Part shown: piece by piece, positions 1-64,000 of the stretch
Layout: each line of letters begins with the position of its first letter
How positions within the stretch are numbered: the first letter of the stretch is position 1
Assembly: GCF_029846175.1 (NCBI RefSeq)
Contig: NZ_JARWAC010000022.1
Location: 1 to 64,000 of the forward strand
Reading direction: 5' to 3'
Source of the DNA: Sphaerisporangium sp. TRM90804
Lineage (GTDB): Bacteria; Actinomycetota; Actinomycetes; Streptosporangiales; Streptosporangiaceae
Length of the DNA: 64,000 nt
Notes under the pieces: generated by a model
Told to the model about the DNA's origin: nothing
The model's input: the letters and a program-made list of their open reading frames with translations, nothing else
The model's database searches: none
Made by a program: the position numbers and the translations under genes

Positions 1-82
1 CGGGGTGTGTGAACACCAGGGCCGCGACAGCGGACAGCACTACGGCGCAGGCACCGGCCAGCGCCGCGATCGTTCGCTTCAT
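1..82 (-). CDS. Partial secreted protein, N-terminus only
   Basis: Only the first 27 codons are inside the window. They encode a basic start (MKRTIAALAG) followed by an Ala/Val-rich hydrophobic stretch ending in VFTHP, which is a typical Sec signal peptide. An AGGAG ribosome site lies about 6 bases before the ATG at 82-80. The mature protein lies outside the window, so no function can be given. It is transcribed leftward from the same intergenic region that follows the gene at 446-1282. Confidence 0.7.
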   Translation of the reverse strand, partial: MKRTIAALAGACAVVLSAVAALVFTHP

Positions 83-445
83 CCGCTCTCCTTTGGTCGA
101 CGATGTCGGTTTCTTCTCTGCCTGGCACACGGGACCACGTCGCCACCGAGCTCGCGGGGGGTCTCGCCGCACGCCGGTATAGAGGCGGGCTCACACCGTG
201 GTCAAGGCACCACCGGACGGCCGTGACGGCACACGCCCGGGGACCACGTCAATCCCCTGCATATCAAGCTACTTGCTATACAGGCCCTTGATATGGGACA
301 CGAAACTTTCACCCGAGGGACCGCACGTTATCGCCCTCCCCGCGCCCCCTCGGCCGCACTCCCTCGCGCCCGCCGGCGACGGTGCCCGCGGCGCGTCCGG
401 GCTACCTGGCGTGCCGCCTGGACGCGGTGCGGCGGACGGGAATGA
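83..445. promoter_or_regulatory. Intergenic region with AT-rich inverted repeat
   Basis: This gene-free stretch separates two minus-strand genes. It contains a perfect 8-bp inverted repeat, ATATCAAG at 261-268 and CTTGATAT at 297-304, around an AT-rich 28-base spacer in otherwise GC-rich DNA. This is probably the promoter or operator of the truncated gene at 1-82. No clear -35/-10 pair with 16-18 base spacing could be assigned. Confidence 0.35.
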
Positions 446-1282
446 TCATCTCTTGGAGAGGCCGCGGCGGCGCAGCCGAAGGCCGGTGGCCGCGGCGCAC
501 AGGAGCAGGGAGCCCGCCGCCACCAGGGCTCGGCCGTCGGGGCCGGTCGTACCGCCGCCGCCGGTGTCGGCGCCGCCGGAGGGGGTCTTGAGCACTCCGC
601 CGCTCACCGTCGAGAAGGTCTCGGAGGCGGTCACGGTGGCCGTGACGGTGGGGGCCGGGGTTCTGGGCGTCGGCGTGGGACTGGAGGGGGTCGGGGTGGG
701 AGTGGAGGGGGTCGGGTCGGGCGTCTGGCCGGCCGCGGTGACGGTGAGCGGGTGGGTCGTGAGCGCGCCGGGGTTCTGGACGTCGCATTCGATGAACGGC
801 TCGTTCGGCCGTGACCCGAAGTTCATGGCGGCGGCCTTCACCGAGGCCCTGCCCGCGTTGCGCGAGGTCGTCCTCATCGGGACCGAGTCCAGTGGTAGCG
901 GGATGATCTCGCCCGCCTCGACGGGGAGGAGCTCGCCGACTCCCGTGGCGGAGGTGAGGGCGGGGAGTCCGCTGATGGACGCGTACGCGTACAGCTTCGT
1001 GCCAGTCGGCAGCCCGGCGGCGGGTGCTCTGAGGCCGGCACCCTGCGCGTAGGTGCCCCGCCAGCCGATGGTCATCGGCTGGTCGGTGACGGCGTCCGTG
1101 GGAATGGTCAGTTCGACGTCGACCATGACGGATTGCTTCTCGGCTACTCCGTCGGTTGTGCACAGATATTCCACGATATCGGTGGCTATGACGGTATTAG
1201 CCGGTGCCGCGTGCGCCGGTTGCCATAAAACAGCCATACCGCCGATGAGGGCAGCGAGTGGAACGATCACAGCGAGGCGCAC
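446..1282 (-). CDS. Secreted cell-surface protein with Pro/Thr stalk and C-terminal membrane anchor
   Basis: 278 aa. An N-terminal signal peptide (MRLAVIVPLAALIGG, cleavage near AHA-APA) is followed by a domain of about 160 residues that I do not recognise, with two cysteines (EYLCTT, IECDV). Then comes a stalk of TPTP/SPTP repeats, a Gly-rich linker, a hydrophobic helix (ALVAAGSLLLCAAATGL) and a basic RLRRRG tail. The layout is that of a wall-spanning, membrane-anchored actinomycete surface protein. No LPxTG sorting motif is visible, so anchoring by the C-terminal helix is the likelier mode. Function unknown. Confidence 0.75.
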   Translation of the reverse strand: MRLAVIVPLAALIGGMAVLWQPAHAAPANTVIATDIVEYLCTTDGVAEKQSVMVDVELTIPTDAVTDQPMTIGWRGTYAQGAGLRAPAAGLPTGTKLYAYASISGLPALTSATGVGELLPVEAGEIIPLPLDSVPMRTTSRNAGRASVKAAAMNFGSRPNEPFIECDVQNPGALTTHPLTVTAAGQTPDPTPSTPTPTPSSPTPTPRTPAPTVTATVTASETFSTVSGGVLKTPSGGADTGGGGTTGPDGRALVAAGSLLLCAAATGLRLRRRGLSKR

Positions 1283-1624
1283 AACCGAACTCCAGATACG
1301 ACAGACAGGGGCAAGAACGAGACGAGCGGTGAGCGTGCCCGGTTGACGCCGCGCGCCATTTCTTCGGCCGTCATTTCGCGGTCCAAGCCCGATAAATCCC
1401 GCTCATCACCTAATCCGCGTCATCTGCGCTGTTTCCGGGACACCGGCCGGACGGCTACACGAGGGCGTCGGCAACACGTGGGAAAGCGCTGGTGGTCTCG
1501 CGCGTGTCTCACGTGAGGCGGTGCTACGTTCTGCGATCGCTCGACCACAGTGAGCTTTACGCTCCTCCGGTCGCGCGCTCGCTTAGGGGCGGGCGCGTGA
1601 CCCCCGACAGCACTTGGAGAACGC
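1283..1624. promoter_or_regulatory. Divergent promoter region with CTCACGTGAG palindrome
   Basis: About 340 bases between the divergent surface-protein gene and SGNH hydrolase gene. A perfect 10-bp palindrome, CTCACGTGAG, sits at 1508-1517, roughly 110 bases upstream of the hydrolase start. The first half is relatively AT-rich. No consensus promoter pair could be assigned with confidence. Confidence 0.3.
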
Positions 1625-2788
1625 ATGAGACCACGCAGGATCAGGAGATGGGTGCCGGTGCTCGGTGCCTTCGCGGCGCTGGGGCTGGTGGCCTCGGTGT
1701 CGACGGCGGTCGCCGATGCTCGTCGTGGGGAGCCGCTCCAGTGGGTGGTTCTGGGGGACTCCTATACGGCGGGGGCCATTCCGGCGGCCAGCAGCAAGCC
1801 CGGGGGGCGCTTGAACGATCCGCCGCATTTCCGCGACGGGGCGGTGGGGGCCGAGACGCGGAGTGGGTGTGACCAGACCGACCTGTCGTACCCCTACCGG
1901 GTCGACGCCGCCCTCGGGGAGAAGGGGGAGGGGCTGGTCAAGCTCACGGCGAACGTGAGCTGCGGTGGTGCGCAGATCAAGCACATCCAGGCCGAGCGGC
2001 AGACGCCCTACGGGCAGAACATCCCCGGGCTGTCCAAGCCGGACCACCTGTTCTTCCCGACCGACCCGGACGCCGACGCGACCTCGCTCGCCTTCCCCAA
2101 GGTCGAGCGGGTTCAGCTCGACGCGGTGACCGGCGACACGCGGCTGGTGACCGTCGGCATCGGGGGCAACAGCCTCGGGTTCGCGCCCATCATCGCCAAG
2201 TGCATGGAGCTCGGCGCCGCCACCGGCGACGAGGGCGCTCCCTGCAGCGCCCACTTCACCGAAGCCTCCGCCGACGTGGAGACCATCACGCGGCGCCTGG
2301 AGCGGGTGGCAGCCGAGTACCGGGTGATGCTGGACCAGATCAAGGCCAAGGCCCACCCCGAGGCGAAGATTCTGGCGATCGGGTACCCGTTCATCATCCC
2401 CGAGGACGACCAGATCAGCCGGTGCATGTGGGGGAGGCCTGAGGAGAACCTGATCTCGCTGCACCACTTCGCCAGCGTCACCCACGACGACCTCAGATGG
2501 TTGCGCGACTCGGTGCTCAAGCCGCTGAACTCCGTCATCGCCCAGGCCGCCGCCGACGAGGGGGCGCACTTCGTCGACCTGTACGGGCTGGGCGCCCCCG
2601 GCCACCACGTGTGCGGGCAGACCGGGGTCGGGCAGGACGAGGCGTGGGTCGAGGGCCTCATCGACCAGCACGTCTACGTCCCCGTCATCACCCGGTGGCC
2701 GCGCGGCGCGCTGGTCCACCCCAACGCCAAGGGCCACGAGCAGGCGGCGACGGCCGTCATCGCCAAGATCCGCGAGCTGCTGACCTGA
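1625..2788 (+). CDS. Secreted SGNH/GDSL-family hydrolase (lipase/esterase-like)
   Basis: 387 aa with an N-terminal signal peptide (basic RPRRIRR then a hydrophobic core ending near AVADA). The SGNH blocks are visible: block I VVLGDSYTAG with the nucleophile Ser, block III GIGGNSLGF, and block V HPNAKGHEQA with the catalytic His. Several cysteines suggest disulfides, as in Streptomyces-type secreted lipases and esterases of this family. The ATG follows GGAG at a 6-base spacing. Substrate cannot be read from sequence. The gene is monocistronic and convergent with the pyruvate decarboxylase gene, with a hairpin between them. Confidence 0.85.
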   Translation: MRPRRIRRWVPVLGAFAALGLVASVSTAVADARRGEPLQWVVLGDSYTAGAIPAASSKPGGRLNDPPHFRDGAVGAETRSGCDQTDLSYPYRVDAALGEKGEGLVKLTANVSCGGAQIKHIQAERQTPYGQNIPGLSKPDHLFFPTDPDADATSLAFPKVERVQLDAVTGDTRLVTVGIGGNSLGFAPIIAKCMELGAATGDEGAPCSAHFTEASADVETITRRLERVAAEYRVMLDQIKAKAHPEAKILAIGYPFIIPEDDQISRCMWGRPEENLISLHHFASVTHDDLRWLRDSVLKPLNSVIAQAAADEGAHFVDLYGLGAPGHHVCGQTGVGQDEAWVEGLIDQHVYVPVITRWPRGALVHPNAKGHEQAATAVIAKIRELLT

Positions 2789-2863
2789 CGACCCGCTATC
2801 CGGGGACGTCCTGCGGCGGGGCGGCGGGCGATGGCCGGCGCCGAGCCGCGCCGCCCCGAGGAC

Positions 2864-2891
2864 GATCACCGGCGTCGCCGCGCCGGTGATC
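2864..2891. terminator. Bidirectional hairpin between convergent genes
   Basis: Perfect 11-bp inverted repeat (GATCACCGGCG at 2864-2874, CGCCGGTGATC at 2881-2891) with a 6-base loop, between the 3' ends of the SGNH hydrolase gene and the leftward pyruvate decarboxylase gene. No T-run follows, as is usual for high-GC actinomycete terminators. Confidence 0.6.
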
Positions 2892-3000
2892 CCCCGGGTC
2901 CATAGCCGGTGGCGCCGCCTCGATGACCGGCAGCACGTCGCTGCCGGTGTCGCCGTCCGGCCTCGCCGGTCGGCGGACGGCCGGGCCGGCTCCTCGGGCG

Positions 3001-4698
3001 CTACCCCTGGTGGGGTGGGCGCGCGTTGGCCTCGGCCACCTTGGATCCCCACTCGAGCAGTTGGCGACTGCAGTCGTCGTGCTCGATGCGGCACTCGACG
3101 AGCACGGGGCCGCCACGGTGGCCGCGGGCCCTCTCGACGGCCGAGGCCAGCTCTCCCGCCGTCGCCGCAACGAGGCCGAGGCCGTGGCCGTCCTCGGCGT
3201 TCCAGGCGGCGACGAGGCCCGCGTAGTCCCAGTTCTTGATGTAGTTGTACGGGCCGTCGTGGATCTCCGACTCGACGACGTACCCGCGGTTGTTGACGAG
3301 GAGGATGAGCATCTCCCGGCCGTGCCGGATGATGTTCGCCACCTCCTGGGCGGTCAGCTGGAACGAGCCGTCGCCGATGACGGAGATGAGCCGCCTGCGA
3401 GGTTCCAGGCCCATCGCGTAGCCGAAGCTCGCCGGGACGGCCCAGCCGATCGATCCCCACTGCATCTCGATCTCGAATCGCGCGCCCCCGGGCAGGCGGG
3501 TGTACATCCCGTTGAACCAGGAGTCGCCGGTCTCCACGAGCAAGGTCGTCTTCGCGTCGAGCTCCCGCTCGACCTGCCGCCACAGCTCGGCCCGGGTCAG
3601 CGCGGAATCGGGGCCGGCGGAGGGCGTGGGCGCGGCCTCGCCGTCCGGCCCTCCCGTCTCGCGCCGGTACTGCTCCAGGGTGGCGGCGTTCGGGCTCACC
3701 TTCCCGCCCACGGTCGAGAGGAAGTCGGCCAGCGCGACACCGGTGCATTCGGCGTCAGGGAACCGGACCCGGCCGGGCTGGGCGTCGATCAGGCGCTCCC
3801 GTGGCGGCAGGGCCGTCCAGCCGACGGTCGTGTAGTCGGTGAACATCGGCCCGGCGGCGACGATCAGGTCGGCCCAGTCGACGATGGGCTCGCAGCCCGG
3901 GGTGCTCACCCCGCCCCAGTAGATGCCGATGTACTGCGGATGGTCCTCGGGGAACAGGCTCTTGGCGTCCGGCATGACCGCCACCGCGCAGCCCAGGGCT
4001 TCGGCGAGTTCGCGGAAGGCGCCGACCGCGCCGAAGGAGCGCAGGTGGACGCCGGCCAGCAGAAGCGGCCGCTTGGCCCGCCCGATCAGGGCGGCCGCCC
4101 GCTCGACTGCCGCGTCCAGAGCGCGGGAGCCGCCGGACCACCGGGGGGCCTCGAACGGCCCGGGCGCCGGACATGGGGCGTCGGAGAGGTTGCACGCGAT
4201 CTCGATGTAGGCGGGCTTGCGCTCGCGCAGCGCGGTGCCGATCGCGTGGTCGATCATGGACGGCGCGTCGTCGGCGTGAAGCACCCTGACGGCCGCGCAG
4301 GTGACATGCCGGAACATCTCGTACTGGTACGAGAAGTCGTGGGTGCCGATCGTGTGATGGAGGAGGTGGCCGGCTGCGGCGTCGTTGGTGTTGGGCCCGG
4401 ATGAGACGAGGATCACCGGCAGCCTTTCGGCATAGGCCCCGGCCACGCCGTTGAGCGCGGAGAACGCCCCCACGTTGAACGTGGTGACCACCGCTCCGCA
4501 TCCGTTGACCCGCGCGTATCCCTCCGCGGCGTAGGCCGCGTTGAGCTCGTTGCAGCAGCCGACCTGCTCGATGTCCTCATGCGCCAGGAGCTCGTCGAGC
4601 AGGATGAGGTTGTAGTCTCCCGGGACCACGAAATAGTGCTTCAGCCCTATCTGCTCGAACCGGGTGGCGAGATAACTTCCCACGGTGAAGTCACCCAT
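3001..4698 (-). CDS. pdc: Pyruvate decarboxylase (ThDP-dependent)
   Basis: 565 aa, full length for the family. It should convert pyruvate to acetaldehyde and CO2 in the cytosol. All hallmark residues of Zymomonas-type enzymes are present: GDYN near residue 28, the ThDP-activating Glu in CNELNAAY (about 51), the His pair in HLLHHTIG (114-115), the ThDP motif GDGSFQLTAQE, and the catalytic-site Glu in VVESEIHDGPY. The C-terminal third, including NWDYAGL, resembles Zymomonas PDC closely enough to favour pyruvate over indolepyruvate as substrate. The start chosen at 4698 (MGDFTVGSYL) matches the family N-terminus. The upstream ATG/GTG at 4740 adds a basic tail with no ribosome site. No alcohol dehydrogenase is adjacent. 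Confidence 0.85.
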   Translation of the reverse strand: MGDFTVGSYLATRFEQIGLKHYFVVPGDYNLILLDELLAHEDIEQVGCCNELNAAYAAEGYARVNGCGAVVTTFNVGAFSALNGVAGAYAERLPVILVSSGPNTNDAAAGHLLHHTIGTHDFSYQYEMFRHVTCAAVRVLHADDAPSMIDHAIGTALRERKPAYIEIACNLSDAPCPAPGPFEAPRWSGGSRALDAAVERAAALIGRAKRPLLLAGVHLRSFGAVGAFRELAEALGCAVAVMPDAKSLFPEDHPQYIGIYWGGVSTPGCEPIVDWADLIVAAGPMFTDYTTVGWTALPPRERLIDAQPGRVRFPDAECTGVALADFLSTVGGKVSPNAATLEQYRRETGGPDGEAAPTPSAGPDSALTRAELWRQVERELDAKTTLLVETGDSWFNGMYTRLPGGARFEIEMQWGSIGWAVPASFGYAMGLEPRRRLISVIGDGSFQLTAQEVANIIRHGREMLILLVNNRGYVVESEIHDGPYNYIKNWDYAGLVAAWNAEDGHGLGLVAATAGELASAVERARGHRGGPVLVECRIEHDDCSRQLLEWGSKVAEANARPPHQG

Positions 4699-4896
4699 GG
4701 TTACCCGTCCTTGTCCTCGACGGCGTTGCGCGGGCATCACACCCGCGCGAAACTACAGCACCGTCGCGACGGCGGATGAAATCCCCATCCGACCTCAACC
4801 GAACATGGCGGGGAATTTCCCGGAACCCGGCGGAAGCTCGCTCCGAATTCACCGCCTTTCGTGAAATGTCAGGCTTCCTGCGGGGATCGCGGCCGG

Positions 4897-5022
4897 GGGC
4901 CGGGCAGCGAGTGAGGCGCAGCCTCGGGCCGGGCAGTCGTCCATGACGCGGCGCGACCCCGGGCCGGTAGCCGTCCACGACGCGGCGCGGCCCAGGGCCG
5001 GGCGGCCGTCCATAACACGGTG
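4897..5022. repeat. Imperfect 34-35 bp tandem repeat, about 3.5 units
   Basis: Units begin with GGGCCGG at 4897 (partial), 4926, 4961 and 4995. The period is 35 then 34 bases, and the core reads GTCCATGACGCGGCGCG with substitutions. It occupies the 479-base intergenic space (4699-5177) between divergent pdc and the protease gene. A second duplication follows, with CACCCCGAGGA occurring near 5082 and 5160. No other feature was seen in this space. Confidence 0.55.
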
Positions 5023-5177
5023 GTAGGGGAGAACTGGCGTATCCCCGGCGGGGCCCGCCGAGGTTACCTTGGCGGGAGCCCCACCCCGAGGACTCCATGG
5101 GTCATCGGCGTCACCTCGCCGGTGATCCCCTTGGTGCGCCTCGCCGGTGGTCACCCCCCACCCCGAGGAGACCCCCG

Positions 5178-5753
5178 ATGCACCTGCGAAGGATCCTTCG
5201 CACCGTCTCAGCCCTGGTCATGGGGCTGGCCTTCCTGGTCACCGTGTCGCCCGCCCCTGCGGCGACCGCGCACACCGGCGCCGCCTCGGCGAGCGCGGCG
5301 CGTGTGCTCCGGTACGACGCCAGCCGGGCCGCCGAGTTCCGCAGCGTGGTGGACCAGGCCGCGCAGGTCTGGAACGCCAGCGTCACCAACGTCCGGCTCG
5401 TGGCGGGCACGCCCGCCGACTTCGTCGTCCTGGCCGACAACGGCTGGCCCCGCGCGAGGGTCACCAGCCTGGGCCGGGGCACCATCTGGATGGGCCGGGA
5501 GGCGACCGCCCAGGGGTACTACCCGCTGCGCATCGCCACCCACGAGATCGGCCACATCCTCGGCCTGCCCGACCGGCGCACCGGCCGCTGCACCGATCTG
5601 ATGTCGGGCTCCAGCGCCCCGGTGAGCTGCACCAACGCCAACCCCAGCTCGGCCGAGCGCAGTGAGGTCAACGCCAACTTCGCCGGCTCCACCCCGCTCG
5701 TCCAGTTCGACAAGCTCTACGTCGACCGCCCCGCCCCGGCCCCCGCCCGGTAA
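5178..5753 (+). CDS. snpA: Snapalysin-like secreted zinc protease (peptidase M7)
   Basis: 191 aa. The signal peptide ends near ATAHTGA, followed by a small catalytic domain with the extended zinc motif HEIGHILGLPD (HExxHxxGxxD), the signature of snapalysin, the Streptomyces small neutral protease. Four cysteines after the motif (GRCTD, VSCTN) suggest a disulfide. The ATG at 5178 is preceded by GAGGAG at 7 bases, which decides the start over an upstream in-frame ATG at 5097. No LysR-type snpR activator gene is adjacent, unlike the Streptomyces locus. The protein should degrade extracellular protein. Confidence 0.85.
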   Translation: MHLRRILRTVSALVMGLAFLVTVSPAPAATAHTGAASASAARVLRYDASRAAEFRSVVDQAAQVWNASVTNVRLVAGTPADFVVLADNGWPRARVTSLGRGTIWMGREATAQGYYPLRIATHEIGHILGLPDRRTGRCTDLMSGSSAPVSCTNANPSSAERSEVNANFAGSTPLVQFDKLYVDRPAPAPAR

Positions 5754-5768
5754 CGACCCCGCCGACCG

Positions 5769-5796
5769 AGTGAGGGCCGGGCCGACGGCCCTCACT
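5769..5796 (+). terminator. Terminator hairpin after snapalysin gene
   Basis: Perfect 11-bp stem, AGTGAGGGCCG at 5769-5779 with CGGCCCTCACT at 5786-5796 and a 6-base loop, starting 15 bases after the stop. It also lies beyond the 3' end of the convergent transglycosylase gene, so it may serve both. Confidence 0.65.
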
Positions 5797-5872
5797 CCCG
5801 GGCCCGTCTCCCGTCACGACCGGGAAGGCCGGACGCCGGACGCCCGCCCCGACGCCCGCCTCGACGCACGGC

Positions 5873-7003
5873 TCAGGGGCCGGTGAGGCGGCGTTCGCCG
5901 GTCGTGGTGAGGACGAAGACCTGCCAGTTGTAGTACGCGTAGTAGTTGCGCGGATCGCGTTTGATCTGGCGGGCGTGCAGGAGGATGGCGTTCACGTACG
6001 CCTGGGACGGGTTGTAGGCGTGCAGGGCCCGCTGGTAGTCGCGGGGGGCGCCGGAGGCGCGCAGGTAGTTGGCGGCGGCCATGACGGCGTCCCTGGGGTC
6101 CTGGATGTCGCCGCCCAGGCCGTACGCCTTCCACGTCGCGGGCATGAACTGCATCGGCCCCTGGGCGCCGGCGTGGCTTGCCGACTTCACCCGGGCGAAC
6201 TTGGTCTCGGCGAACATCACCGCCGCCAGGATCTCCCACTCGACGCCGAACCGGCGCTCGGCCTTGCGGAACAGCTCCAGCAGGGCGCCCGCGGGCGGCG
6301 GGTCCTGCACCTTGAAGGTCGCCGAGCCCTTGATGGGGCGGGCCAGGGCCAGCAGCTCCTGGATGGCGGCGGTGTTGTCCCTCGCCTCCTTGGCGAGCTT
6401 CGCGGGCAGCGCGGCGAACGCGCGCGCGGCCACCTTGGGGTGGCGGGCGGCGTACCGGTAGATGCGCTGCTGGTGCAGCGCCAGGAGCACGACGGGCTCC
6501 GGCGGGGCGCCTTTCGCCGGGTCGCCGTCCTTGGTCCAGGCGTCGACGGCGTCGTGCAGCGCCCGCGTCGTCGTGTGCAGGGCCTCCGCCAGCTTGGGGG
6601 CGGTCTGCGGGATGCGCGCGTCGGGATCGGGCAGGGCGTCGGGTTCCGGCGCGGACGAGGCGGCGGGACGGGTCTCGGTCGCCGCCGAGGACGGCGGGGC
6701 CGCGGCCGGCGCGGCCGGCTCGCGCTCGGCCGCCGGGTTCGCGCAGCCGCACACCGCTGCCGCGGCGACGGCGAGGGCCGCGCCCAGCGAGACGACCCGC
6801 GCCCCGGCGCCCCGGACCGCGGCCCCTGGTGGCGCGAAGCGGGTCACGAATCCCCCGGCGGGTGCGGTGGCCGGCGTGCCCGGTGGCGTGGCGGGTGTCG
6901 CGAATCCTCTGCCCGGGGTAGTGGTGCCGGTCGGGGCCGGGCGAGGGGAGGGCTTCGCCGGTCGTCGTTCGCGGTTCGCGGTCGCGTCGGTGGCTGCCTT
7001 CAT
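5873..7003 (-). CDS. Lytic transglycosylase domain protein (SLT fold), exported
   Basis: 376 aa. A long basic, Pro/Ala-rich N-terminus (about 65 residues) precedes a hydrophobic segment ALAVAAAAVCGCANP that looks like a lipoprotein signal with a Cys at the end. A low-complexity linker and a helical region follow. The C-terminal SLT domain has the catalytic Glu in MFAETKFARVKS, then GAQGPMQFMPATW and the AYNPS motif. It should cleave peptidoglycan glycan strands to anhydro-muropeptides. The unusually long N-terminus may mean the true start is internal, but no better ribosome site was found. Confidence 0.8.
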   Translation of the reverse strand: MKAATDATANRERRPAKPSPRPAPTGTTTPGRGFATPATPPGTPATAPAGGFVTRFAPPGAAVRGAGARVVSLGAALAVAAAAVCGCANPAAEREPAAPAAAPPSSAATETRPAASSAPEPDALPDPDARIPQTAPKLAEALHTTTRALHDAVDAWTKDGDPAKGAPPEPVVLLALHQQRIYRYAARHPKVAARAFAALPAKLAKEARDNTAAIQELLALARPIKGSATFKVQDPPPAGALLELFRKAERRFGVEWEILAAVMFAETKFARVKSASHAGAQGPMQFMPATWKAYGLGGDIQDPRDAVMAAANYLRASGAPRDYQRALHAYNPSQAYVNAILLHARQIKRDPRNYYAYYNWQVFVLTTTGERRLTGP

Positions 7004-7104
7004 ATCGAAGGAATCTACAACCGCCGTCGCGCGCGGCCGTCGAACACGCCGCGCGGGCTTGCGCCTGACGCGGCGTGAGGTTCTAACGTCGTGAGGGTGG
7101 TCGC

Positions 7105-7851
7105 ATGAGCGGGGCCGGGCGGCGGTGGAAGGTCGGTGAGCTGGCGCGGGCGACCGGCCTGACGGTCCGCGCGCTGCACTACTTCGACCAGATAGGGGTG
7201 CTGTGCCCGTCCGAGCGGTCCACGGCCGGGCACCGCGTGTACACGGCCGGGGACGTCAGACGGTTGTACCGGGTGCTCGCCCTGCGCGACCTCGGGCTGC
7301 CGCTCGGCGCGGTGGCCCGGGTCCTCGACGGCCCGGCCGCCGGCCTGGAGCCGGTGGTGCGGGAGAACCTCGCGCGGGTGGACCGGCGGCTCGCCGTCCA
7401 CCGGCGGTCGCGCCGCCGCCTGGTGGCGCTGCTGGACGCGATGGCGGCGACGCGCGACCCCTCGATCGACCGGTTGCTCGACGACATGGAGGCGATGATG
7501 GAAAGCGGCTACTTCACCCCCGGACAGCTCACCCGGTTGAAGGCCCGTCACCGGACGCTCGGCGACGAGGGCCTGGCCGGCTGGCAGCGGGAGTGGGCGG
7601 ACATCGCCGAGGAGGTCAGGGGGCACATCGCCAACGGCGTCGACCCGGCCGCCCCGGCCGCGCAGGCCACGGCCGCGCGGTGGAGCGCGTTCACGCACCG
7701 CCTGACCGGCGGCGACAGGAGCGTCCTGTCGGCGATGTACGCCAAGCTGGACGGCAAGGGCCCCGAGGCGGCCACCCGCGGAGTCGTCGACACCCAGGTG
7801 TGGGACTACATCCGGCGCGCCTTCGCGGTCGGCTACGGCCCCGCGGACTGA
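7105..7851 (+). CDS. MerR-family regulator with TipAS-like C-terminal domain
   Basis: 248 aa. The N-terminal winged-helix and wing are typical MerR (KVGELARATGLTVRALHYFDQIGVL, with HRVYTAGDVRRLYRV following). The helical C-terminal part (from about residue 130) matches the TipAS antibiotic-recognition fold in length and pattern, so it probably senses a small molecule and activates a promoter with a long spacer. Two direct CGTGAGG repeats upstream (7074-7080 and 7090-7096) could be its own binding site, since MerR genes are often autoregulated. Convergent with the tetR gene that follows. Confidence 0.8.
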   Translation: MSGAGRRWKVGELARATGLTVRALHYFDQIGVLCPSERSTAGHRVYTAGDVRRLYRVLALRDLGLPLGAVARVLDGPAAGLEPVVRENLARVDRRLAVHRRSRRRLVALLDAMAATRDPSIDRLLDDMEAMMESGYFTPGQLTRLKARHRTLGDEGLAGWQREWADIAEEVRGHIANGVDPAAPAAQATAARWSAFTHRLTGGDRSVLSAMYAKLDGKGPEAATRGVVDTQVWDYIRRAFAVGYGPAD

Positions 7852-7883
7852 CGGCCGGTCGGCCGCCGGGCCACCGCCGTGCG

Positions 7884-8540
7884 TCAGTCGGTGCGCCGTT
7901 CGCGGGGGTGGCCATCGCGGCCCTTCAGCAGGCGCAGGGCGCCGCTGGAGAAGGCGACGAGGACGTCGAGGGTCTCCTCGACGTCGGTGAGGCGGCCCTC
8001 GATGTGGCCGACGGCGAAGGTGTTGGTGAGGGTGTTGAGGCCTTCGGCGACCATCTCCAGGCGGCGGCGGGAGGGCTCGTCGTCCGCGGTGTAGCCGAGG
8101 GCGGCCAGGTCGGCGGCGAGGTGGTCGCGGTAGGCGATGGCCGTCCTGGCGGCGAACTCCTTGAGCGGGGACGAAGGGTCGTGCAGGGCGCGCATGCGGA
8201 TGCGGAGCAGCTCCGGGTGGCGGATGATCGCCTCCAGCGGGATGCGGAAGGTGTCGCGGTGCCGTTCGCGGTCGCTGGGCGCCTCCCGCGCCCGGCGGCG
8301 CGCCTCGCGCATGGACGCGCGGAGCTGCTCGCCGTAGTGCTCGCTGACCGCCCGGAGCAGATCCTGCTTGTCCTTGAAGTGGACGTAGAAGCTCGACTGC
8401 GCGATGCCCGCCACCCGGGCGATCTTCACCGTCGTGAGGCCCGCCTCGCCCTCGTCGTCCAGGATCGCCAGCGCCGCCCGGATCAGCCGGCGCCGCGTCC
8501 GGTCTTTGGCCTCGCTCCTGGTCAGCGGTGTGCTGCTCAC
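7884..8540 (-). CDS. TetR-family regulator of the adjacent peptide transporter
   Basis: 218 aa from the GTG at 8540, which has GAGGAG 6 bases upstream. An earlier GTG at 8558 lacks a site. The HTH is clear (GLTTVKIARVAGIAQSSFYVHFKDKQDLL). The C-terminal ligand domain is unremarkable. It is divergent from the ABC transporter operon at 8669, and a perfect palindrome sits between them, so it most likely represses both itself and the transporter until a ligand binds. Confidence 0.85.
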   Translation of the reverse strand: MSSTPLTRSEAKDRTRRRLIRAALAILDDEGEAGLTTVKIARVAGIAQSSFYVHFKDKQDLLRAVSEHYGEQLRASMREARRRAREAPSDRERHRDTFRIPLEAIIRHPELLRIRMRALHDPSSPLKEFAARTAIAYRDHLAADLAALGYTADDEPSRRRLEMVAEGLNTLTNTFAVGHIEGRLTDVEETLDVLVAFSSGALRLLKGRDGHPRERRTD

Positions 8541-8614
8541 GTCTCGCTCCTCGTTCACCCGCGATGGTACGGCGGGACCCCGCCCACTCTCCCCCGTAGG
8601 CCCTTGTGAGTTCT

Positions 8615-8638
8615 TTCACCGATAGTAGTATCGGTGAA
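8615..8638. promoter_or_regulatory. Palindromic TetR operator
   Basis: Perfect inverted repeat TTCACCGATA at 8615-8624 and TATCGGTGAA at 8629-8638 with a 4-base GTAG spacer. It lies in the 128-base gap between divergent tetR and the substrate-binding protein gene, and matches the size and symmetry of TetR operators. Confidence 0.7.
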
Positions 8639-8668
8639 TCGCTCTCGGGGGACGGGAGAGAGGTACGG

Positions 8669-10291
8669 ATGAGACGCCGCACTACCTTGCTCGCATCGCT
8701 GGCCCTGGTCGCGCTGACCGCCTGCAGCGGGCCCCGGCCGGTCGCCGGGCCGCAGGCCCCGTCGTCCGGCACGGCCTCGCCCACCGCCGGAGGCCGCCTG
8801 GTCTACGGGCTCAGCGCCGACGCCGCCGGCTTCAACCCCGTCACCGACCAGTTCTCCTCACAGACCTACAGCATGGTCGGCACCATGGTGGAGACGCTGG
8901 TCAGCGTGGACGCGTCCGGCGCCTGGAAGCCCAACCTGGCCCAGTCGGTGACGCCGAACTCCGCCGCCGACGAGTGGACCATCAAGCTGCGCCAGGGCAT
9001 CACCTTCTCCGACGGCACGCCGCTGACCGGCGAGGTGGTGCTCGCCAACTTCAAGGCGCAGCAGGCCTCCCCGCTCACCAGCTCGGTGTTCGGCCCCGTC
9101 CTGTCTGCCGAGCTGGCCGACCCGATGTCGGTCAAGGTGAAACTGCGCCAGCCCTGGGTCGCCTTCCCCTACCACCTCGCCGCGCAGATCGGCATGGTGC
9201 TCGCGCCGGCCTCGCTCGCCGACCCCGACGCCGCCGGCCGCGCCCCCATCGGAACCGGCCCGTTCACCCTCAAGCAGTACGTGCCCGACAGCCGCATGGT
9301 GGTGACGCGCAACCCCACCTACTGGCGCAAGGGCCTGCCCTACCTGGACGAGATCGAGTTCCGCATCCTGCCCGACGGCCAGACCCGCGCGCAGACCCTG
9401 GAGGCCGGCGGCCTGGACGCCATGGGCACCACCCGCGACGAGGACGTCGTCAAGTTCGGCGCCCTCAAGGACTCCTACACCGTGCACCGGCCGAAGGGCA
9501 TGGCCGTGGCCGAGTACATGTTCATGCTGAACACCGCCGCCGCCCCGCTGGACGACGTCCGCGTCCGGCGGGCGCTCGCGCACGCCACCGACCGCGCGGC
9601 CGTCATCGCCACCGTGCGCTCCGGCCTCACCGAGGAGGCCGACGGCCCCTGGTCGAAGGACTCGCCCTGGTACGACGCCGGCGGCGACTATCCCGGCTAC
9701 GACCTGGCCAGGGCGACCAGCCTGGTCAAGGAGGTCGAGGCGGAGAAGGGGCCGATCGCCTTCGAGGTGCTGTCGCCGCCCGACCCGAGCACGATGGCGG
9801 GCGTCGAGCTGGCCCAGGACATGTGGCGCAAGGCCGGCGTCGACGTCACCATCCGGCAGGCCGACCAGGCCGACCTGATCAACCGCGCGGTCGTTGGGGA
9901 CTTCCAGGCCACCGTGTGGACGCAGTTCTCCTCCCCCGACCCCGACGGCGAGTACGTCTGGCTGCACAAGAACTACGCCCAGCCGGTCGGCTCCGTCGCG
10001 CTCAACTTCAGCCGCCTGCGGGACGTCCAGCTCAGCGACGCCCTGGACAGCGGGCGCAGCAACCCGCAGCCCGAGGTGCGCAAGAAGGACTACGCCACCG
10101 TGCAGCGGCGGCTGCGCGAGCTGGTGCCGTTCGTGTTCGTCGACCACCTCGACGTCGGCTCGGTCATCGCGACCACCCGGGTGCGCGGCATCGTCGACCA
10201 GACCCTGCCCGACGGCGACAGGCGCACGCCGCTGACCGGCGCGCCCGTGCCCTACCACCCCTTCACCCAGGTCTGGGTCAGCGCGAAGTGA
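8669..10291 (+). CDS. Peptide/opine ABC transporter substrate-binding lipoprotein
   Basis: 540 aa, SBP family 5 (DppA/OppA type). The lipobox LVALTAC places the lipid-modified Cys near residue 18. The family signatures are present: YGLSADAAGFNP near the mature N-terminus, TFSDGTPLTGEVV, GTGPFTLKQY, and NPTYWRKG. The ATG at 8669 follows a GGGAGAGAGG site, and an in-frame ATG at 8606 is dismissed because it overlaps the operator. First gene of a four-gene operon. The substrate could be an oligopeptide, a glycopeptide or nickel, and sequence alone does not decide. Confidence 0.88.
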   Translation: MRRRTTLLASLALVALTACSGPRPVAGPQAPSSGTASPTAGGRLVYGLSADAAGFNPVTDQFSSQTYSMVGTMVETLVSVDASGAWKPNLAQSVTPNSAADEWTIKLRQGITFSDGTPLTGEVVLANFKAQQASPLTSSVFGPVLSAELADPMSVKVKLRQPWVAFPYHLAAQIGMVLAPASLADPDAAGRAPIGTGPFTLKQYVPDSRMVVTRNPTYWRKGLPYLDEIEFRILPDGQTRAQTLEAGGLDAMGTTRDEDVVKFGALKDSYTVHRPKGMAVAEYMFMLNTAAAPLDDVRVRRALAHATDRAAVIATVRSGLTEEADGPWSKDSPWYDAGGDYPGYDLARATSLVKEVEAEKGPIAFEVLSPPDPSTMAGVELAQDMWRKAGVDVTIRQADQADLINRAVVGDFQATVWTQFSSPDPDGEYVWLHKNYAQPVGSVALNFSRLRDVQLSDALDSGRSNPQPEVRKKDYATVQRRLRELVPFVFVDHLDVGSVIATTRVRGIVDQTLPDGDRRTPLTGAPVPYHPFTQVWVSAK

Positions 10292-11223
10292 TCGCGTACC
10301 GGCTGGCCCGGCTCGCGGTGGTGCTGCTCGTGGTGACGTTCCTGTCCTACGTCCTGCTCAACCTGCTCCCGGGCGACCCCACCACCCAGATGCTCGGCCT
10401 GTCGGCCACCGAGGAGGCCCGCGCCGAGCTGCGCCGGCAGCTCGGCCTGGACCAGCCGCTGCTCGTCCGGTACGGCGCCTGGCTCGGCGGCCTGCTCTCC
10501 GGCGACTTCGGCACCTCGCCCATCACCCGGGTGCCGGTCGCCGAGGAGCTCGTCGAGCGGCTGCCGGTCACGCTGGAGCTGCTGGTGGCGGCCGAGGTCC
10601 TGGCGCTCGGCCTCGCCGTCCCGGCCGGCGTCGCCGCGGCCCGCCGCGCCGGGCGAGCCCTGGACCAGGCGCTCACCGCGCTCGGCTTCGCCCTGCTGTC
10701 CACCCCGGTGTTCGTGGTGGGGGTGCTGCTGATCCTGCTGTTCGCCGTCACCTGGCGCGTGCTGCCGGCCACCGGGTGGACGCCGCTGTCGGTCGACGTC
10801 GGCTGGAACCTCACCTCGGTGCTGCTGCCGGCCGTCACCCTCGGCTGCGCGCAGATGGCCGTCTACGCGCGGCTGCTGCGCACCGACCTCATCGCCACCC
10901 TGCAGGAGGACTACATCACCCTGGCCCGCGCCCGCGGCCTGTCGCCCCGGCGGATCCTGTGGCGGCACGCGCTGCGGCCGTCGGCGATCTCGCTGGTCAC
11001 CGCGGTGGGCCTCAACCTGGGGGCGCTCATCGGCGGCACCGTGATCGTCGAGACGCTGTTCGGGCTGCCCGGCGTCGGGCGGCTCATCGTGGACTCCATC
11101 TTCTCCCGCGACTACCTCACCGTGCAGGGATGCGTCGTGCTGATCTCCGTCGGGTACGTCCTCGTCAACTTCGCGGTGGACCTGGTGTACGCCGCCGTGG
11201 ACCCGCGGATCCGGCGTGCTTAG
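10288..11223 (+). CDS. Peptide ABC transporter permease (DppB/OppB type)
   Basis: 311 aa from a GTG at 10288 that overlaps the upstream TGA (GTGA), so translation is coupled. It begins with a membrane helix (ARLAVVLLVVTFLSYVLL) and the family NLLPGDP motif, and has about six membrane segments. The EAA-type coupling loop is ARARGLSPRRILWRHALRPS, followed by the GTVIVETLFGLPGVGRL signature. It forms the inner-membrane channel with the permease half of the next gene. Confidence 0.9.
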   Translation: MIAYRLARLAVVLLVVTFLSYVLLNLLPGDPTTQMLGLSATEEARAELRRQLGLDQPLLVRYGAWLGGLLSGDFGTSPITRVPVAEELVERLPVTLELLVAAEVLALGLAVPAGVAAARRAGRALDQALTALGFALLSTPVFVVGVLLILLFAVTWRVLPATGWTPLSVDVGWNLTSVLLPAVTLGCAQMAVYARLLRTDLIATLQEDYITLARARGLSPRRILWRHALRPSAISLVTAVGLNLGALIGGTVIVETLFGLPGVGRLIVDSIFSRDYLTVQGCVVLISVGYVLVNFAVDLVYAAVDPRIRRA

Positions 11224-13279
11224 GCGCCTCGGCCCCGCGTTCTGGATCGGGTCGGCGTGGATCGCCGTCGTCCTGGCCGCCGGGCTGCTGGCCGACGTGC
11301 TGCCGATGCCCCGGTACGACGAGACGCTGGCCGGCCCGCCGCAGGCCGGGCCGAGCGCCGCGCACCCGCTAGGCACCGACGGGCTCGGCCGCGACGTGCT
11401 CAGCCGGGTGGTGCACGGCTCGCGCGTCTCGCTCGGCGTCGGCGTCGGCGCGGTCCTGCTCGGCCTGCTCGTCGGGGCGCCGCTGGGCGTCCTGGCCGGA
11501 TACCGCAGGCGCGCGGCGGACGCGGTCATCATGGCGGGCACCGACATCGCGCTCGCCTTCCCCGCGCTGGTGTTCGCGCTCGCCGTCGTCGCGTTCGCCG
11601 GGGCGAGCCTGCGCAACGTGCTCATCGTGCTCGGCGTGCTGGGCGCGCCCGCGTGGACCCGCCTCATCCGCGGGGCGACCCTGTCGGTGGCGCAGCGCGA
11701 GTTCGTGCTCGCGGCGCGCGCGCTGGGCGCCCGCGACCGGCGGATCCTGTGGCGCGAGATCGTGCCGAACGTGACCATGCCGGCCGCGTCGTACGCGTTC
11801 ATCGGGATGGCGGTCGCCGTCGTCGCCGAGGGCGGCCTGGCCTTCCTCGGGCTGTCGGTGCAGGCCCCCACCCCGACGTGGGGCGGGCTCATCAACGAGG
11901 GGCGCGCCATCATGGAGAACGCGCCGCACCTGGTGCTGGCGCCCTCGGTGGTCATGTTCCTGACCGTGCTGTCGTTCAACCTGGTGGGCGACCGGCTGCG
12001 GGCGCTCACCGCGGTGCGCGAGAGCGGGCTTGAGCCGGTGCGGCGGGCCGCGCCCGCGTCGCTGCCGACGGCCCCGCACGCCGCCGGGGACGTCCTGTTG
12101 CAGGTGGCCGACCTGCGCACCCACTTCGTGGCCCCGCACGGCACCGTCAAGGCCGTCGACGGGGTGTCGCTCACGCTGGAGCGGGGCCGCACGCTGGCCG
12201 TGGTGGGGGAGTCGGGCTCGGGCAAGTCGATGCTGATCAGGTCCATCCTGGGGCTGCTGCCCGCCGGCCAGGTGCTGCGCGGCGGCAAGGTGTACCTGGA
12301 AGGCGAGGACCTCACCGCGTACCCGCCCGAGCGGATGCGGCGCGTGCTCGGCACCCGCCTCGCGGCGGTCTTCCAGGACCCGATGACCGCGCTCAACCCG
12401 GTGCGCCGCATCGGCACCCAGCTGGCCGAGCCGCTGCGGGTCCACCGCGGCATGAGCCGCCGCCAGGCCCGCGCGGAGGCGGCGCGGCTGCTGGCGTCGG
12501 TCGGCATCCCCGACCCCGCGCGCACGCTGCGCCGCTACCCGCACGAGCTGTCCGGCGGCATGCGCCAGCGGGTGACCATCGCGATGGCGCTGTCGTGCGG
12601 GCCCGACGTGCTGTTCGCCGACGAGCCGACGACCGCGCTCGACGTGACGATCCAGGACCAGGTGCTGCGCCTGGTGCACCGGCTGCGCGGCGAGCGCGAC
12701 ATGGCCGTCCTGCTGGTCAGCCACGACCTGTCGGTGGTGGCGGAGTGGGCCGACGAGGTCGTCGTCATGTACGCGGGCCGGGTGGTGGAGCGCGGCCCGA
12801 CCGCCGAGGTTCTCGAACGGACGCGCATGCCGTACACCGAGGCCCTGCTCCAGGCCGTCCCCAAGCTCACCGACCCGCCGCACCGCCGCCTCCGCGTCAT
12901 CACCGGCCGCCCGCCCGACCTGGCCGCCCTGCCCAGCGGCTGCGCCTTCCACCCCCGCTGCCCCCACGCCGACCCCCGCTGCGCCACCGAGACCCCGCCC
13001 CTCATCCCCGCCTCCGACCCGCCGCCTGCCGCCGGACCGCCTGCCGCCGGACCGCCTGCCGCCGGACCGCCTGCCGACGGGACGCCACCCGCCCACCAGC
13101 CGCCGCCCGCCGCCGACGGCCCACCGAGCGCCGTAACCCCGTCGTCCCCAGCCGAGCCGCGACCGCTCGCCGCCGCCGTCCCGCCGTCGTCGACGGCGCC
13201 GGAGCACCTGTACGCCTGCTGGCACCCGCGCGGCGCCGGGACGGCGATCACCGAGGGAGCCGAGTCGCATGGCAGGTAG
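11216..13279 (+). CDS. Fused ABC permease (DppC) and ATPase (DppD)
   Basis: 687 aa. Residues about 1-270 form a DppC-type permease ([17 protein letters not shown], coupling loop [16 protein letters not shown]). Residues about 295-560 form a full ATPase with Walker A GESGSGKS, signature LSGGMRQRV and Walker B VLFADEP. The C-terminal oligopeptide-transporter extension ([14 protein letters not shown]) is interrupted by a Pro/Ala-rich insert before its final YACWHP. The GTG start overlaps the previous stop by 8 bases. This fusion occurs in other actinomycetes and fixes the permease:ATPase ratio. Confidence 0.88.
13022..13081 (+). repeat. Four tandem 15-bp units inside the fusion ABC gene
   Basis: Units of CCGCCTGCCGCCGGA start at 13022, 13037, 13052 and 13067. 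The first three are identical and the fourth is altered. They encode PPAAG pentapeptide repeats in frame, so unit gain or loss would only lengthen or shorten the linker. Confidence 0.85.
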
Positions 13280-14252
13280 CGGAACGGCGCATCTGCGCCC
13301 CGCGGAGCAGGTCGTGCTGCGGGTCGCCGACCTGGTGGTCGCGTTCCCCGCGGGCCGGGGGCGCGAGGTGCGCGCGGTGTCGGGCGTGAGCTTCGACGTG
13401 GCCAGGGGCGAGACGCTGGGCATCGTCGGCGAGTCGGGCTGCGGCAAGTCGAGCGCGGCGCGCGCCCTCATGCAGCTCCCGCCGCCCCGCGCCGGCTCGG
13501 TGCGGCTGGACGGCGTCGAGCTGACCGCCCTGCGCGGCGAGGAGCTGCGCCGCACCCGCCGCCGGCTGCAGATGGTGTTCCAGGACCCGATCTCGTCCCT
13601 CAACCCCCGGCGCAGGATCCGCGACATCGTCGCCGAGGGCACGCGCGTCTGGGGCCTCGGCGACTCCAGGGTGGACGAGATGCTGGAGGCCGTCGGCCTG
13701 GACCCGAAGACGGCGGCCGTCCGCCGCCCCCACGAGTTCTCCGGCGGCCAGTGCCAGCGTGTGTCCATCGCCCGGGCCCTCGTCCCCGAGCCCGAGGTGC
13801 TGATCTGCGACGAGCCGGTCTCGGCACTGGACGTGTCGGTGCAGGCGCAGATCCTCGGCCTGCTGGAGGACCTCAAGCACCGCTACCGGCTCACGCTGGT
13901 CTTCATCGCCCACGACCTGGCCGTGGTGAAGAACGTCAGCGACCGCATTCTGGTGATGTACCTCGGCAAGGTCTGCGAACTGGCCCCGAGCACCGTTCTC
14001 GTCGACCACCCCGCCCACCCGTACACCCGGGCCCTCCTGTCCGCCATCCCGAGAAGCGGCCTGGACCTCCCCCCGTCCGACCACCTCATAACCGGCGAAC
14101 CGCCGTCCCCCGTGACCCCGCCCACCGGCTGCCGCTTCCGCACCCGCTGCCCCAAGGCGGCCCCCCGCTGCGAGTCCGAGGAACCCGCCATGCGCGCCAT
14201 AGACGACGACCACTGGGTGGCCTGCCATTTCCCGGAACAGGGAGAGGAGTAG
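13269..14252 (+). CDS. Peptide ABC transporter ATP-binding protein (DppF/OppF type)
   Basis: 327 aa. Walker [11 protein letters not shown]-loop [13 protein letters not shown], signature [15 protein letters not shown] (first residue Phe rather than Leu), Walker [13 protein letters not shown], and the C-terminal extension with [17 protein letters not shown]. It overlaps the fusion gene by 11 bases and closes the operon. With the ATPase half of the fusion it forms the two-ATPase engine expected for this family. Confidence 0.9.
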
Positions 14253-14394
14253 CCGGCACGAACGGACTTTCGCCCGGGGAGACGGCACCTGGATAGACGA
14301 CGGCTGCGAACCGGCTCTTCACAGACGCGCGGGCCTCGATTGCCTAGGCGGCAGCTCCTTGGTGGCGGTGGGGCTCATTCGCGGCCGGCGGGGC

Positions 14395-15039
14395 TCAGTC
14401 GTGGGGAGACGGCTCCGGTCCAGTCGCGGCGTACCGGGCGACGATGGTGCGGACGGCCTCGTCGACCACCTGAGCGACGCGTTCGGCGCTCACCTCCCAG
14501 CCCGGCACTAGGAGCGTCGGCCAGAAGACGTAGTTGGAGATCATGCCCAGGAACTGGGTGGCCGCGAGGTCCACGTCCTCGACCCGCACCGTTCCCGCCT
14601 CGTGCTCGGCTAGGAGGTAGCCGCGTACGGACTCGAAGTAGGGCATCTTCCCGTGCGAGAACTGCGCATTGGCGAGTTCGGGGAATCGCGGCAGCTCGGC
14701 GATGACGATTCGGAACAGGTCGGTCATCTGGGCGCGGCCCAACAGCTCGGCGTAGCGGCGACCGATGACGCTGAGCCCGTCGACGACGTTGCCTGCCGGC
14801 GGCGGATCCTCTTCGCCAGCGGTTGACCAGGACTCGGTGACCATGGCGTCGAACAGGGCGGCCTTGCTCGGAAACTGCTTGAACAAGGTGGCCCGCGAAA
14901 CGCCCGAGCGCTCTGCGATCCGCGCCAGCGACGTCCGGTCGTAGCCCAACTCGAGGAACAGCGCGGTCGCGGCCGTCACGATCAGCGCGCGCTTCTCCTG
15001 GGCGATGCGCTGGTGATACGTCGTCACGACCCCGCTCAT
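14395..15039 (-). CDS. TetR-family repressor of the adjacent SDR operon
   Basis: 214 aa. N-terminal HTH (TSLARIAERSGVSRATLFKQFPSKAALF) and an AefR-like C-terminal domain. A good -10 element (TATACT on the minus strand, 15051-15046) ends 6 bases before the ATG, so the mRNA is probably leaderless or nearly so, consistent with the lack of a ribosome site. It is divergent from an SDR gene. Two matching operators lie in the shared promoter region. Confidence 0.85.
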   Translation of the reverse strand: MSGVVTTYHQRIAQEKRALIVTAATALFLELGYDRTSLARIAERSGVSRATLFKQFPSKAALFDAMVTESWSTAGEEDPPPAGNVVDGLSVIGRRYAELLGRAQMTDLFRIVIAELPRFPELANAQFSHGKMPYFESVRGYLLAEHEAGTVRVEDVDLAATQFLGMISNYVFWPTLLVPGWEVSAERVAQVVDEAVRTIVARYAATGPEPSPHD

Positions 15040-15045
15040 GAGCCG

Positions 15046-15122
15046 AGTATACGAGGTGAGTGGCTTGACTCACCATTGCCGCCCACCTAGTGTCGGGGCA
15101 ATGGTGAGTCACTCGGCTCACC
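15046..15122. promoter_or_regulatory. Divergent promoter with two TetR operators
   Basis: Two 20-bp inverted repeats of form GGTGAG-N8-CTCACC lie at 15055-15074 and 15103-15122, 48 bases apart. A plus-strand promoter, TTGACT (15065-15070) and TAGTGT (15088-15093) with a 17-base spacer, has its -35 inside the first operator and its start point just before the second. The minus-strand tetR -10 (15046-15051) touches the first operator. In addition GACTCACCATTGCC (15067-15080) and its complement (15097-15110) form a 14-bp inverted repeat. Binding should shut both genes. Confidence 0.75.
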
Positions 15123-15183
15123 ATCGGCCGCCGTTCATCCCGGATGATCTCGGTCGGTCACCCACGTACCGAAGGAACATCTG

Positions 15184-15963
15184 ATGCGCCGCTTCGACAA
15201 CCAGACCGTGCTCGTGACCGGTGGGACCGGTGGCCAAGGCTCGAGCCACGTACGTGCCTTTCATGCGGAGGGGGCGAACGTGGTGATCGGCGACATCGAC
15301 GCCGAACGCGGCGCCGCTCTCGCCGCCGAGCTCGGGACCCGCGCTCGCTTCACCCGCCTCGACGTCACCGACGAGAGCTCGTGGTCCGCCGCTGTGCTGG
15401 CCGCCGAGAGCGCCTTCGGCGCCCTGAACGTGCTCGTCAACAACGCGGGCGTCCAGAACCCGCCGGCGCCTATCGAGAAGACGGACCAGGCCACGTGGTC
15501 GCGCATCCTCGACATCAACCTCACGGGGACCTTCCTCGGCATCAAGGTCGCAGCCCCCGCTCTGCGCCGCGCGACAGAGGGAGCCATCGTCAACATCGCC
15601 TCGACGATGGGCCTGGGCGGCACGGCGCACTACGCGCCGTACGTCGCCAGCAAGTGGGCCGTGCGCGGTCTCACCCGAACGGCAGCGCTCGAGCTCGGCC
15701 GGGACCACATCCGGGTGAACACCATCCACCCCGGCGTGATCGCGACCTCCTTCATCCGAGAACCGGCAGCCGGCGCCACCGCGGCAATCGCCGACTTCTA
15801 CTCACCCGAGCCGTTCGCCATCCCCCGACTTGGAGAGCCGACCGACGTCACCCGGCTTCTGCTGTTCCTCACGTCGTCAGACGCGTCGTTCATCACGGGG
15901 TCGGAGTACGTCATCGACGGTGGACTCCTCCTCGGGCCCGCCCTTCAGACCGAGACCGCATGA
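15184..15963 (+). CDS. SDR-family NAD(P)-dependent oxidoreductase
   Basis: 259 aa classical short-chain dehydrogenase. The cofactor motif is TGGTGGQGSSH near residue 13, followed by VLVNNAG, the catalytic Ser in NIASTMGLGG, and the YVASK Tyr-Lys pair. An acidic residue after beta-2 (GDIDAERG) suggests NAD preference. It resembles 3-alpha(20-beta)-hydroxysteroid dehydrogenases, but the substrate is not certain. AAGGA lies 8 bases before the ATG. It is co-transcribed with the F420-type reductase gene and controlled by the divergent TetR. Confidence 0.88.
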   Translation: MRRFDNQTVLVTGGTGGQGSSHVRAFHAEGANVVIGDIDAERGAALAAELGTRARFTRLDVTDESSWSAAVLAAESAFGALNVLVNNAGVQNPPAPIEKTDQATWSRILDINLTGTFLGIKVAAPALRRATEGAIVNIASTMGLGGTAHYAPYVASKWAVRGLTRTAALELGRDHIRVNTIHPGVIATSFIREPAAGATAAIADFYSPEPFAIPRLGEPTDVTRLLLFLTSSDASFITGSEYVIDGGLLLGPALQTETA

Positions 15964-16484
15964 GCGGTCCAGACACGACCGGATGCAACGACTCCGGACG
16001 GGACGCGTCTCTGTCGCACCTGCCCGATCACATCCGGCGAGCCATCGAGATCACCCCCGCCGCGGGCACCAGTGAACGGATCATCGACATCACGACGCTG
16101 GGGCGCCGCACCGGCCGACCACGCCGCATCGAGATCTTCTTCTACCGGGCTGCGGGCACCACCTACCTGTGTAGCGGCGCCGGCGGGGCCGCCACCGACT
16201 GGCATGCGAACCTTCTCGCCAATCCCGCCTTCACCTTCCACCTCAAGAACGGGATCCGTGCGGATCTGCCTGCACGGGCCACGCCGGTCACAGCCCCGGC
16301 TGAACGTCAGGCCGTGCTGGCGGAGATCGTCGCGGATCTCAATCAGCCCCACGACCCCGGCACCATCCGGCCGACTCGGCTCGAAGAGTGGGCCGACAGC
16401 CGACTGATGCGCATCAGCTTTCCGCCATCGGCCGTGATCGCGGCCCCCTCGACAGATGACCTACTCCCAGAGACCGGAGTGTAG
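15960..16484 (+). CDS. Nitroreductase/deazaflavin (F420)-dependent oxidoreductase family protein
   Basis: 174 aa, overlapping the SDR gene by ATGA. It shows the DDN-family pattern: TTLGRRTGRPRRIEIFF, a Gly-rich strand, then WHANLLANPAFTFHLKNG and a C-terminal helix. Relatives use F420 or flavin and reduce small organic molecules. Together with the SDR it forms a probable two-step redox or detoxification unit induced through the TetR regulator. The C-terminal tail after SFPPSAV is poorly conserved. Confidence 0.75.
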   Translation: MSGPDTTGCNDSGRDASLSHLPDHIRRAIEITPAAGTSERIIDITTLGRRTGRPRRIEIFFYRAAGTTYLCSGAGGAATDWHANLLANPAFTFHLKNGIRADLPARATPVTAPAERQAVLAEIVADLNQPHDPGTIRPTRLEEWADSRLMRISFPPSAVIAAPSTDDLLPETGV

Positions 16485-16524
16485 TCGCAGCTGGAGCGGC
16501 TCCTCGCCAGATGAAGGTGCGACC

Positions 16525-16629
16525 TGGGGCGTCTACCAGCGGATGATCGCCGCCTACCGCCACGAAGACCGCCGCCGTGGCCGGGACCTGATGGCCGCAC
16601 TGATCGAGAGCCTGCGAACTCAAGCCGGA
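16525..16629 (+). pseudogene. Remnant of an ISL3-type transposase
   Basis: About 35 codons encode WGVYQRMIAAYRHEDRRRG and the following helix (GRDLMAALIESL), which matches a segment of the ISL3-family DDE transposase. The reading frame upstream and downstream shows no further transposase sequence, and no terminal inverted repeats were found. This is a decayed insertion element. Confidence 0.6.
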
Positions 16630-16637
16630 AAGCGACG

Positions 16638-16991
16638 CTACTGCCAGTCTCGCAGGCATGTGCAGACTGCCCACGCTGATACCTGTTGGCCGGTCGCGTC
16701 GGTGACCACGACGTCGATTCGCACGCTGTTGCCAGGAATGCAGCCGATTCGCAGAACGTGGCCGGTGAACTGCGTCTTGAGGTCACCGTCTTTGTACCAC
16801 TGGTAGGTGTAAGGGGTGACGCCGCCTTCCACGGTGATCGCGCACCATATGAGGCTGCCGCCCGGATCACAGTCCCAATTCCTGAGCACGGGTGAGCCGG
16901 CCGCCTGGGCGTTCGACGCCACACCACCGGTGAGAACCAGCAGCAGGCTGAGCGGAAGGGCGGCAACCGCTGATCGGAGCTTCCTGTACAT
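16638..16991 (-). CDS. Small secreted Cys-rich protein, Ig/PKD-like
   Basis: 117 aa. Signal peptide MYRKLRSAVAALPLSLLLVL, cleaved near NAQAAGS. The mature part of about 85 residues has six cysteines (DCDPGG, IWCAI, RIGCIP, AVCTCL) and a GGVTPYTYQWYKDG segment that resembles Ig-like or PKD-like beta-sandwich domains. The start at 16991 is chosen for the signal peptide, although the ribosome site is weak and the frame stays open upstream to 17204. It sits in a zone of gene remnants. Function unknown. Confidence 0.55.
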   Translation of the reverse strand: MYRKLRSAVAALPLSLLLVLTGGVASNAQAAGSPVLRNWDCDPGGSLIWCAITVEGGVTPYTYQWYKDGDLKTQFTGHVLRIGCIPGNSVRIDVVVTDATGQQVSAWAVCTCLRDWQ

Positions 16992-17155
16992 GGAATCAGT
17001 CCCATTCTGAAAGCGGGTCGACCCGAACTTCATACCACTCACCGCTTGCCCTGGACCCAGCCGTGTTCGCGCGATGGGGGGTGGTGAGCTGAGTCGAGGG
17101 GTGCCCGAAAAGGGTCGTGCCGAAGGCGCCGTTACCAAGGGGCCGACGGCCGATC

Positions 17156-17296
17156 TCAGAGACCGAGGGCGCCGCCCTTGATTCCCCTCACGAACACGGA
17201 CCACTCACTCGTCGCGAATACCAACACCGGGCCGCCCGGCATCTTGCTGTCCCTGACGCCGACGAGGCCGGGAAGGCCCGACGCCACCTCGACGCA
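17156..17296 (-). pseudogene. C-terminal fragment of a DUF397 protein
   Basis: The minus strand encodes CVEVASGLPGLVGVRDSK, PGGPVLVFATSEWSVFVRGI and a stop, which is the C-terminal two-thirds of a DUF397 domain (usual form CVEVA...VAVRDSKDPGGPVL.FTPAEW). The conserved N-terminal W.KSSYS part is missing. At that exact point sequence of a TetR-type gene begins on the other strand. DUF397 proteins normally pair with an XRE regulator, and none is present. Confidence 0.75.
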
Positions 17297-17497
17297 GGTC
17301 TCCTCGACTCCCTGTCGGCGGTGCTGTCCGGATACAAGCTCGACCCGGCCGACACCGTGCACGCGTTACGGCTCCTGCGCAGCCTGTTCCACGGCTTCGC
17401 GGTCCTGGAAGCCGCCGGCGGCTTCCAGATGGACACCGACGTCGACGAGAGCTTCGAGTGGCTGATCGCCTTCGTCGACCGCGGCCTGACCTCTTAG
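17288..17497 (+). pseudogene. C-terminal fragment of a TetR-family regulator
   Basis: From about 17288 the plus strand encodes LLDSLSAVLSGYKL, then ADTVHALRLLRSLFHGFAVLE and FEWLIAFVDRGL before the stop. This is the last 70 residues of a TetR C-terminal domain of the type that ends in a helix FEWLL..F..GL. The HTH and first half are absent. It abuts the truncated DUF397 fragment, so the junction near 17290 looks like a deletion or recombination scar. Confidence 0.7.
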
Positions 17498-17680
17498 TGG
17501 CGTCCGGGGGTCACCGGCACGGGTGAGTCGGCGTGTCATGATCTGACGGTTCAGGGTCTCCTGGTGGCCGGGCTTGGGCTCATCGTCGCGCGGGTAGAGG
17601 CGGAGTTCCCAAGATCAGTATCTGGCCGTGATCAGTCGAAGGTGTTGTTCGGCCCTCTCCACTTGGGCTAGACAGGGCGC

Positions 17681-18454
17681 ATGACAGAGACGTCAGCCGA
17701 ACGCCCCCTTCCGTGGATCGCCGATCGGCGGACCTGGCAGGCGAAGATCGACGAACTCCGGGTCAAGGAGAAGGCCCACACCAGGGCCGGGGACGCACTG
17801 GCGGCCGAACGCCGCCGGCTACCCATGGTCGAGGTCGATCCGCGGACTGCGCTGATCGGAGCCGACGGCCCCGTGCCGCTGATCGACATCTTCGACGGCC
17901 GGTCGCAGTTGATCGCCTACTTCCAGATGTGGCACACCGGTAAGCCTGCGGCGGAGCAGTGCGAGGGCTGCACCTTCTCCACGACCCACATCAACGAGCT
18001 GTCCTACCTGCACTCGCGGGACGTCGGTTACGCGACCTTCTGTGAGGGGCCGTACGAGGAGAGCTCGCGCTACCGCGACTTCATGGGCTGGACGATTCCC
18101 TGGTACTCCGTACCGCAGGATTCCGTCGACCGGCTGGTCGCAGACCGGCACTTCGGCATCCTGGTCAGTTACCTCCGGGACGACGACAAGGTCTACGAGA
18201 CCTACTGGACCACCGGCCGCGGCAACGAGTTGATGGCACCGTCGTACGGCCTGCTGGACCTGACCCCCTACGGCCGGAAGGAGTTCTGGGAGGACTCGCC
18301 AGAAGGCTGGCCCCAGCACTGGGATGCCCGAGGCGGCCAGTTCCGCCTGGACGGTCGCCCCACCGCCCAGTGGTCACGCATCAAAGCCGGACACGACGAC
18401 GACCTCGGCACCTCGCCCGACGACCATCACCACCACCAACCGCATCGCCACTGA
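17681..18454 (+). CDS. DUF899 family protein (thioredoxin-like fold)
   Basis: 257 aa. Features of the DUF899 family are clear: an N-terminal helical RRTWQAKIDELRVKEKAHTR segment, LIDIFDGRSQLIAYFQMW, CEGCTF (CxxC at about residue 92) and FMGWTIPWYS. It ends in a His/Asp-rich tail (DDHHHHQPHRH). The family adopts a thioredoxin-like fold, and no enzymatic role is established. It stands alone, with ribosome site AGGG before the ATG. Confidence 0.8.
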   Translation: MTETSAERPLPWIADRRTWQAKIDELRVKEKAHTRAGDALAAERRRLPMVEVDPRTALIGADGPVPLIDIFDGRSQLIAYFQMWHTGKPAAEQCEGCTFSTTHINELSYLHSRDVGYATFCEGPYEESSRYRDFMGWTIPWYSVPQDSVDRLVADRHFGILVSYLRDDDKVYETYWTTGRGNELMAPSYGLLDLTPYGRKEFWEDSPEGWPQHWDARGGQFRLDGRPTAQWSRIKAGHDDDLGTSPDDHHHHQPHRH

Positions 18455-18561
18455 GCGCGTGCGCGTCGTCAGACGTCGAACTCGGTGGCCGAGTGACGGC
18501 CTCCGTCGAACGCCTGGCCAGCGGGACGAACAGATGTCCAGCAGGCAGGGGCGCCCTGGGG

Positions 18562-18586
18562 AAGGCGTACCGGAGGCGCCTTTTCC
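18562..18586 (+). terminator. Weak hairpin with T-run
   Basis: AAGGCG at 18562-18567 pairs with CGCCTT at 18577-18582 and is followed by more T. It is located between the convergent ends of the DUF899 and SLATT-like genes. The stem is only 6 bp, so the call is tentative. Confidence 0.4.
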
Positions 18587-18606
18587 GGGGCGGGGCTGAG
18601 GAAGCC

Positions 18607-19536
18607 TTAGGAGGGGCGGCGGCGGAAGGCGGTGCGGGAGGCGCGCCACATGGTGTGCTCGCGGCTGACCGCCTCCTCGGCGTCGGCCACCTCGGCGGCC
18701 CAGCGGGGCTCGTCGGTCGCGTCCTCCAGGCGGGAGCGGGCGATGGCCAGCTCGTTCGCGGCGAAGGCGTAGGCCCGGGCGAGGGAGTCGTGCTGTTTGA
18801 CGGCCAGCCACGCCGCGCCCGCGCCGACGACCGCCGCGGCGATTCCGGGGAGGTCGATCGCGAGGACGCCGAACGCTCGCAGCAGCGCGGCCACCACGCC
18901 CAGCAGTTCCATGGCCAGCAGGGCGATGCGCCAGGAGTGGGCGCGTGAGCGATTCAGGGTGGCCTTGGAGGAGTACCACCGCTGCTGGTCGAGGATGCGC
19001 CCGGTGAGGTAGGCCTGCTTGCGCTCCTCGAACGCGGCGGCCCGCAGCTCGCGCAGCCGGGGGCTGATGGCCGGGGCCGTGGTCGCTTCGATGCCGGTCT
19101 CGGGGGCGTCGATCAGCAGCGACTCCAGCTCTCTGCGGAACCGCTGCCCGGCCGCCTGCTCCTCCTCGGCGTCGCCGGTCCTGGTGTACGGCGCGCCGCC
19201 GACCGCGTACCGCCAGGCCAGCGTCTTGGCCGACTCGGCCAGCGCACGGCCGTCGTACCACGTCTGCGAGGGCCGGTCGGCGAGGAGGTACACCTCGACG
19301 AGCGCCGTGCCGACGAACGCCACGGCGGTGACGAGCGCCATGACGTCCACCTTGGCGGCGCCGACCCGCAGGCTCAGCGCCGCGGTGACCGCCGCGAGCA
19401 CGATGAGCGCGAGCCGCAGCGCGGTGCTGGTGATGTACCGCTTCTGGCCGTGCAGGGACGCCTGGTCGGCCGCCTGGAAGAGCCCGGGAAGCGCGTCGTC
19501 GGGCAACGGCGGCGGGGGCGGCGGTGCGCCGCTCAC
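18607..19536 (-). CDS. DUF4231/SLATT-like membrane protein
   Basis: 309 aa from a GTG start. A Pro-rich N-terminus (APPPPPPLPDD) leads into one pair of hydrophobic helices (about 40-60 and 67-88), a soluble stretch with WYDGRALAESAKTLAWRYAVGG, and a second hydrophobic pair (about 203-250), then SLARAYAFAANEL and a helical tail. The SAKTLAWRYA and W.Y..KA..N motifs match DUF4231, a family of the SLATT superfamily (SMODS/SLOG-associated 2-TM effectors). In other systems SLATT proteins are predicted pore-forming effectors of nucleotide-signal defence. No nucleotide cyclase or SLOG gene is adjacent here. Confidence 0.7.
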   Translation of the reverse strand: MSGAPPPPPPLPDDALPGLFQAADQASLHGQKRYITSTALRLALIVLAAVTAALSLRVGAAKVDVMALVTAVAFVGTALVEVYLLADRPSQTWYDGRALAESAKTLAWRYAVGGAPYTRTGDAEEEQAAGQRFRRELESLLIDAPETGIEATTAPAISPRLRELRAAAFEERKQAYLTGRILDQQRWYSSKATLNRSRAHSWRIALLAMELLGVVAALLRAFGVLAIDLPGIAAAVVGAGAAWLAVKQHDSLARAYAFAANELAIARSRLEDATDEPRWAAEVADAEEAVSREHTMWRASRTAFRRRPS

Positions 19537-19867
19537 GCGTGCGCCCGCTCTCGCGGAGCGAGGCGCGAGGGCGGCTCTCTACGTGTGCGCTCGCCTGTGT
19601 AAGTCATATCCGCCTTCTCGCCGCCCGACCCAGGAGAAGGCTAGCCACGCCCCTTGCCCCGCGCCACCGGAACAGCGGCTGGGCCGAGGGAGCAAGGAGG
19701 GCTCGCGGGGTGAGAGTCAAGGTGCCTGGGAGTCAAGGTTGTGCGTCTTTCCAGCCCGAAAGGCTTGCGCTGGTTGACTTCTGTTGTTAACTCTTAGGAA
19801 GGTTTCTTTTTAGTTGTCCGCTTTTTCGACTGCCTCCCACCCCCCAGCCCCAATGGAGGAGTTCTCG

Positions 19868-20748
<881 letters not shown>

Positions 20749-20859
20749 CCCGCACGATCCGTCGACGGCCCGGCCCCGCCCCGCGCGGCCGGGCCGCCCG
20801 GAACGTGAGCGTGGCCCGGCCGCCTCGCACGTGGAGCGTGGCCGGGCACGGTGAGCATC

Positions 20860-20902
20860 GATGTCCCCGTGTGAGATGTCCGTGTGAGATGTCCCCGTGT
20901 GA
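20860..20902 (+). repeat. Tandem GATGTCCCCGTGTGA repeats, three units
   Basis: Units at 20860-20874 and 20888-20902 are identical. The middle unit at 20875-20887 lacks two C. They end 14 bases before the DUF305 start codon, so they are in the leader or promoter of that gene. Confidence 0.8.
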
Positions 20903-20916
20903 AGGGAGCGCTCGGC

Positions 20917-21456
20917 ATGAAGCGCGTCGCGGCGGCCCTGCTGGCCGTCCTGCTGCTGCCGGCGTGCGGCGCCGCCGCCGAGAGGCCGGCCGAGCCGGTG
21001 AACGCAGAGGACGTGATGTTCCTGCAGATGATGATCCCGCACCACAGGCAGGGCATCGAGATCGTGCGGCTGGCCGCGGCGAGGGCGAAGGACCCCGAGG
21101 TAAGGACGCTGGCCTCGGCCATCGAGGTGACCCAGGACGGCGAGGTGCGCAGGATGACGGCCTGGCTGCGCTCCTGGGACCAGCCGCTCGCCGCGCCGTC
21201 CGACGCGCACGCCCACCACGGCGGCATGCCGCGGAGCGACCGCAGGCAGATCGCCGCCCTGGGGACGACGGACGAGTTCGACCGCGACTTCCTCAACCTG
21301 CTGCTCGCCCACCAGGACGACGCCGTGCAGATGGCCACGGTGGAGGCCGCCAACGGCGCCCACCCGCAGGTGCGGGACTGGGCGACGCAGGTGGAACGCT
21401 CGCGCGAGGCGCAGATCGAGCAGATGCTACGCCTGCTCGGCGAGCCGCGCCCTTGA
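20917..21456 (+). CDS. DUF305 family lipoprotein
   Basis: 179 aa from the ATG at 20917, which follows GAAGGGAG. An upstream ATG at 20884 lies in the repeat. The lipobox LLLPAC gives a lipid-anchored protein. The DUF305 (ferritin-like helical bundle) signature is MMIPHHRQGIEIVRLA in the first half and LLLAHQDDAVQMA in the second, with a central His/Met-rich DAHAHHGGMP. The His/Met pattern suggests copper or another metal, but the function of the family is not settled. The mature protein sits outside the membrane. Confidence 0.8.
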   Translation: MKRVAAALLAVLLLPACGAAAERPAEPVNAEDVMFLQMMIPHHRQGIEIVRLAAARAKDPEVRTLASAIEVTQDGEVRRMTAWLRSWDQPLAAPSDAHAHHGGMPRSDRRQIAALGTTDEFDRDFLNLLLAHQDDAVQMATVEAANGAHPQVRDWATQVERSREAQIEQMLRLLGEPRP

Positions 21457-21526
21457 TCAAGCCGCTGGAAGCGCCGTACGTTGAGGGTTGACAGCTGCAT
21501 ATCACCCTGAGTCAGGAGATATGTTC

Positions 21527-22930
21527 ATGCCCCTTCGGCTTCCCTCCACCGGCCGAGCCCTTCCCCTCACCGCGCTCGTCCTCGCCACCGGCCTCGTCAC
21601 CCCGGCCGCCTCCTCCGGCGCGGCGCCCGAAGACCCCGCCTCCCGCCTGCCGCGCGACGCCGAGATCGCCCGCATGGTCGAGGCCGTGGACCCCCGCGGC
21701 GTGCAGCGGAGCATCGCCAAGCTCGCCTCCTTCGGCACCCGCCACACGCTCTCCAGCCAGGACGACCCGGCGCGCGGCATCGGCGCCGCCCGCGACTGGC
21801 TGTACCAGGAGTTCAGCGCGATCGCCGCGCGCTCGGGCGGCCGGATGACGGTCGAGAAGCAGTCGTTCGTCCAGCCCGTCTCCTCGCGCATCCCCGTGCC
21901 GACCGTCATCACCAACGTGGTGGCGACCCTGCGCGGCACCCAGGCCGAGTCGGCCGGCCGGCACTACGTCGTCAGCGGCCACTACGACTCGCGCTGCTCC
22001 GACGTCATGAACGCCACCTGCGACGCGCCGGGCGCCAACGACGACGCCTCGGGCGTCGCCGTGGCGCTGGAGGCGGCCCGGGTCATGGCCCCGCACACCT
22101 TCGACGCCACGGTCGTGTTCATGGCCGTCGCGGGCGAGGAACAGGGCCTGTACGGCTCCGGGTACTACGCCGAGCAGGCGAAGACGAACGGCGTCGACAT
22201 CCAGGGCATGTTCACCAACGACATCGTCGGCAGCGCCGAGGGCGAGAACGGCGAGGCGCCCGGCGAGGTCCGCGTGTTCTCCGAGGGCGTGCCCACCACC
22301 GAGACCCCCGAGCAGGCGGCCACCCGCCGCTCCACGGGCGGCGAGAACGACAGCACGTCCCGGCAGCTGGCCCGGTTCGTCCGCGACGCCGCCACCGTCT
22401 ACACGCCCCGCATGGACGCCATGCTCGTCTACCGCAGGGACCGCTACCTGCGCGGCGGCGACCAGATCCCCTTCCTGGAACGCGGCTACCCGGCGATCCG
22501 GTTCACCGAGGTCCACGAGGAGTACGCCCACCAGCACCAGGACATCCGCGTCGAGGACGGCGTCCAGTACGGCGACCTGCTGAAGTTCGTCGACTTCGAC
22601 TACACCGCCCGTGTGGCCCGCGTGAACGTCGCCTCGCTGGCGTCCCTCGCCCGCGCCCCGCAGGCGCCCAAGGGGGCGGGCATCCGCACCACGCGGCTCA
22701 CCAACGACACCGACCTGCGCTGGGACGCCGACCCGGCCCCCGACATCGCCGGTTACGAGGTCGTGTGGCGCGACAGCACCGAGCCGCTGTGGACCCACGC
22801 GCGCTACGTGGGCGACGTGACCGAGTACACCGTCGAGGGCAGGTCGAAGGACAACCACCAGTTCGGCGTCCGCGCCGTCGACAGGGCCGGCCACCGAAGC
22901 CCGGTCAGCCACCCGCGCCCGGTGAGCTGA
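21527..22930 (+). CDS. Secreted M28-family zinc aminopeptidase with C-terminal Fn3 domain
   Basis: 467 aa. AGGAG at 21514-21518 favours the ATG at 21527 (8-base spacing) over the one at 21521. After a signal peptide the peptidase domain shows the M28 metal ligands: SGHYDSR, GANDDASGVA, and AGEEQGLYGS with the catalytic Glu pair. The later His is in EEYAHQHQDI. The last 80 residues (LRWDADPAPDIAGYEVVWRD onward) form a fibronectin type III domain. It likely trims extracellular peptides. Confidence 0.85.
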   Translation: MPLRLPSTGRALPLTALVLATGLVTPAASSGAAPEDPASRLPRDAEIARMVEAVDPRGVQRSIAKLASFGTRHTLSSQDDPARGIGAARDWLYQEFSAIAARSGGRMTVEKQSFVQPVSSRIPVPTVITNVVATLRGTQAESAGRHYVVSGHYDSRCSDVMNATCDAPGANDDASGVAVALEAARVMAPHTFDATVVFMAVAGEEQGLYGSGYYAEQAKTNGVDIQGMFTNDIVGSAEGENGEAPGEVRVFSEGVPTTETPEQAATRRSTGGENDSTSRQLARFVRDAATVYTPRMDAMLVYRRDRYLRGGDQIPFLERGYPAIRFTEVHEEYAHQHQDIRVEDGVQYGDLLKFVDFDYTARVARVNVASLASLARAPQAPKGAGIRTTRLTNDTDLRWDADPAPDIAGYEVVWRDSTEPLWTHARYVGDVTEYTVEGRSKDNHQFGVRAVDRAGHRSPVSHPRPVS

Positions 22931-22945
22931 GCCGAGACGGGCGAA

Positions 22946-22986
22946 GGGCGCCCGGCGCCGCCTGGTGACGGCGGCGCCGGGCGCCC
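22946..22986. terminator. Strong bidirectional terminator
   Basis: Perfect 17-bp stem (GGGCGCCCGGCGCCGCC at 22946-22962 with its complement at 22970-22986) and a 7-base loop. It lies exactly between the convergent ends of the two M28 peptidase genes. Confidence 0.8.
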
Positions 22987-23002
22987 TGCTTACCGGACTA
23001 CG

Positions 23003-24559
23003 TCAGCTCGCCGCGGCCGCGTCGCCGGCGTGGGCCGGCGGGACGGCGGAGCGGGCGGACACCGCGCTGACGCGGTTGGGGATGGAGCTCAGGTTGAACG
23101 CGTACCTCGCGGTGGAGTCGGCGATCGCGTCGGAGTTGACGTCCAGCGCGGTCAGGTTGACGTTGGCGATCGTGTCGCACGGCGCGTGGTAGCACGGGTC
23201 GTACGCGACGCCCGCCGTGCCGCCGAACAGGGCCGCCTCCTCGGGCGTCTTGATGCCCTCGGCGCCGGTGAAGATGCCGCCGGCCGGGATGCCCGCGGCG
23301 ATGAACGGGCCGTAGTCGGAGCGGCCGTCGAAGTCGGTGCCCACGGTGGGCAGCCCGCGGCTGGTGAAGAACTTGGCCAGCCGCTTCTCGATCGCGTCCG
23401 ATCCGGGCGGGCCGGCGGGCGAGCCGGCGGCGTCGGAGTCGTCGCCGTCGTAGAGCTTGTAGGCGTAGTTCGGCGAGCCGACCATGTCGAAGTTCAGGTA
23501 CAGCTTGATCCGGTCGCGCTGCGCCTGCGACAGGCTCTCGACGTACTGGTCGGAGCCGAGCAGGCCGATCTCCTCGGCGGCCCAGAAGGCGAACCGCAGC
23601 TTGTGGCGCACCGGGTAGAGCTTCGCCTGCAGGGCGGTCTCCAGGATGGCGGCGCTGCCCGAGCCGTTGTCGTTGATGCCGGGGCCGACGGGCACGCTGT
23701 CGAGGTGGGCGCCGACCATCACGACCTTGTTCGGGTCGCCGAACAGCGACTCGGCGATCACGTTGTCGTCGGTGCCGAGCTCAAGGGTGCTGTCGACCTT
23801 GAGGCGCACGGTGGCGCCGGCCGTGGTGGCGAGCTCCTGCCCGACGGCGAAGTCGGCGAACACCATGGGGACGTCGGCCCGCCACTCGCCGATGTCGACC
23901 GTGTAGGCGTCGGTGCGCCCGGGCTGGCCCTCGTTGAAGACGATGATGCCCGCGGCGCCGGCCCTGCCCGCGTTGCGGATCTTCTGGGCGAACGCGCAGG
24001 TGCCGCGCTGGATGAGCGCGATACGGCCGGCGACGAAACCGGCGAAGTCGGACTCCTCGCACCCGCTGGTGGAGCTGGGCGTGGGTGCCGGCGGCAGCGT
24101 CAGGTCGACGCCCTGCACCTGGGCGGTGACGTCGCCCGCGGGCGACGGCGGGAAGGTGAAGAAGTCCTCGTTCGGGACGTAGGTCTTCGCGTTCGGCGCG
24201 GTCTGGGCCAGCACCGGCGCGCTGTTCTCGGCCCAGCTCTCGACGAACTCGATCGGCTGGAGCGTCACCTTGTAGCCGGCCTTACGCAGCTTTCCGGCGA
24301 CATAGTCGACGGAGGCCTGGTAGCCGGGGGAGCCCGCGGCGCGGTTGCCGCCGTTGGCGTTCGCGATGGCCTGGAAGGCGTCCAGGTGCTTCTTGACGTT
24401 CGTGCCCTTGACCTGCTTCACCAGCAGCTTCGCGAACAGTTCGTCGATCGCCCCGGCCGAGGCCGGCAGGGTCGGGACGAGGAACAGGGCGAGGACCGTG
24501 ACCACGGTGACGAGACGGACGACGCTCTTGCGAGCGCCGTTCAGCAGAGGTACGTGCAT
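23003..24559 (-). CDS. Secreted M28-family metallopeptidase with PA domain
   Basis: 518 aa from the ATG at 24559 (GGAGA just upstream). The frame stays open to 24610 but lacks a site. Signal peptide ends near PASAGA. A protease-associated (PA) insert covers about 160-260 (IALIQRGTCAFAQKIRNAG). The catalytic domain has GAHLDSVPVGPGINDNGSG, AAEEIGLLGS and a late His in CYHAPCDT, the pattern of Streptomyces griseus-type aminopeptidase. It is the convergent neighbour of another M28 enzyme of different architecture. Confidence 0.85.
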   Translation of the reverse strand: MHVPLLNGARKSVVRLVTVVTVLALFLVPTLPASAGAIDELFAKLLVKQVKGTNVKKHLDAFQAIANANGGNRAAGSPGYQASVDYVAGKLRKAGYKVTLQPIEFVESWAENSAPVLAQTAPNAKTYVPNEDFFTFPPSPAGDVTAQVQGVDLTLPPAPTPSSTSGCEESDFAGFVAGRIALIQRGTCAFAQKIRNAGRAGAAGIIVFNEGQPGRTDAYTVDIGEWRADVPMVFADFAVGQELATTAGATVRLKVDSTLELGTDDNVIAESLFGDPNKVVMVGAHLDSVPVGPGINDNGSGSAAILETALQAKLYPVRHKLRFAFWAAEEIGLLGSDQYVESLSQAQRDRIKLYLNFDMVGSPNYAYKLYDGDDSDAAGSPAGPPGSDAIEKRLAKFFTSRGLPTVGTDFDGRSDYGPFIAAGIPAGGIFTGAEGIKTPEEAALFGGTAGVAYDPCYHAPCDTIANVNLTALDVNSDAIADSTARYAFNLSSIPNRVSAVSARSAVPPAHAGDAAAAS

Positions 24560-24696
24560 GGTTCTCCAAGCGGCCAGAAAGTGTGCAAGATCCCCGAAAT
24601 AACGCTCCAAGGAACGTAACCCCGAGAGGCCCTGTCGTATAGGGATTTCTCGCTAACTGATTCGGCCTGGTCACCCGGAGCCACCACGCCCGCTCC

Positions 24697-24736
24697 CCGG
24701 GCGGGCCGCCCGGCGCGTGCCGGCCGGCCCGCCCGG
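24697..24736 (-). terminator. Terminator hairpin after PhoX gene
   Basis: Perfect 11-bp stem CCGGGCGGGCC (24697-24707) and GGCCCGCCCGG (24726-24736), 18-base loop, starting 4 bases beyond the minus-strand PhoX stop codon. Confidence 0.7.
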
Positions 24737-24740
24737 CGGG

Positions 24741-25910
24741 TCAGGGCTGCACGCGGAAGGGGCCGGTCACCTCGTAGGTGATGCCGCCGCTGCCGGTGGA
24801 CGAGCCGGACGTGCCGCGCTGGGAGGAGAAGTACAGGCGCCGGCCGTCGGGCGAGAACGCGGGCCCGGTGATCTCCGACGACGACTGCCCCTGGATGCGC
24901 AGGAACGGCGCGACGACGCCCTCGGCGGTGATGACGTTGATCTCCATGTCGCCGCCGTCCTCGGCGACGAACAGGTCGCGGCTGGTGGGCGCGCCGGTGA
25001 TGTTGTCCACGCCGGTGAGCGGCGCCGCACCGCCGGTCACCAGCGAGTCGTCGTACGCCAGGTCGAGCGTGGAGGAGGTCGCGTCGTAGGCCCACACCCG
25101 GTTGTCGCCCTTGGTGGTGAAGTAGCAGACGCCGCGGTCGTACCAGCAGCCCTCACCGCCGTCGAAGCGCTGGGCCGCGCCGACCTGCTTGCGGGTGGCG
25201 ACCGGGAAGCCGTCGCGGTCGGGAATGTTCTGCCACGTCACCGGGCCGGTCACCTGGCCGGAGGGCGCGCACAGCACCTGAAGCTGCCCGGTGCGCAGGT
25301 CGCCCCAGGTGTCGGGGACGAACCGGTAGAAGCAGCCGTCGCTCTCGTCCTCGGTCAGGTAGACCACCCGGCGGACGGGGTCGCACGCGGCGGCCTCGTG
25401 CTTGAAGCGGCCCATCCTGGTGCGCTCCTCGGCGGAACGGCCGCCGCCGGGCCAGGTCTCGAAGACCCGGCCGAGCGCGATCTCCTCGCACGACAGCCAG
25501 GTGCCCCACGGAGTGGCGCCACCCGCGCAGTTGAGGTTGGTGTTCGACAGGATGCGGTACGCCGACACGATGGAGCCGTCGGCGGCGAAACGCACCGCCG
25601 AGGCGCCGCCGATCAGCGGGATCTCGGAGTTGGAGACGTAGATCCAGCCCGAGCCGTCGGGGAAGCACGCCCCTCCGTCCGGCGCCCAGTGCCAGGTGTG
25701 GCCGGCGACCTGGCGCCCCGAGCGGGCGATCACCCTGCTGGTGAACCCGGGCGGGAGCTGGATGCCGTTCCCGTCGGCGGCCAGCGGGTCTCCGTACGGG
25801 CTGGGGCCGGGCTGGGCGACGGCGCCGAACGCCTCCCCCCACAGCGCTCCGGAGAACGCCGCCCCTCCCACTCCAACGACAGCGGCTCTCAGTACCGTCC
25901 GACGCTCCAC
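24741..25910 (-). CDS. phoX: PhoX/DUF839-family phosphatase, Tat-exported
   Basis: About 389 aa. The N-terminus ERRTVLRAAVVGVGGAAFSG is a twin-arginine signal. The body is a beta-propeller of the DUF839/PhoX type (GWIYVSNSEIPLIGGASAV, LSCEEIALGRVFE with metal-binding Glu, YLTEDESDGCFYRFVP, FTTKGDNRVWAYD). Relatives are calcium/iron alkaline phosphatases that release phosphate outside the cell, although some members of the wider family are uncharacterised. GGAGG spacing favours the GTG at 25910 over the ATG 3 bases earlier. No Pho box was recognised. Confidence 0.75.
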   Translation of the reverse strand: MERRTVLRAAVVGVGGAAFSGALWGEAFGAVAQPGPSPYGDPLAADGNGIQLPPGFTSRVIARSGRQVAGHTWHWAPDGGACFPDGSGWIYVSNSEIPLIGGASAVRFAADGSIVSAYRILSNTNLNCAGGATPWGTWLSCEEIALGRVFETWPGGGRSAEERTRMGRFKHEAAACDPVRRVVYLTEDESDGCFYRFVPDTWGDLRTGQLQVLCAPSGQVTGPVTWQNIPDRDGFPVATRKQVGAAQRFDGGEGCWYDRGVCYFTTKGDNRVWAYDATSSTLDLAYDDSLVTGGAAPLTGVDNITGAPTSRDLFVAEDGGDMEINVITAEGVVAPFLRIQGQSSSEITGPAFSPDGRRLYFSSQRGTSGSSTGSGGITYEVTGPFRVQP

Positions 25911-26184
25911 CATTGCCTCCAGGTCTGGCCGATCACGGTCACCCGGAACGTAAGCGGTGCGGGCGACCGGTGCCACGCCACGGCATGAACGGCGGATGTC
26001 CGGGGCGATACACGTGATCTTTCCCCGGACGCCCCGCGCGGGACAGGCGGCGCGCCCTCAGGCGGTCCGCTCAGGCGGCCCGCGTCGACGGGCCGTGCGG
26101 GCTCATGCGGGCCGTGGGGGTTCAGGCCGGGCCGCCGGCCGGACCGGTGCGGGAGGCGGTCGCACGGCCCGGCGGGGCGGCGTC

Positions 26185-28359
26185 TCAGACCGCGGCGGGG
26201 GTGAGCGTCACGGGGACGCCGTTGAAGACGGCGTTGCCGGACAGGACGTCGACCACCGACTCGTCGGTCAGCGTGTTGGCGTTGACGCCCGCGTTCTGCG
26301 AGGCGACCCGCTGCGGGATGCCGGCGTGCCCCCACCCGTGCGGCAGGCTGACCACGCCGGGCATGATCGCGTCGTTGGGCTCCACCGGCACCACGAGCTC
26401 GCCGGACGCCGAGCGCACCAGCGCGTGCTCGCCGAGGCCCAGCCGGGCCACGTCCTCGGGGTTGATGTGCAGCGTGCACTGGTTGCTGCCGCCGACCAGG
26501 GTCTCGACGTTGTGCAGCCAGCTGTTGAGGGAACGGAGCTGACGCCTGCCGATCAGCAGCATCTCCGCGGGCGGCTCGGCCAGCCGGTCGTGCAGCCGGG
26601 AGACGTCGGCCACCAGCACCGGCGGGGCCAGCTCCACCCGGCCGGACGCCGTGAACAGCATCTCGGGCAGCCGGGGCCGCAGCGCGCCCAGGTCGATGCC
26701 GTGCGGGTTGGCGCGCAGGTCGGCCAGGGTGAGCCCGTACGGGCCGAGCCGGAGGAAGGCGTCCAGGATGAGTTCGACGCCAGAGTCGCCCTCCAGGGAG
26801 GCGCGCAGCTCGGCGGGGTCCATGCCCTCGTACGGGGAGCCGGGCGTCTGCGTGGCGCCGCCGAGGATCCCGGCGAGCATCATCTCGTCCAGCGACGACG
26901 GGTCGGCGTCCGCGCCGGCCCCCGAGGCGATGAGCGTCAGCTTCGCCATGATCTCGGCCTCGGACAGCTGCCCCGGCTCCAGCGGCACCACCGGCGGCGA
27001 GAACCGGGTGTAGTTGCGGACGGTCACCGTCAGCAGCAGGAAGTCGTAGTGCGGCATCTGCATGATCCGCGGCGGGGGCAGGATGACGTCCGCGTACCGC
27101 GTGGTCTCGTTCAGGTAGGGGTCGACGCAGACCATGAAGTCCAGGCTTTCCAGGGCCCCCGCGAGCCGCGGGCCGCCCGGCGCCGACACCACCGGGTTGC
27201 CGGCCACGGCCACCAGCGCCCTGACCTGCCCCTCTCCCGGGGTCTCGATCTCGTCGGCCAGGGTCGCGACCGGCAGCTCGCCGAGCGACTCCGGCAGCCC
27301 CCGGACGCGGCTGTGCCAGCTTCCCGTCTTGTACGGCTCGGACGGCTTGGGCGGGCCGAAGGTGGCGGTCTGGGTGAACATCACCCCGCCCGGCCGGTCG
27401 AAGTTGCCGGTCAGGATGTTCAGGACGTCGACCAGCCACTGGTTGAGCGTGCCGAACTCGGCGGTGCAGGTGCCGATGCGGGTGTACACGGCGGCCGTCC
27501 GGGCGGCGGCGAGCTGCCGCGCGACCCGCGCGATGTCCTCGGCGGCCACACCGCACACCGGCGCGACGCGCTCCGGGGTGAACTCCTGCGCCAGGTGCCG
27601 CAGCTCGTCCAGGCCGTTGACCTCGATGTCGATGGTGGTCAGGCCCTCGGCGAGCAGGGTGTGCACCATGCCGAACAGCAGGAACGCGTCGGTGCCCGGG
27701 CGCACGAACAGGTGCTCGTCGGCGGCCGCGGCGGTGCGGGTGCGGCGCGGGTCGACGACGACGACCTTGCCGCCGCGACGGCGCAGGTCCTTGAGCCGGC
27801 CGGGGAAGTCGGGGGCCGAGCACAGCGAGCCGTTGGACTCGACCGGGTTGGCGCCGAGGATCAGCAGGAAGTCGGTGCGGTCGATGTCGGGCACCGAGAT
27901 GGCCAGCGGGTCGCCCACCATGTAGCCGCAGGCGACGTGCTTGGGCATCTGGTCGATGGTGCTGGCCGAGTAGATGTTGCGGGTGCCGAGCGCCTGGCTC
28001 AGCGCGCCCCGGTACAGCGGCCCGGCCATCGTGTGGAAGGTCGGGTTGCCGAAGAACGCGGCCACCGACTCGCGCCCGTGGGTCGCGATGACGTCCTTGA
28101 GCCCCTGGTCGACCCGCTCGAACGCCTCCTCCCACGTCGCCTCGTGCCACTCGCCGTCCTTGCGGATCAGCGGGACGCGCAGGCGGTCGGGGTCGGCGTC
28201 GAGGTTGCCGAGGCTGGCGCCCTTGGGGCAGATGAAGCCCTTGGAGAACGGGTCGTCCGGGTCACCCTTGACGGAGGTGACGCGCCCGGTGTCGTCGAGC
28301 GTGAGCTTCAGCCCGCAGACGGCATCACAAAGGGGACAGGTCCGGAGCGCGGTTCTCAT
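26185..28359 (-). CDS. Molybdopterin-dependent oxidoreductase with [4Fe-4S] cluster
   Basis: 724 aa. The N-terminus CPLCDAVCGLKL with GFICPKG downstream gives four Cys for a [4Fe-4S] cluster, as in formate dehydrogenase and nitrate reductase relatives. Bis-MGD-binding features include ILGANPVESNGS, VVVDPRRT and the C-terminal dinucleotide domain (SLPHGWGHAGIP, AGVNANTLTDE). No signal peptide, so cytoplasmic. No partner subunit is adjacent, and substrate is unknown. It is a single-gene unit. The gap 25911-26184 to PhoX holds only a 13-bp tandem duplication (26057-26082). Confidence 0.85.
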   Translation of the reverse strand: MRTALRTCPLCDAVCGLKLTLDDTGRVTSVKGDPDDPFSKGFICPKGASLGNLDADPDRLRVPLIRKDGEWHEATWEEAFERVDQGLKDVIATHGRESVAAFFGNPTFHTMAGPLYRGALSQALGTRNIYSASTIDQMPKHVACGYMVGDPLAISVPDIDRTDFLLILGANPVESNGSLCSAPDFPGRLKDLRRRGGKVVVVDPRRTRTAAAADEHLFVRPGTDAFLLFGMVHTLLAEGLTTIDIEVNGLDELRHLAQEFTPERVAPVCGVAAEDIARVARQLAAARTAAVYTRIGTCTAEFGTLNQWLVDVLNILTGNFDRPGGVMFTQTATFGPPKPSEPYKTGSWHSRVRGLPESLGELPVATLADEIETPGEGQVRALVAVAGNPVVSAPGGPRLAGALESLDFMVCVDPYLNETTRYADVILPPPRIMQMPHYDFLLLTVTVRNYTRFSPPVVPLEPGQLSEAEIMAKLTLIASGAGADADPSSLDEMMLAGILGGATQTPGSPYEGMDPAELRASLEGDSGVELILDAFLRLGPYGLTLADLRANPHGIDLGALRPRLPEMLFTASGRVELAPPVLVADVSRLHDRLAEPPAEMLLIGRRQLRSLNSWLHNVETLVGGSNQCTLHINPEDVARLGLGEHALVRSASGELVVPVEPNDAIMPGVVSLPHGWGHAGIPQRVASQNAGVNANTLTDESVVDVLSGNAVFNGVPVTLTPAAV

Positions 28360-28466
28360 CGGGCCTCCTGAGAGCGGGTGTTACCCGCATCATCACCCCG
28401 CCCTCCCGAGCCCCGGAACCCCAGTTCTGCCACTTACGGGGTGCGCCGCCCGCCGTCCGATCCCCG

Positions 28467-28568
28467 CGCGAACAGCCGGAGGCCGAGGCCGTGGTGAGCG
28501 ACTGAAGACCGATGTCGTTCGTGGATCGGCCGTTCCCCGCGAACAGCCGGAAGCCGAAGCCGTCGTGA
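28467..28568. repeat. Two direct copies of a 31-bp sequence
   Basis: CGCGAACAGCCGGAGGCCG... at 28467-28497 recurs with few changes at 28538-28568 (period 71). They lie in the 224-base gap between two minus-strand genes. No function is apparent. Confidence 0.6.
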
Positions 28569-28583
28569 CGGAGACCAGCGGCG

Positions 28584-29570
28584 TCAGCCGAGGGCGTCGA
28601 GCAGCTCGCGCTCGCGGCGGGCGCTGAGCCCGGAACGTCTCGCCCGGTCCAGACCCTGCTCGCGCTCCCAGGCGAGCGTGTCGGCCAGCAGCTCCGCCCG
28701 GGGCCGGTGGCGCAGCCCGGCGGCGCGCGCCGCGGCCCCGGTGCGGGCCGAGAACCCCTCCCAGCCGGGCTCGACCAGCCACATCGGCAGCGACTCGTCC
28801 CCCATGTACTCGGTCACGCCGTTCGCGAGCAGCCACGACGACTCCGCGTGGACCACCGGGCCGGTGTGCCCGCCGACGGCACGGGACGTCTCGACCCACT
28901 CCCCGAAGGAGACGACCGGCCCGACGGCGTCGTACACGCCGGTGCTCCCCGCCTCCGCGGCGTCCAGCAGCCAGGCGGCGAGGTCGCGCACGTCGACCGC
29001 CTGTGTCGGGATGCCCGGCGCGTCGGGGACCAGCATCGGCCCGAGCGGGTCGCGCGCGGCGCGGGCCACCCAGTAGCCGGTACGCCCGGTGTGATCGCCC
29101 GGCCCGCCGATGAGCCCGGCGCGCGCGACGAGGAGGCGATCGCCCACGACGTCCGTCGACGCCTGCTCGCAGGCGACCTTCGCCTCGCCGTACAACCCGC
29201 GGTCGACCTCGCCACGGTCGGTCGCGGCGAGCAGGGCCGCGGACTCGTCCGCGTCCGGGACGGCGTGGGAGGCGTATGCGCTGATGGAGGAGACATAGGC
29301 CCAGTGCCGGGCCCTGCCGCCCAGCGCGCCGAGCGCCGCGCGAACGAAGCCCGGCTGCCAGGACACCTCGACGACGGCGTCCCACTCGCGATCGAGCACC
29401 CCCTCGTACGCCGATGCCTCACGCCGATCGGCGGCCACCAGCCTCGCCCCGCCCGCGACCTCCCCGCTCTCCCCCCGAGCCAGGCACGTCACCCGATGCC
29501 CCCGCCCCACCGCCTGCCCCGAAAGCTCCCGCCCCACCCACGCCGTCCCACCCAGAACCAAGATCTCCAT
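28584..29570 (-). CDS. NAD-dependent epimerase/dehydratase (extended SDR-like)
   Basis: 328 aa starting [16 protein letters not shown], an N-terminal nucleotide-binding motif (GGTxxxG), followed by LVAADRRE and [12 protein letters not shown]. The usual YxxxK appears as [11 protein letters not shown]. The C-terminal half ([20 protein letters not shown]) is similar to actinomycete reductase-like proteins of unknown substrate. The start follows a GGTGGCGGG purine stretch. Upstream in-frame sequence to 29666 is basic and unlikely coding. Confidence 0.75.
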
Positions 29571-29848
29571 CCCGCCACCCAACCACCACGGACACCAACC
29601 GCCCAGAAGGGTTCGCTGACGGCACACCCGACGCCGTCGAGCCCTCACCGCCACGTCATCGGCCACCGCGGCTCGCCGAGTGACCGATGATCGACCGGAG
29701 GTGCCGGGGCATCCGACGACGGAGCCTGAAGTCCGGGGTGGCGCCGCGGGTCGCCCGGGGTCGTGATCCCCCGGCAGCGGATCCGGACGGCCCGTGACCG
29801 GTGTCAGGATCGGCCCGAGAAACGCGTGTGGCGGAGGTGCTCCGTTCT

Positions 29849-30748
29849 TTAGTTGTGTGAGTGCCTATGGTGTTCGGCGGGGTGTGTTCGGGTGGACTCC
29901 TGGCATTCCGCGTGCTCCCAGGCGCTTGAGGACGCGGCCAGTTCCGGTGGTACTCCGGCTATCTCGAAGAAGCGGCGGCCCGGGCCCGTGAGGGCTTCTA
30001 TCGGAAACCGGAGCTTTCTGAGCTCCTCCGCGAGCACCGCCCGCCCGGCGGCGCCGCACTCGCGCATAACGGATTCCCCGTACAGGGCCTCGCTGTGCGG
30101 GGTGCGGAGTTTCATATTCGCGTCCAGCACGCCGACCAGATAGCAATGCACGTGCAACTGCGGAGGGGGTGGTTCCAGCCACGGTGGTTTCCGTGATATC
30201 ACGTGCAGCGCTATCGAGGCGGCGAATCCCCGCGCCGGCTCGATGCCGGCGACCAGCGGTCTCGTCCGCGTCAGGTACTCGATCGCCTGGCCCGCGGCCT
30301 GGACCATGGCCTGTCCCAGCGACGCCCGCAGTTTCGCGTCGGACTGGGCCCACACCCACGACATCGAGCCGGGGGCCCAGAAGTCGAGAACGAAGCTGGT
30401 GACCGCCATCTGCCGTTCGAATCGTCCCGGTCCGCCGAGGCTCGGGCGCGTGCCCGCGCCGGATGGCTGCGTGAAATGCGGTGGGCGCGCCTGCGCCCCG
30501 GTGACCGTGTGGCGTCCCAGCAGGGCCGATGTCAACTGCTTGGCGCGTGTCTCGGCGCCGCGCTCCACGCCGAGGGACCGCAGGGCCTCGTTCGACCCCA
30601 GCCACATCGAATTCGCCCGTTCGGGCCCCGGGTCGGTCTTTCGGGTGAATGCCTGTGGCGACAGAGCGTACTCCAACGCGTGCTCGGCCGCCGACAATGC
30701 CGGCTTCGGGTCACCAACCGGAACCGACAGGGTGCGAATCGTCAGCAT
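29849..30748 (-). CDS. Stand-alone TrwC/MobF-type relaxase-like protein
   Basis: 299 aa from the ATG at 30748 (GAGG upstream). The frame is open to 30910 with a GTG that lacks a site. The order of motifs follows the TrwC relaxase domain: MLTIRTLS at the start, a [13 protein letters not shown] segment, [21 protein letters not shown] in place of [27 protein letters not shown] (the HxH metal motif), [13 protein letters not shown] and [11 protein letters not shown]. The helicase and nickase tail of MobF proteins is absent, and the first active-site region has a single Tyr (EYALSP). It may be a mini-relaxase or a domesticated derivative. No oriT or transfer genes are nearby. Confidence 0.6.
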
Positions 30749-31100
30749 GAGACCTCGCGGTGCGATCCAGCACCCTTCGCGGACGTGAACTTCGGCGTCT
30801 TCGATATTGCGCCGTGCGGCAGTACGGCACGGACGGCCGACCGGTCTGATCGGCGGTATGGCAGTGCTGTCATGGCATTCCATTGTGCTGCATCCGCCGG
30901 GGGTGGTCACGTGTTTCGCAGCTTTAAGAGTAGTACCAGGTGGTAATTCCTGACACTCCCTTCCATATGCTATTCTATTAGCCTGAAAACTATTTGAAAT
31001 ATCAACGGATTCGGTATCTGCGCGGCGAGAGGCTGTGCCCCCTCGTTCGCCGCGACCGGGTGAAGCGCGCCGGACGGGTTGCCTTCGCAGGTCGGCATCG
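30749..31100. promoter_or_regulatory. AT-rich promoter region of the relaxase-like gene
   Basis: This gene-free stretch contains, around 30955-31015, the most AT-rich run in the vicinity (TATTCTATTAG, TATTTGAAATATCAA). On the minus strand TTGATA (31013-31008) and TAATAG follow at a wide 19-base spacing, so a promoter is plausible but not certain. If transcription starts near 30960 the relaxase-like mRNA has a leader of about 200 bases. Base composition unlike the flanks may mark foreign DNA. Confidence 0.35.
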
Positions 31101-32087
31101 CTACGCGGCGACGAAGACCCAGGCCGGGGACTCCTCGCCGGGCTTGTAAGGCGAGCCGGGGTGCTTGCCGACCACGCCGGGGAGGGACTGGGCGCGGGCG
31201 GCCTGACGGACGGCTTTCAGCTCGCCCGGGTAGCTGGGGGCGGTCTGCCAGCGGGGGCCGGTGACGGCCATGTCCTCCAAAGCCTCGCGCCGGGTCTCGA
31301 ACGGGGCGTCCAGCAGCGAGGCGCCGTCGTCGTACAGGGCGTCGTAGGCGACGTAGACCAGCGTGCCGCCCAGCCTCACCACCTCGCCGTCCAGCACCGC
31401 GGCCCTGCTGCCGAACGCCTCGGCCAGCGGGCGCAGCCACCGGTACTCCGCGGTGACGTCGGCGCCGCGCGCCGAGCGCAGGGTCAGCCGGCCGCCCTGG
31501 ATGTACGCCAGCGCGCGGGTGCCGCCCCACGCGAACTCCCAGGCGTACTCGCCGGCGTCCTTCGGCGCCCGGGAGCGGGTCACCGGCGACATGGGGGCCA
31601 GGGACGACGGCATCGGCTCCCACGACTCCACCGGCGGGCTCATGCGGTGGATCATCCAGTTGCGGCCGTGCGTCCGGAACAGCACGTACTTGCCCGAGGC
31701 GCGCTCGCCCCGCAGCACGATCATGACCTCCCGGTCGCTCCACTTCTCGGTCTCGTACGTCCCCCGGTCCCAGATCGTCATCGTGCCGCCGCCGTACTCG
31801 CCCGCGGGGATCTCGCCCTCGAACGTGGCGTACTCCATGGGGTGGTCCTCGGTGTGCACGGCCAGGTGGTTGGTGGCGGGGTCCGGCGGCAGCCCCTTGG
31901 GGATCGCCCAGGACGCCAGCACGCCCTCGCGTTCCAGCCGCAGGTCCCAGTGCAGCGAGCGCGCGTGGTGCTCCTGGATCACGAAGGTGTCGTCGTCGCC
32001 CCGCGGCAGCGGCCCGTCGGCCGGGAACGGCTCGCGTGTGCGACGGGGGTCGCGCTTGCCGCGGTAGGGCTCCAGTTTGTCGGCCAC
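31101..32087 (-). CDS. LigD-type 3'-phosphoesterase with degenerate ATP-ligase domain
   Basis: 328 aa from a GTG. Residues about 30-155 form the DNA-ligase D phosphoesterase (PE) domain: FVIQEHHARSLHWDLRLE with metal-binding His, WAIPKGLP, HPMEYATFEGEIPAGEYGGG and RNWMIHRM. Residues about 175-325 resemble a LigD adenylation domain (LDGEVVRL, GVVGKHPGSPYKPG), but motif I reads WEFAWGGTR where ExKxDGxR is expected. The nucleotidyl Lys is Ala (about 186) and the Asp is Gly. It should trim 3' ends at breaks, but ligation is unlikely. Ku and the polymerase domain are not in the window. Confidence 0.8.
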   Translation of the reverse strand: MADKLEPYRGKRDPRRTREPFPADGPLPRGDDDTFVIQEHHARSLHWDLRLEREGVLASWAIPKGLPPDPATNHLAVHTEDHPMEYATFEGEIPAGEYGGGTMTIWDRGTYETEKWSDREVMIVLRGERASGKYVLFRTHGRNWMIHRMSPPVESWEPMPSSLAPMSPVTRSRAPKDAGEYAWEFAWGGTRALAYIQGGRLTLRSARGADVTAEYRWLRPLAEAFGSRAAVLDGEVVRLGGTLVYVAYDALYDDGASLLDAPFETRREALEDMAVTGPRWQTAPSYPGELKAVRQAARAQSLPGVVGKHPGSPYKPGEESPAWVFVAA

Positions 32088-32210
32088 GCCGACTGTCCTA
32101 CCCCCGTGGGCGGAACTTCGGCCCGGTCGCCCCGATATCTGGGGTCCCCAGCGTTAGTACCTTTGGGCGGTGGCCGCTCCTCCGTTGCCGGCCGTGTCGA
32201 AGGGAGTGCC

Positions 32211-33470
32211 ATGCCGCACCTGCCGGGGATGGCGGTGACCGGCCACGAGTTCGCGGTGCCGCTCGACCACGGCGCCCGCGACGGGGCCAGCATCACGGTG
32301 TTCGCCCGCGAGGTCGTCGACCCCGCACGGGCGGGCGAGGCCCTGCCCTGGCTGCTCTTCCTGCAGGGCGGGCCGGGCGGCAAGGGGCCGCGGCCCACCG
32401 GCCCCGACGGCTGGCTGGGCCGCGCGCTGCGGACGCACCGGGTGCTGCTGCTCGACCAGCGCGGCACCGGGCGCAGCACGCCCGTCACCGCCGCGACGGC
32501 CGCGCGCCTCGGCGACGGGCTGGCCGGGTACCTGCGCCACTTCCGCGCCGACTCCATCGTCCGGGACGCCGAGATCATCCGCCGGAAGCTGTGCGGGGGA
32601 CGGCCGTGGGAGACGCTCGGGCAGAGCTACGGGGGCTTCATCACGCTCACCTACCTGTCGCTGGCGCCCGAAGGGCTGCGCGCCTGCTACGTGACGGGCG
32701 GGCTGCCCGGGCTCACCGCCACCGCCGACGAGGTGTACGCCCGCACGTACCCGCGGGTGCGCGGCAAGGTCGCCGACTACTACGCGCGCTACCCCGAGGA
32801 CGCGGCCACGGTCACGGCGGTGGCCGAGCACCTGGCCGAGCGCGACGTGCGACTGCCCGACGGCGACCGGCTGACGGTGCGGCGCCTGCAGATGCTCGGC
32901 GCGGGGCTGGGCATGGGGAGCGGCGCCGAGCGGCTGCACTGGCTGTTCGACGAGGTCTGGGACGGCCCCGAGCTCTCGGACGTCTTCCTGCACGAGGTGG
33001 CGGCGCAGACGTCGTTCCCCGGCAACCCGCTGTACGGCCTGTTCCAGGAGGCGATCTACGCCCAGGGCGACGCGCCGACCAGGTGGGCCGCCGAGCGCGC
33101 GCTCCAGCGCCTCCCGGAGTTCGCGCCCGGCGCGGAGCCGACGCTGTTCACCGGCGAGATGTTCTACCCGTGGATGTTCGAGGAGATCCGCACCCTGCGT
33201 CCCTTCCGGGACGCGGCCAACGCCCTGGCCGAGGCCGGCGACTGGCCGCCGTTGTACGACGCCGGGCGGCTCGCGGCCAACGAGGTGCCGGTGGCCGCCC
33301 TCGTCTACCACGACGACATGTACGTCGACGCCGACCTGTCGCTGCGGACGGCGCGCGCGGTGGGCGGCCTCCGGTGGTGGATCACCAACGAGTGGGAGCA
33401 CGACGGCGTCCGAACGGCGGGCGACCGCGTCCTGTCCCGCCTCATGGACCTCGCCGCCGGACGCGCCTGA
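32211..33470 (+). CDS. pip: Proline iminopeptidase-like alpha/beta hydrolase (S33)
   Basis: 419 aa. The ATG at 32211 follows AGGGAG. Family marks are FLQGGPGGKGPRP (oxyanion region), DQRGTGRSTP, and the nucleophile elbow GQSYGGFITLTYL. The late catalytic His is in NEWEHDGVR. The length and the DQRGTGRS motif place it with bacterial prolyl aminopeptidases that release N-terminal proline. No signal peptide, so cytosolic. Confidence 0.85.
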   Translation: MPHLPGMAVTGHEFAVPLDHGARDGASITVFAREVVDPARAGEALPWLLFLQGGPGGKGPRPTGPDGWLGRALRTHRVLLLDQRGTGRSTPVTAATAARLGDGLAGYLRHFRADSIVRDAEIIRRKLCGGRPWETLGQSYGGFITLTYLSLAPEGLRACYVTGGLPGLTATADEVYARTYPRVRGKVADYYARYPEDAATVTAVAEHLAERDVRLPDGDRLTVRRLQMLGAGLGMGSGAERLHWLFDEVWDGPELSDVFLHEVAAQTSFPGNPLYGLFQEAIYAQGDAPTRWAAERALQRLPEFAPGAEPTLFTGEMFYPWMFEEIRTLRPFRDAANALAEAGDWPPLYDAGRLAANEVPVAALVYHDDMYVDADLSLRTARAVGGLRWWITNEWEHDGVRTAGDRVLSRLMDLAAGRA

Positions 33471-33595
33471 CCCACCGGGCCAGGCGCGCCGCCGCCGGGC
33501 GTGAGGGTGGCGCCCGGCGGGCCGCCGAGCCGGGTATCTCGGCGAGCTTTCGGAGAGCGGCCGCCGCGCGGGCCGGGTGGGGATCCCGCGCGAGG

Positions 33596-34156
33596 TCAGT
33601 CGTGGTCGACGCAGCAGGGCGTCGGGTTCGGGACCTCCGCCGGCATGAGGCGGCCGCCCGCGGCGGGCATGGTGAGCAGGACGATCCGGCCCTCCCGCCA
33701 CTGCGGGCGCACGTGGTCGCCGGTCGCCAGCGGGGTGCCGGGCCGCGGCTCGTCGGCGTGTGCGAGCACGACCACCCGCTCGACGGCCGAGCGGGCCAGC
33801 ACCTCGGCGACGCTCAGCGTGCCGACCAGCTCGTCACGGCCGGGGAACAGGACCAGGCGCCCGGCCGACCCGGCGGCGTGCTCGGCCGCCGCCAGGGCCG
33901 CGCCCTCGGCGAGCTCCGCCGGCCCGGTGCGGGTCTCGCCGTACGCGAGGCCCACCCCGTCCGGGACGCTGAGCGCGCCGACGGGCCGGTCGGCGACCGC
34001 CAGCGAGCAGGCCACGTGCGGTGCCCCGGTGCCGGAGCGGACGAAGTGCGTGCAGGCCACGGTGCCGGCCGGGAGGCCGAGCGCCTTCACCGTGTCGGTG
34101 ATGAGGTGCTCGGCCTCGGCGACCGTCCGCGAGCCCGCGTCCAGGCCGACGATCAT
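33596..34156 (-). CDS. Conserved protein of unknown function coupled to the PHP gene
   Basis: 186 aa. The ATG (34156) overlaps the stop of the PHP-domain gene (ATGA), so the two are translated together. The sequence has alternating strand/helix patterns (MIVGLDAGSRTVAEAE, HFVRSGTGAPHVACSL, RLVLFPGRDELVG, VERVVVLAHADEPRPG). No family is recognised. It ends in NPTPCCVDHD, with a Cys pair near the C-terminus. No signal peptide is visible, although its partner is exported. Confidence 0.6.
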   Translation of the reverse strand: MIVGLDAGSRTVAEAEHLITDTVKALGLPAGTVACTHFVRSGTGAPHVACSLAVADRPVGALSVPDGVGLAYGETRTGPAELAEGAALAAAEHAAGSAGRLVLFPGRDELVGTLSVAEVLARSAVERVVVLAHADEPRPGTPLATGDHVRPQWREGRIVLLTMPAAGGRLMPAEVPNPTPCCVDHD

Positions 34157-35883
34157 CCGCGCGGGACGATCCAGATCGGGTTGCTGTAGAACCACAGGTC
34201 CTTCCACGGGTCGGCGTCGCCGAAGACGTCGATCGCCGGCCCGTTGGGGTCCACCGCCGCGCCGAGCAGGCCGGGCGCGGTGCGGTTGCCGTCGGTGCCG
34301 CGCAGCCGGACGTACACCGGCCGGTCGACGGCGCCCACCTGGTACACGAACTTCACCGTGCCGGTGTTCCTGCCGACCTCGTAGGACTTGACGACCTTGG
34401 TGGAGGGCGTCGTGAAGACGTCCTTGTCGGACGCCGGTCCGGTGACGTCGCCCTGGATGACGTCCACCCGGGCCAGCGTCGGGACGTACTGGGCCCAGTT
34501 CGGCAGGTTCGCCAGCGTGATCTCGATGGAGACCTCGACCTTCGCGCCCTTGCGGACGTGCAGCGTGTCGCCGAGCGTCACCCCGCGCCGGCCGGACTGC
34601 CGGGCGCGGACGATCAGCGAGCTGATCAGCCCGCCGTGGTCGACCCAGACGCGGCCGTTGCGGATGCCCTCCATGACCGAGGTGTAGGAGAAGTCGCGCG
34701 AGCCGACGTGGGTCCGGCTGTAGAAGCCCGGCCAGAAGTCGCCGGCGGCGAGGTTCATCGCGCCGCCGCCGTAGACGGGGTCGTTGTACTTGCCGTTGGC
34801 GTCGAAGTCGCTGCCGGGGCCGCGCGCGCTGGTGTCGGCGTACACGGTGTGGGAGTCGGAGTTGGCGCTGATCCACCAGCTCTTGCCCTCGGCCAGCAGG
34901 CTGTCCCACAGTCCGCCGACGGTGGAGGTCATCCAGTCGAACCCGCCGAAGGTCTTGTAGCTCTCGGCCGGGTAGGCGGGGAAGGAGTCGGCGCCGGGGT
35001 TGCTGTCGTAGAACCCGCGCCCGCCGCCCGGCCCGTGCGGCTTGGGGATGCCCGCGGCCTGGTGTCCGGGGGCGCCCTCCATGCCGACGGCGATGCCGGG
35101 CTGGGCGTCGCGCCAGCCGCGGATCTCGTGCGGGGAGTCCAGGCCCTTGCGCGAGGGGTGGTTGGCGAGGAACAGGGCGTCGTCGACGCGGCGCTTCCTG
35201 ACCGACTCGGCCAGGAAGTTCAGTCCGGCGATGGCCAGCGCCTCGTTCTGCGGGGTGTTGGCGCTCGCGCCCTTCACCGAGCCGTCGAAGCCGTTCTCGA
35301 ACTCCTTGAGCGTGGCGACCTCGCGGCGGCCCGGGGCGACGAACACCGTGCCGTGCTCGGCGGCCGGGATGTTCCACTCCAGCCCCTGGAAGACCAGGGT
35401 GTCCTGGACGGCCTGGCGGGCCGCGACGATGTCGGGGTTGACCTTCTCTACGCCGATCCGGGCGTGCGTGGCGCCGCCGTGGTCGGTGATGACCATCCAG
35501 TCCAGGCCGTTCGCGTTCGCGTGCCGGACGTGGTCGATGACCTTGTAGATGCCGTCGGAGCTGTACTGGGTGTGGATGTGGTGGTCGCCCGCCAGCCAGC
35601 GGTACCCGTCGAGCGGCTCGGCGCCGCTCCTCGGGCGCTCCTTGCCGGCCGTCGCGGCGGCGGCCGTGCCCTGCGAGCCGAGCACGCCGGCCGCGGTGAG
35701 CCCGGCGCCCAGCAGTCCCGCGCGGCGGAACACCTGGCGCCGCGAGACCTGGCCGGGGGAGAGCTCGGCGTCCGGGATGGACAGGTCCACGACCTCGGCC
35801 ATGTCGCCGTGGTCGTGCGCGTCCGAGGTGCCGTGCGTATGTGAATGAGGGTGATCGTGAGAGTGATCGTGCCCGTGACCCAT
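34153..35883 (-). CDS. PHP-domain phosphoesterase, His-rich leader and Tat signal
   Basis: 576 aa. The ATG at 35883 has GGAAGG 6 bases upstream. The first 26 residues are packed with His/Asp (HGHDHSHDHPHSHTHG). A classic Tat signal follows at about 45-75 (SRRQVFRRAGLLGAGLTAAG). The PHP metallo-phosphoesterase motifs come next: AGDHHIHTQYSSDG, DWMVITDHGG, LANHPSRKG and SANSDSHTVY, with the remaining part beta-rich. The exported mature enzyme probably hydrolyses phosphate esters. The His-rich segment lies before the Tat motif and would stay on the cytoplasmic side, perhaps as a metal sensor or carrier. Confidence 0.8.
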   Translation of the reverse strand: MGHGHDHSHDHPHSHTHGTSDAHDHGDMAEVVDLSIPDAELSPGQVSRRQVFRRAGLLGAGLTAAGVLGSQGTAAAATAGKERPRSGAEPLDGYRWLAGDHHIHTQYSSDGIYKVIDHVRHANANGLDWMVITDHGGATHARIGVEKVNPDIVAARQAVQDTLVFQGLEWNIPAAEHGTVFVAPGRREVATLKEFENGFDGSVKGASANTPQNEALAIAGLNFLAESVRKRRVDDALFLANHPSRKGLDSPHEIRGWRDAQPGIAVGMEGAPGHQAAGIPKPHGPGGGRGFYDSNPGADSFPAYPAESYKTFGGFDWMTSTVGGLWDSLLAEGKSWWISANSDSHTVYADTSARGPGSDFDANGKYNDPVYGGGAMNLAAGDFWPGFYSRTHVGSRDFSYTSVMEGIRNGRVWVDHGGLISSLIVRARQSGRRGVTLGDTLHVRKGAKVEVSIEITLANLPNWAQYVPTLARVDVIQGDVTGPASDKDVFTTPSTKVVKSYEVGRNTGTVKFVYQVGAVDRPVYVRLRGTDGNRTAPGLLGAAVDPNGPAIDVFGDADPWKDLWFYSNPIWIVPRG

Positions 35884-36332
35884 GTCGTGCCTTCCGTCCC
35901 CGCCGGCAGTCGATCGCCGGCTACGGAGGCACCCTCCCGGTCGTGCCTGAACCCCATGTGAACGGGCCAAATCGGTTGAAAGTCCAACTGTCGGCGATCG
36001 GCGCGCGACCACGGCGCGCGGGCCGGGCACGGGGACCGCGGACGGGGCGGCCGTCCACGGGCCCGGGCGGCGCGACAGATGAATGTTTCATCGGGCTGGA
36101 CGGTGATCGGCCGCTCAGTCCGCGGCGTTTTCCTAGGTCAGCGCGCGGGCGCCCGGTGTGTGCGCGGCGGGGGGGCCGCGTCTGAGGTCCCCCTCTCGCA
36201 ACGTGCTGTACATCCCCAGGAAACACACACACCATGGGAGCGCTCCCACACGCCGGCAGGGCTGGGTGCTGCTTGGCCGTCTCAAGAAGACGGCGACCCC
36301 CCCATCAGTTTCATGAGGGAGAAGAACAGACA
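35884..36332. promoter_or_regulatory. Divergent intergenic region with CebR/CelR operator
   Basis: A perfect 14-bp palindrome TGGGAGCGCTCCCA at 36235-36248 lies 85 bases upstream of the cellulase start. It is identical to the operator of the LacI-type CelR of Thermobifida and CebR of Streptomyces, which is released by cellobiose. The rest of the region (35884-36230) contains no other recognised element. No cebR gene is in the window, so the regulator must act from elsewhere. Confidence 0.85.
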
Positions 36333-38672
36333 ATGGGACCCCAGAAGACTCACTGGCGTAGAGCCCTGACGGCGGGAGCGGGCGTCCTGCTCGCCGCCGT
36401 CGGGCTCGCCGTCAGCCCGACCGCGGCCAACGCCGCGGTCGCATGCGAGGTCACGTATACCAAGGGTTGGGAGGGCGGCGGCGGGTTCGGCGGCAACATC
36501 GCCATCAAGAACCTGGGCGACCCCCTGCAGAACTGGGCCCTCACGTACACCTTCCCGGGCAACCAGCGCGTGACCCAGGGCTGGAGCGCCGACTGGTCGC
36601 AGTCGGGCGCGAACGTCACCGCCAGGAGCCTGTCCTACAACGGCGCCCAGGCGACCGGCGCGAGCTGGAGCATCGGCTTCAACGGCAGCTTCAGCGGCAC
36701 CAACACGAACCCGACGAGCTTCTCGATCAACGGGACCGTCTGCACCGGCCAGCCCAGCGGCAACCAGCCCACGCTCGTCGTCACGCCCACCTCGGTGAGC
36801 GTCCCCGAGGGCGGCACCGCCACCTACGCGGTGCGCCTGTCGGCGCAGCCGAGCGCCGGCGTGACGGTGACCTCGTCCGCCGCCTCCGGCGGTGACGCGG
36901 ACCTGACCGTCTCCGGCGGGTCGAGCCTGAGCTTCACCACCGCGAACTGGAACACCGCGCAGAACGTGACGCTCGCGGCGGCCCAGGACTCCGACACGAC
37001 CAACGGCACGCGAACGGTGAACGTGGCCGCCAGCGGCCTCGCGTCCGTCGCCGTGACCGCCACCGAGGCGGACGACGACACCAGCTCCGGAACGCAGTCG
37101 CTGGTCGTCACCCCGACCAGCGTGTCGGTGCCGGAAGGCTCGACGGCCACGTACTCGGTGCGCCTGTCGCGTCAGCCGACCGCCAGCGTGAGCGTCGCCT
37201 CGGCGGCCGCGAGCGGCGGCGACGCCGACATCACGGTGTCCGCCGGGTCGAGCCTGACCTTCACCACCTCGAACTGGAACACCGCCCAGACCGTGAGGCT
37301 GGCGGCGGCCCAGGACAGCGACCAGACCAACGGCACCCGCACGATCAACGTGTCGTCCTCCGGTCTGACCTCCGTGGCCGTGGCCGCGACAGAGGCCGAC
37401 GACGACGGCGTGACGAACCCCACTCACGTGGACAACCCGTACGCCGGCGCCGACGGCTACGTGAACCCGGACTGGTCGGCCAAGGCCGCCGCGGAGCCGG
37501 GCGGCTCGGCCGTGGCGAACATCTCGACCGGCGTCTGGATGGACCGCATCGCCGCCATCGCGGGCTCCTCGTCCGCCATGGGCATGCGCGCCCACCTCGA
37601 CGAGGCCCTGGAGCAGGACGCGGCCAACGGCAGCCGACCGCTGACCATCCAGTTCGTCATCTACAACCTGCCCAACCGCGACTGCTCCGCCCTTGCCTCC
37701 AACGGCGAGCTGAAGATCGCGGAGAACGGCCTCAACCGGTACAAGACCGAGTACATCGACCCGATCGCCGCGATCATGGGTGAGTCGCAGTACCGCGGGC
37801 TCAGGATCGTCGCGATCGTGGAGATCGACTCGCTGCCGAACCTGGTCACCAACACCGGCATCGCCGCCTGCGCCGAGGCGCAGCGCACCGGCGCCTACGT
37901 GGAGGGTGTGCAGTACGCCCTGAACAAGCTGCACGCGATCCCGAACGTCTACAACTACGTCGACGCCGCGCACCACGGCTGGCTCGGCTGGGACAGCAAC
38001 TTCGGCCCGGCGGCGCAGCTCTTCGCCAGCACGGCCCGCGGCACCACCGCGGGCATGGCGAGCGTCGACGGCTTCATCCTCAACACCGCCAACTACTCGG
38101 CGCTGCGCGAGCCGTACTTCAGCGCCAGCACCACGGTGAACGGCCAGTCGGTGCGCCAGTCCGATTGGCTCGACTGGAACTTCTACGCGGACGAGCTGTC
38201 GTTCGCGCAGGCGTTCCGCACCCGTCTCATCAGCGAGGGCTTCTCCTCCAACATCGGCATGCTGATCGACACCTCCCGCAACGGCTGGGGCGGCTCCGCC
38301 CGTCCGTCCGGGCCGAGCACGTCGACCAACGTCAACGAGTTCGTCGACCAGTCACGCGTCGACCGGCGCATCCACGCCGGCAACTGGTGCAACCAGAGCG
38401 GCGCGGGCCTCGGCGAGCGGCCCCGGGCGAACCCCGAGACCGGCATCGACGCCTACGTGTGGATCAAGCCTCCGGGTGAGTCCGACGGCTCCAGCCGTCT
38501 GATCGACAACGATCAGGGCAAGGGCTTCGACCGGATGTGTGACCCGACCTACGAGGGCAACGACCGCAACGGCAACAGCGCGACCGGTGCCCTGCCGGAC
38601 GCGCCCATCTCCGGAGCCTGGTTCTCCGCGCAGTTCCGCCAGCTGCTGGCGAACGCCTACCCGGCTCTGTAA
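36333..38672 (+). CDS. Secreted GH6 cellobiohydrolase/cellulase with CBM2 and two Calx-beta-like modules
   Basis: 779 aa. Signal peptide ends near ANAAVAC. Residues about 36-140 are a CBM2 cellulose-binding module (bounded by Cys in VACEV and TVCTG). Residues about 148-355 are two near-identical modules of about 100 residues (VVTPTSVSVPEG...TEADDD), a Calx-beta-like spacer pair. From about 365 the catalytic GH6 domain has YNLPNRDC, VAIVEIDSLPNLV, NVYNYVDAAHHGWLGW and KPPGESDGSS. Length and NLPNRDC favour an exo-acting type. The ATG follows GAGGGAGAAG. Control by a CebR-type repressor is expected from the upstream operator. Confidence 0.9.
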   Translation: MGPQKTHWRRALTAGAGVLLAAVGLAVSPTAANAAVACEVTYTKGWEGGGGFGGNIAIKNLGDPLQNWALTYTFPGNQRVTQGWSADWSQSGANVTARSLSYNGAQATGASWSIGFNGSFSGTNTNPTSFSINGTVCTGQPSGNQPTLVVTPTSVSVPEGGTATYAVRLSAQPSAGVTVTSSAASGGDADLTVSGGSSLSFTTANWNTAQNVTLAAAQDSDTTNGTRTVNVAASGLASVAVTATEADDDTSSGTQSLVVTPTSVSVPEGSTATYSVRLSRQPTASVSVASAAASGGDADITVSAGSSLTFTTSNWNTAQTVRLAAAQDSDQTNGTRTINVSSSGLTSVAVAATEADDDGVTNPTHVDNPYAGADGYVNPDWSAKAAAEPGGSAVANISTGVWMDRIAAIAGSSSAMGMRAHLDEALEQDAANGSRPLTIQFVIYNLPNRDCSALASNGELKIAENGLNRYKTEYIDPIAAIMGESQYRGLRIVAIVEIDSLPNLVTNTGIAACAEAQRTGAYVEGVQYALNKLHAIPNVYNYVDAAHHGWLGWDSNFGPAAQLFASTARGTTAGMASVDGFILNTANYSALREPYFSASTTVNGQSVRQSDWLDWNFYADELSFAQAFRTRLISEGFSSNIGMLIDTSRNGWGGSARPSGPSTSTNVNEFVDQSRVDRRIHAGNWCNQSGAGLGERPRANPETGIDAYVWIKPPGESDGSSRLIDNDQGKGFDRMCDPTYEGNDRNGNSATGALPDAPISGAWFSAQFRQLLANAYPAL

Positions 38673-38689
38673 CACCCGTCCCTGACTGC

Positions 38690-38729
38690 GGGCCCCGCCA
38701 TGGCCGATCATCGGCTCGTGGCGGGGCCC
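38690..38729 (+). terminator. Terminator after the cellulase gene
   Basis: Perfect 11-bp stem GGGCCCCGCCA (38690-38700) and TGGCGGGGCCC (38719-38729). The 18-base loop itself contains a small CCGAT/ATCGG hairpin. It starts 18 bases past the stop. Beyond it, up to 38994, nothing else is recognised. Confidence 0.75.
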
Positions 38730-38994
38730 GTCACCACGTCGCCGTCGCGGCCCGTTCCCGGACAGGGGTCCTCGGGGACGGTGCCGCGTCAACCTGTACG
38801 GCGACAGGCCCGGACTCACCACCAGCGGTTCCCCGGCGGTGAGCCCCGGGCCCGCGCCCGCGCGGGGGTGGTGGCCCGTCTCATCGCGTCTGGAGGGTCG
38901 CGAGGAGGCCAAGGCGCCACCCCCGCGCGGGGTCGGCGCATCGTCGTCTCCCACGCGGCATCCCCCGGCCGCGAGCCGGCGCGGCGTCCGGGGG

Positions 38995-40224
38995 TCAGGT
39001 GGCCGGTCGGGAGCCGAGCATGCCGTGCGGGTCGAGCACGAACTTGCAGGCCGCGCCGCGGTCGAAGTCGCGGTATCCCCGCACCGCGTCATCCAGCGGG
39101 ATCGGGACGGCGTTGACCGCCTTGGCGATCTGAACGCGGTCGTGCAGGATCGCCATCATCAGCCGCCGGTTGTACCGCATGACCGGGCACTGGCCGGTGA
39201 AGAGGGACAGCGACTTGGCCCAGCCGAGGCCGAACCGCAGCGACAGCGCCCCCACCTTGGCCGCCTCGTCGGGAGCCCCCGGATCCCCGGTGACGTACAG
39301 CCCCGGGATGCCGATCGCGCCGCCCGCCCTGGTGAGCTCCATCAGGGCGTTCAGCACCGTCGCGGGCGCCTCGATCTCGGCGTCCTCCCCGTGGCCGCGC
39401 GCCTCGAAGCCGACGGCGTCCACCGCGCAGTCGACCTCCGGGGTGCCCAGGATCTGCGCGATCTGGTCGGGCAGCGGGCCCTTGGAGACGTCGACGGTCT
39501 CGCAACCGAAGCTGCGCGCCTGCGCCAGCCGTTCGGTGTTCAGGTCGCCGACGATCACCACCGCGGCGCCCAGCAGCAGGGCGGACACGGCAGCCGCCAG
39601 CCCGACCGGCCCGGCGCCGGCGATGTAGACCGTGGAGCCCGTGCCCACTCCGGCGCGCACGCAACCGTGGTAACCCGTGGGGAAGATGTCGGTGAGCATG
39701 GCGAGGTCGAGGATCTTCTCCATCGCCCGATCCCTGTCGGGGAACACCAGCAGGTTCCAGTCGGCGTAGGGCACCAGCACGTACTCCGCCTGCCCGCCCA
39801 CCCATCCGCCCATGTCGACGTACCCGTAGGCCGCCCCGGGCCGGTCGGGGTTCACGTTCTCGCAGACGTCCGTCTTGCGCTCCTTGCAGTTCCGGCACCG
39901 CCCGCAGGCGATGTTGAACGGAACTGAGACGAGGTCGCCCACCTTGACGAACTCGACGTCCCTGCCGGTCTCGACCACCTCCCCGGTGATCTCGTGCCCG
40001 AGGATCAGCCCCGGCGGGGCGGTCGTCCGCCCCCTGACCATGTGCTGGTCGCTGCCGCAGATGTTGGTCGCGATCGCCTTGACGATGGCTCCGTGCGGAA
40101 TCCGGCGCCCGACATTGGCCGGATGCACCCCCGGGCCGTCCTTGAGCACGAACTCGGGGTAGTCGATCTCCTCGACCCCGACCTCCCCGGGCCCGAGATA
40201 CGCGACTCCCTTGTTGCCGGGCAT
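38995..40224 (-). CDS. fdhA: Glutathione-independent formaldehyde dehydrogenase (zinc, NAD)
   Basis: 409 aa MDR-family dehydrogenase. It has the catalytic-zinc Cys in NICGSDQHMVRGR, GHEITGEVV, the structural-zinc loop CGRCRNCKERKTDVC, and the cofactor motif AGAGPVGLAAA. The N-terminal GNKGVAYLGPGEV and the C-terminal DFDRGAACKFVLDPHG tail are typical of Pseudomonas-type FdhA, which binds NAD tightly and dismutates aldehydes. It detoxifies formaldehyde without glutathione or mycothiol. Single gene. Confidence 0.9.
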   Translation of the reverse strand: MPGNKGVAYLGPGEVGVEEIDYPEFVLKDGPGVHPANVGRRIPHGAIVKAIATNICGSDQHMVRGRTTAPPGLILGHEITGEVVETGRDVEFVKVGDLVSVPFNIACGRCRNCKERKTDVCENVNPDRPGAAYGYVDMGGWVGGQAEYVLVPYADWNLLVFPDRDRAMEKILDLAMLTDIFPTGYHGCVRAGVGTGSTVYIAGAGPVGLAAAVSALLLGAAVVIVGDLNTERLAQARSFGCETVDVSKGPLPDQIAQILGTPEVDCAVDAVGFEARGHGEDAEIEAPATVLNALMELTRAGGAIGIPGLYVTGDPGAPDEAAKVGALSLRFGLGWAKSLSLFTGQCPVMRYNRRLMMAILHDRVQIAKAVNAVPIPLDDAVRGYRDFDRGAACKFVLDPHGMLGSRPAT

Positions 40225-40319
40225 GTGATCATCCCCCGTCTCCGGCGAAAGTGCGATGTACCTCTGTTGAGATGTATCCCCACTTCAAGGGCAACGTCCC
40301 GTGGGTCGGCGCGGCGGCG

Positions 40320-40733
40320 TCACCCGTTCCGGCGGTCCTGGAACGCGGCCGAGCCGTCGCCGGTCTGAATGATCCCCTCGTTCACCCCGGTGACCACACC
40401 GCGGTCGCCCACCGTCACCCGGACGCCGGCCTCGCCGAGCATCCGCCGCAGGTCCTGCGCGAGTTCGGCGTCCGACGCCAGGAGCTTGCGGAGCTGGACG
40501 CGCACCACCGCCCGCAGGTCCTCGTCGTCGTGGTTCCCGTCGAGCTCCCGCACCGCCTCCTCCAGCTCGGGCGCGTCGCCCCGCCGGAAGAGGCGCCGCA
40601 GGATGCGGTGGCCCAGGTTCACGGTGGCCCCGGCGGCGTCGTCCTGGGCTCTGGTGAACACCGCCAGGCCGTACGCGTTCACCGCCTCGGCGACGTACGC
40701 GGTCGCCGCCGCCGCCAGTTCCGTCATCGTCAT
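40320..40733 (-). CDS. Small NLR-associated protein with C-terminal Gly-rich motif
   Basis: 137 aa, 7 bases after the NB-ARC gene and last in the operon. Residues 1-105 are mostly helical and charged (YVAEAVNAYGLAVFTRAQ, LGHRILRRLFRR, LRAVVRVQLRKLL). The C-terminal part ends in VNEGIIQTGDGSAAF. The NB-ARC protein has a similar motif, GAAMTGDYASAAIF, at its N-terminus. Shared short motifs of this kind connect bacterial NLRs to their effectors by beta-arch (amyloid-like) templating, so this may be an effector or adaptor. No catalytic motif is seen. Confidence 0.55.
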   Translation of the reverse strand: MTMTELAAAATAYVAEAVNAYGLAVFTRAQDDAAGATVNLGHRILRRLFRRGDAPELEEAVRELDGNHDDEDLRAVVRVQLRKLLASDAELAQDLRRMLGEAGVRVTVGDRGVVTGVNEGIIQTGDGSAAFQDRRNG

Positions 40734-40739
40734 CGCCGG

Positions 40740-42593
40740 TCAGCCTCCAGATGATGGTCGGTGGAGCCCTGCGCCCTCATCGGGCGGGCCGTGCGGCTCC
40801 AGGTCGCCGGCCAGGCGGCGAAGCCGCTCGACCAGGTCGTCGCCGGAGTGGCCCTCGGCGATGGCCAGGGCCTTGGCGACCGCCTCCCTCGCCTCCCGGA
40901 CGCGTCCGGAGTCGGCGTACAGCAGGGCGAGGTTGCTCAGCCAGGGCACGAGCTCGGCACCGCCGGGCCCGTAGGCCTTCTCGGTGAGCCGGTACGCCCT
41001 CCTGACCAGCGGCAGCGCCTCCTCGGTGCGGCCGAGGTTGGAGTAGGTGGCCGCGACGTTGCCCAGCGCCTGGGCCACCCGCGGGTCGTCGGGCCCGTGC
41101 GCGGCCTCGGCGAACTCCATGGCGCGTCTGGCCAGCGGTAGCGCCACATCGGGCCGGCCCAGCTCCTGGTAGAGCGAGGAGAGGTTGGCGACCCGCCGGT
41201 AGTCGGGGCCAAGGGCGGACTCCGTGATCGACAGAACTGCCGCGGAGTACCGCCCCACCAGGGCGCCGTCGTCCGCCGACGGAAGGGAGAAGTCCGACGG
41301 CTTCGGGTGACGGCCCTGGGACCACCACTCGGGACGATCGGGGTGGTGGCGGACGATGTTCTCCAGGTGGCCGGCAAGGCTGCGCACCACAGCGCGCTTC
41401 AGCGCTTGCCCGGGCTCGGGCTCCACGTCGGTCAGCCACCGAAGGGCCAGGTCACGACCGGCGGGGTGCTCACTCCCGGCCGTCTGCCGCTCCCGCAGCA
41501 CCGCCTGGAGCAGCGGCGACATGCCGATGGTGTCGCGCGTCCTGTCGATCATGTTGAAGTCGGCGAGCGTCCCGATCGCCTCGTCGACGTCCTCCGGGTT
41601 CTCCTTCGGCGCCACCAGCACCCTCGGGATGTCGTGGGGCGCGTACCAGGCCATCACGTCCAGCAGCCGGGTGGCGGAGTACCCGGCGCCGGAACGGCGG
41701 TCGCGCGCGCCGATGTCGGTCAGGGTGATGTCCCAGAGCCGTGACACCGTCCGCTCGGCGCCCTCGGCCGCCTGTTCCGACCCGTACACACGCTGGGGGT
41801 TGTCCCGCAGAACCCGCAGGAACCGCTCCAGGCTCATGTTCGTGCGCCGGACATAGGCGATGGCGTGCCGCAGCCCCAGCGGGTGGCAGCCCAGCTCGCG
41901 GGCCATCCGCCGGGCGCCGGCGCGGTCGCCCGCCCCCGTCTCCCCCATGATCAGCTCGGTCGCGGCCTCCAGGGAGAGGGCGCGCAGGTGGATCGGCGTG
42001 ACAAGCCGATCCCACGAGCTGAGGCGGCTGGTCACCAGCACGTGGCCGGTACGCAGCTGGCCGAGCAGGCTCCGTACGTGCCCGATCTCCCTGACGTCGT
42101 CCAGCACCAGCAGCCAGCTCGAACAGCTCTGCAGCAGGTGCAGCGTCCACTCGGCGGCGTCGGACGGGTGCCGGATCCCCGGGCGTATCCGCGTCGCGAG
42201 CGCGGCCAGGCCGGTCTCGATGTTCCGCGGCGTGTCGGCGGCGACCCACCCCCTCAGCCAGTAGCGGCCGGGATGCCCGTCGGCGTAGTGCAGGGCCAGC
42301 TCGGTCTTGCCGACGCCGCCGAGCCCGTGGAGCGTCACCGCGACGTCGCCGGAGAGCGCCCTGTCGAGGGAGGCGAGGGCGTCCGCACGGCCGGGGAACG
42401 GGCGCATGGGTGGGCGGGGGAGCGTGGTGATGCCGCGCGGCATGGCGATGTCGCCGGGGAGCGGCGGCAGGGTCTCGTGGTTGAAGATCGCGGCGGAGGC
42501 GTAGTCGCCGGTCATGGCGGCGCCCCCGTGCAGCCTGCCGCTGAAGATGCCGCGGTCGCCCGGCGGCCGGCCGGCCTCCTGGTCGTGGTTCAC
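40740..42593 (-). CDS. NB-ARC/TPR (NLR-like STAND) protein
   Basis: 617 aa. Residues about 20-40 hold the motif GGAAMTGDYASAAIFNHET. The NB-ARC ATPase starts near 65 (PGRADALASLDRAL, Walker A HGLGGVGKTELAL at about 90-98, Walker B WLLVLDDV at 160-167, LVTSRLSSWD as sensor, GCHPLGLRHAIAYVRR as the GxP motif). Tetratricopeptide repeats fill about 455-600 (LSSLYQELGRPDVALPLARRA, YSNLGRTEEALPLVRRA). There is no effector enzyme domain. Such proteins sense a trigger, oligomerise and recruit an effector. It lies 46 bases after the second GTPase gene. Confidence 0.85.
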   Translation of the reverse strand: MNHDQEAGRPPGDRGIFSGRLHGGAAMTGDYASAAIFNHETLPPLPGDIAMPRGITTLPRPPMRPFPGRADALASLDRALSGDVAVTLHGLGGVGKTELALHYADGHPGRYWLRGWVAADTPRNIETGLAALATRIRPGIRHPSDAAEWTLHLLQSCSSWLLVLDDVREIGHVRSLLGQLRTGHVLVTSRLSSWDRLVTPIHLRALSLEAATELIMGETGAGDRAGARRMARELGCHPLGLRHAIAYVRRTNMSLERFLRVLRDNPQRVYGSEQAAEGAERTVSRLWDITLTDIGARDRRSGAGYSATRLLDVMAWYAPHDIPRVLVAPKENPEDVDEAIGTLADFNMIDRTRDTIGMSPLLQAVLRERQTAGSEHPAGRDLALRWLTDVEPEPGQALKRAVVRSLAGHLENIVRHHPDRPEWWSQGRHPKPSDFSLPSADDGALVGRYSAAVLSITESALGPDYRRVANLSSLYQELGRPDVALPLARRAMEFAEAAHGPDDPRVAQALGNVAATYSNLGRTEEALPLVRRAYRLTEKAYGPGGAELVPWLSNLALLYADSGRVREAREAVAKALAIAEGHSGDDLVERLRRLAGDLEPHGPPDEGAGLHRPSSGG

Positions 42594-42639
42594 CGGACGC
42601 CGCCGTGACCGCGCGGCCGTGGCGGGTTCACGGCGCTGC

Positions 42640-43569
42640 TCACCGCGTCGTCCCGTGGGGGGCGCGGACGGCCGCGCTCCACCAGCGGAGCAGGGTCTGC
42701 CGGAGTTCGGGGATGCCGGAGGCGGCGATGGTGTGCTCCGCGCCGCGGCTCAGGGCGCCGGCGTCGGCCGCGCCGCCGCCCATCGGGTGGGCCAGCGCGT
42801 CGAGCGTCGCGGCGTGGGCGTCGTCGCCGAGCAGGAGGGACGCGGCCAGCGCCCACCGCGCCGAGGTCTCGACGACCGGGGGGCGTCCGGCCGCGGGCAT
42901 GCGGGCGTGGACGTGGCGCCGCAGGCTCTCGCCGGCCAGGTCGCCGTCCTCCCCCTGGTCCACGCGGTTCACCGCGATCGTCACCCGGCCGGGGCCGACG
43001 CGGGCTGTCGCCTCCGCGGCCAGGCGCAGCACGCGGGCGTCCTCGACGGTGTCGAGGTGCGTGTAGTCGAGCACCACCAGGAAGGCGTCCGACGGCCCCG
43101 CCAGGATGCCCGGCGGGCCGTCGACCAGGACGAACCGCTCCGAGGCGGCCCATCCGACGGGCACCACCACGTGCGGCGGGCTGGGGTGCTCGCCGCGCCC
43201 GTCCGCGGAGGCCGTCGCTCCCAGGGCCCGCCGCAGGTCGGCGAGGACGGCGCGCACCCGGTCGGCTCCGGTGACCGGGGCGGCGCCCGCCGCCAGCGGA
43301 CCGGCCAGAAGCCGGCCCGCCGAGGCGGCGCGTGACGGCTCCGCCGTACCCGGCGACTCCCGCACCGCCGCCCGGGTGCCGTCGGACAGGTGCAGCGTGG
43401 GCTCGGCCACCGTCTCCCCGGCCGGGACGACGGCCACCTCGGTCAGCGGGGAGACGCCCTCCAGGGTGGAGACAGGCAGTACCGCCGCGCCGATCAGGGC
43501 GTTGACCAGCGTGGAGACGCCGGCCTTCGGCAGGCCGGCCACCGCCACCCGCAACGGCGGCGGGCTCAT
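42640..43569 (-). CDS. Degenerate dynamin-like GTPase, second copy
   Basis: 309 aa. It overlaps the upstream dynamin gene by ATGA. The G-domain resembles that of its neighbour (FLVVLDYTHLDTVEDARVL against VVIVLDYTRLNVMADEAIR), but P-loop GLPKAGVST lacks the Lys normally following the second Gly. G3 is DGPPG and G4 NRVD is kept. It ends shortly after the G-domain and lacks the stalk helices. It may be a regulatory pseudo-GTPase that pairs with the full-length protein, as in two-component bacterial dynamin pairs. Confidence 0.7.
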   Translation of the reverse strand: MSPPPLRVAVAGLPKAGVSTLVNALIGAAVLPVSTLEGVSPLTEVAVVPAGETVAEPTLHLSDGTRAAVRESPGTAEPSRAASAGRLLAGPLAAGAAPVTGADRVRAVLADLRRALGATASADGRGEHPSPPHVVVPVGWAASERFVLVDGPPGILAGPSDAFLVVLDYTHLDTVEDARVLRLAAEATARVGPGRVTIAVNRVDQGEDGDLAGESLRRHVHARMPAAGRPPVVETSARWALAASLLLGDDAHAATLDALAHPMGGGAADAGALSRGAEHTIAASGIPELRQTLLRWWSAAVRAPHGTTR

Positions 43570-45782
43570 GACGCCGCTCGCTCCTGCAGCTCGCGCAGCT
43601 CCGCCGAGGCGCTCCGGGTCGCCTCCACCAGCTCGGCGAGCTCCTCCAGCCGCACCCGGCGCCGCCGGTCGTCGGTCCGGAGATCGTCGCGCGCCGCGGC
43701 GAGGTCGTCACGGTACGCCTTGACCAGGCGGACGGCGTCGTCGTGGTAGCGGGAGACGTGCGCGGCGAGCTGGGGCGCGACGTGCTCCCGCACCTGGGCC
43801 GAAAGATCGTCGACGCGGGCGCCGAACGAGGCGGCCAGCGTGTGCCGGGTGTCGCCGAGCCCGGCCTTGTAGGAGACCGTCTGCCCGTAGACCGGGGTGG
43901 TCGGCGCGGCCTCGCCCTGCCACCAGCGGACGAACATCTCCCCGAGCGTCTCGTCGACCCTCTCGTGCCCAGCTACGTACGTCTTCGTCTTCCGGTCGGG
44001 ATCGGCCCCGCCTCCCTTCACCGCCTTCGCGGAGCTCGGCGTCAGCGAGACCGCCTCGGGCGCCGGGAGGCCGGCGGCCACACCCGCGCGGCGCATGATC
44101 GGGGCCACCGACTTCTCCGCCTGCGCCAGCAGCTCGCCACGCAGCAGGCCGAGGCGGCGGGCGACCTCGTTGCGGGCGTCGTAGAGGATGTAGTCGAGCT
44201 CCTCGGAGGCCTTGTTCCTCCGCTTCTTGATGTACTTCTTGGCCTCCTTGGCGGTGTCGAAGCGCTTGGCCCCCCGCACGCTGTCGATCACCACCTCACC
44301 GCGGCGGCGGGCGCCGTCGATCACTTCGGCCACGCTGTCCTGCGCGCGCTTGCGCACCTCGTTCTTGCCGGGCAGGCGCGAGGTCAGCCGGTCGAGCTCG
44401 GCCAGCTCGCCCGCGAGGTCGTCCATGCGGCGGGTGATCTCGGCCTGGTCGGCGTGCATCGCCGCGATGCGGTTGGAGGCCGCCGCCTCGATCTCGTCCA
44501 GCATCCCGATCGTGCGGCCCAGCACCGCGTCGACCAGGATCGGGACGGCCGTGCGCCGCAGGGTGTGCAGCACGCGGTCGCGGAAGACGGGAAGCCCGCT
44601 GTACCGCCACATCTCCTGCGCCGTGGCGTGCAGGGATGCCACCGTGGCCGTCTCCCGGTCGCGCTCCCAGCCGTAGCGCGAACGCAGGCGGAGCATGGCC
44701 TCGACGGCGGGGTCGGTGGCCGGGTCGAGCCCGTCGCCGGCATCGGTGACCCGGGCGAGCACCCGCGCCGCGGCCAGGCCGAACCGCGCGCGGGTCTCGA
44801 TGACCCGCTCACGAGCCTGGTCGCCGGAGAAGCCGAGCAGGCGGCCGACCAGGCGGACGACCTCCTCGGGGCCCGGGTCCTCCTCGGTGAGCCGTTCGTC
44901 GACCTTGTTGACGACGGCGAACAGCTTCTCGGTGCCGATGCGCGCCAGCACCGGGCGCACCAGCTCGCGGATCGCCTCGTCGGCCATGACGTTGAGCCGG
45001 GTGTAGTCGAGCACGATCACCACGACGTGCGCCTTGGCGAGCTGGTCGGCCACGATCTCGGTCAGCGGCACGCTCATCTGCGCGTCGTCCGGGCCGGGGG
45101 TGTCGACCAGCACCAGGGTTCCGGCGCCCGGCCCCGCGCCGGCGGGCGCGAACTCCGACGGGGTGTGCAGGGACGGCACGTCGGAGAGGGCGGAGACCAC
45201 GTCGACGTCGGGCAGGACCACCGACCCGACGCGAACCAGCTCGTTCAGCCGCATCAGCGTCCGCTGGATCTCCCTCTCGCCCGTGCATTCGAGGGGGAAC
45301 GGCACCCGGGGCCCGCTCACGATCAGATCGAGCAGGGGACCCATGTGGGGGAACAGGTCGAGGACGTCGTCGCGTTCGGCGTCTCCCAGGCGCGTGGCCA
45401 GCTCGCCGGTGAGCGTGTCGAACAGGGCCGCGTCGGAGGCGGCCAGCCTGAGCACGGGTTCGGCGACGTCGTCCAGGACGATCCTGGTGGGAAGGGTGGT
45501 CATGCCGGTCACCCGGGCGGGGAGCAGCGTGAGCCCCGTCATCGCGTTGATGATCGTGGACTTGCCCGCGCTCATCGGTGCGACGATCGGTATGCGCAGC
45601 TCCATCCGTTCGATCGCCTCGACGTCGTCGTGAACGGCGCTCATCGCGGCCTCGACGCCCCGGCCCGACCGGACGGCGTGCAGGTCCAGCTCCCCAGCCT
45701 GGGTGAGCAGCGCGTCCAGGTCGGTGAGGCGGTCGCGGACCTCTGCCTGGAGGAGGGTGACGGCGTCGTCCTCGTCGGCCAT
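43566..45782 (-). CDS. Dynamin-family (DLP) GTPase, first gene of the operon
   Basis: 738 aa from the ATG at 45782 (AGGAG 8 bases upstream). The frame is open further but without a site. The G1 motif is APMSAGKST (about 68-76, first Gly replaced by Ala as in dynamins), G2 is TTLPTR, G3 DTPGPD (227-231), G4 NKVDE (292-296). A long helical stalk follows (about 400-600) with a basic KKYIKKRRNKASEEL and a GAKRFDTAKEAKK segment. The last part is a coiled-coil (RRVRLEELAELVEATRS). Dynamin-like proteins bind and remodel membranes. In this operon it is paired with a short GTPase and an NLR. Confidence 0.85.
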   Translation of the reverse strand: MADEDDAVTLLQAEVRDRLTDLDALLTQAGELDLHAVRSGRGVEAAMSAVHDDVEAIERMELRIPIVAPMSAGKSTIINAMTGLTLLPARVTGMTTLPTRIVLDDVAEPVLRLAASDAALFDTLTGELATRLGDAERDDVLDLFPHMGPLLDLIVSGPRVPFPLECTGEREIQRTLMRLNELVRVGSVVLPDVDVVSALSDVPSLHTPSEFAPAGAGPGAGTLVLVDTPGPDDAQMSVPLTEIVADQLAKAHVVVIVLDYTRLNVMADEAIRELVRPVLARIGTEKLFAVVNKVDERLTEEDPGPEEVVRLVGRLLGFSGDQARERVIETRARFGLAAARVLARVTDAGDGLDPATDPAVEAMLRLRSRYGWERDRETATVASLHATAQEMWRYSGLPVFRDRVLHTLRRTAVPILVDAVLGRTIGMLDEIEAAASNRIAAMHADQAEITRRMDDLAGELAELDRLTSRLPGKNEVRKRAQDSVAEVIDGARRRGEVVIDSVRGAKRFDTAKEAKKYIKKRRNKASEELDYILYDARNEVARRLGLLRGELLAQAEKSVAPIMRRAGVAAGLPAPEAVSLTPSSAKAVKGGGADPDRKTKTYVAGHERVDETLGEMFVRWWQGEAAPTTPVYGQTVSYKAGLGDTRHTLAASFGARVDDLSAQVREHVAPQLAAHVSRYHDDAVRLVKAYRDDLAAARDDLRTDDRRRRVRLEELAELVEATRSASAELRELQERAAS

Positions 45783-46098
45783 GCGGTCATCTCCTGAGGC
45801 CGAGGGTAACCGAACGAATGCGGTGGTGAAGGCTGTCACCCGGCCGGCCGAAGCCGCCTCGGGGCTCCGCGTCAGGAGACGGGAGAACCTTGGCACACGA
45901 GTCGTCACCGCAACATCGTGGAAAGACGGGATTCACGTCACTTCGCGGCGATTCGCAGGGGAGGCGCTCCGCGGGCCCGCCGCGCGGACGCGTCACGCTC
46001 CCGGGGGGTGCGCGCGGCCCGTCTGGGTGCCGTCCGCGCCGGCCCGCGGGCATGGCTGACGCCGCACCGCAGGTCGGGCGGTGCGGCGTCGGGCGGGG
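45783..46098. promoter_or_regulatory. Upstream region of the dynamin/NLR operon
   Basis: 316 gene-free bases that should hold the promoter of the minus-strand operon starting at 45782. No clear -35/-10 pair was found. A perfect 13-bp hairpin (46058-46090) closes the preceding polyprenyl-synthase gene, so the operon is probably an independent unit. Confidence 0.4.
46058..46090 (-). terminator. Terminator of the polyprenyl synthase gene
   Basis: Perfect 13-bp stem GACGCCGCACCGC (46058-46070) and GCGGTGCGGCGTC (46078-46090), 7-base loop, 8 bases after the stop on the minus strand. Confidence 0.8.
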
Positions 46099-47127
46099 TC
46101 AGTGGTCGCGGTGGGTGATCAGGCGGGCGAGGGACTGGAGTTCGGCGGCGGGGCGTGGGGCGGGGGCGGCCGCGGTCAGATGGGCCTGGGCCTCGGCGAA
46201 GAGGTCGGCGGCCCTGGCCTGGGTCCAGGCGCGGCCGCCGGCCTGTTCGATGAGCTCGGCGGCGTATTCGAGGTCGGCTCCGGCGGGCTCGCGGCGGTAG
46301 AGCTCGGCGAGCCGTTCGCCCGCCGCCGTGCCGGAGGTCAGGGCGGCCACCACGGGCAGCGACTTCTTGCGGCTGCGGACGTCGGAGTAGACCGGCTTGC
46401 CGGTGACCTCGGGGTCGCCCCAGATGCCCAGCAGGTCGTCCACGAGCTGGAAGGCCAGGCCGAGGCGGTCGCCGAAGCGGCGCAGGTGCTCGACGCGCTC
46501 GGCGTCGCCGCCGCCGAGGAGCGCGCCGAGCGCGCACGCGGAGCCGAGCAGGGCGCCCGTCTTGCCCTCGGCCATGCTGACGCACTCGGCGAGCGTGACG
46601 TCGTCGCGGCTCTCGAAGGCGGTGTCGGAGCTCTGGCCCTCGACGAGGTCGAGCACGGCGGCGCCGAGCACCCGCGCGGCGCCGTCGGTGGCCTGGTGCC
46701 CGCTGCTCGCGAGCACGTCGAACGCCAGAGTGAGCAGGGCGTCCCCGGCGAGGATCGCCTTGCTGACGCCGAACACGCTCCAGACGGTGGGGCGGTGGCG
46801 GCGGGTGACGTCGCCGTCCATCACGTCGTCGTGCAGGAGCGAGAAGTTGTGCACCAGCTCCACGGCCACCGCGGCCGGCATGGCGGTCTCCGGCCGGCCG
46901 CCGAGCGCTTCGGCGGCCAGCAGCAGCAGGGCGGGGCGGATGGCCTTCCCGCCGTCGCCCTCGGCGGGCTCGCCGTGCTGGTCGAGCCAGCCGAAGTGGT
47001 AACCCGCGACGCGCCGCATCGACGGCGGCAGGGTCTCCACCGCGGTGCGCAGGGCGGGGCCCACGGTGTCCCGGCTCCAGTGCAGCACCTCGCGCACGGG
47101 CCGTCCGGTGGTCATGACCTCGACCAT
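46099..47127 (-). CDS. Polyprenyl synthase, probable encapsulin cargo
   Basis: 342 aa isoprenyl diphosphate synthase with both Asp-rich metal motifs: LLHDDVMDGD (first) and QLVDDLLGIWGD (second), plus GGKAIRPALLLLAAEALGG. It condenses isopentenyl diphosphate with an allylic diphosphate in the cytosol. Polyprenyl transferases are a known cargo class of family 2B encapsulins, and the gene follows the shell gene on the same strand. The start at 47127 is preferred for the VEVMTTGR N-terminus, but the frame is open to 47214 and the extra 29 residues (KSGRGFLPAYPRLPTS...) could be a disordered cargo tail. Confidence 0.8.
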   Translation of the reverse strand: MVEVMTTGRPVREVLHWSRDTVGPALRTAVETLPPSMRRVAGYHFGWLDQHGEPAEGDGGKAIRPALLLLAAEALGGRPETAMPAAVAVELVHNFSLLHDDVMDGDVTRRHRPTVWSVFGVSKAILAGDALLTLAFDVLASSGHQATDGAARVLGAAVLDLVEGQSSDTAFESRDDVTLAECVSMAEGKTGALLGSACALGALLGGGDAERVEHLRRFGDRLGLAFQLVDDLLGIWGDPEVTGKPVYSDVRSRKKSLPVVAALTSGTAAGERLAELYRREPAGADLEYAAELIEQAGGRAWTQARAADLFAEAQAHLTAAAPAPRPAAELQSLARLITHRDH

Positions 47128-47216
47128 ATGCCTGACCCCTTCCTCAGAGCTTGTCTCGACGGATGTGGGAAGGCGCGGGTACGCCGGGAGAAAGCCTCTT
47201 CCAGACTTCATCACAA

Positions 47217-47247
47217 CCGGCCGCGCGGATCGCCGCCGCGCGGCCGG
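47217..47247 (-). promoter_or_regulatory. Hairpin between encapsulin and polyprenyl synthase genes
   Basis: Perfect 12-bp inverted repeat CCGGCCGCGCGG (47217-47228) and CCGCGCGGCCGG (47236-47247), 7-base loop, in the 208-base spacer. It could be a terminator or an attenuator that sets shell-to-cargo ratio. Confidence 0.5.
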
Positions 47248-47335
47248 GAATTCGGGCCGTCCGCCGGAAAATCACGGCCGCGCCCGCCCGGCGGGGCTCC
47301 GGGGACACCGGAGCCGGCTCGCCGGGAGGGGAGGG

Positions 47336-48748
47336 TCAGTGCCCGATCTCGACGTGCTCCAGCACGCCCAGCGCGTCGGGGACCAGGATCGCCGCGGAGT
47401 AGTAGGCGCTCACGAGGTAGGAGATGATCGCCTGATCGTCGATGCCCATGAACCGCACCGACAGGCTCGGCTCCACCTCGTCGGGCAGGCCTGTCTGGTG
47501 CAGGCCGATCACGCCCTGGTCGTCCTCGCCGGTGCGCAGGACCAGGATGGAACTGGTGCGGGTCTTGGTGATCGGGATCTTGTTGCACGGCAGCAGCGGA
47601 ACCCCGCGCCACGCGGGCACGGCATGCCCGTTCAGCACGATGTTGTCGGGATAGATGCCGCGCCGGCTGCACTCGCGGCCGAAGGCGGCGATGGTCTGCG
47701 GATGCGCCAGGAAGAAGTGCGACCGGCGGCGGCGGCACAGCAGCTCGTCGAGGTCGTCGGGGGTGGGCGGGCCGCTGCGGGTGGCGATGCGCTGCTTGAG
47801 GTCGGCGTTGTGCAGGAGCCCGAACTCGGCGTTGTTGACCAGCTCGTGCTCCTGGCGCTCGCGCAGCGCCTCGATGGTGAGCCGCAGCTGCTGGTGGGTC
47901 TGGTTCATCGGCTGGTTGTAGAGGTCGGCGACGCGGGTGTGGATGCGCAGGACCGTCTGGGCGACGCTCAGCTCGTACTCGCGGGGCGTGGTCTCGTAGT
48001 CGACGAACGTGCTGGTGAGGGTGGGTTCTCCCTGGTGGCCCGACAGGATGTCGATGCTCGCCTCGCCGTGTTTGTTCTGCGGCGGCCGGTGGTTGGTCTG
48101 CTGGGCCTCGATGTGGCCGCGCAGCGAGATCGACTGGGCGAGCAGCTCCTGGAACGCCTGGCGCGACAGGCTGAGCGTCGTGGTGGGGGTGACCGCCTTG
48201 ATGGTGTGCTCCCACGTCGTCTCCACGACGCCGTTGAGCGTGGTCTCGCCGTAGTAGTCGCCGTCGGCGAGCACGCCGAGGATGGTCTGGTCGCCGTACT
48301 CGCCGGTGCCTATCTTGTTGACCTTGCCGTGCGCGATCAGGACGACGCGGTCGGCGGGCCGGCCGGCCTCGACGATGACCTCGCCGGCCTCGTGCTCCTG
48401 CTGGGTGAAGCGGTTGGCGAGCGACTCCAGGACGGCGTCGTCGTCGAAGCCGCGCAGGGGCGGGAGCTCGCGCAGCTCGGGCGGTACGACGCGGACGTCG
48501 GCGCCCTGGCTGGTGAAGGTGAGGCGGCCGTCGCCGATCGCGTAGCTCAGGCGCCGGTTGACCCGGTAGGCGCCGCCGGGGACGTGCACCCAGGGCAGCA
48601 TGCGCAGCAGCCACCGGGAGGAGATGTTCTGCATCTGCGGCTGCGACTTGGTCGTCGTCGCCAGGTTGCGCGCCGCCGTGGGAGCGAGGCTCCGCTGAGA
48701 GTGCTGCCCGTTCTCGACGATCGGGCCCGCCTCGATTGTCTCTGTCAC
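47336..48748 (-). CDS. Family 2B encapsulin shell protein with cyclic-nucleotide-binding domain
   Basis: 470 aa from the GTG at 48748, a length usual for the group. An N-terminal HK97-type arm ([32 protein letters not shown]) is followed by an inserted cNMP-binding-like domain at about 93-208 ([29 protein letters not shown]). The HK97 capsid core comes next ([79 protein letters not shown]). Subunits self-assemble into a protein nanocompartment. The cNMP-like domain is displayed outside in related shells. The next gene encodes the likely cargo. Confidence 0.88.
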
Positions 48749-49313
48749 GACCCACACCACCAATCTTTTTATGTGAACGCGAAATAGGGGTTCTCGGTAA
48801 AGGGGATGCCGCGGTCGGACGCGGAACACGAAGCTGTTCGCCGGGGGGCGGCGGGGACGGGGACGGCTGCTCGGGGGAGGTGTCGCGCCCGTCGTGTGAC
48901 GGGAGAATAACTCACTGTAGTGGAGTTATTCCGGCGTCGACGGACGACAGCAATTATGCGGGGAACGTCTTCCGCGTGTCAATTGGAGTTTCCGTGTCTT
49001 GTCGGCATCGGAAATAACGAATTTCTCTCGGGAACGACGGCGGGCGCTGCATTTTTCGGTGTTCTCCATTGCTGGTGGTAATTGCGATGCTTGACCCGTT
49101 TTTTGAGGTTGATGTACGGACTCGCGGGAGTCGGGCCCGGGAGCCCGCCCGAAGGCGCGCCGGGGCCCTCGGAGGGCGAAGGCGTAAACTCGCAGATGAC
49201 GGCCCAGGGATCGTCCGGCCGGAGGCGCCAGTCGCGCCGGAGGTACCCGGCGCCGACGGGGAACGGCGCCCTCCCGGGACGGTCCGCCTCCGAACGCGAT
49301 GGGGGGCCCGCGA
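48749..49313. promoter_or_regulatory. Divergent intergenic region with AT-rich inverted repeat
   Basis: A 565-base gene-free region between the encapsulin gene and a divergent gene. AATAACTC at 48906-48913 and GAGTTATT at 48923-48930 form a perfect 8-bp inverted repeat with 9-base spacer, the most AT-rich symmetrical element nearby and a likely operator. The part 48950-49130 is also AT-rich. No other element was recognised. Confidence 0.4.
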
Positions 49314-51302
49314 ATGTCCCACAGCCTTTTCCGAGATCGCGCGGACGCCGGCCGGGCTCTCGGCCGTCTGCTCCACCGCTACGGGCGCCGTGACGACGTG
49401 GTGGTGCTGGGGCTGCCCCGCGGCGGCGTCCCGGTGGCCCACGAGGTCGCCCGCGCGCTCCGCGCCCCGCTCGACGTGCTCGTCGTCCGCGAGCTGGGCG
49501 TGCCCGGCCAGGAGGACCTCGCCATGGGCGCGGTCGCCGGGAAGGGCGCGGTCGTGCTCAACGAGGACGTGATCCGGGGGCTGTCGATCCCGCCGGAGGC
49601 GGTGGAGCACGTCGCCGAGCGGGAGGGCCGCGAGATCCCGCGCTGGGAGCGTCGCTACCGGCGCGGCCGCGGGCCGTACCCGGTGGCGGGCAAGGTCGCC
49701 GTCGTCGTCGACGACGGCCTCGCGGCGGGCGCGTGCATGCGGGCCGCGGTCAAGGCGGTGCGCATGCTGCGCCCCGCGCGTGTCGTGATCGCCGTGCCGA
49801 TCGCCGCCGAGTGCACCTGCCAGGAGCTCGCGGCCGGCGCCGACGAGGTCGTCTGCGCCACCGCCCCCACGCCGTACTCGGCCGCCGACCCCGAGACCTG
49901 GGGCGACGACGAGGTCACCCTCGCCGACGTGCTCGACCTCCTGCGCCGGGCCGGCCCGTGGCCGTGCGCGCCGACCGGCGGGCGGCCGTCCGGCGACGTC
50001 GCGGCCGTCGCCGCCGAGGCCCGGGTGGCCAGGGAGGCCGAGGAGGGCGCCCCGGGCAGGGAGGCCCTGTTCGAGCTGGTGGGCGACGCACAAATGGTCG
50101 TGATCGGTGGGTCCTCCCACGGCACGCACGAGTTCCACGCCGCGCGCGCCCGCATGACCAGGGCGCTCATCGAGGAGCGGGGCTTCAACGCCGTCGCGGC
50201 GCAGGCCGGCTGGCCGGACGCCTACCGGGTCAACCGGTACGTCCACGCCCACGGCGCGGACGCCGGCGCCGAGCAGGCCCTGCGCGGCTTCCAAGGGTTC
50301 CCCTCGTGGACGTGGCGCAACACGGTCGTGCTCGACTTCGTCGAGTGGCTGCGCGGCCACAACGCCCGTCTTTCCGGCGTCTCCCCGGCCGGGGTCGGCT
50401 TCTACGGCCTGGACGTGTACGGCGTCCAGCGGGCCGCGCACGAGGTGGTCGCCTGCCTGGAACGCGCCGACCCGGCCGCCGCCGCCCGGGCACGCCGGCG
50501 GTTCGCCCGCTTCGACCGCATGGACTCCGGGGCGGGCCCGGCGTACGACTTCGCGGCGGCCTGCGGCGCGGGCGAGCCGTGCGAGGACGACGTCGTCGGC
50601 CGGCTCGCGAGCCTGAGGCGGCACGGCATGGAGTCCGCCCGCGAGGAAGGGCTGCTGGAGGGGGACGAGCTGTTCCACGCCGAGCTGAACGCCGGCACGG
50701 CGCGGTCGGCGGAGGAGTACTACCGCGCGGCGCTCGGCGGCGGCATCGGGGCGTGGAACCTGCGCGAGCGCCACATGGCCGGCACGCTCGACGCACTGGC
50801 GCGGCACCTCGGCAGGCACGGCGACCCGGCGAAGATCGTGGTCTGGGGCACGAGCACCCACCTGGGGGACTCCCGTGCGACCGAGGCGGGGTGCCGCGGC
50901 GAGACCAGCCTCGGCCGCCTCGCACGCGAGCGGCACCCCGGCGCCTGCCGTCTCATCGGCCTGACCACCTACGCCGGCACCGTGACCGCCGCCGACGAGT
51001 GGGACGCCCCGCCGGGGACACAAGCTCTCGAACCCGCCGTGCCCGGCAGCGTCGAGGAGCTGTTCCACGAGGTGGGGGAGAAGGAGTTCCTGCTCGCCTT
51101 CGACACGGCGCCCCGGTCGGCCGACGTGCTGCGCTCGACCTGGCTGGAGCGGATGACCGGCGCCGTCCGCGTCCCCCGCGAGGGCCGGGGCCCGTACTTC
51201 CGGGCCCGCGTGCGCGACCAGTTCGACGCGGTCGTGCACATCGACGAGACCGCGGCGGTGGAGCCGCTGCCGCCCGCGCGCGGTTCCACCGGCCCGCGCT
51301 GA
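49314..51302 (+). CDS. Phosphoribosyltransferase-erythromycin esterase fusion
   Basis: 662 aa. Residues about 1-215 are a phosphoribosyltransferase-like domain (PRGGVPVAHEVARAL, PRPP loop VVVDDGLAAGACM at about 130-142). Residues about 250-650 are erythromycin-esterase-like (GGSSHGTHEFHAAR, WGTSTHLGDSR, LTTYAGTV). The usual GEATHG/GEASHG motif is GGSSHG, so the conserved catalytic Glu is missing. The architecture and length match Mycobacterium Rv2030c, a dormancy (DosR) regulon gene. Substrate unknown. The ATG at 49314 follows a G-rich stretch. Confidence 0.8.
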   Translation: MSHSLFRDRADAGRALGRLLHRYGRRDDVVVLGLPRGGVPVAHEVARALRAPLDVLVVRELGVPGQEDLAMGAVAGKGAVVLNEDVIRGLSIPPEAVEHVAEREGREIPRWERRYRRGRGPYPVAGKVAVVVDDGLAAGACMRAAVKAVRMLRPARVVIAVPIAAECTCQELAAGADEVVCATAPTPYSAADPETWGDDEVTLADVLDLLRRAGPWPCAPTGGRPSGDVAAVAAEARVAREAEEGAPGREALFELVGDAQMVVIGGSSHGTHEFHAARARMTRALIEERGFNAVAAQAGWPDAYRVNRYVHAHGADAGAEQALRGFQGFPSWTWRNTVVLDFVEWLRGHNARLSGVSPAGVGFYGLDVYGVQRAAHEVVACLERADPAAAARARRRFARFDRMDSGAGPAYDFAAACGAGEPCEDDVVGRLASLRRHGMESAREEGLLEGDELFHAELNAGTARSAEEYYRAALGGGIGAWNLRERHMAGTLDALARHLGRHGDPAKIVVWGTSTHLGDSRATEAGCRGETSLGRLARERHPGACRLIGLTTYAGTVTAADEWDAPPGTQALEPAVPGSVEELFHEVGEKEFLLAFDTAPRSADVLRSTWLERMTGAVRVPREGRGPYFRARVRDQFDAVVHIDETAAVEPLPPARGSTGPR

Positions 51303-51360
51303 GCGCGCGGCCCGGGTGGCGGCGACGCCGGGGACGGCCGGGCGGGAGACGGGAGGGACG

Positions 51361-52062
51361 ATGGTGGAGCGGCGATGCGTGACCGTCGACGCCGCGGGCG
51401 TCGCGCTGACGGCCGACGTCGCGGTGCCGTCCGGCGCGCAGGGCGTGGTGCTGTTCGCGCACGGCAGCGGGAGCGGCCGGCACAGCCCTCGCAACCGGTA
51501 CGTGGCGGACCGGCTGAACGCGGCCGGTCTGGCCACGGTGCTGGTCGACCTGCTGACTCCCGAGGAGGAGGACGTCGACGCCCTTACCGGCGCACTGCGC
51601 TTCGACATCGACCTGCTCGCGGCCCGGGTGATCGCGATCACCGACCGGCTGGGCGGCCTGGAGCCGCTCGCGGGCCTGGCGGTCGGCCTGTTCGGCGCCA
51701 GCACGGGCGCGGCGGCCGCCCTGGTGGCGGCGGCCGAGCGCCCCGGCGTCGTCCGCGCGGTCGTCTCGCGGGGAGGCCGCCCCGACCTCGCCGGCGACCA
51801 CCTCGGCCGCGTGACCCAGCCGACCCTGCTGGTGGTGGGGGAGCGCGACCCCGCCGTGCTGGAGCTCAACCGCGAGGCGATGGAGCGCATGGTCTGCGAG
51901 ACGGACTTGGTGACGGTCGCCGGCGCCACCCACCTGTTCCAGGAGCCCGGCGCCCTCGACCGGGTGGCCTCGCCGGCCTCAGGCTGGTTCTCCCGGCACC
52001 TGGCCCGCCCCGGTGCCCGACCCACGACGGGGCGGCCGGCGGAGCCGGATATAGCCCCCTGA
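51361..52062 (+). CDS. Dienelactone hydrolase-like alpha/beta hydrolase
   Basis: 233 aa. The ATG follows GGAGGGACG. HGSGSGRHSPRNRYVA is an oxyanion-region motif of this group, GLFGASTGAAAAL holds the nucleophile Ser, and GERDPAVLELN and GATHLFQEPG hold the Asp and His. In mycobacterial relatives this domain is fused to a phosphoribosyltransferase. Here it is a separate gene 58 bases after the phosphoribosyltransferase-esterase fusion, which suggests a common task, perhaps in stress or dormancy. Confidence 0.8.
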   Translation: MVERRCVTVDAAGVALTADVAVPSGAQGVVLFAHGSGSGRHSPRNRYVADRLNAAGLATVLVDLLTPEEEDVDALTGALRFDIDLLAARVIAITDRLGGLEPLAGLAVGLFGASTGAAAALVAAAERPGVVRAVVSRGGRPDLAGDHLGRVTQPTLLVVGERDPAVLELNREAMERMVCETDLVTVAGATHLFQEPGALDRVASPASGWFSRHLARPGARPTTGRPAEPDIAP

Positions 52063-52174
52063 TCAGGGCGTACGGTCACGATCAAGCTTTTACTTCTGGT
52101 TGTCCCGCTTAGGGTGTCGGTTCTCCGTGTACGCATCGTAGCCTGGCGACTACGGTACATAACGGAGCGTGGAC
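52063..52174 (+). promoter_or_regulatory. Presumed promoter region of the hydrogenase operon
   Basis: A 112-base gap with an AT-rich part (AGCTTTTACTTCTGG near 52085-52099) and a GTAG...CTAC dyad at 52138-52153, directly upstream of the first operon gene. No -35/-10 pair with standard spacing could be assigned. Confidence 0.35.
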
Positions 52175-52849
52175 ATGCCTTTGACATCCACCGCGCGGCT
52201 GGCGGTCGACGATGCCTTCGCCCGGCGCCAGGGAGCGGGGCGGCGGCTGGCCGAGGACTCCGAGCTCATCTCGCGCGCCTGCCGCGACATGGCGGCCCGG
52301 TTTCATCGCGGCGGCAAGCTCATCGTGTTCGGCAGCGGCGGCGCCGGCACGGACGCGTCGCACATCGCCGTGGAGTTCATGCATCCGGTCATCGTCGGCA
52401 AGCGGGCGCTTCCCTCCATCGCGCTGAGCAACGACGTGTCCACGGTCACCGGGGTGGGCGCCAGGAACGGGCTCGCCGAGGCCTTCGCCCACCAGGTCCG
52501 TCACTGGGCCGGCCCCGGCGACATGGCGCTCGGCGTCTCACCGGACGGGCGGTGCGCCACCGTCCTGCGCGGGCTGGAACAGGCCCATGAGCTGGGCCTG
52601 TTCACCCTGGCGCTCGTCGGCGGCGACGGAGGGCCGATCGCCGGCAGCGCCGCCGTGGACCACGTGCTCGTCGCCGGCTCCGCCGACCCGGCCGTCGTCA
52701 AGGAGATCCACGTGACCGCCTACCACGTCCTGTGGGAGCTGGTCCACGTCTTCCACGCCCAGTACGCCGTGCACGGCGAGCCGGCCCCGGCCGGCGTCCA
52801 CGAAGGGGCCGGCGCGAGCGGCCCGGCGCGCCCGGAGGCGGACCGATGA
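52175..52849 (+). CDS. SIS-domain protein (phosphoheptose isomerase-like), first copy
   Basis: 224 aa. GGAG at 52164 fits the ATG at 52175 (7 bases) better than the GTG at 52169. SIS (sugar isomerase) motifs: LIVFGSGGAGTDASHIAVEFMHP, ALSNDVSTVTG, and the C-terminal TAYHVLWELVH. It resembles the GmhA-like SIS proteins that accompany actinobacterial group 1h hydrogenases. Compared with the second SIS gene it lacks the Ser-rich STSGGSGN sugar-phosphate loop (VSPDGRCA instead). Role in hydrogenase assembly unproven. Confidence 0.8.
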   Translation: MPLTSTARLAVDDAFARRQGAGRRLAEDSELISRACRDMAARFHRGGKLIVFGSGGAGTDASHIAVEFMHPVIVGKRALPSIALSNDVSTVTGVGARNGLAEAFAHQVRHWAGPGDMALGVSPDGRCATVLRGLEQAHELGLFTLALVGGDGGPIAGSAAVDHVLVAGSADPAVVKEIHVTAYHVLWELVHVFHAQYAVHGEPAPAGVHEGAGASGPARPEADR

Positions 52850-53124
52850 GCGTGGGCCGCGCCGAGGGGGCGCACGGCGGGCCCGGCGCGGGGCGGGGCA
52901 CGCCGCCGGCGCGCGAGAGCTGCGTCACCTGCTCGGACGAGGCGTGGCCGGCCCTGGTCGTGCGGTGCCTGGAGCAGGACCTCGCGGTCGTCGACCTCGG
53001 CGGCGTCCGGCGGGAGGTGAGCGTCGCGCTGGTCGACGCGGCACCGGGGGACACGGTCCTCGTCCACGCCATGGAGGCCATCGCGGTGCTCGCGCGAAGG
53101 GGCGGGGACGATGGGACGGGCTGA
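52846..53124 (+). CDS. HypC/HupF-like protein, non-canonical N-terminus
   Basis: 92 aa, ATGA overlap with the SIS gene. The HypC-type beta-barrel is seen in CVTCSDEAWPALVV, VDLGGVRREVSVALVD and GDTVLVHAMEAIAVL. The essential Cys of HypC normally follows the start Met, but here the first Cys is at about residue 26 after a Gly-rich disordered stretch. The canonical HypC is encoded at 61239. This copy may be an accessory chaperone specific to this hydrogenase. Confidence 0.75.
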   Translation: MSVGRAEGAHGGPGAGRGTPPARESCVTCSDEAWPALVVRCLEQDLAVVDLGGVRREVSVALVDAAPGDTVLVHAMEAIAVLARRGGDDGTG

Positions 53125-53773
53125 GGAGGCGCCGTCGCCCGAGGGGATACGGCGGCTGTACCCCTTCCTGCACGGCGGGCACGTGCCGGTCGAGGTCGAC
53201 GGGTCCACCGCGGTCAAGGTCGCCGAGATCGTCGCGCTGCGCGAGCGCGTGGCGGAGCTGTACGCCGACCGGCTGGCGGAGTGCGCCGAGGCCATGGCCG
53301 GCGCGTTCGCGGCCGGGGGCCGGCTGTTCACCTTCGGCAACGGCGGCAGCAGCACCGACGCCCAGCAGGTCGCCACCACCTTCCTGAACCCCTGGTACGG
53401 ACGGCCGCTGCCGGCCCTGTCGCTGACCTCGGACGTCGCGGTGGTGACGGCGCTGTCCAACGACGCGGGCTTCGAGGTGGTGTTCGCCCGGCAGCTCGCG
53501 GCCCTCGGCCGGGCCGGGGACATCGCGTTCGGCCTGTCCACCAGCGGCGGCTCGGGCAACCTCGTCCAGGCCCTGGAGGAGGCGTCCCGCAGGGACATGC
53601 TGACCGTCGGCCTGGCCGGCCACCTGGGCGGCAGGTTCGCCGAGCTGCGCGAGCGGGGCGTGCTGGACTTCCTGTTCGTCATCCCGTCGTCGTCGGTGCA
53701 CCGCATCCAGGAGGCCCAGACGACGGCGTACCACGTGCTGTGGGAGCTGACCCAGCACGCGCTCGGGCCCTAG
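53111..53773 (+). CDS. SIS-domain protein (GmhA-like), second copy
   Basis: 220 aa. It overlaps the HypC-like gene by 14 bases. SIS signatures are complete: LFTFGNGGSSTDAQQVAT, LTSDVAVVTALSNDAGFE, and LSTSGGSGNLVQALEEA (the sugar-phosphate loop). The C-terminal TTAYHVLWEL matches the first copy. It is most similar to D-sedoheptulose-7-phosphate isomerase. The position just before the hydrogenase structural genes repeats that of group 1h clusters in other actinobacteria. No heptose pathway gene is near. Confidence 0.8.
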   Translation: MGRAEEAPSPEGIRRLYPFLHGGHVPVEVDGSTAVKVAEIVALRERVAELYADRLAECAEAMAGAFAAGGRLFTFGNGGSSTDAQQVATTFLNPWYGRPLPALSLTSDVAVVTALSNDAGFEVVFARQLAALGRAGDIAFGLSTSGGSGNLVQALEEASRRDMLTVGLAGHLGGRFAELRERGVLDFLFVIPSSSVHRIQEAQTTAYHVLWELTQHALGP

Positions 53774-53844
53774 CCGGGCCCGGCGGAAACGAGGGAGGGA
53801 GTGGGACCGGGGGGATCGACACCGACCAGGAGCGGGGGACGGAC

Positions 53845-54921
53845 ATGGCGGCAACAACGGACACGGCGAGCGCCGAGGTGCGCGATCGCGACGACCTTCT
53901 CGTCCACATACTCTGGATCAACGCCGGGCTGAGCTGCGACGGCGACTCCGTCGCGCTCACCGCCGCGACCCAGCCGAGCATCGAGGACATCATCCTCGGC
54001 GTGTTCCCCGGCCTGCCCAAGGTCGAGGTGCACTGGCCGCTGCTCGACTTCCACAGCGGCCCCATGCAGGGCGCCGACGCCATGATCGAGTGGTACTACC
54101 TGGCGGCGCGCGGCGGGCTCGACCCGTTCGTGCTGGTCGTCGAGGGCTCGGTGCCCAACGAGTCGATCAAGCGTGAGGGCTACTGGTCGGGGTTCGGCAA
54201 CAACCCCGACACCGGCCAGCCGATGACGCTCCCCGAGTGGCTGGACCGGCTGGCGCCCCAGGCCACCGCCGTGGTCGCCGCGGGCACCTGCGCCACGTAC
54301 GGCGGCATCCACGCCATGGCCGGCAACCCGACCGGCTGCATGGGCGTGGCCGACTACCTGGGCTGGGACTGGCGTTCCAAGGCGGGGCTGCCGATCGTCA
54401 ACGTGCCCGGATGCCCCGTGCAGCCCGACAACATGTCGGAGACCCTGCTCTACCTGCTGTTCCAGCTCAACGGGCAGGCCCCGATGATCCCGCTGGACGA
54501 GGCGCTGCGCCCGACCTGGCTGTTCGGCCAGACCGTCCACGAGGGCTGCGACCGCGCCGGGTACTACGAGCAGGGCCAGTTCGCCGTCGAGTACGGCTCT
54601 CCCACGTGCCTGGTCAAGATCGGGTGCTGGGGGCCGGTGGTCAAGTGCAACGTCCCCAAGCGGGGGTGGATGAACGGCGTCGGCGGCTGCCCCAACGTCG
54701 GCGGCATCTGCATCGCCTGCACGATGCCCGGCTTCCCCGACAAGTTCATGCCGTTCATGGACGAGCCTCCCGGAGCCCGCTTCTCCACCACGATCAGCAC
54801 CGTCTACGGCGGCGTGGTGCGCAGGCTGCGCGACATCACCGTCAAGACGGTGGACAAGGAGCCGAAGTGGCACGCCAGGGGCCGCGCCCTGCTCACCGGA
54901 TACAAGGCGCCCTGGAGCTGA
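53845..54921 (+). CDS. hhyS: Group 1h [NiFe] hydrogenase small subunit
   Basis: 358 aa. It carries the electron-relay Fe-S clusters. ILWINAGLSCDGDSVALT provides a Cys and neighbouring Asp at the proximal-cluster site, the Cys/Asp type known from actinobacterial (group 1h) hydrogenases. Further ligands are GTCATYGG, GCPVQP, HEGCDRAGYYEQG, TCLVKIGCWGPVVKC and CIACTMPGFPD. There is no Tat signal, so the enzyme is cytoplasmic-side. GGGGGAC precedes the ATG. With HhyL it oxidises trace H2 to feed respiration during starvation. Confidence 0.93.
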   Translation: MAATTDTASAEVRDRDDLLVHILWINAGLSCDGDSVALTAATQPSIEDIILGVFPGLPKVEVHWPLLDFHSGPMQGADAMIEWYYLAARGGLDPFVLVVEGSVPNESIKREGYWSGFGNNPDTGQPMTLPEWLDRLAPQATAVVAAGTCATYGGIHAMAGNPTGCMGVADYLGWDWRSKAGLPIVNVPGCPVQPDNMSETLLYLLFQLNGQAPMIPLDEALRPTWLFGQTVHEGCDRAGYYEQGQFAVEYGSPTCLVKIGCWGPVVKCNVPKRGWMNGVGGCPNVGGICIACTMPGFPDKFMPFMDEPPGARFSTTISTVYGGVVRRLRDITVKTVDKEPKWHARGRALLTGYKAPWS

Positions 54922-54939
54922 GATGGAGACGGAGCAGAG

Positions 54940-56730
54940 ATGACGACCGCACGACGAGGCGACGAGAAGCGCGACCTGGTGGAGATGGCGTGGGATCCCA
55001 TCACGCGGATCGTCGGCAGCCTGGGCATCTACGCGAAGATCGACTTCGCCGGGAAGGAGGTGGTGGAGTGCCACAGCACCTCCTCCATCTTCCGCGGCTA
55101 CAGCATCTTCATGAAGGGCAAGGACCCGCGCGACGCCCACTTCATCACGAGCCGCATCTGCGGCATCTGCGGTGACAACCACGCCACCTGCTCGGTGTAC
55201 GCGCAGAACATGGCGTACGGCGTGCGGCCTCCTGCGCTGGCCGAGTGGATCATCAACCTGGGCGAGTCGGCCGAGTACATGTTCGACCACAACATCTACC
55301 AGGAGAACCTGGTCGGGGTGGACTACTGCGAGCGCATGGTCCGCGAGACCAACCCGGGCGTGATGGAGCTGGCCGACCGCACCGAGAGCCCGCACGCCGG
55401 CGACCACGGCTTCCGCACCGTCGGCGACATCATGCGCTCGCTGAACCCGATGGAGGGCGAGTTCTACCGCGAGTCGCTGGTGATGAGCCGCCTCGCGCGC
55501 GAGATGTTCTGCCTGATGGAGGGCAGGCACGTGCACCCGTCCACGCTGTACCCCGGCGGGGTCGGCACGGTCGCCACGGTTCAGCTCTTCACCGACTACC
55601 TCACCCGGCTGGTGCGCTACATCGAGTGGATGAAGAAGGTCGTGCCCATGCACGACGACCTGTTCGACTTCTTCTACGACGCGCTGCCCGGCTACGAGGA
55701 GGTCGGACGCCGCCGCGTGCTGCTCGGGTGCTGGGGGAGCCTGAACAACCCCGAGCACTGCGACTTCACCTACGAGAACATGAACAGCTGGGGCCGGGAG
55801 ATGTACGTCTCGCCCGGCGTCATCGTCGACGGCCGCCTGGTCACCCGCGACCTGGTCGACATCAACCTCGGCATGCGCATCATGCTCGGCAGCTCCTACT
55901 ACGACGACTGGGAGACCCAGGAGCCGTTCGTCACCCACGACCCGCTGGGCAACCCGGTCGACATGCGGCACCCGTGGAACCAGCACACGATCCCGCGCCC
56001 GCAGAAGCGCGACTTCAAGGACAAGTACTCCTGGGTCATGTCGCCGCGCTGGTTCGACGGCGAGAACCTGCTCCCGCTGGACACCGGCGGCGGGCCCATC
56101 GCCCGGCTGTGGTCCACCGCGCTGTCGGGCAAGGTCGACATCGGCTACGTCAGGGCCACCGGCCACAGCGTGCTGATCACCCTGCCGAAGTCGGCCACCA
56201 AGCCCGAGGTGACGCTGGAGTGGAAGATCCCCGAGCGGAACGGTGAGCTGCTGTCCAACGCCCTGGAACGCAACCGGGCCCGCAGCTACTTCCAGGCCTA
56301 CGCCGCGGCGGCCGCGATGTACTTCGCCGAGCGGGGGCTGGAGGAGGTGCGCGGGGGCCGCACCCAGACCTGGGAGCCGTTCGAGGTCCCGGAGGAGGCG
56401 ATCAGCTGCGGCTTCACCGAGGCGGTGCGCGGCGTGCTGTCGCACCACATGGTGATCAGGAACGGCAGGATCGCGAACTACCACCCGTACCCTCCGACCC
56501 CGTGGAACGCCAGCGTCCGCGACAGCAATGGGACGCCCGGCCCGTACGAGGACGCCGTGCAGAACACGCCGATCTTCGAGGAGAACCCGCCGGAGACCTT
56601 CAAGGGCATCGACATCATGCGCACGGTGCGCAGCTTCGATCCCTGCCTGCCGTGCGGGGTGCACATGTACCTCGGAGACGGTCAGGAACTACGGAAGCTG
56701 CACAGTCCCCATGCCTACGACGCGACCTGA
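54940..56730 (+). CDS. hhyL: Group 1h [NiFe] hydrogenase large subunit
   Basis: 596 aa. It binds the NiFe(CN)2CO site through two Cys pairs: RICGICGDNH (L1, residues 72-81) and DPCLPCGVH (L2, about 567-575). The 21-residue tail after GVH (MYLGDGQ... to the C-terminus) is the peptide removed by the maturation protease after nickel insertion. The other family motifs fit: WDPITRIVGSLG and IFRGYSIFMKGKDPRD. It lies 18 bases after HhyS. The sequence matches the high-affinity uptake enzymes of Streptomyces and Mycobacterium. Confidence 0.95.
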   Translation: MTTARRGDEKRDLVEMAWDPITRIVGSLGIYAKIDFAGKEVVECHSTSSIFRGYSIFMKGKDPRDAHFITSRICGICGDNHATCSVYAQNMAYGVRPPALAEWIINLGESAEYMFDHNIYQENLVGVDYCERMVRETNPGVMELADRTESPHAGDHGFRTVGDIMRSLNPMEGEFYRESLVMSRLAREMFCLMEGRHVHPSTLYPGGVGTVATVQLFTDYLTRLVRYIEWMKKVVPMHDDLFDFFYDALPGYEEVGRRRVLLGCWGSLNNPEHCDFTYENMNSWGREMYVSPGVIVDGRLVTRDLVDINLGMRIMLGSSYYDDWETQEPFVTHDPLGNPVDMRHPWNQHTIPRPQKRDFKDKYSWVMSPRWFDGENLLPLDTGGGPIARLWSTALSGKVDIGYVRATGHSVLITLPKSATKPEVTLEWKIPERNGELLSNALERNRARSYFQAYAAAAAMYFAERGLEEVRGGRTQTWEPFEVPEEAISCGFTEAVRGVLSHHMVIRNGRIANYHPYPPTPWNASVRDSNGTPGPYEDAVQNTPIFEENPPETFKGIDIMRTVRSFDPCLPCGVHMYLGDGQELRKLHSPHAYDAT

Positions 56731-57394
56731 CGCGCGGGCCGGCGCCTGCCCGCCGCCCGGGGCCGCCGGGCCCGCGGACGGGGACGCCCGCGCGGGCGGG
56801 GACGGCCGCGCGGACGCCGGGCGGCCGGCGCGCGACGCCGCCGACGTGCGCGCGGTGGGCGACCGCGTGGAGGCGCTGATCGACGAGCTGGGCGCGCTCG
56901 CCGACCCGATGGCGCGGGCCCGGGCCGAGGAGCTCGTGCGGGTCATGGTGGGCCTGTACGGGGCGGGCCTCGAACGCGTCGTCGGCATCGTGGTCGAGAG
57001 CGGCGCCTCGGAGGTGCTGCACCGCCTCACCGCCGACGAGGTGGTGTCCGGCCTCCTCGTCGTGCACGACCTGCACCCCCTGACCACCGAGGAGCGGGTG
57101 CGCGCCGCGCTCGACGGCGTCCGTCCCCTGCTCGCGCGGCACGAGGGCGGGGTGGAGCTGCTCGGCGTGGACGCCGAGGGAGTCGTGCGGCTGCGCCTGT
57201 CGGGCGGCTGCGACGGCTGCGCGTCCTCGCGCGACACCGTCTCCGGCGCCGTCGAGCGGGCGATCGCCATGGCCGCGCCCGAGGTGGCGCGGGTGGAGGT
57301 GGAGGGCGTGGCCGCCGAGCCGTCCGCGCCGCTGCTGCAGATCGGGCGCCGCCCGCCCGGCCCCTGCCCGGTACCGCGGGAGGCGGGGTCATGA
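56711..57394 (+). CDS. NifU C-terminal domain protein of the hydrogenase cluster
   Basis: 227 aa. It overlaps hhyL by 20 bases. A disordered Ala/Gly/Arg-rich N-terminus (about 45 residues) leads to a helical domain, then a NifU-type domain with RLSGGCDGCASSRDTV (CxxC) and VSGAVERAIAMAAPEVARVEVEG. NifU domains carry Fe-S clusters for transfer, and this partner is conserved in group 1h hydrogenase operons. It probably delivers or carries a cluster for HhyS or for electron transfer. Confidence 0.8.
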   Translation: MPTTRPDARAGACPPPGAAGPADGDARAGGDGRADAGRPARDAADVRAVGDRVEALIDELGALADPMARARAEELVRVMVGLYGAGLERVVGIVVESGASEVLHRLTADEVVSGLLVVHDLHPLTTEERVRAALDGVRPLLARHEGGVELLGVDAEGVVRLRLSGGCDGCASSRDTVSGAVERAIAMAAPEVARVEVEGVAAEPSAPLLQIGRRPPGPCPVPREAGS

Positions 57395-58137
57395 CGGTGA
57401 AGGGGCTGAGCAGGTTCCGCGAGCCGAGCCCGGCGGGCGTGGAGCGCTGCGAGATGTGCGCCGAGCCGCTGGCCGACCGGCACGGGCACGTGGTGGACGT
57501 CGGCAGCCGCGCGCTGCTGTGCACCTGCCGCGGCTGCCACCTGCTCCTGTCGCGCGACGCGTTCACCCCGGACGGGCCCCGCGGTGCCGGCGACGCGTCC
57601 GCTCCGGCCGGGCCGCCCGTTCCGGGCGACGCGTTCGTTCCGGACGGACCGCCCGTTCCCGGCGACGCGGCCGTCCAGGGCGGGCCCGCCGGCCGGTACC
57701 GGGCGGTGCCGGAGCGGTACCTGCGCCTCCCGGCCTTCCAGCTCACGGCGGCCGACTGGGAGGAACTGCAGATCCCGGTGCGCACGGCGTTCTTCTTCCG
57801 CAACTCCGCCCTCGGCCGGTACGTCGCGTTCTACCCGAGCCCGGGCGGGGCGACCGAGTCGCTGCTGCCCGTCTCGGCCTGGGAGCGCGTGCTCGCGGCC
57901 AACCCCGCGACGGCCGAGGCGCGGCCGGACGTCGAGGCCTACCTCGTCGACCGCCGCCCCGAGGGCTTCACGTGCCACCTCGTGCCCATCGATGCCTGCT
58001 ACGAGCTGGTCGGCCTGGTCCGCCTGCACTGGAAGGGCTTCGGCGGCGGGCGGGAGGCGTGGCAGGCCATCGACGGCTTCTTCCAGGAGCTGCGCCGCCG
58101 CGCCGACGACGACGGGAAGGTGCGCGGCCATGGCTGA
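57391..58137 (+). CDS. DUF5947 family protein
   Basis: 248 aa, ATGA overlap. CEMCAEPLADRHGHVV with CTCRGCHLLL gives two CxxC pairs, likely a zinc or Fe-S site. A linker with repeats of GDAxxPxGPPVP is encoded at about 57575-57690. The C-terminal two-thirds (LQIPVRTAFFFRNSALGRYVAFYPSPGG, YLVDRRPEGFTCHLVPIDACYELVG) is the DUF5947 core. Known only as a companion of group 1h hydrogenases. The function is unknown. Confidence 0.75.
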   Translation: MTVKGLSRFREPSPAGVERCEMCAEPLADRHGHVVDVGSRALLCTCRGCHLLLSRDAFTPDGPRGAGDASAPAGPPVPGDAFVPDGPPVPGDAAVQGGPAGRYRAVPERYLRLPAFQLTAADWEELQIPVRTAFFFRNSALGRYVAFYPSPGGATESLLPVSAWERVLAANPATAEARPDVEAYLVDRRPEGFTCHLVPIDACYELVGLVRLHWKGFGGGREAWQAIDGFFQELRRRADDDGKVRGHG

Positions 58138-58762
58138 CCTGCGGTTCGAGTGCCTGGGAGTGCGCGCGGAGCAGTACTCCGTGTTCCCGACGCTGGTGTT
58201 CCGGCTCGGCCTCACCGAGCCGGACGGCGCCGCGGTGCACGCCGTCGCGCTGCACTGCCAGATCCGCATCCTGCCGCAGGCCCGGCGGTACGCCTCCGGC
58301 GAGGCGGTGCTGCTCGCCGACCTGTTCGGCGACCCGTCCCGGTGGGGGGACACCCTCAAGCCGTTCCACTTCGCCACCGTTTCGGTGATGGTCCCGCGGT
58401 TCACCGGCGCCACCGAGGTCGACCTGCCGGTGCCCTGCACCTACGACCTGGAGGTCGCCGGCGGCAAGTACCTGGCCTCGCTGGACGCCGGCGAGGTGCC
58501 GCTGCTGCTGCTCTTCAGCGGCACCGTCTTCTCCCGGCGCGGCGAGGGCTTCACCGTCCGCCAGGTGCCCTGGCACTGCGAGGCCCGCGCCGCCCTGCCG
58601 GTGGCGGTCTGGCGGGAGCTGATGGACCGCTACTTCCCGGGCGGCGGCTGGCTGCGCCTGCGCCGGGACACGCTGCGCGCGCTGCAGCGGTTCAAGTCCG
58701 GCCGTGCCCTTGCGACCTGGGACGACGTCGCCGAAGTGCTGCTCAAGGAGGCGCGGGGATGA
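58130..58762 (+). CDS. DUF6084 family protein
   Basis: 210 aa. It overlaps the DUF5947 gene by 8 bases. Beta-rich sequence (FECLGVRAEQYSVFPTLVFRL, ALHCQIRILPQARRY) ending in a helix (LRRDTLRALQRFKSGRALATW). It belongs to the DUF6084 family that accompanies hydrogenase clusters. No metal-binding motif beyond scattered Cys. The function is unknown. Confidence 0.7.
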   Translation: MADLRFECLGVRAEQYSVFPTLVFRLGLTEPDGAAVHAVALHCQIRILPQARRYASGEAVLLADLFGDPSRWGDTLKPFHFATVSVMVPRFTGATEVDLPVPCTYDLEVAGGKYLASLDAGEVPLLLLFSGTVFSRRGEGFTVRQVPWHCEARAALPVAVWRELMDRYFPGGGWLRLRRDTLRALQRFKSGRALATWDDVAEVLLKEARG

Positions 58763-60234
58763 CCATGTCGATGGACAGGGCGCGCAAGGTCGCCGACGCC
58801 GTCCTGTACGAGGGCTACCTGCTCTACCCGTACCGGGCGTCGGCCGCCAAGAACAAGGTGCGCTGGCAGTTCGGGGTGCTCGTGCCGCCGGGCTTCACCG
58901 CCACCGGGGAGCCGTCGGCGAGCGTGACCGAGTGCCTGCTGGAGGGGGCGGCCAACGCCCTGGTGCGCGTGCGGCTGCGGTTCCTGCACGTCAGCGAGCG
59001 CCGCGCGGAGAGGGCGGGGGACGGCGGGTTCGTCCAGGTCGACGAGCTGACGTGCGGCGACCGCACCTACCTGACGTTCGACGACGCCGCGCCGCGCGAG
59101 GTGGAGGTCGTCCTGTCGGTGCCCCATCTGCTGGACACCGACCGGGTCGTCCCGGTGCGCGTCCCGGGGGGACGCGTCGAGGTGCCGCTGCGCGAGCCGT
59201 CCGGGGAGGTCCGGGGGCGCGTCGTCGTCGAGCACCGCCCCCTGGACGCCGTGCTGCGTGCCACGGCCGAGGCGGCGGGGCCGCACGGCCTGCTGAGGCT
59301 GCGTATCAGGCTGGAGAACCGCACCCGGTGGGGCACCCCGCCCGGCGCCCACGGTGAACTGGGGACGGGGCGGCACAACGGCGACCACTGGGAGACCGGG
59401 CCCGGACGGCCGGAGTCGCGGGAGCGGGCGCTGCGGCACTCGCTCGTCGCCGCCCACCTGCTGATCGGGGTGACGGCGGGCGGGTTCGTCTCCCTGACCG
59501 ACCCGCCCGAGTGGGCGCGGCCCGCCGCCGAGGCGTGCGGCAACCAGAACACCTGGCCCGTGCTCGCCGGCGAGCCCGGGCAGCGGGACGTGATGCTGTC
59601 CTCGCCGATCATCCTGGAGGACCACCCGGGCATCGCCCCGGAGAGCCCCGGGCCGCTGTTCGACTCCACCGAGATCGACGAGATGCTCCACCTGCGCACG
59701 ATCACGCTCACCGAGCAGGAGAAGCGCGAGGCGCGCGCCACCGACCCCCGAGCCGCCGAGATCCTGCGGCGCGCCGAGGAGCTGCCGCCCGAGGCCCTGG
59801 AACGGCTGCACGGGACCGTCCGGCGTCTGGGCGGGCCCGCACGGGCCGAGCCCGGCGCGCCGTGGTGGGATCCCGGCGCCGACGCCGACGTGTCGCCGGA
59901 GACCGACAGCGTGACCGTCGCCGGGGTCGCGGTGGGCAGGGGCGTCCGCGTCCGCCTGAACCCGGGCCGGCGCCGCGCCGACGCCCACGACATGTTCCTC
60001 GCGGGCAGGACGGCGCGGGTCGAGGCGGTGCTGCACGACGTCGACGGAGCCTGCCACCTGGCCGTCACCCTGGAGGACGATCCAGGCGCCGACCTGCGCC
60101 GCTCCCACGGGCGCTACCTGTACTTCGCGCCGGAGGAGGTCGAGCCGCTGCCCGCAGAGCCCGCGTCCTCGGACGGGCCGCGCGGGGCGTCCTCGGACGC
60201 CGGCGTCTCGGGCGACGGGGGGAGGGAGGCGTGA
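58759..60234 (+). CDS. Uncharacterised 491-aa protein of the hydrogenase operon
   Basis: 491 aa. Its ATG overlaps the upstream stop (ATGA). The first half is beta-rich (ADAVLYEGYLLYPYRASAAK, VRWQFGVLVPPGF, VRVRLRFLHVSERRAE). A middle block has EACGNQNTWPVLAGEPGQRD, LSSPIILEDHPGIAPESPG and STEIDEMLHLRTITLTEQEK, and the end is VRLNPGRRRADAHDMFLAGRTARVE with YLYFAPEEVEPLP. No known domain is recognised. Proteins of this type occur only with group 1h clusters. Confidence 0.7.
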   Translation: MTMSMDRARKVADAVLYEGYLLYPYRASAAKNKVRWQFGVLVPPGFTATGEPSASVTECLLEGAANALVRVRLRFLHVSERRAERAGDGGFVQVDELTCGDRTYLTFDDAAPREVEVVLSVPHLLDTDRVVPVRVPGGRVEVPLREPSGEVRGRVVVEHRPLDAVLRATAEAAGPHGLLRLRIRLENRTRWGTPPGAHGELGTGRHNGDHWETGPGRPESRERALRHSLVAAHLLIGVTAGGFVSLTDPPEWARPAAEACGNQNTWPVLAGEPGQRDVMLSSPIILEDHPGIAPESPGPLFDSTEIDEMLHLRTITLTEQEKREARATDPRAAEILRRAEELPPEALERLHGTVRRLGGPARAEPGAPWWDPGADADVSPETDSVTVAGVAVGRGVRVRLNPGRRRADAHDMFLAGRTARVEAVLHDVDGACHLAVTLEDDPGADLRRSHGRYLYFAPEEVEPLPAEPASSDGPRGASSDAGVSGDGGREA

Positions 60235-60746
60235 GGATCCTGGTGGCGGGCGTGGGCAACGTCTTCCTCGGCGACGACGGCTTCGGCGTCGCGGTGGCCG
60301 AGTCGCTGGCCGCCAGGCCGCTGCCCGAGGGCGTCGTGGTCGCCGACTTCGGCATCCGGGGCGTCCACCTGGCCTACGAGCTCACCGGCGGCGGCTACGA
60401 CCTGGCCATCCTGGTCGACGCGGCCGCCCGGGGCGACCCGCCCGGGACGCTGTACGTCCTGCGGCCCTCGCCGGGCGGGGGGCCGGGCACGTTCGCCGAC
60501 GCGCACGACATGACGCCGGACGCCGTCCTCGCCCTCGCCGGCGCGCTGGGCGAGCGCGCCACCCCGGTGCTGCTGGTGGCGTGCGAGCCCGCCGACCTCT
60601 CCCCGGGCATGGAGCTCAGCCCGCCGGTCGCGGGCGCCGTCGGGCGGGCCGCCGACCTGGTGTGCGAGCTCATCGGGGAACACCTCCCAGGCCCGCCCGG
60701 GCCCGGGGACGACAGGACACGGCACGAAGTGGGGGAGCCGGCATGA
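60231..60746 (+). CDS. Hydrogenase maturation protease
   Basis: 171 aa from a GTG at 60231 overlapping the upstream TGA. RILVAGVGNVFLGDDGFGV carries the conserved nickel-sensing Glu/Asp region (GNxxxxDDGxG). VVADFGIRGVHLAYEL and ILVDAAARGDPPGTL are also typical. It should remove the C-terminal tail of HhyL once nickel is inserted. Confidence 0.9.
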   Translation: MRILVAGVGNVFLGDDGFGVAVAESLAARPLPEGVVVADFGIRGVHLAYELTGGGYDLAILVDAAARGDPPGTLYVLRPSPGGGPGTFADAHDMTPDAVLALAGALGERATPVLLVACEPADLSPGMELSPPVAGAVGRAADLVCELIGEHLPGPPGPGDDRTRHEVGEPA

Positions 60747-60844
60747 GGCGTCTGATCACCGTCGCCGCCGTGGTGACGGCCGGAGTGATGATCTACCAGT
60801 CCATTCCCGACCTCAAGCGGTACCTGGCGATCCGCCGCATGTGA
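60743..60844 (+). CDS. 33-aa membrane peptide (DUF6893-like)
   Basis: Thirty-three codons starting ATG at 60743, overlapping the protease gene (ATGA): MRRLITVAAVVTAGVMI then YQSIPDLKRYLAIRRM. A single membrane helix with a positively charged C-terminus, similar to the small proteins seen beside hydrogenase maturation genes in actinobacteria. Conservation of size, overlap and codon bias argues for a real gene. It may tether a hydrogenase component to the membrane. Confidence 0.7.
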   Translation: MRRLITVAAVVTAGVMIYQSIPDLKRYLAIRRM

Positions 60845-60898
60845 CGCGGGCCGCCGAGACGTGAAGCCGACCGAACGACGAACAGGGGAGAAGGAGAA

Positions 60899-61291
60899 GT
60901 GCACGAATTCGGGATCGCCGAGTCGATACTCGCCGCGGTGGAAGGCCGCGCGGACGGCCGGCGGGTACGCCGGGCGCGGGTGCAGGTGGGGGCCCTGCTC
61001 CGCGTGGCCGAGCCCTCGATCAACGACGCGTTCACCGTCGTCGCCGAGGGGACGGTCGCCGAGGGCGCCCGCCTCGACCTCGTCACCCTGCCCGTGCGGC
61101 TCACCTGCCGCGCGTGCGGGAACGCGGGCACGTCGGTGGATCCGTACGCGGTGTGCTCCGCCTGCGGGTCGACCGACCTCGACAGCGAGGGCGGCGACGA
61201 CCTCGTCCTCGAATCCATCCAGCTCGCGGAGGCGTCACATGTGCCTGGGGATCCCCGGGGAGATCGTGGAGATTTCGTCGGACCGTCCTGA
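60899..61291 (+). CDS. hypA: Hydrogenase nickel-insertion protein HypA
   Basis: 130 aa from a GTG at 60899 with AAGGAGAA upstream. The N-terminal MHEFGIAESIL contains the nickel-binding Met-His-Glu. The zinc site is CRACGN...CSACGS. It delivers nickel to the large subunit. The last codons (SHVPGDPRGDRGDFVGPS) extend past the usual HypA end and overlap hypC by 53 bases. Confidence 0.92.
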   Translation: MHEFGIAESILAAVEGRADGRRVRRARVQVGALLRVAEPSINDAFTVVAEGTVAEGARLDLVTLPVRLTCRACGNAGTSVDPYAVCSACGSTDLDSEGGDDLVLESIQLAEASHVPGDPRGDRGDFVGPS

Positions 61292-61517
61292 CCTGGCGAA
61301 GGTCGACGTCAGCGGCGTCCGGCGCGCGGTCAACATCGGCCTGCTGGAGGGGGAGGCGCTCGCGCCCGGCGACTGGATCCTCATCCACGTCGGCTTCGCG
61401 CTGTCGAAGATCGACGAGGTGGAGGCCAGGTCGGCGCTGGAGTTCCTCGAAAGCATCGGCCAGGCGTACGACGACGAGATCGCCGCCCTCCGCGAGTCAG
61501 TGATCGAACAGGGATAG
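61239..61517 (+). CDS. hypC: Hydrogenase assembly chaperone HypC
   Basis: 92 aa. MCLGIPGEIVEI is the canonical N-terminus with the essential Cys2. VDVSGVRRAVNIGLLEGE and GDWILIHVGFALSKIDE complete the barrel. It binds HypD and the large-subunit precursor during Fe(CN)2CO assembly. Its start lies inside the hypA reading frame. Confidence 0.93.
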   Translation: MCLGIPGEIVEISSDRPDLAKVDVSGVRRAVNIGLLEGEALAPGDWILIHVGFALSKIDEVEARSALEFLESIGQAYDDEIAALRESVIEQG

Positions 61518-61524
61518 AGGTGTG

Positions 61525-62652
61525 ATGCGCTTCGTCGACGAGTACCGCGACGCGGACACGGCCCGTGCCCTCGCCGCCCGCATAGAAGCCCTGTGCGAGC
61601 CGGGCCGCGCGTACAAGTTCATGGAGGTGTGCGGGGGGCACACGCACACCATCTACAAGCACGGGCTGGAGGACCACCTGCCCGAGGCGGTCACGCTCGT
61701 GCACGGGCCCGGCTGCCCGGTGTGCGTGATCCCCATGGGGCGGGTGGACGACGCCATCCACATCGCCGAGCAGCCCGACGTCATCATGACGTCGTTCGGC
61801 GACATGACCCGGGTGCCGGGCGGGCGGGGGTCCTTCCAGGACGCCACGGCCCGGGGCGCGGACATCCGCATGGTGTACTCGCCGCTGGACGCGCTGAAGG
61901 TCGCCCGGGACAACCCGGACAAGCGTGTGGTGTTCATGGCCATCGGCTTCGAGACCACCGCGCCCTCGACCGCGATGACCGTCCTGCGGGCGGAGGCCGA
62001 GCGGATCTGCAACTTCTCGGTGTTCTGCAACCACGTGACGATCATCCCGGCGATCAAGGCCATCCTCGACTCGCCCGACCTGCGCCTCGACGGGTTCATC
62101 GGGCCAGGGCACGTGTCCACGGTGATCGGCTGCCGCCCGTACGACTTCGTGGCCCGCGACTACGGCAAGCCGCTGGTGGTCGCCGGGTTCGAGCCGCTGG
62201 ACGTCCTGGACTCGATCCACCGCAACCTCGTCCAGCTCGCGCGGGGCCGGGCGGCCGTGGAGAACCAGTACGCCCGGGTGGTGCCCTGGGACGGCAACCG
62301 CAAGGCGCTGGCCGTGATCAACGAGGTGATGGAGCCGCGCCCGCACTTCGAATGGCGCGGACTCGGCTTCATCTCCCACTCGGCCCTCCAGATGCGTGAG
62401 CGGTACGCCGCCTTCGACGCCGAGCGGATCTTCCAGATCCCGGGCGGCCGGGTGGCCGACCCGCAGGCGTGCCAGTGCGGAGAGGTGCTCAAGGGCGTGC
62501 TCAAGCCGTGGGAGTGCAAGGTCTTCGGCACCGCCTGCACCCCGGAGACGCCCATCGGCACCTGCATGGTCTCCTCCGAGGGCGCCTGCGCGGCCTACTA
62601 CAACTTCGGCCGCTTCTCCCGCGCCCGCGTCCGAGAGGCGACCCGGACATGA
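61525..62652 (+). CDS. hypD: Hydrogenase Fe-cofactor scaffold protein HypD
   Basis: 375 aa. The HypD motifs are intact: KFMEVCGGHTHTIYKHG, HGPGCPVCVIP, and GFETTAPSTA. The C-terminal Cys cluster (ACQCGEVLKG, WECKVFGTACTP, GTCMVSSEGACAAYY) holds the [4Fe-4S]. It is the scaffold on which the Fe(CN)2CO unit is built with HypC. The ATG at 61525 follows AGAGG. A GTG at 61522 is an alternative. Confidence 0.94.
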   Translation: MRFVDEYRDADTARALAARIEALCEPGRAYKFMEVCGGHTHTIYKHGLEDHLPEAVTLVHGPGCPVCVIPMGRVDDAIHIAEQPDVIMTSFGDMTRVPGGRGSFQDATARGADIRMVYSPLDALKVARDNPDKRVVFMAIGFETTAPSTAMTVLRAEAERICNFSVFCNHVTIIPAIKAILDSPDLRLDGFIGPGHVSTVIGCRPYDFVARDYGKPLVVAGFEPLDVLDSIHRNLVQLARGRAAVENQYARVVPWDGNRKALAVINEVMEPRPHFEWRGLGFISHSALQMRERYAAFDAERIFQIPGGRVADPQACQCGEVLKGVLKPWECKVFGTACTPETPIGTCMVSSEGACAAYYNFGRFSRARVREATRT

Positions 62653-62725
62653 CCGCCCACCGCGGCCGTCCCGCCGCCGACGGCACCCCCGCCGCCCGGA
62701 TCGGAACGTCACCGGGGAGCCGGGC

Positions 62726-63841
62726 ATGACCGCCGACGACCGCACCGTTCCCGCGCGGCACGCCGACCCGCTCGCGCCGGGCCGCGAGCTGCGGGTGCTC
62801 GAACGGGTCGAGCGGAGCAGGCGGCGCAAGGCGCGCGTGCGCGAGGAGCTGATCACGCTCGCGCACGGCGCGGGCGGCAAGGCGACGCGGAACCTGGTCG
62901 AGGCGGTGTTCCTGGAGTCGTTCCGCAACCCGCTGCTGGAGCCGCTGGGGGACGGAGCCGTCGCGGGGGAGCTGGCGTTCACCACCGACGCGTTCGTGGT
63001 GACGCCGCTGTTCTTCCCGGGCGGCGACATCGGCGACCTGGCCGTCAACGGGACCGTCAACGACCTGGCGATGTGCGGCGCGCGGCCCGCGTACCTGTCG
63101 GCCGGGTTCATCCTGGAAGAGGGCTTCCCCGTGGCCGACCTGCGGCGCGTCGTCGCCAGCATGGCCTCGGCGGCACGGGCGGCCGGGGTCGACATCGTGA
63201 CCGGCGACACCAAGGTGGTGCCCCGGGGCAAGGCCGACGGCTGCTACGTCACCACGGCCGGGGTGGGCGTCGTCGACCCCGGCGTGCGGCTCGGCGCGTC
63301 GGCCGTCCGGCCGGGTGACCTGGTGGTCGTCTCCGGCCCCATCGGCGAGCACGGCGTCACGATCATGCTGGCCCGGGGAGGGCTCGACCTGGAGGCGGAC
63401 CTCGTCTCCGACACCCTCCCGCTCAACGGCCTCGTCGCCCGCCTGCTGGACACCTGCCCGGCCGGGCGGGTGCGGTGCCTGCGCGACGCCACCCGGGGCG
63501 GCGTCGCCACGGTGCTGAACGAGATCGCGGAGGCGTCCGGCGCCGCCGTGGTGCTGGACGAGGACGCCGTCCCGGTGCGGCCCGCCGTGCGCGGGGCGTG
63601 CGAGCTGCTCGGCATCGACCCGCTGCACGTCGCGTGCGAGGGCCGGATGGTGGCGGTGCTCGCCCGCGACTGCGCCGACGCCGCCCTGGCCGCGATGCGC
63701 GGCCACCCGCACGGCGCCGGCGCGACCGTGATCGGGCGGATCGCCGACGACCCGCCCGGCCTGGTGCTGCTGAAGACGGCCTTCGGCGGCACCCGGATCG
63801 TCGACGTCCTCGTGGGAGACCCTTTGCCCCGCATCTGCTGA
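62726..63841 (+). CDS. hypE: Carbamoyl-dehydratase HypE
   Basis: 371 aa. It converts the thiocarbamoyl group to thiocyanate, giving the CN ligands. AHGAGGKATRNLVEAVF, DIGDLAVNGTVNDLAMCGA, GDTKVVPRGKADGCYV and DATRGGVATVLNEIAE are diagnostic. The C-terminal PRIC ends in the essential Cys. An N-terminal extension of about 40 basic residues precedes the usual start of homology. HypF, which charges HypE, is not in the window. A diverged copy of the last 17 codons follows the stop. Confidence 0.94.
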   Translation: MTADDRTVPARHADPLAPGRELRVLERVERSRRRKARVREELITLAHGAGGKATRNLVEAVFLESFRNPLLEPLGDGAVAGELAFTTDAFVVTPLFFPGGDIGDLAVNGTVNDLAMCGARPAYLSAGFILEEGFPVADLRRVVASMASAARAAGVDIVTGDTKVVPRGKADGCYVTTAGVGVVDPGVRLGASAVRPGDLVVVSGPIGEHGVTIMLARGGLDLEADLVSDTLPLNGLVARLLDTCPAGRVRCLRDATRGGVATVLNEIAEASGAAVVLDEDAVPVRPAVRGACELLGIDPLHVACEGRMVAVLARDCADAALAAMRGHPHGAGATVIGRIADDPPGLVLLKTAFGGTRIVDVLVGDPLPRIC

Positions 63842-63892
63842 ACCCGGATCGCCCGCGTCGCCGTGGGCGACTCTTTGCCGCGCACCTGTTGA
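63791..63892 (+). repeat. Tandem duplication of the hypE 3' end
   Basis: The last 51 bases of hypE (63791-63841, encoding TRIVDVLVGDPLPRIC-stop) are followed immediately by a second copy at 63842-63892 that reads TRIARVAVGDSLPRTC-stop. The copies are in the same frame with about 80% identity. Confidence 0.85.
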
Positions 63893-63960
63893 AAGCCCTG
63901 CAGAACCGACCTTCTACTCAGAGCTGTACCCGGACCGCTTGTCCCGACGGGGGTGGTGTC

Positions 63961-64000
63961 ATGGCCAAGAAGCCGACGCGCAAGACATCGGGCCAGATGC
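63961..64000 (+). CDS. Partial gene at the window edge, N-terminus only
   Basis: Thirteen codons beginning MAKKPTRKTSGQM, with a GGGGGTGG stretch just upstream of the ATG. The basic, soluble N-terminus is all that can be seen. It does not look like HypB or HypF. No function assigned. Confidence 0.55.
   Translation, partial: MAKKPTRKTSGQM

What the first reader, a model, noticed from the sequence alone, without database searches (positions are those of the whole stretch)
40320..45782. Four-gene operon joining two dynamin-like GTPases, an NLR-type sensor and a small partner
Seen: all four genes are on the minus strand with an ATGA overlap (43566/43569), a 46-base gap and a 7-base gap, behind their own promoter region and after a terminator. 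Established: bacterial dynamins act in membrane repair and defence, and NB-ARC/TPR proteins act as trigger-sensing NLRs. Inference: the NLR senses infection or damage and the dynamin pair remodels or breaks the membrane, giving a defence or stress system not described in this combination to my knowledge.
Basis: partly seen in the sequence, partly recalled or inferred. Interest (0 to 1): 0.85.

Follow-up and report, generated by a model that had tools for sequence, protein, structure and literature searches.

The report
Dynamin switch wired to NLR–amyloid killer
A four-gene cassette in an actinobacterium puts a dynamin-like GTPase and a degenerate partner next to an immune-type NLR protein and a small protein that share a short amyloid-type motif, and looks like an undescribed union of two bacterial self-destruct or defence modules.

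Summary
The four genes are real and form one tight minus-strand cassette. Gene 1 is a CrfC/RdcA(YjdA)-type dynamin. Gene 2 is a stalk-less G domain without the P-loop lysine, probably a pseudo-GTPase. Gene 3 is an NB-ARC-like/TPR protein with a short repeat array. Gene 4 is a small BELL-like protein. Gene 1 is absent from the 10 other genomes of the genus; in six with both flanks readable the slot holds other genes or nothing, so the four genes probably arrived together. I found this order nowhere else. But relatives of gene 1 are often linked to possible killer proteins: RdcB-like plus patatin (27 of 80 loci), fused TIR (2), caspase plus NLR (1). The two intact actinobacterial relatives have a second GTPase, then RdcB-like plus patatin where the window has NLR plus BELL. 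Best reading: a GTPase switch with an exchangeable killing arm, here amyloid NLR-BELL; gene 4, not the dynamin, attacks the membrane. Function is untested.

The parts
43566..45782 (-). Gene 1 (DynA): CrfC/RdcA-type dynamin-like GTPase, 738 aa, with G1 APMSAGKS, G3 DTPGP, G4 NKVD and a long C-terminal half
   Evidence: GTPase residues invariant in an alignment of 43 sequences including it; motifs listed; starred clade (100/99) with the three actinobacterial relatives
42640..43569 (-). Gene 2: stalk-less dynamin-type G domain, 309 aa, predicted pseudo-GTPase (P-loop Lys to Val, G3 DTPG to DGPPG, G4 NRVD)
   Evidence: Position equals that of the second GTPases of L062 and L073, which keep APMKAGKS and DTPGP; sequence alone does not prove orthology (12.5 and 24.2 bits, against 31.9 to gene 1)
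40740..42593 (-). Gene 3 (NLR-type): NB-ARC-like ATPase with Walker A GLGGVGKT and short TPR array, 617 aa
   Evidence: TPR_10 stretches 3 here against 13 and 7 in related NLRs L161 and L173
42492..42560 (-). N-terminal BASS-type motif of gene 3 (residues 12-34)
   Evidence: Smith-Waterman 45 with gene 4 C-terminus; 6 of 20000 and 12 of 20000 shuffles as high; not found by the family motif HMM
40320..40733 (-). Gene 4: small BELL-like protein, 137 aa, with a moderately hydrophobic N-terminal stretch (residues 8-26)
   Evidence: matches at E up to 0.01 in 59 of 249 genomes of the order, own genome included
40341..40415 (-). C-terminal BASS-type motif of gene 4 (residues 107-131)
   Evidence: HMM of 12 C-termini of related small proteins (window left out) hits residues 107-131 at 24.7 bits
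46058..46090 (-). 13-bp hairpin just after the upstream polyprenyl synthase gene, probable terminator before the cassette
   Evidence: -35.8 kcal/mol, z -4.31, 0 of 200 shuffles as stable
40248..46087 (.). Segment without counterpart in same-genus relatives: DNA homology stops at about 40224-40247 and resumes at about 46087-46099

Best explanation
The cassette is a horizontally acquired regulated-cell-death or anti-phage module made of two known halves. Input half: an RdcA/CrfC-type dynamin (gene 1) with a degenerate G-domain partner (gene 2) acts as a GTP-dependent oligomeric switch that responds to infection or to a fall in GTP. Output half: on activation the switch engages the NLR (gene 3), which oligomerises; its N-terminal BASS-type motif then seeds amyloid assembly of the C-terminal motif of gene 4, whose helical domain goes into the membrane and stops or kills the cell. 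Shown: gene identities, loss of the P-loop Lys in gene 2, motif similarity of genes 3 and 4, presence together in one variable slot, repeated linkage of the dynamin family to effector-type proteins. Inferred: operon transcription, contact between dynamin and NLR, amyloid formation, membrane killing, the trigger.
For: (1) Motif similarity of genes 3 and 4, and the same pairing in 5 of 20 fetched loci of related small proteins with an adjacent NLR (L161, L169, L173, L175, L178; 0 to 2 of 2000 shuffles as high). BASS motifs at the NLR N-terminus and the BELL C-terminus of neighbouring genes are the published pattern (PMC7889193, PMC9815663, passages). (2) Gene 1 clusters at 100/99 with the three actinobacterial relatives among the 80 loci kept; the two intact ones read DynA, second GTPase, RdcB-like, patatin, so the effector position differs within that clade. 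(3) Across the 80 loci: RdcB-like plus patatin 27 (one of them, L070, as a single ORF), fused TIR 2 (L098 strong, TIR_2 8e-18 and Thoeris ThsB 4e-63; L084 weak and split by a frameshift), caspase plus NB-ARC NLR 1. In L088 the caspase C-terminus and NLR N-terminus share a domain (SW 131, 0 of 5000 shuffles): an independent dynamin, effector, NLR order. (4) RdcA is soluble and activates its target enzyme by contact that depends on GTP hydrolysis (PMC6510439, passages). (5) The short TPR array fits an NLR driven by operon partners rather than by a large sensor array. (6) The four genes alone fill a variable slot between conserved flanks.
Against: The four-gene order was seen once only. Gene 1: 1 of 11 genomes of the genus (E up to 1e-5), 1 of 345 of the class (E up to 1e-10). 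None of the 80 dynamin loci has a protein matching gene 3 or gene 4 by phmmer at 1e-5; the L088 NLR was recognised by Pfam only. 0 of 20 small-protein loci hold a dynamin hit. Of those 20, 5 have an adjacent NLR with a matching motif, one is a fusion (L170), 14 show neither; in L164, L177 and L180 an adjacent NLR lacks a significant match. The NLR-side motif is degenerate and the family HMM misses it. Gene 2 is no closer to the second GTPases of L062 and L073 than to gene 1, so its equivalence rests on position. 27 of 80 dynamin loci show no recognised effector and 20 are enterobacterial dynamin-RdcB loci without patatin, so this is not purely a defence family. PADLOC gives only weak LeoA/LeoBC hits for gene 1 and none for genes 2-4. 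L088 has no second GTPase and an extra 171-aa protein. Gene 2 could be a decaying gene. No functional data.
Confidence: 0.42

Rival explanations
1. Chance neighbours: a BASS-type NLR-BELL pair and a dynamin pair landed side by side in a variable slot and work independently.
For: Only one instance of the order; 0 of 20 small-protein loci have a dynamin hit; 0 of 80 dynamin loci have a gene-3-like or gene-4-like protein by phmmer; gene 1 not found in other genomes of genus and class searched.
Against: The slot holds these four genes and no other, same strand, 46-base gap, while relatives have MFS and other genes or nothing there; the place after DynA and second GTPase is followed by RdcB-like and patatin in the two intact actinobacterial relatives; a dynamin, caspase, NLR order exists in L088.
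Confidence: 0.32
2. One reading: the NLR senses infection, the two dynamins remodel or break the membrane, gene 4 is accessory.
For: B. subtilis DynA is reported to act in membrane surveillance and phage resistance (PMC8844932, start of abstract in the listing only); NLRs are the usual sensors (general knowledge).
Against: Gene 2 has no stalk and a broken P-loop; RdcA is soluble; in relatives separate enzymes sit beside or on the dynamin; gene 4 has the executioner-type layout with a motif like the NLR's; the NLR has a short repeat array.
Confidence: 0.12
3. A non-immune signalling operon: the RdcA-like switch reads GTP level and the NLR-BELL pair controls development or programmed lysis.
For: E. 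coli RdcA/RdcB acts on a diguanylate cyclase and biofilm matrix (PMC6510439, passages); BASS pairs are reported from multicellular Actinomycetes, Cyanobacteria and Archaea (PMC9815663, passage), and their outcome in bacteria is called unexplored (PMC7889193, passage).
Against: Presence in one of 11 genomes of the genus and gain in a variable slot is unlike a developmental regulator; three dynamin-RdcB-patatin loci that I opened lie on plasmids.
Confidence: 0.14

Closest known systems
BASS/BELL NLR amyloid signalosomes of multicellular bacteria (Dyrka et al. 2020, not held; seen through passages of PMC7889193, PMC9815663, PMC8086366)
   Same: Adjacent NLR and small effector; motif at NLR N-terminus and effector C-terminus; actinobacterial host
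   Different: Described as two-gene clusters; here a dynamin and a probable pseudo-GTPase share the cassette, the NLR has a short TPR array and its motif is degenerate
E. coli RdcA-RdcB (YjdA/CrfC-YjcZ)
   Same: Gene 1 is a relative (21-22% identity to four enterobacterial members)
   Different: No RdcB-like gene in the cassette; output would be NLR-BELL, not a diguanylate cyclase; second G-domain protein present
DynA, second GTPase, RdcB-like, patatin loci of Streptacidiphilus jeojiense (L062) and Dactylosporangium sucinum (L073)
   Same: Dynamins of the same clade followed by a second dynamin-type GTPase
   Different: Patatin instead of NLR-BELL; second GTPase longer and with intact P-loop, and not clearly orthologous to gene 2 by sequence
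Bacteroidota locus L088 (dynamin, 171-aa protein, caspase, NB-ARC NLR)
   Same: CrfC-like dynamin next to an effector and an NLR that share a domain
   Different: Longer shared domain instead of a short motif; caspase effector; no second GTPase; NLR not similar to gene 3 by phmmer
Eleos (LeoA/LeoBC) dynamin defence
   Same: Dynamin-type proteins in paired genes (recalled)
   Different: Only weak profile matches (gene 1: LeoA 1.9e-9, LeoBC 5.9e-7; genes 2-4 none)
DO-GTPase conflict systems (Kaur et al. 2020, PMC7159879, passages)
   Same: GTPases, in 38% of systems two paralogous copies, with variable effectors
   Different: Another TRAFAC family, 60% with zinc ribbons, accompanied by GAP1; no such domain among Pfam hits of the four proteins

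Membership tests
BASS NLR-BELL signalosome | NLR gene next to a small effector gene | tested here: met
   Genes 3 and 4, 6-base gap
BASS NLR-BELL signalosome | Matching short motif at NLR N-terminus and effector C-terminus | tested here: met
   SW 45; 6 and 12 of 20000 shuffles as high. Against: the family HMM finds the effector-side motif but not the NLR-side one
BASS NLR-BELL signalosome | Effector has a BELL domain (helical bundle with hydrophobic helix) | tested here: inconclusive
   The small-protein family lies beside NLRs with matching motifs in 5 of 20 loci and gene 4 has a hydrophobic stretch, but no BELL model was at hand and structure prediction was off
BASS NLR-BELL signalosome | Amyloid formation and templating between the motifs | not testable with these tools
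   Needs peptides or a GFP-foci assay
RdcA/CrfC dynamin family | Dynamin-type G domain with CrfC-like sequence | tested here: met
   CrfC model 5.8e-34, below the equivalog cut-off; tblastn to a crfC gene in an E. coli record 4e-18; alignment and tree
RdcA-RdcB system | RdcB/YjcZ partner gene | tested here: not met
   Four RdcB queries against the four window proteins: best 6.1 bits. A relative of RdcA, not an RdcAB system
Eleos | LeoA and LeoBC genes side by side | tested here: not met
   PADLOC: gene 1 weak to both, genes 2-4 none
DO-GTPase system | DO-GTPase with GAP1 | tested here: not met
   No such domain among Pfam hits of the four proteins; definition from PMC7159879 passages. No dedicated DO-GTPase or GAP1 profile was run
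FxSxx-COOH system | FxsA peptide and FxsB radical SAM genes beside FxsT (recalled) | tested here: not met
   Gene 3 scores 213 bits against a cut-off of 300; the other three genes are not these; no search for FxsA or FxsB further out was made
Membrane-remodelling dynamins | Membrane binding and GTP-driven assembly on membrane | not testable with these tools
   Highest 19-residue hydropathy in gene 1 is 1.5, inside the G domain; structure prediction off

The most novel reading that the evidence does not exclude
RdcA/CrfC-type dynamins are the core switch of a widespread, so far unnamed class of prokaryotic immune systems with exchangeable killing arms (patatin phospholipase, fused Thoeris-like TIR, caspase plus NLR, and here NLR plus amyloid BELL), and the window is a case in which a dynamin switch feeds an amyloid, necrosome-like arm with a pseudo-GTPase partner as regulator.
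Probability: 0.4. Interest if true: 0.85.

Novelty: new variant of a known kind. Interest (0 to 1): 0.62.

Why it matters
The outcome and biological role of bacterial amyloid NLR signalling are called unexplored and a blind spot in a review (PMC7889193, passages), and how dynamins serve bacterial immunity is unsettled (my knowledge). If the dynamin is the upstream switch, both questions become testable in one 5.5-kb cassette. The neighbourhood survey also suggests that E. coli RdcA/CrfC, studied for biofilm and nucleoid roles, belongs to a family with other members tied to possible cell-death effectors.

Tried and rejected
Rejected: FxSxx-COOH system (gene 3 below cut-off); Eleos and DO-GTPase membership; a BASS-like motif in genes 1 or 2 (best window scores 29 and 31 against 45); remains of the cassette beside the broken DynA of Streptomyces cellostaticus L045 (only dynamin-type matches); RdcB or patatin hidden in the window proteins. 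No relative of gene 1 was found in phage records (E up to 1e-5) or viral contigs. Promoter and terminator consensus scan: uninformative. A conserved four-gene order: not found.

Literature: eight searches listed no paper that, by title and abstract start, joins CrfC/RdcA-type dynamins with patatin, TIR, NLR or BELL; 'dynamin' has 0 occurrences in PMC7159879 and PMC8195603 by the listing. The library lacks most subscription papers; Dyrka et al. 2020 is not held.

Limits: the 80 loci are the best of 348 relatives and lean to cyanobacteria and enterobacteria; the other 268 were not seen. Neighbour labels rest on phmmer with a few queries and on reading ORFs (the listing was cut in the middle, so some neighbours of the 27 unlabelled loci were not read). 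The 20 small-protein loci were picked by hand among stronger matches, from 59 genomes. In L180 a motif match is to an NLR fragment that is not adjacent; not counted. Branches of the window protein, L073, L088, L096 and L098 are long.
Full report
OBSERVATION. A 13-bp hairpin follows the upstream gene; the consensus scan saw no promoter. The genome belongs to the class of actinobacteria that holds the Streptacidiphilus genome of L062.

GENE IDENTITIES. Gene 1 is a dynamin of the CrfC/RdcA (YjdA) kind: CrfC model 5.8e-34, Dynamin_N 2.3e-9; with the family profile the best solved structure by sequence is the bacterial dynamin-like protein 2j68 (5.6e-13). It keeps the GTPase residues that are invariant in the 43-row alignment. 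Gene 2 aligns with the second GTPases of L062 and L073 (34 and 38% in a five-row alignment), but G1 is GLPKAGVS instead of APMKAGKS, G3 is DGPPG instead of DTPGP, and there is no region after the G domain: a predicted pseudo-GTPase. By phmmer it is no closer to those two (12.5 and 24.2 bits) than to gene 1 (31.9 bits), so equivalence rests on position. Gene 3 is an NB-ARC-like ATPase of the FxsT-like type with three TPR_10 stretches, against 13 and 7 in two related NLRs. Gene 4 has no credible Pfam, NCBIfam or PADLOC family but has matches in 59 of 249 genomes of the order at E up to 0.01, its own included; some of the weakest may be chance.

THE MOTIF. Gene 4 ends in GDRGVVTGVNEGIIQTGDGSAA and gene 3 begins, after eleven residues, with GDRGIFSGRLHGGAAMTGDYASA. 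The local alignment scores 45; 6 of 20000 shuffles of the NLR end and 12 of 20000 of the small-protein end do as well. An HMM made from 12 C-termini of related small proteins, window excluded, finds gene 4 at 24.7 bits but not gene 3. In 20 fetched loci of related small proteins (hand-picked among 59 genomes), 8 have an NLR ORF detectable with gene 3 and one more (L170) has the small domain and NLR in one frame; in 5 of the 20 an adjacent NLR carries a matching N-terminal motif (0 to 2 of 2000 shuffles as high), near-identical in L173 and L175; in three others (L164, L177, L180) the adjacent NLR shows no significant match; no dynamin hit is in any of the 20. This is the pattern described as BASS motifs in BELL-NLR neighbours (PMC7889193, PMC9815663, PMC8086366; passages seen).

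DISTRIBUTION. Gene 1 was found in 1 of 11 genomes of the genus (E up to 1e-5) and 1 of 345 of the class (E up to 1e-10); a profile of four rows found 3 of 396 of the phylum (E up to 1e-8), two of them short partial matches. Gene 2: 25 of 150 genomes of the family match at E up to 0.001, but only its own genome at full length. A scan of one genome for each of 84,980 species gave 348 relatives of gene 1, of which the best 80 were kept; three are actinobacterial: L045 (dynamin ORF cut short at 429 aa), L062 and L073. A profile search of 297 genomes of one family in the same class found one, by its coordinates the L062 genome again.

NEIGHBOURS OF GENE 1 RELATIVES. Among the 80 loci: RdcB-like plus patatin in 27 (L062 and L073 with a second GTPase; L070 as a single RdcB-patatin ORF); RdcB-like without a patatin found in 23 (20 enterobacterial loci; L074, where the RdcB-like piece lies upstream; L077 and L078, cut by contig ends); a TIR domain fused to the dynamin in 2 (L098, TIR_2 8e-18 and Thoeris ThsB 4e-63; L084, TIR_2 0.0042 in one frame and the rest in another); caspase plus NB-ARC NLR in 1 (L088); none recognised in 27. 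No protein in the 80 loci matches gene 3 or gene 4 by phmmer at 1e-5; the L088 NLR was found by Pfam (NB-ARC 4e-15). In L088 the caspase C-terminus and NLR N-terminus share a domain (SW 131, 0 of 5000 shuffles). In plasmid records 36 match gene 1; the three that I opened (two Nostoc, one E. coli) read dynamin, YjcZ/RdcB, patatin. The E. coli locus is in 6 of 5426 E. coli genomes, all on plasmids, 5 with at least 80% of it, two of these records being of one strain.

TREE. With 44 rows, the window protein joins L073, L062 and L045 at 100/99; effector labels are clustered but patatin needs four changes. Several branches are long, so finer placement is unsure.

ACQUISITION. In other genomes of the genus, cellulase, alcohol dehydrogenase, polyprenyl synthase, encapsulin and phosphoribosyltransferase-like genes flank the same place. 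Both flanks are readable in six: L205, L207, L208 and L212 hold an MFS transporter gene there, with other genes in some; L211 and L206 hold nothing (L208 and L206 lack the dehydrogenase, L207 has a remnant). L209, L210 and L213 show one flank or neither fully. DNA homology stops at about 40224-40247 and resumes at about 46087-46099. The window strain thus holds just these four genes in a variable slot, which argues for gain as a unit.

MECHANISM. RdcA of E. coli is soluble, binds RdcB, and activates the cyclase DgcE by direct contact that needs GTP hydrolysis; the authors suggest GTP as an inhibitor and its fall as the cue (PMC6510439, passages). Together with effector-type proteins beside or on relatives, this favours gene 1 as an input switch, gene 2 as a regulatory pseudo-GTPase, the NLR as relay and gene 4 as executioner. 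Contact between gene 1 or 2 and gene 3, amyloid formation, and killing are inferences.

KNOWN AND NEW. The NLR-BELL pair is a known kind and the RdcA family is known; their union, and the repeated link of this dynamin family to patatin, TIR and caspase-NLR, was not found in eight literature searches of an open-licence library that lacks most subscription papers. I rate it a new variant of a known kind.

Noticed in passing
window 46099-48829 (-): Family 2B encapsulin shell gene (NF041163, 782 bits, cut-off 400) followed by its polyprenyl transferase cargo gene (NF041169, 498 bits, cut-off 450), next to the cassette.
   Followed up: partly
G108, G825, G827, G828, G829: Five of 11 genomes of the genus carry two encapsulin matches close together, whereas the window genome has one; possible two-component shells.
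   Followed up: no
window 49299-51302 (+): 667-aa protein with a phosphoribosyltransferase-like N-terminal part and an erythromycin-esterase-like C-terminal part (weak hits).
   Followed up: no
L205 8477-12049: About 3.5 kb in the same variable slot of a same-genus genome in which my ORF filter kept almost nothing; content not identified.
   Followed up: no
L098 7869-10820; L084 7905-10863: CrfC-like dynamins of Myxococcota with a C-terminal TIR domain, in L098 close to Thoeris ThsB; in L084 split by a frameshift.
   Followed up: partly
L088 7869-14762: Bacteroidota order dynamin, 171-aa protein, caspase, NB-ARC NLR and a further protein, with a domain shared by caspase and NLR.
   Followed up: partly
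L043 136-4729: Cyanobacterial dynamin preceded by a 129-aa protein with an IGNV-type repeated N-terminal stretch and a 505-aa protein without Pfam family; may be another motif-linked system.
   Followed up: no
L170 4519-7236: Small BELL-like domain, motif and NLR apparently in one ORF.
   Followed up: no
L062 13911-16283: A 790-aa ORF that looks like a further dynamin-type GTPase, by eye, right after the patatin gene of the Streptacidiphilus locus.
   Followed up: no
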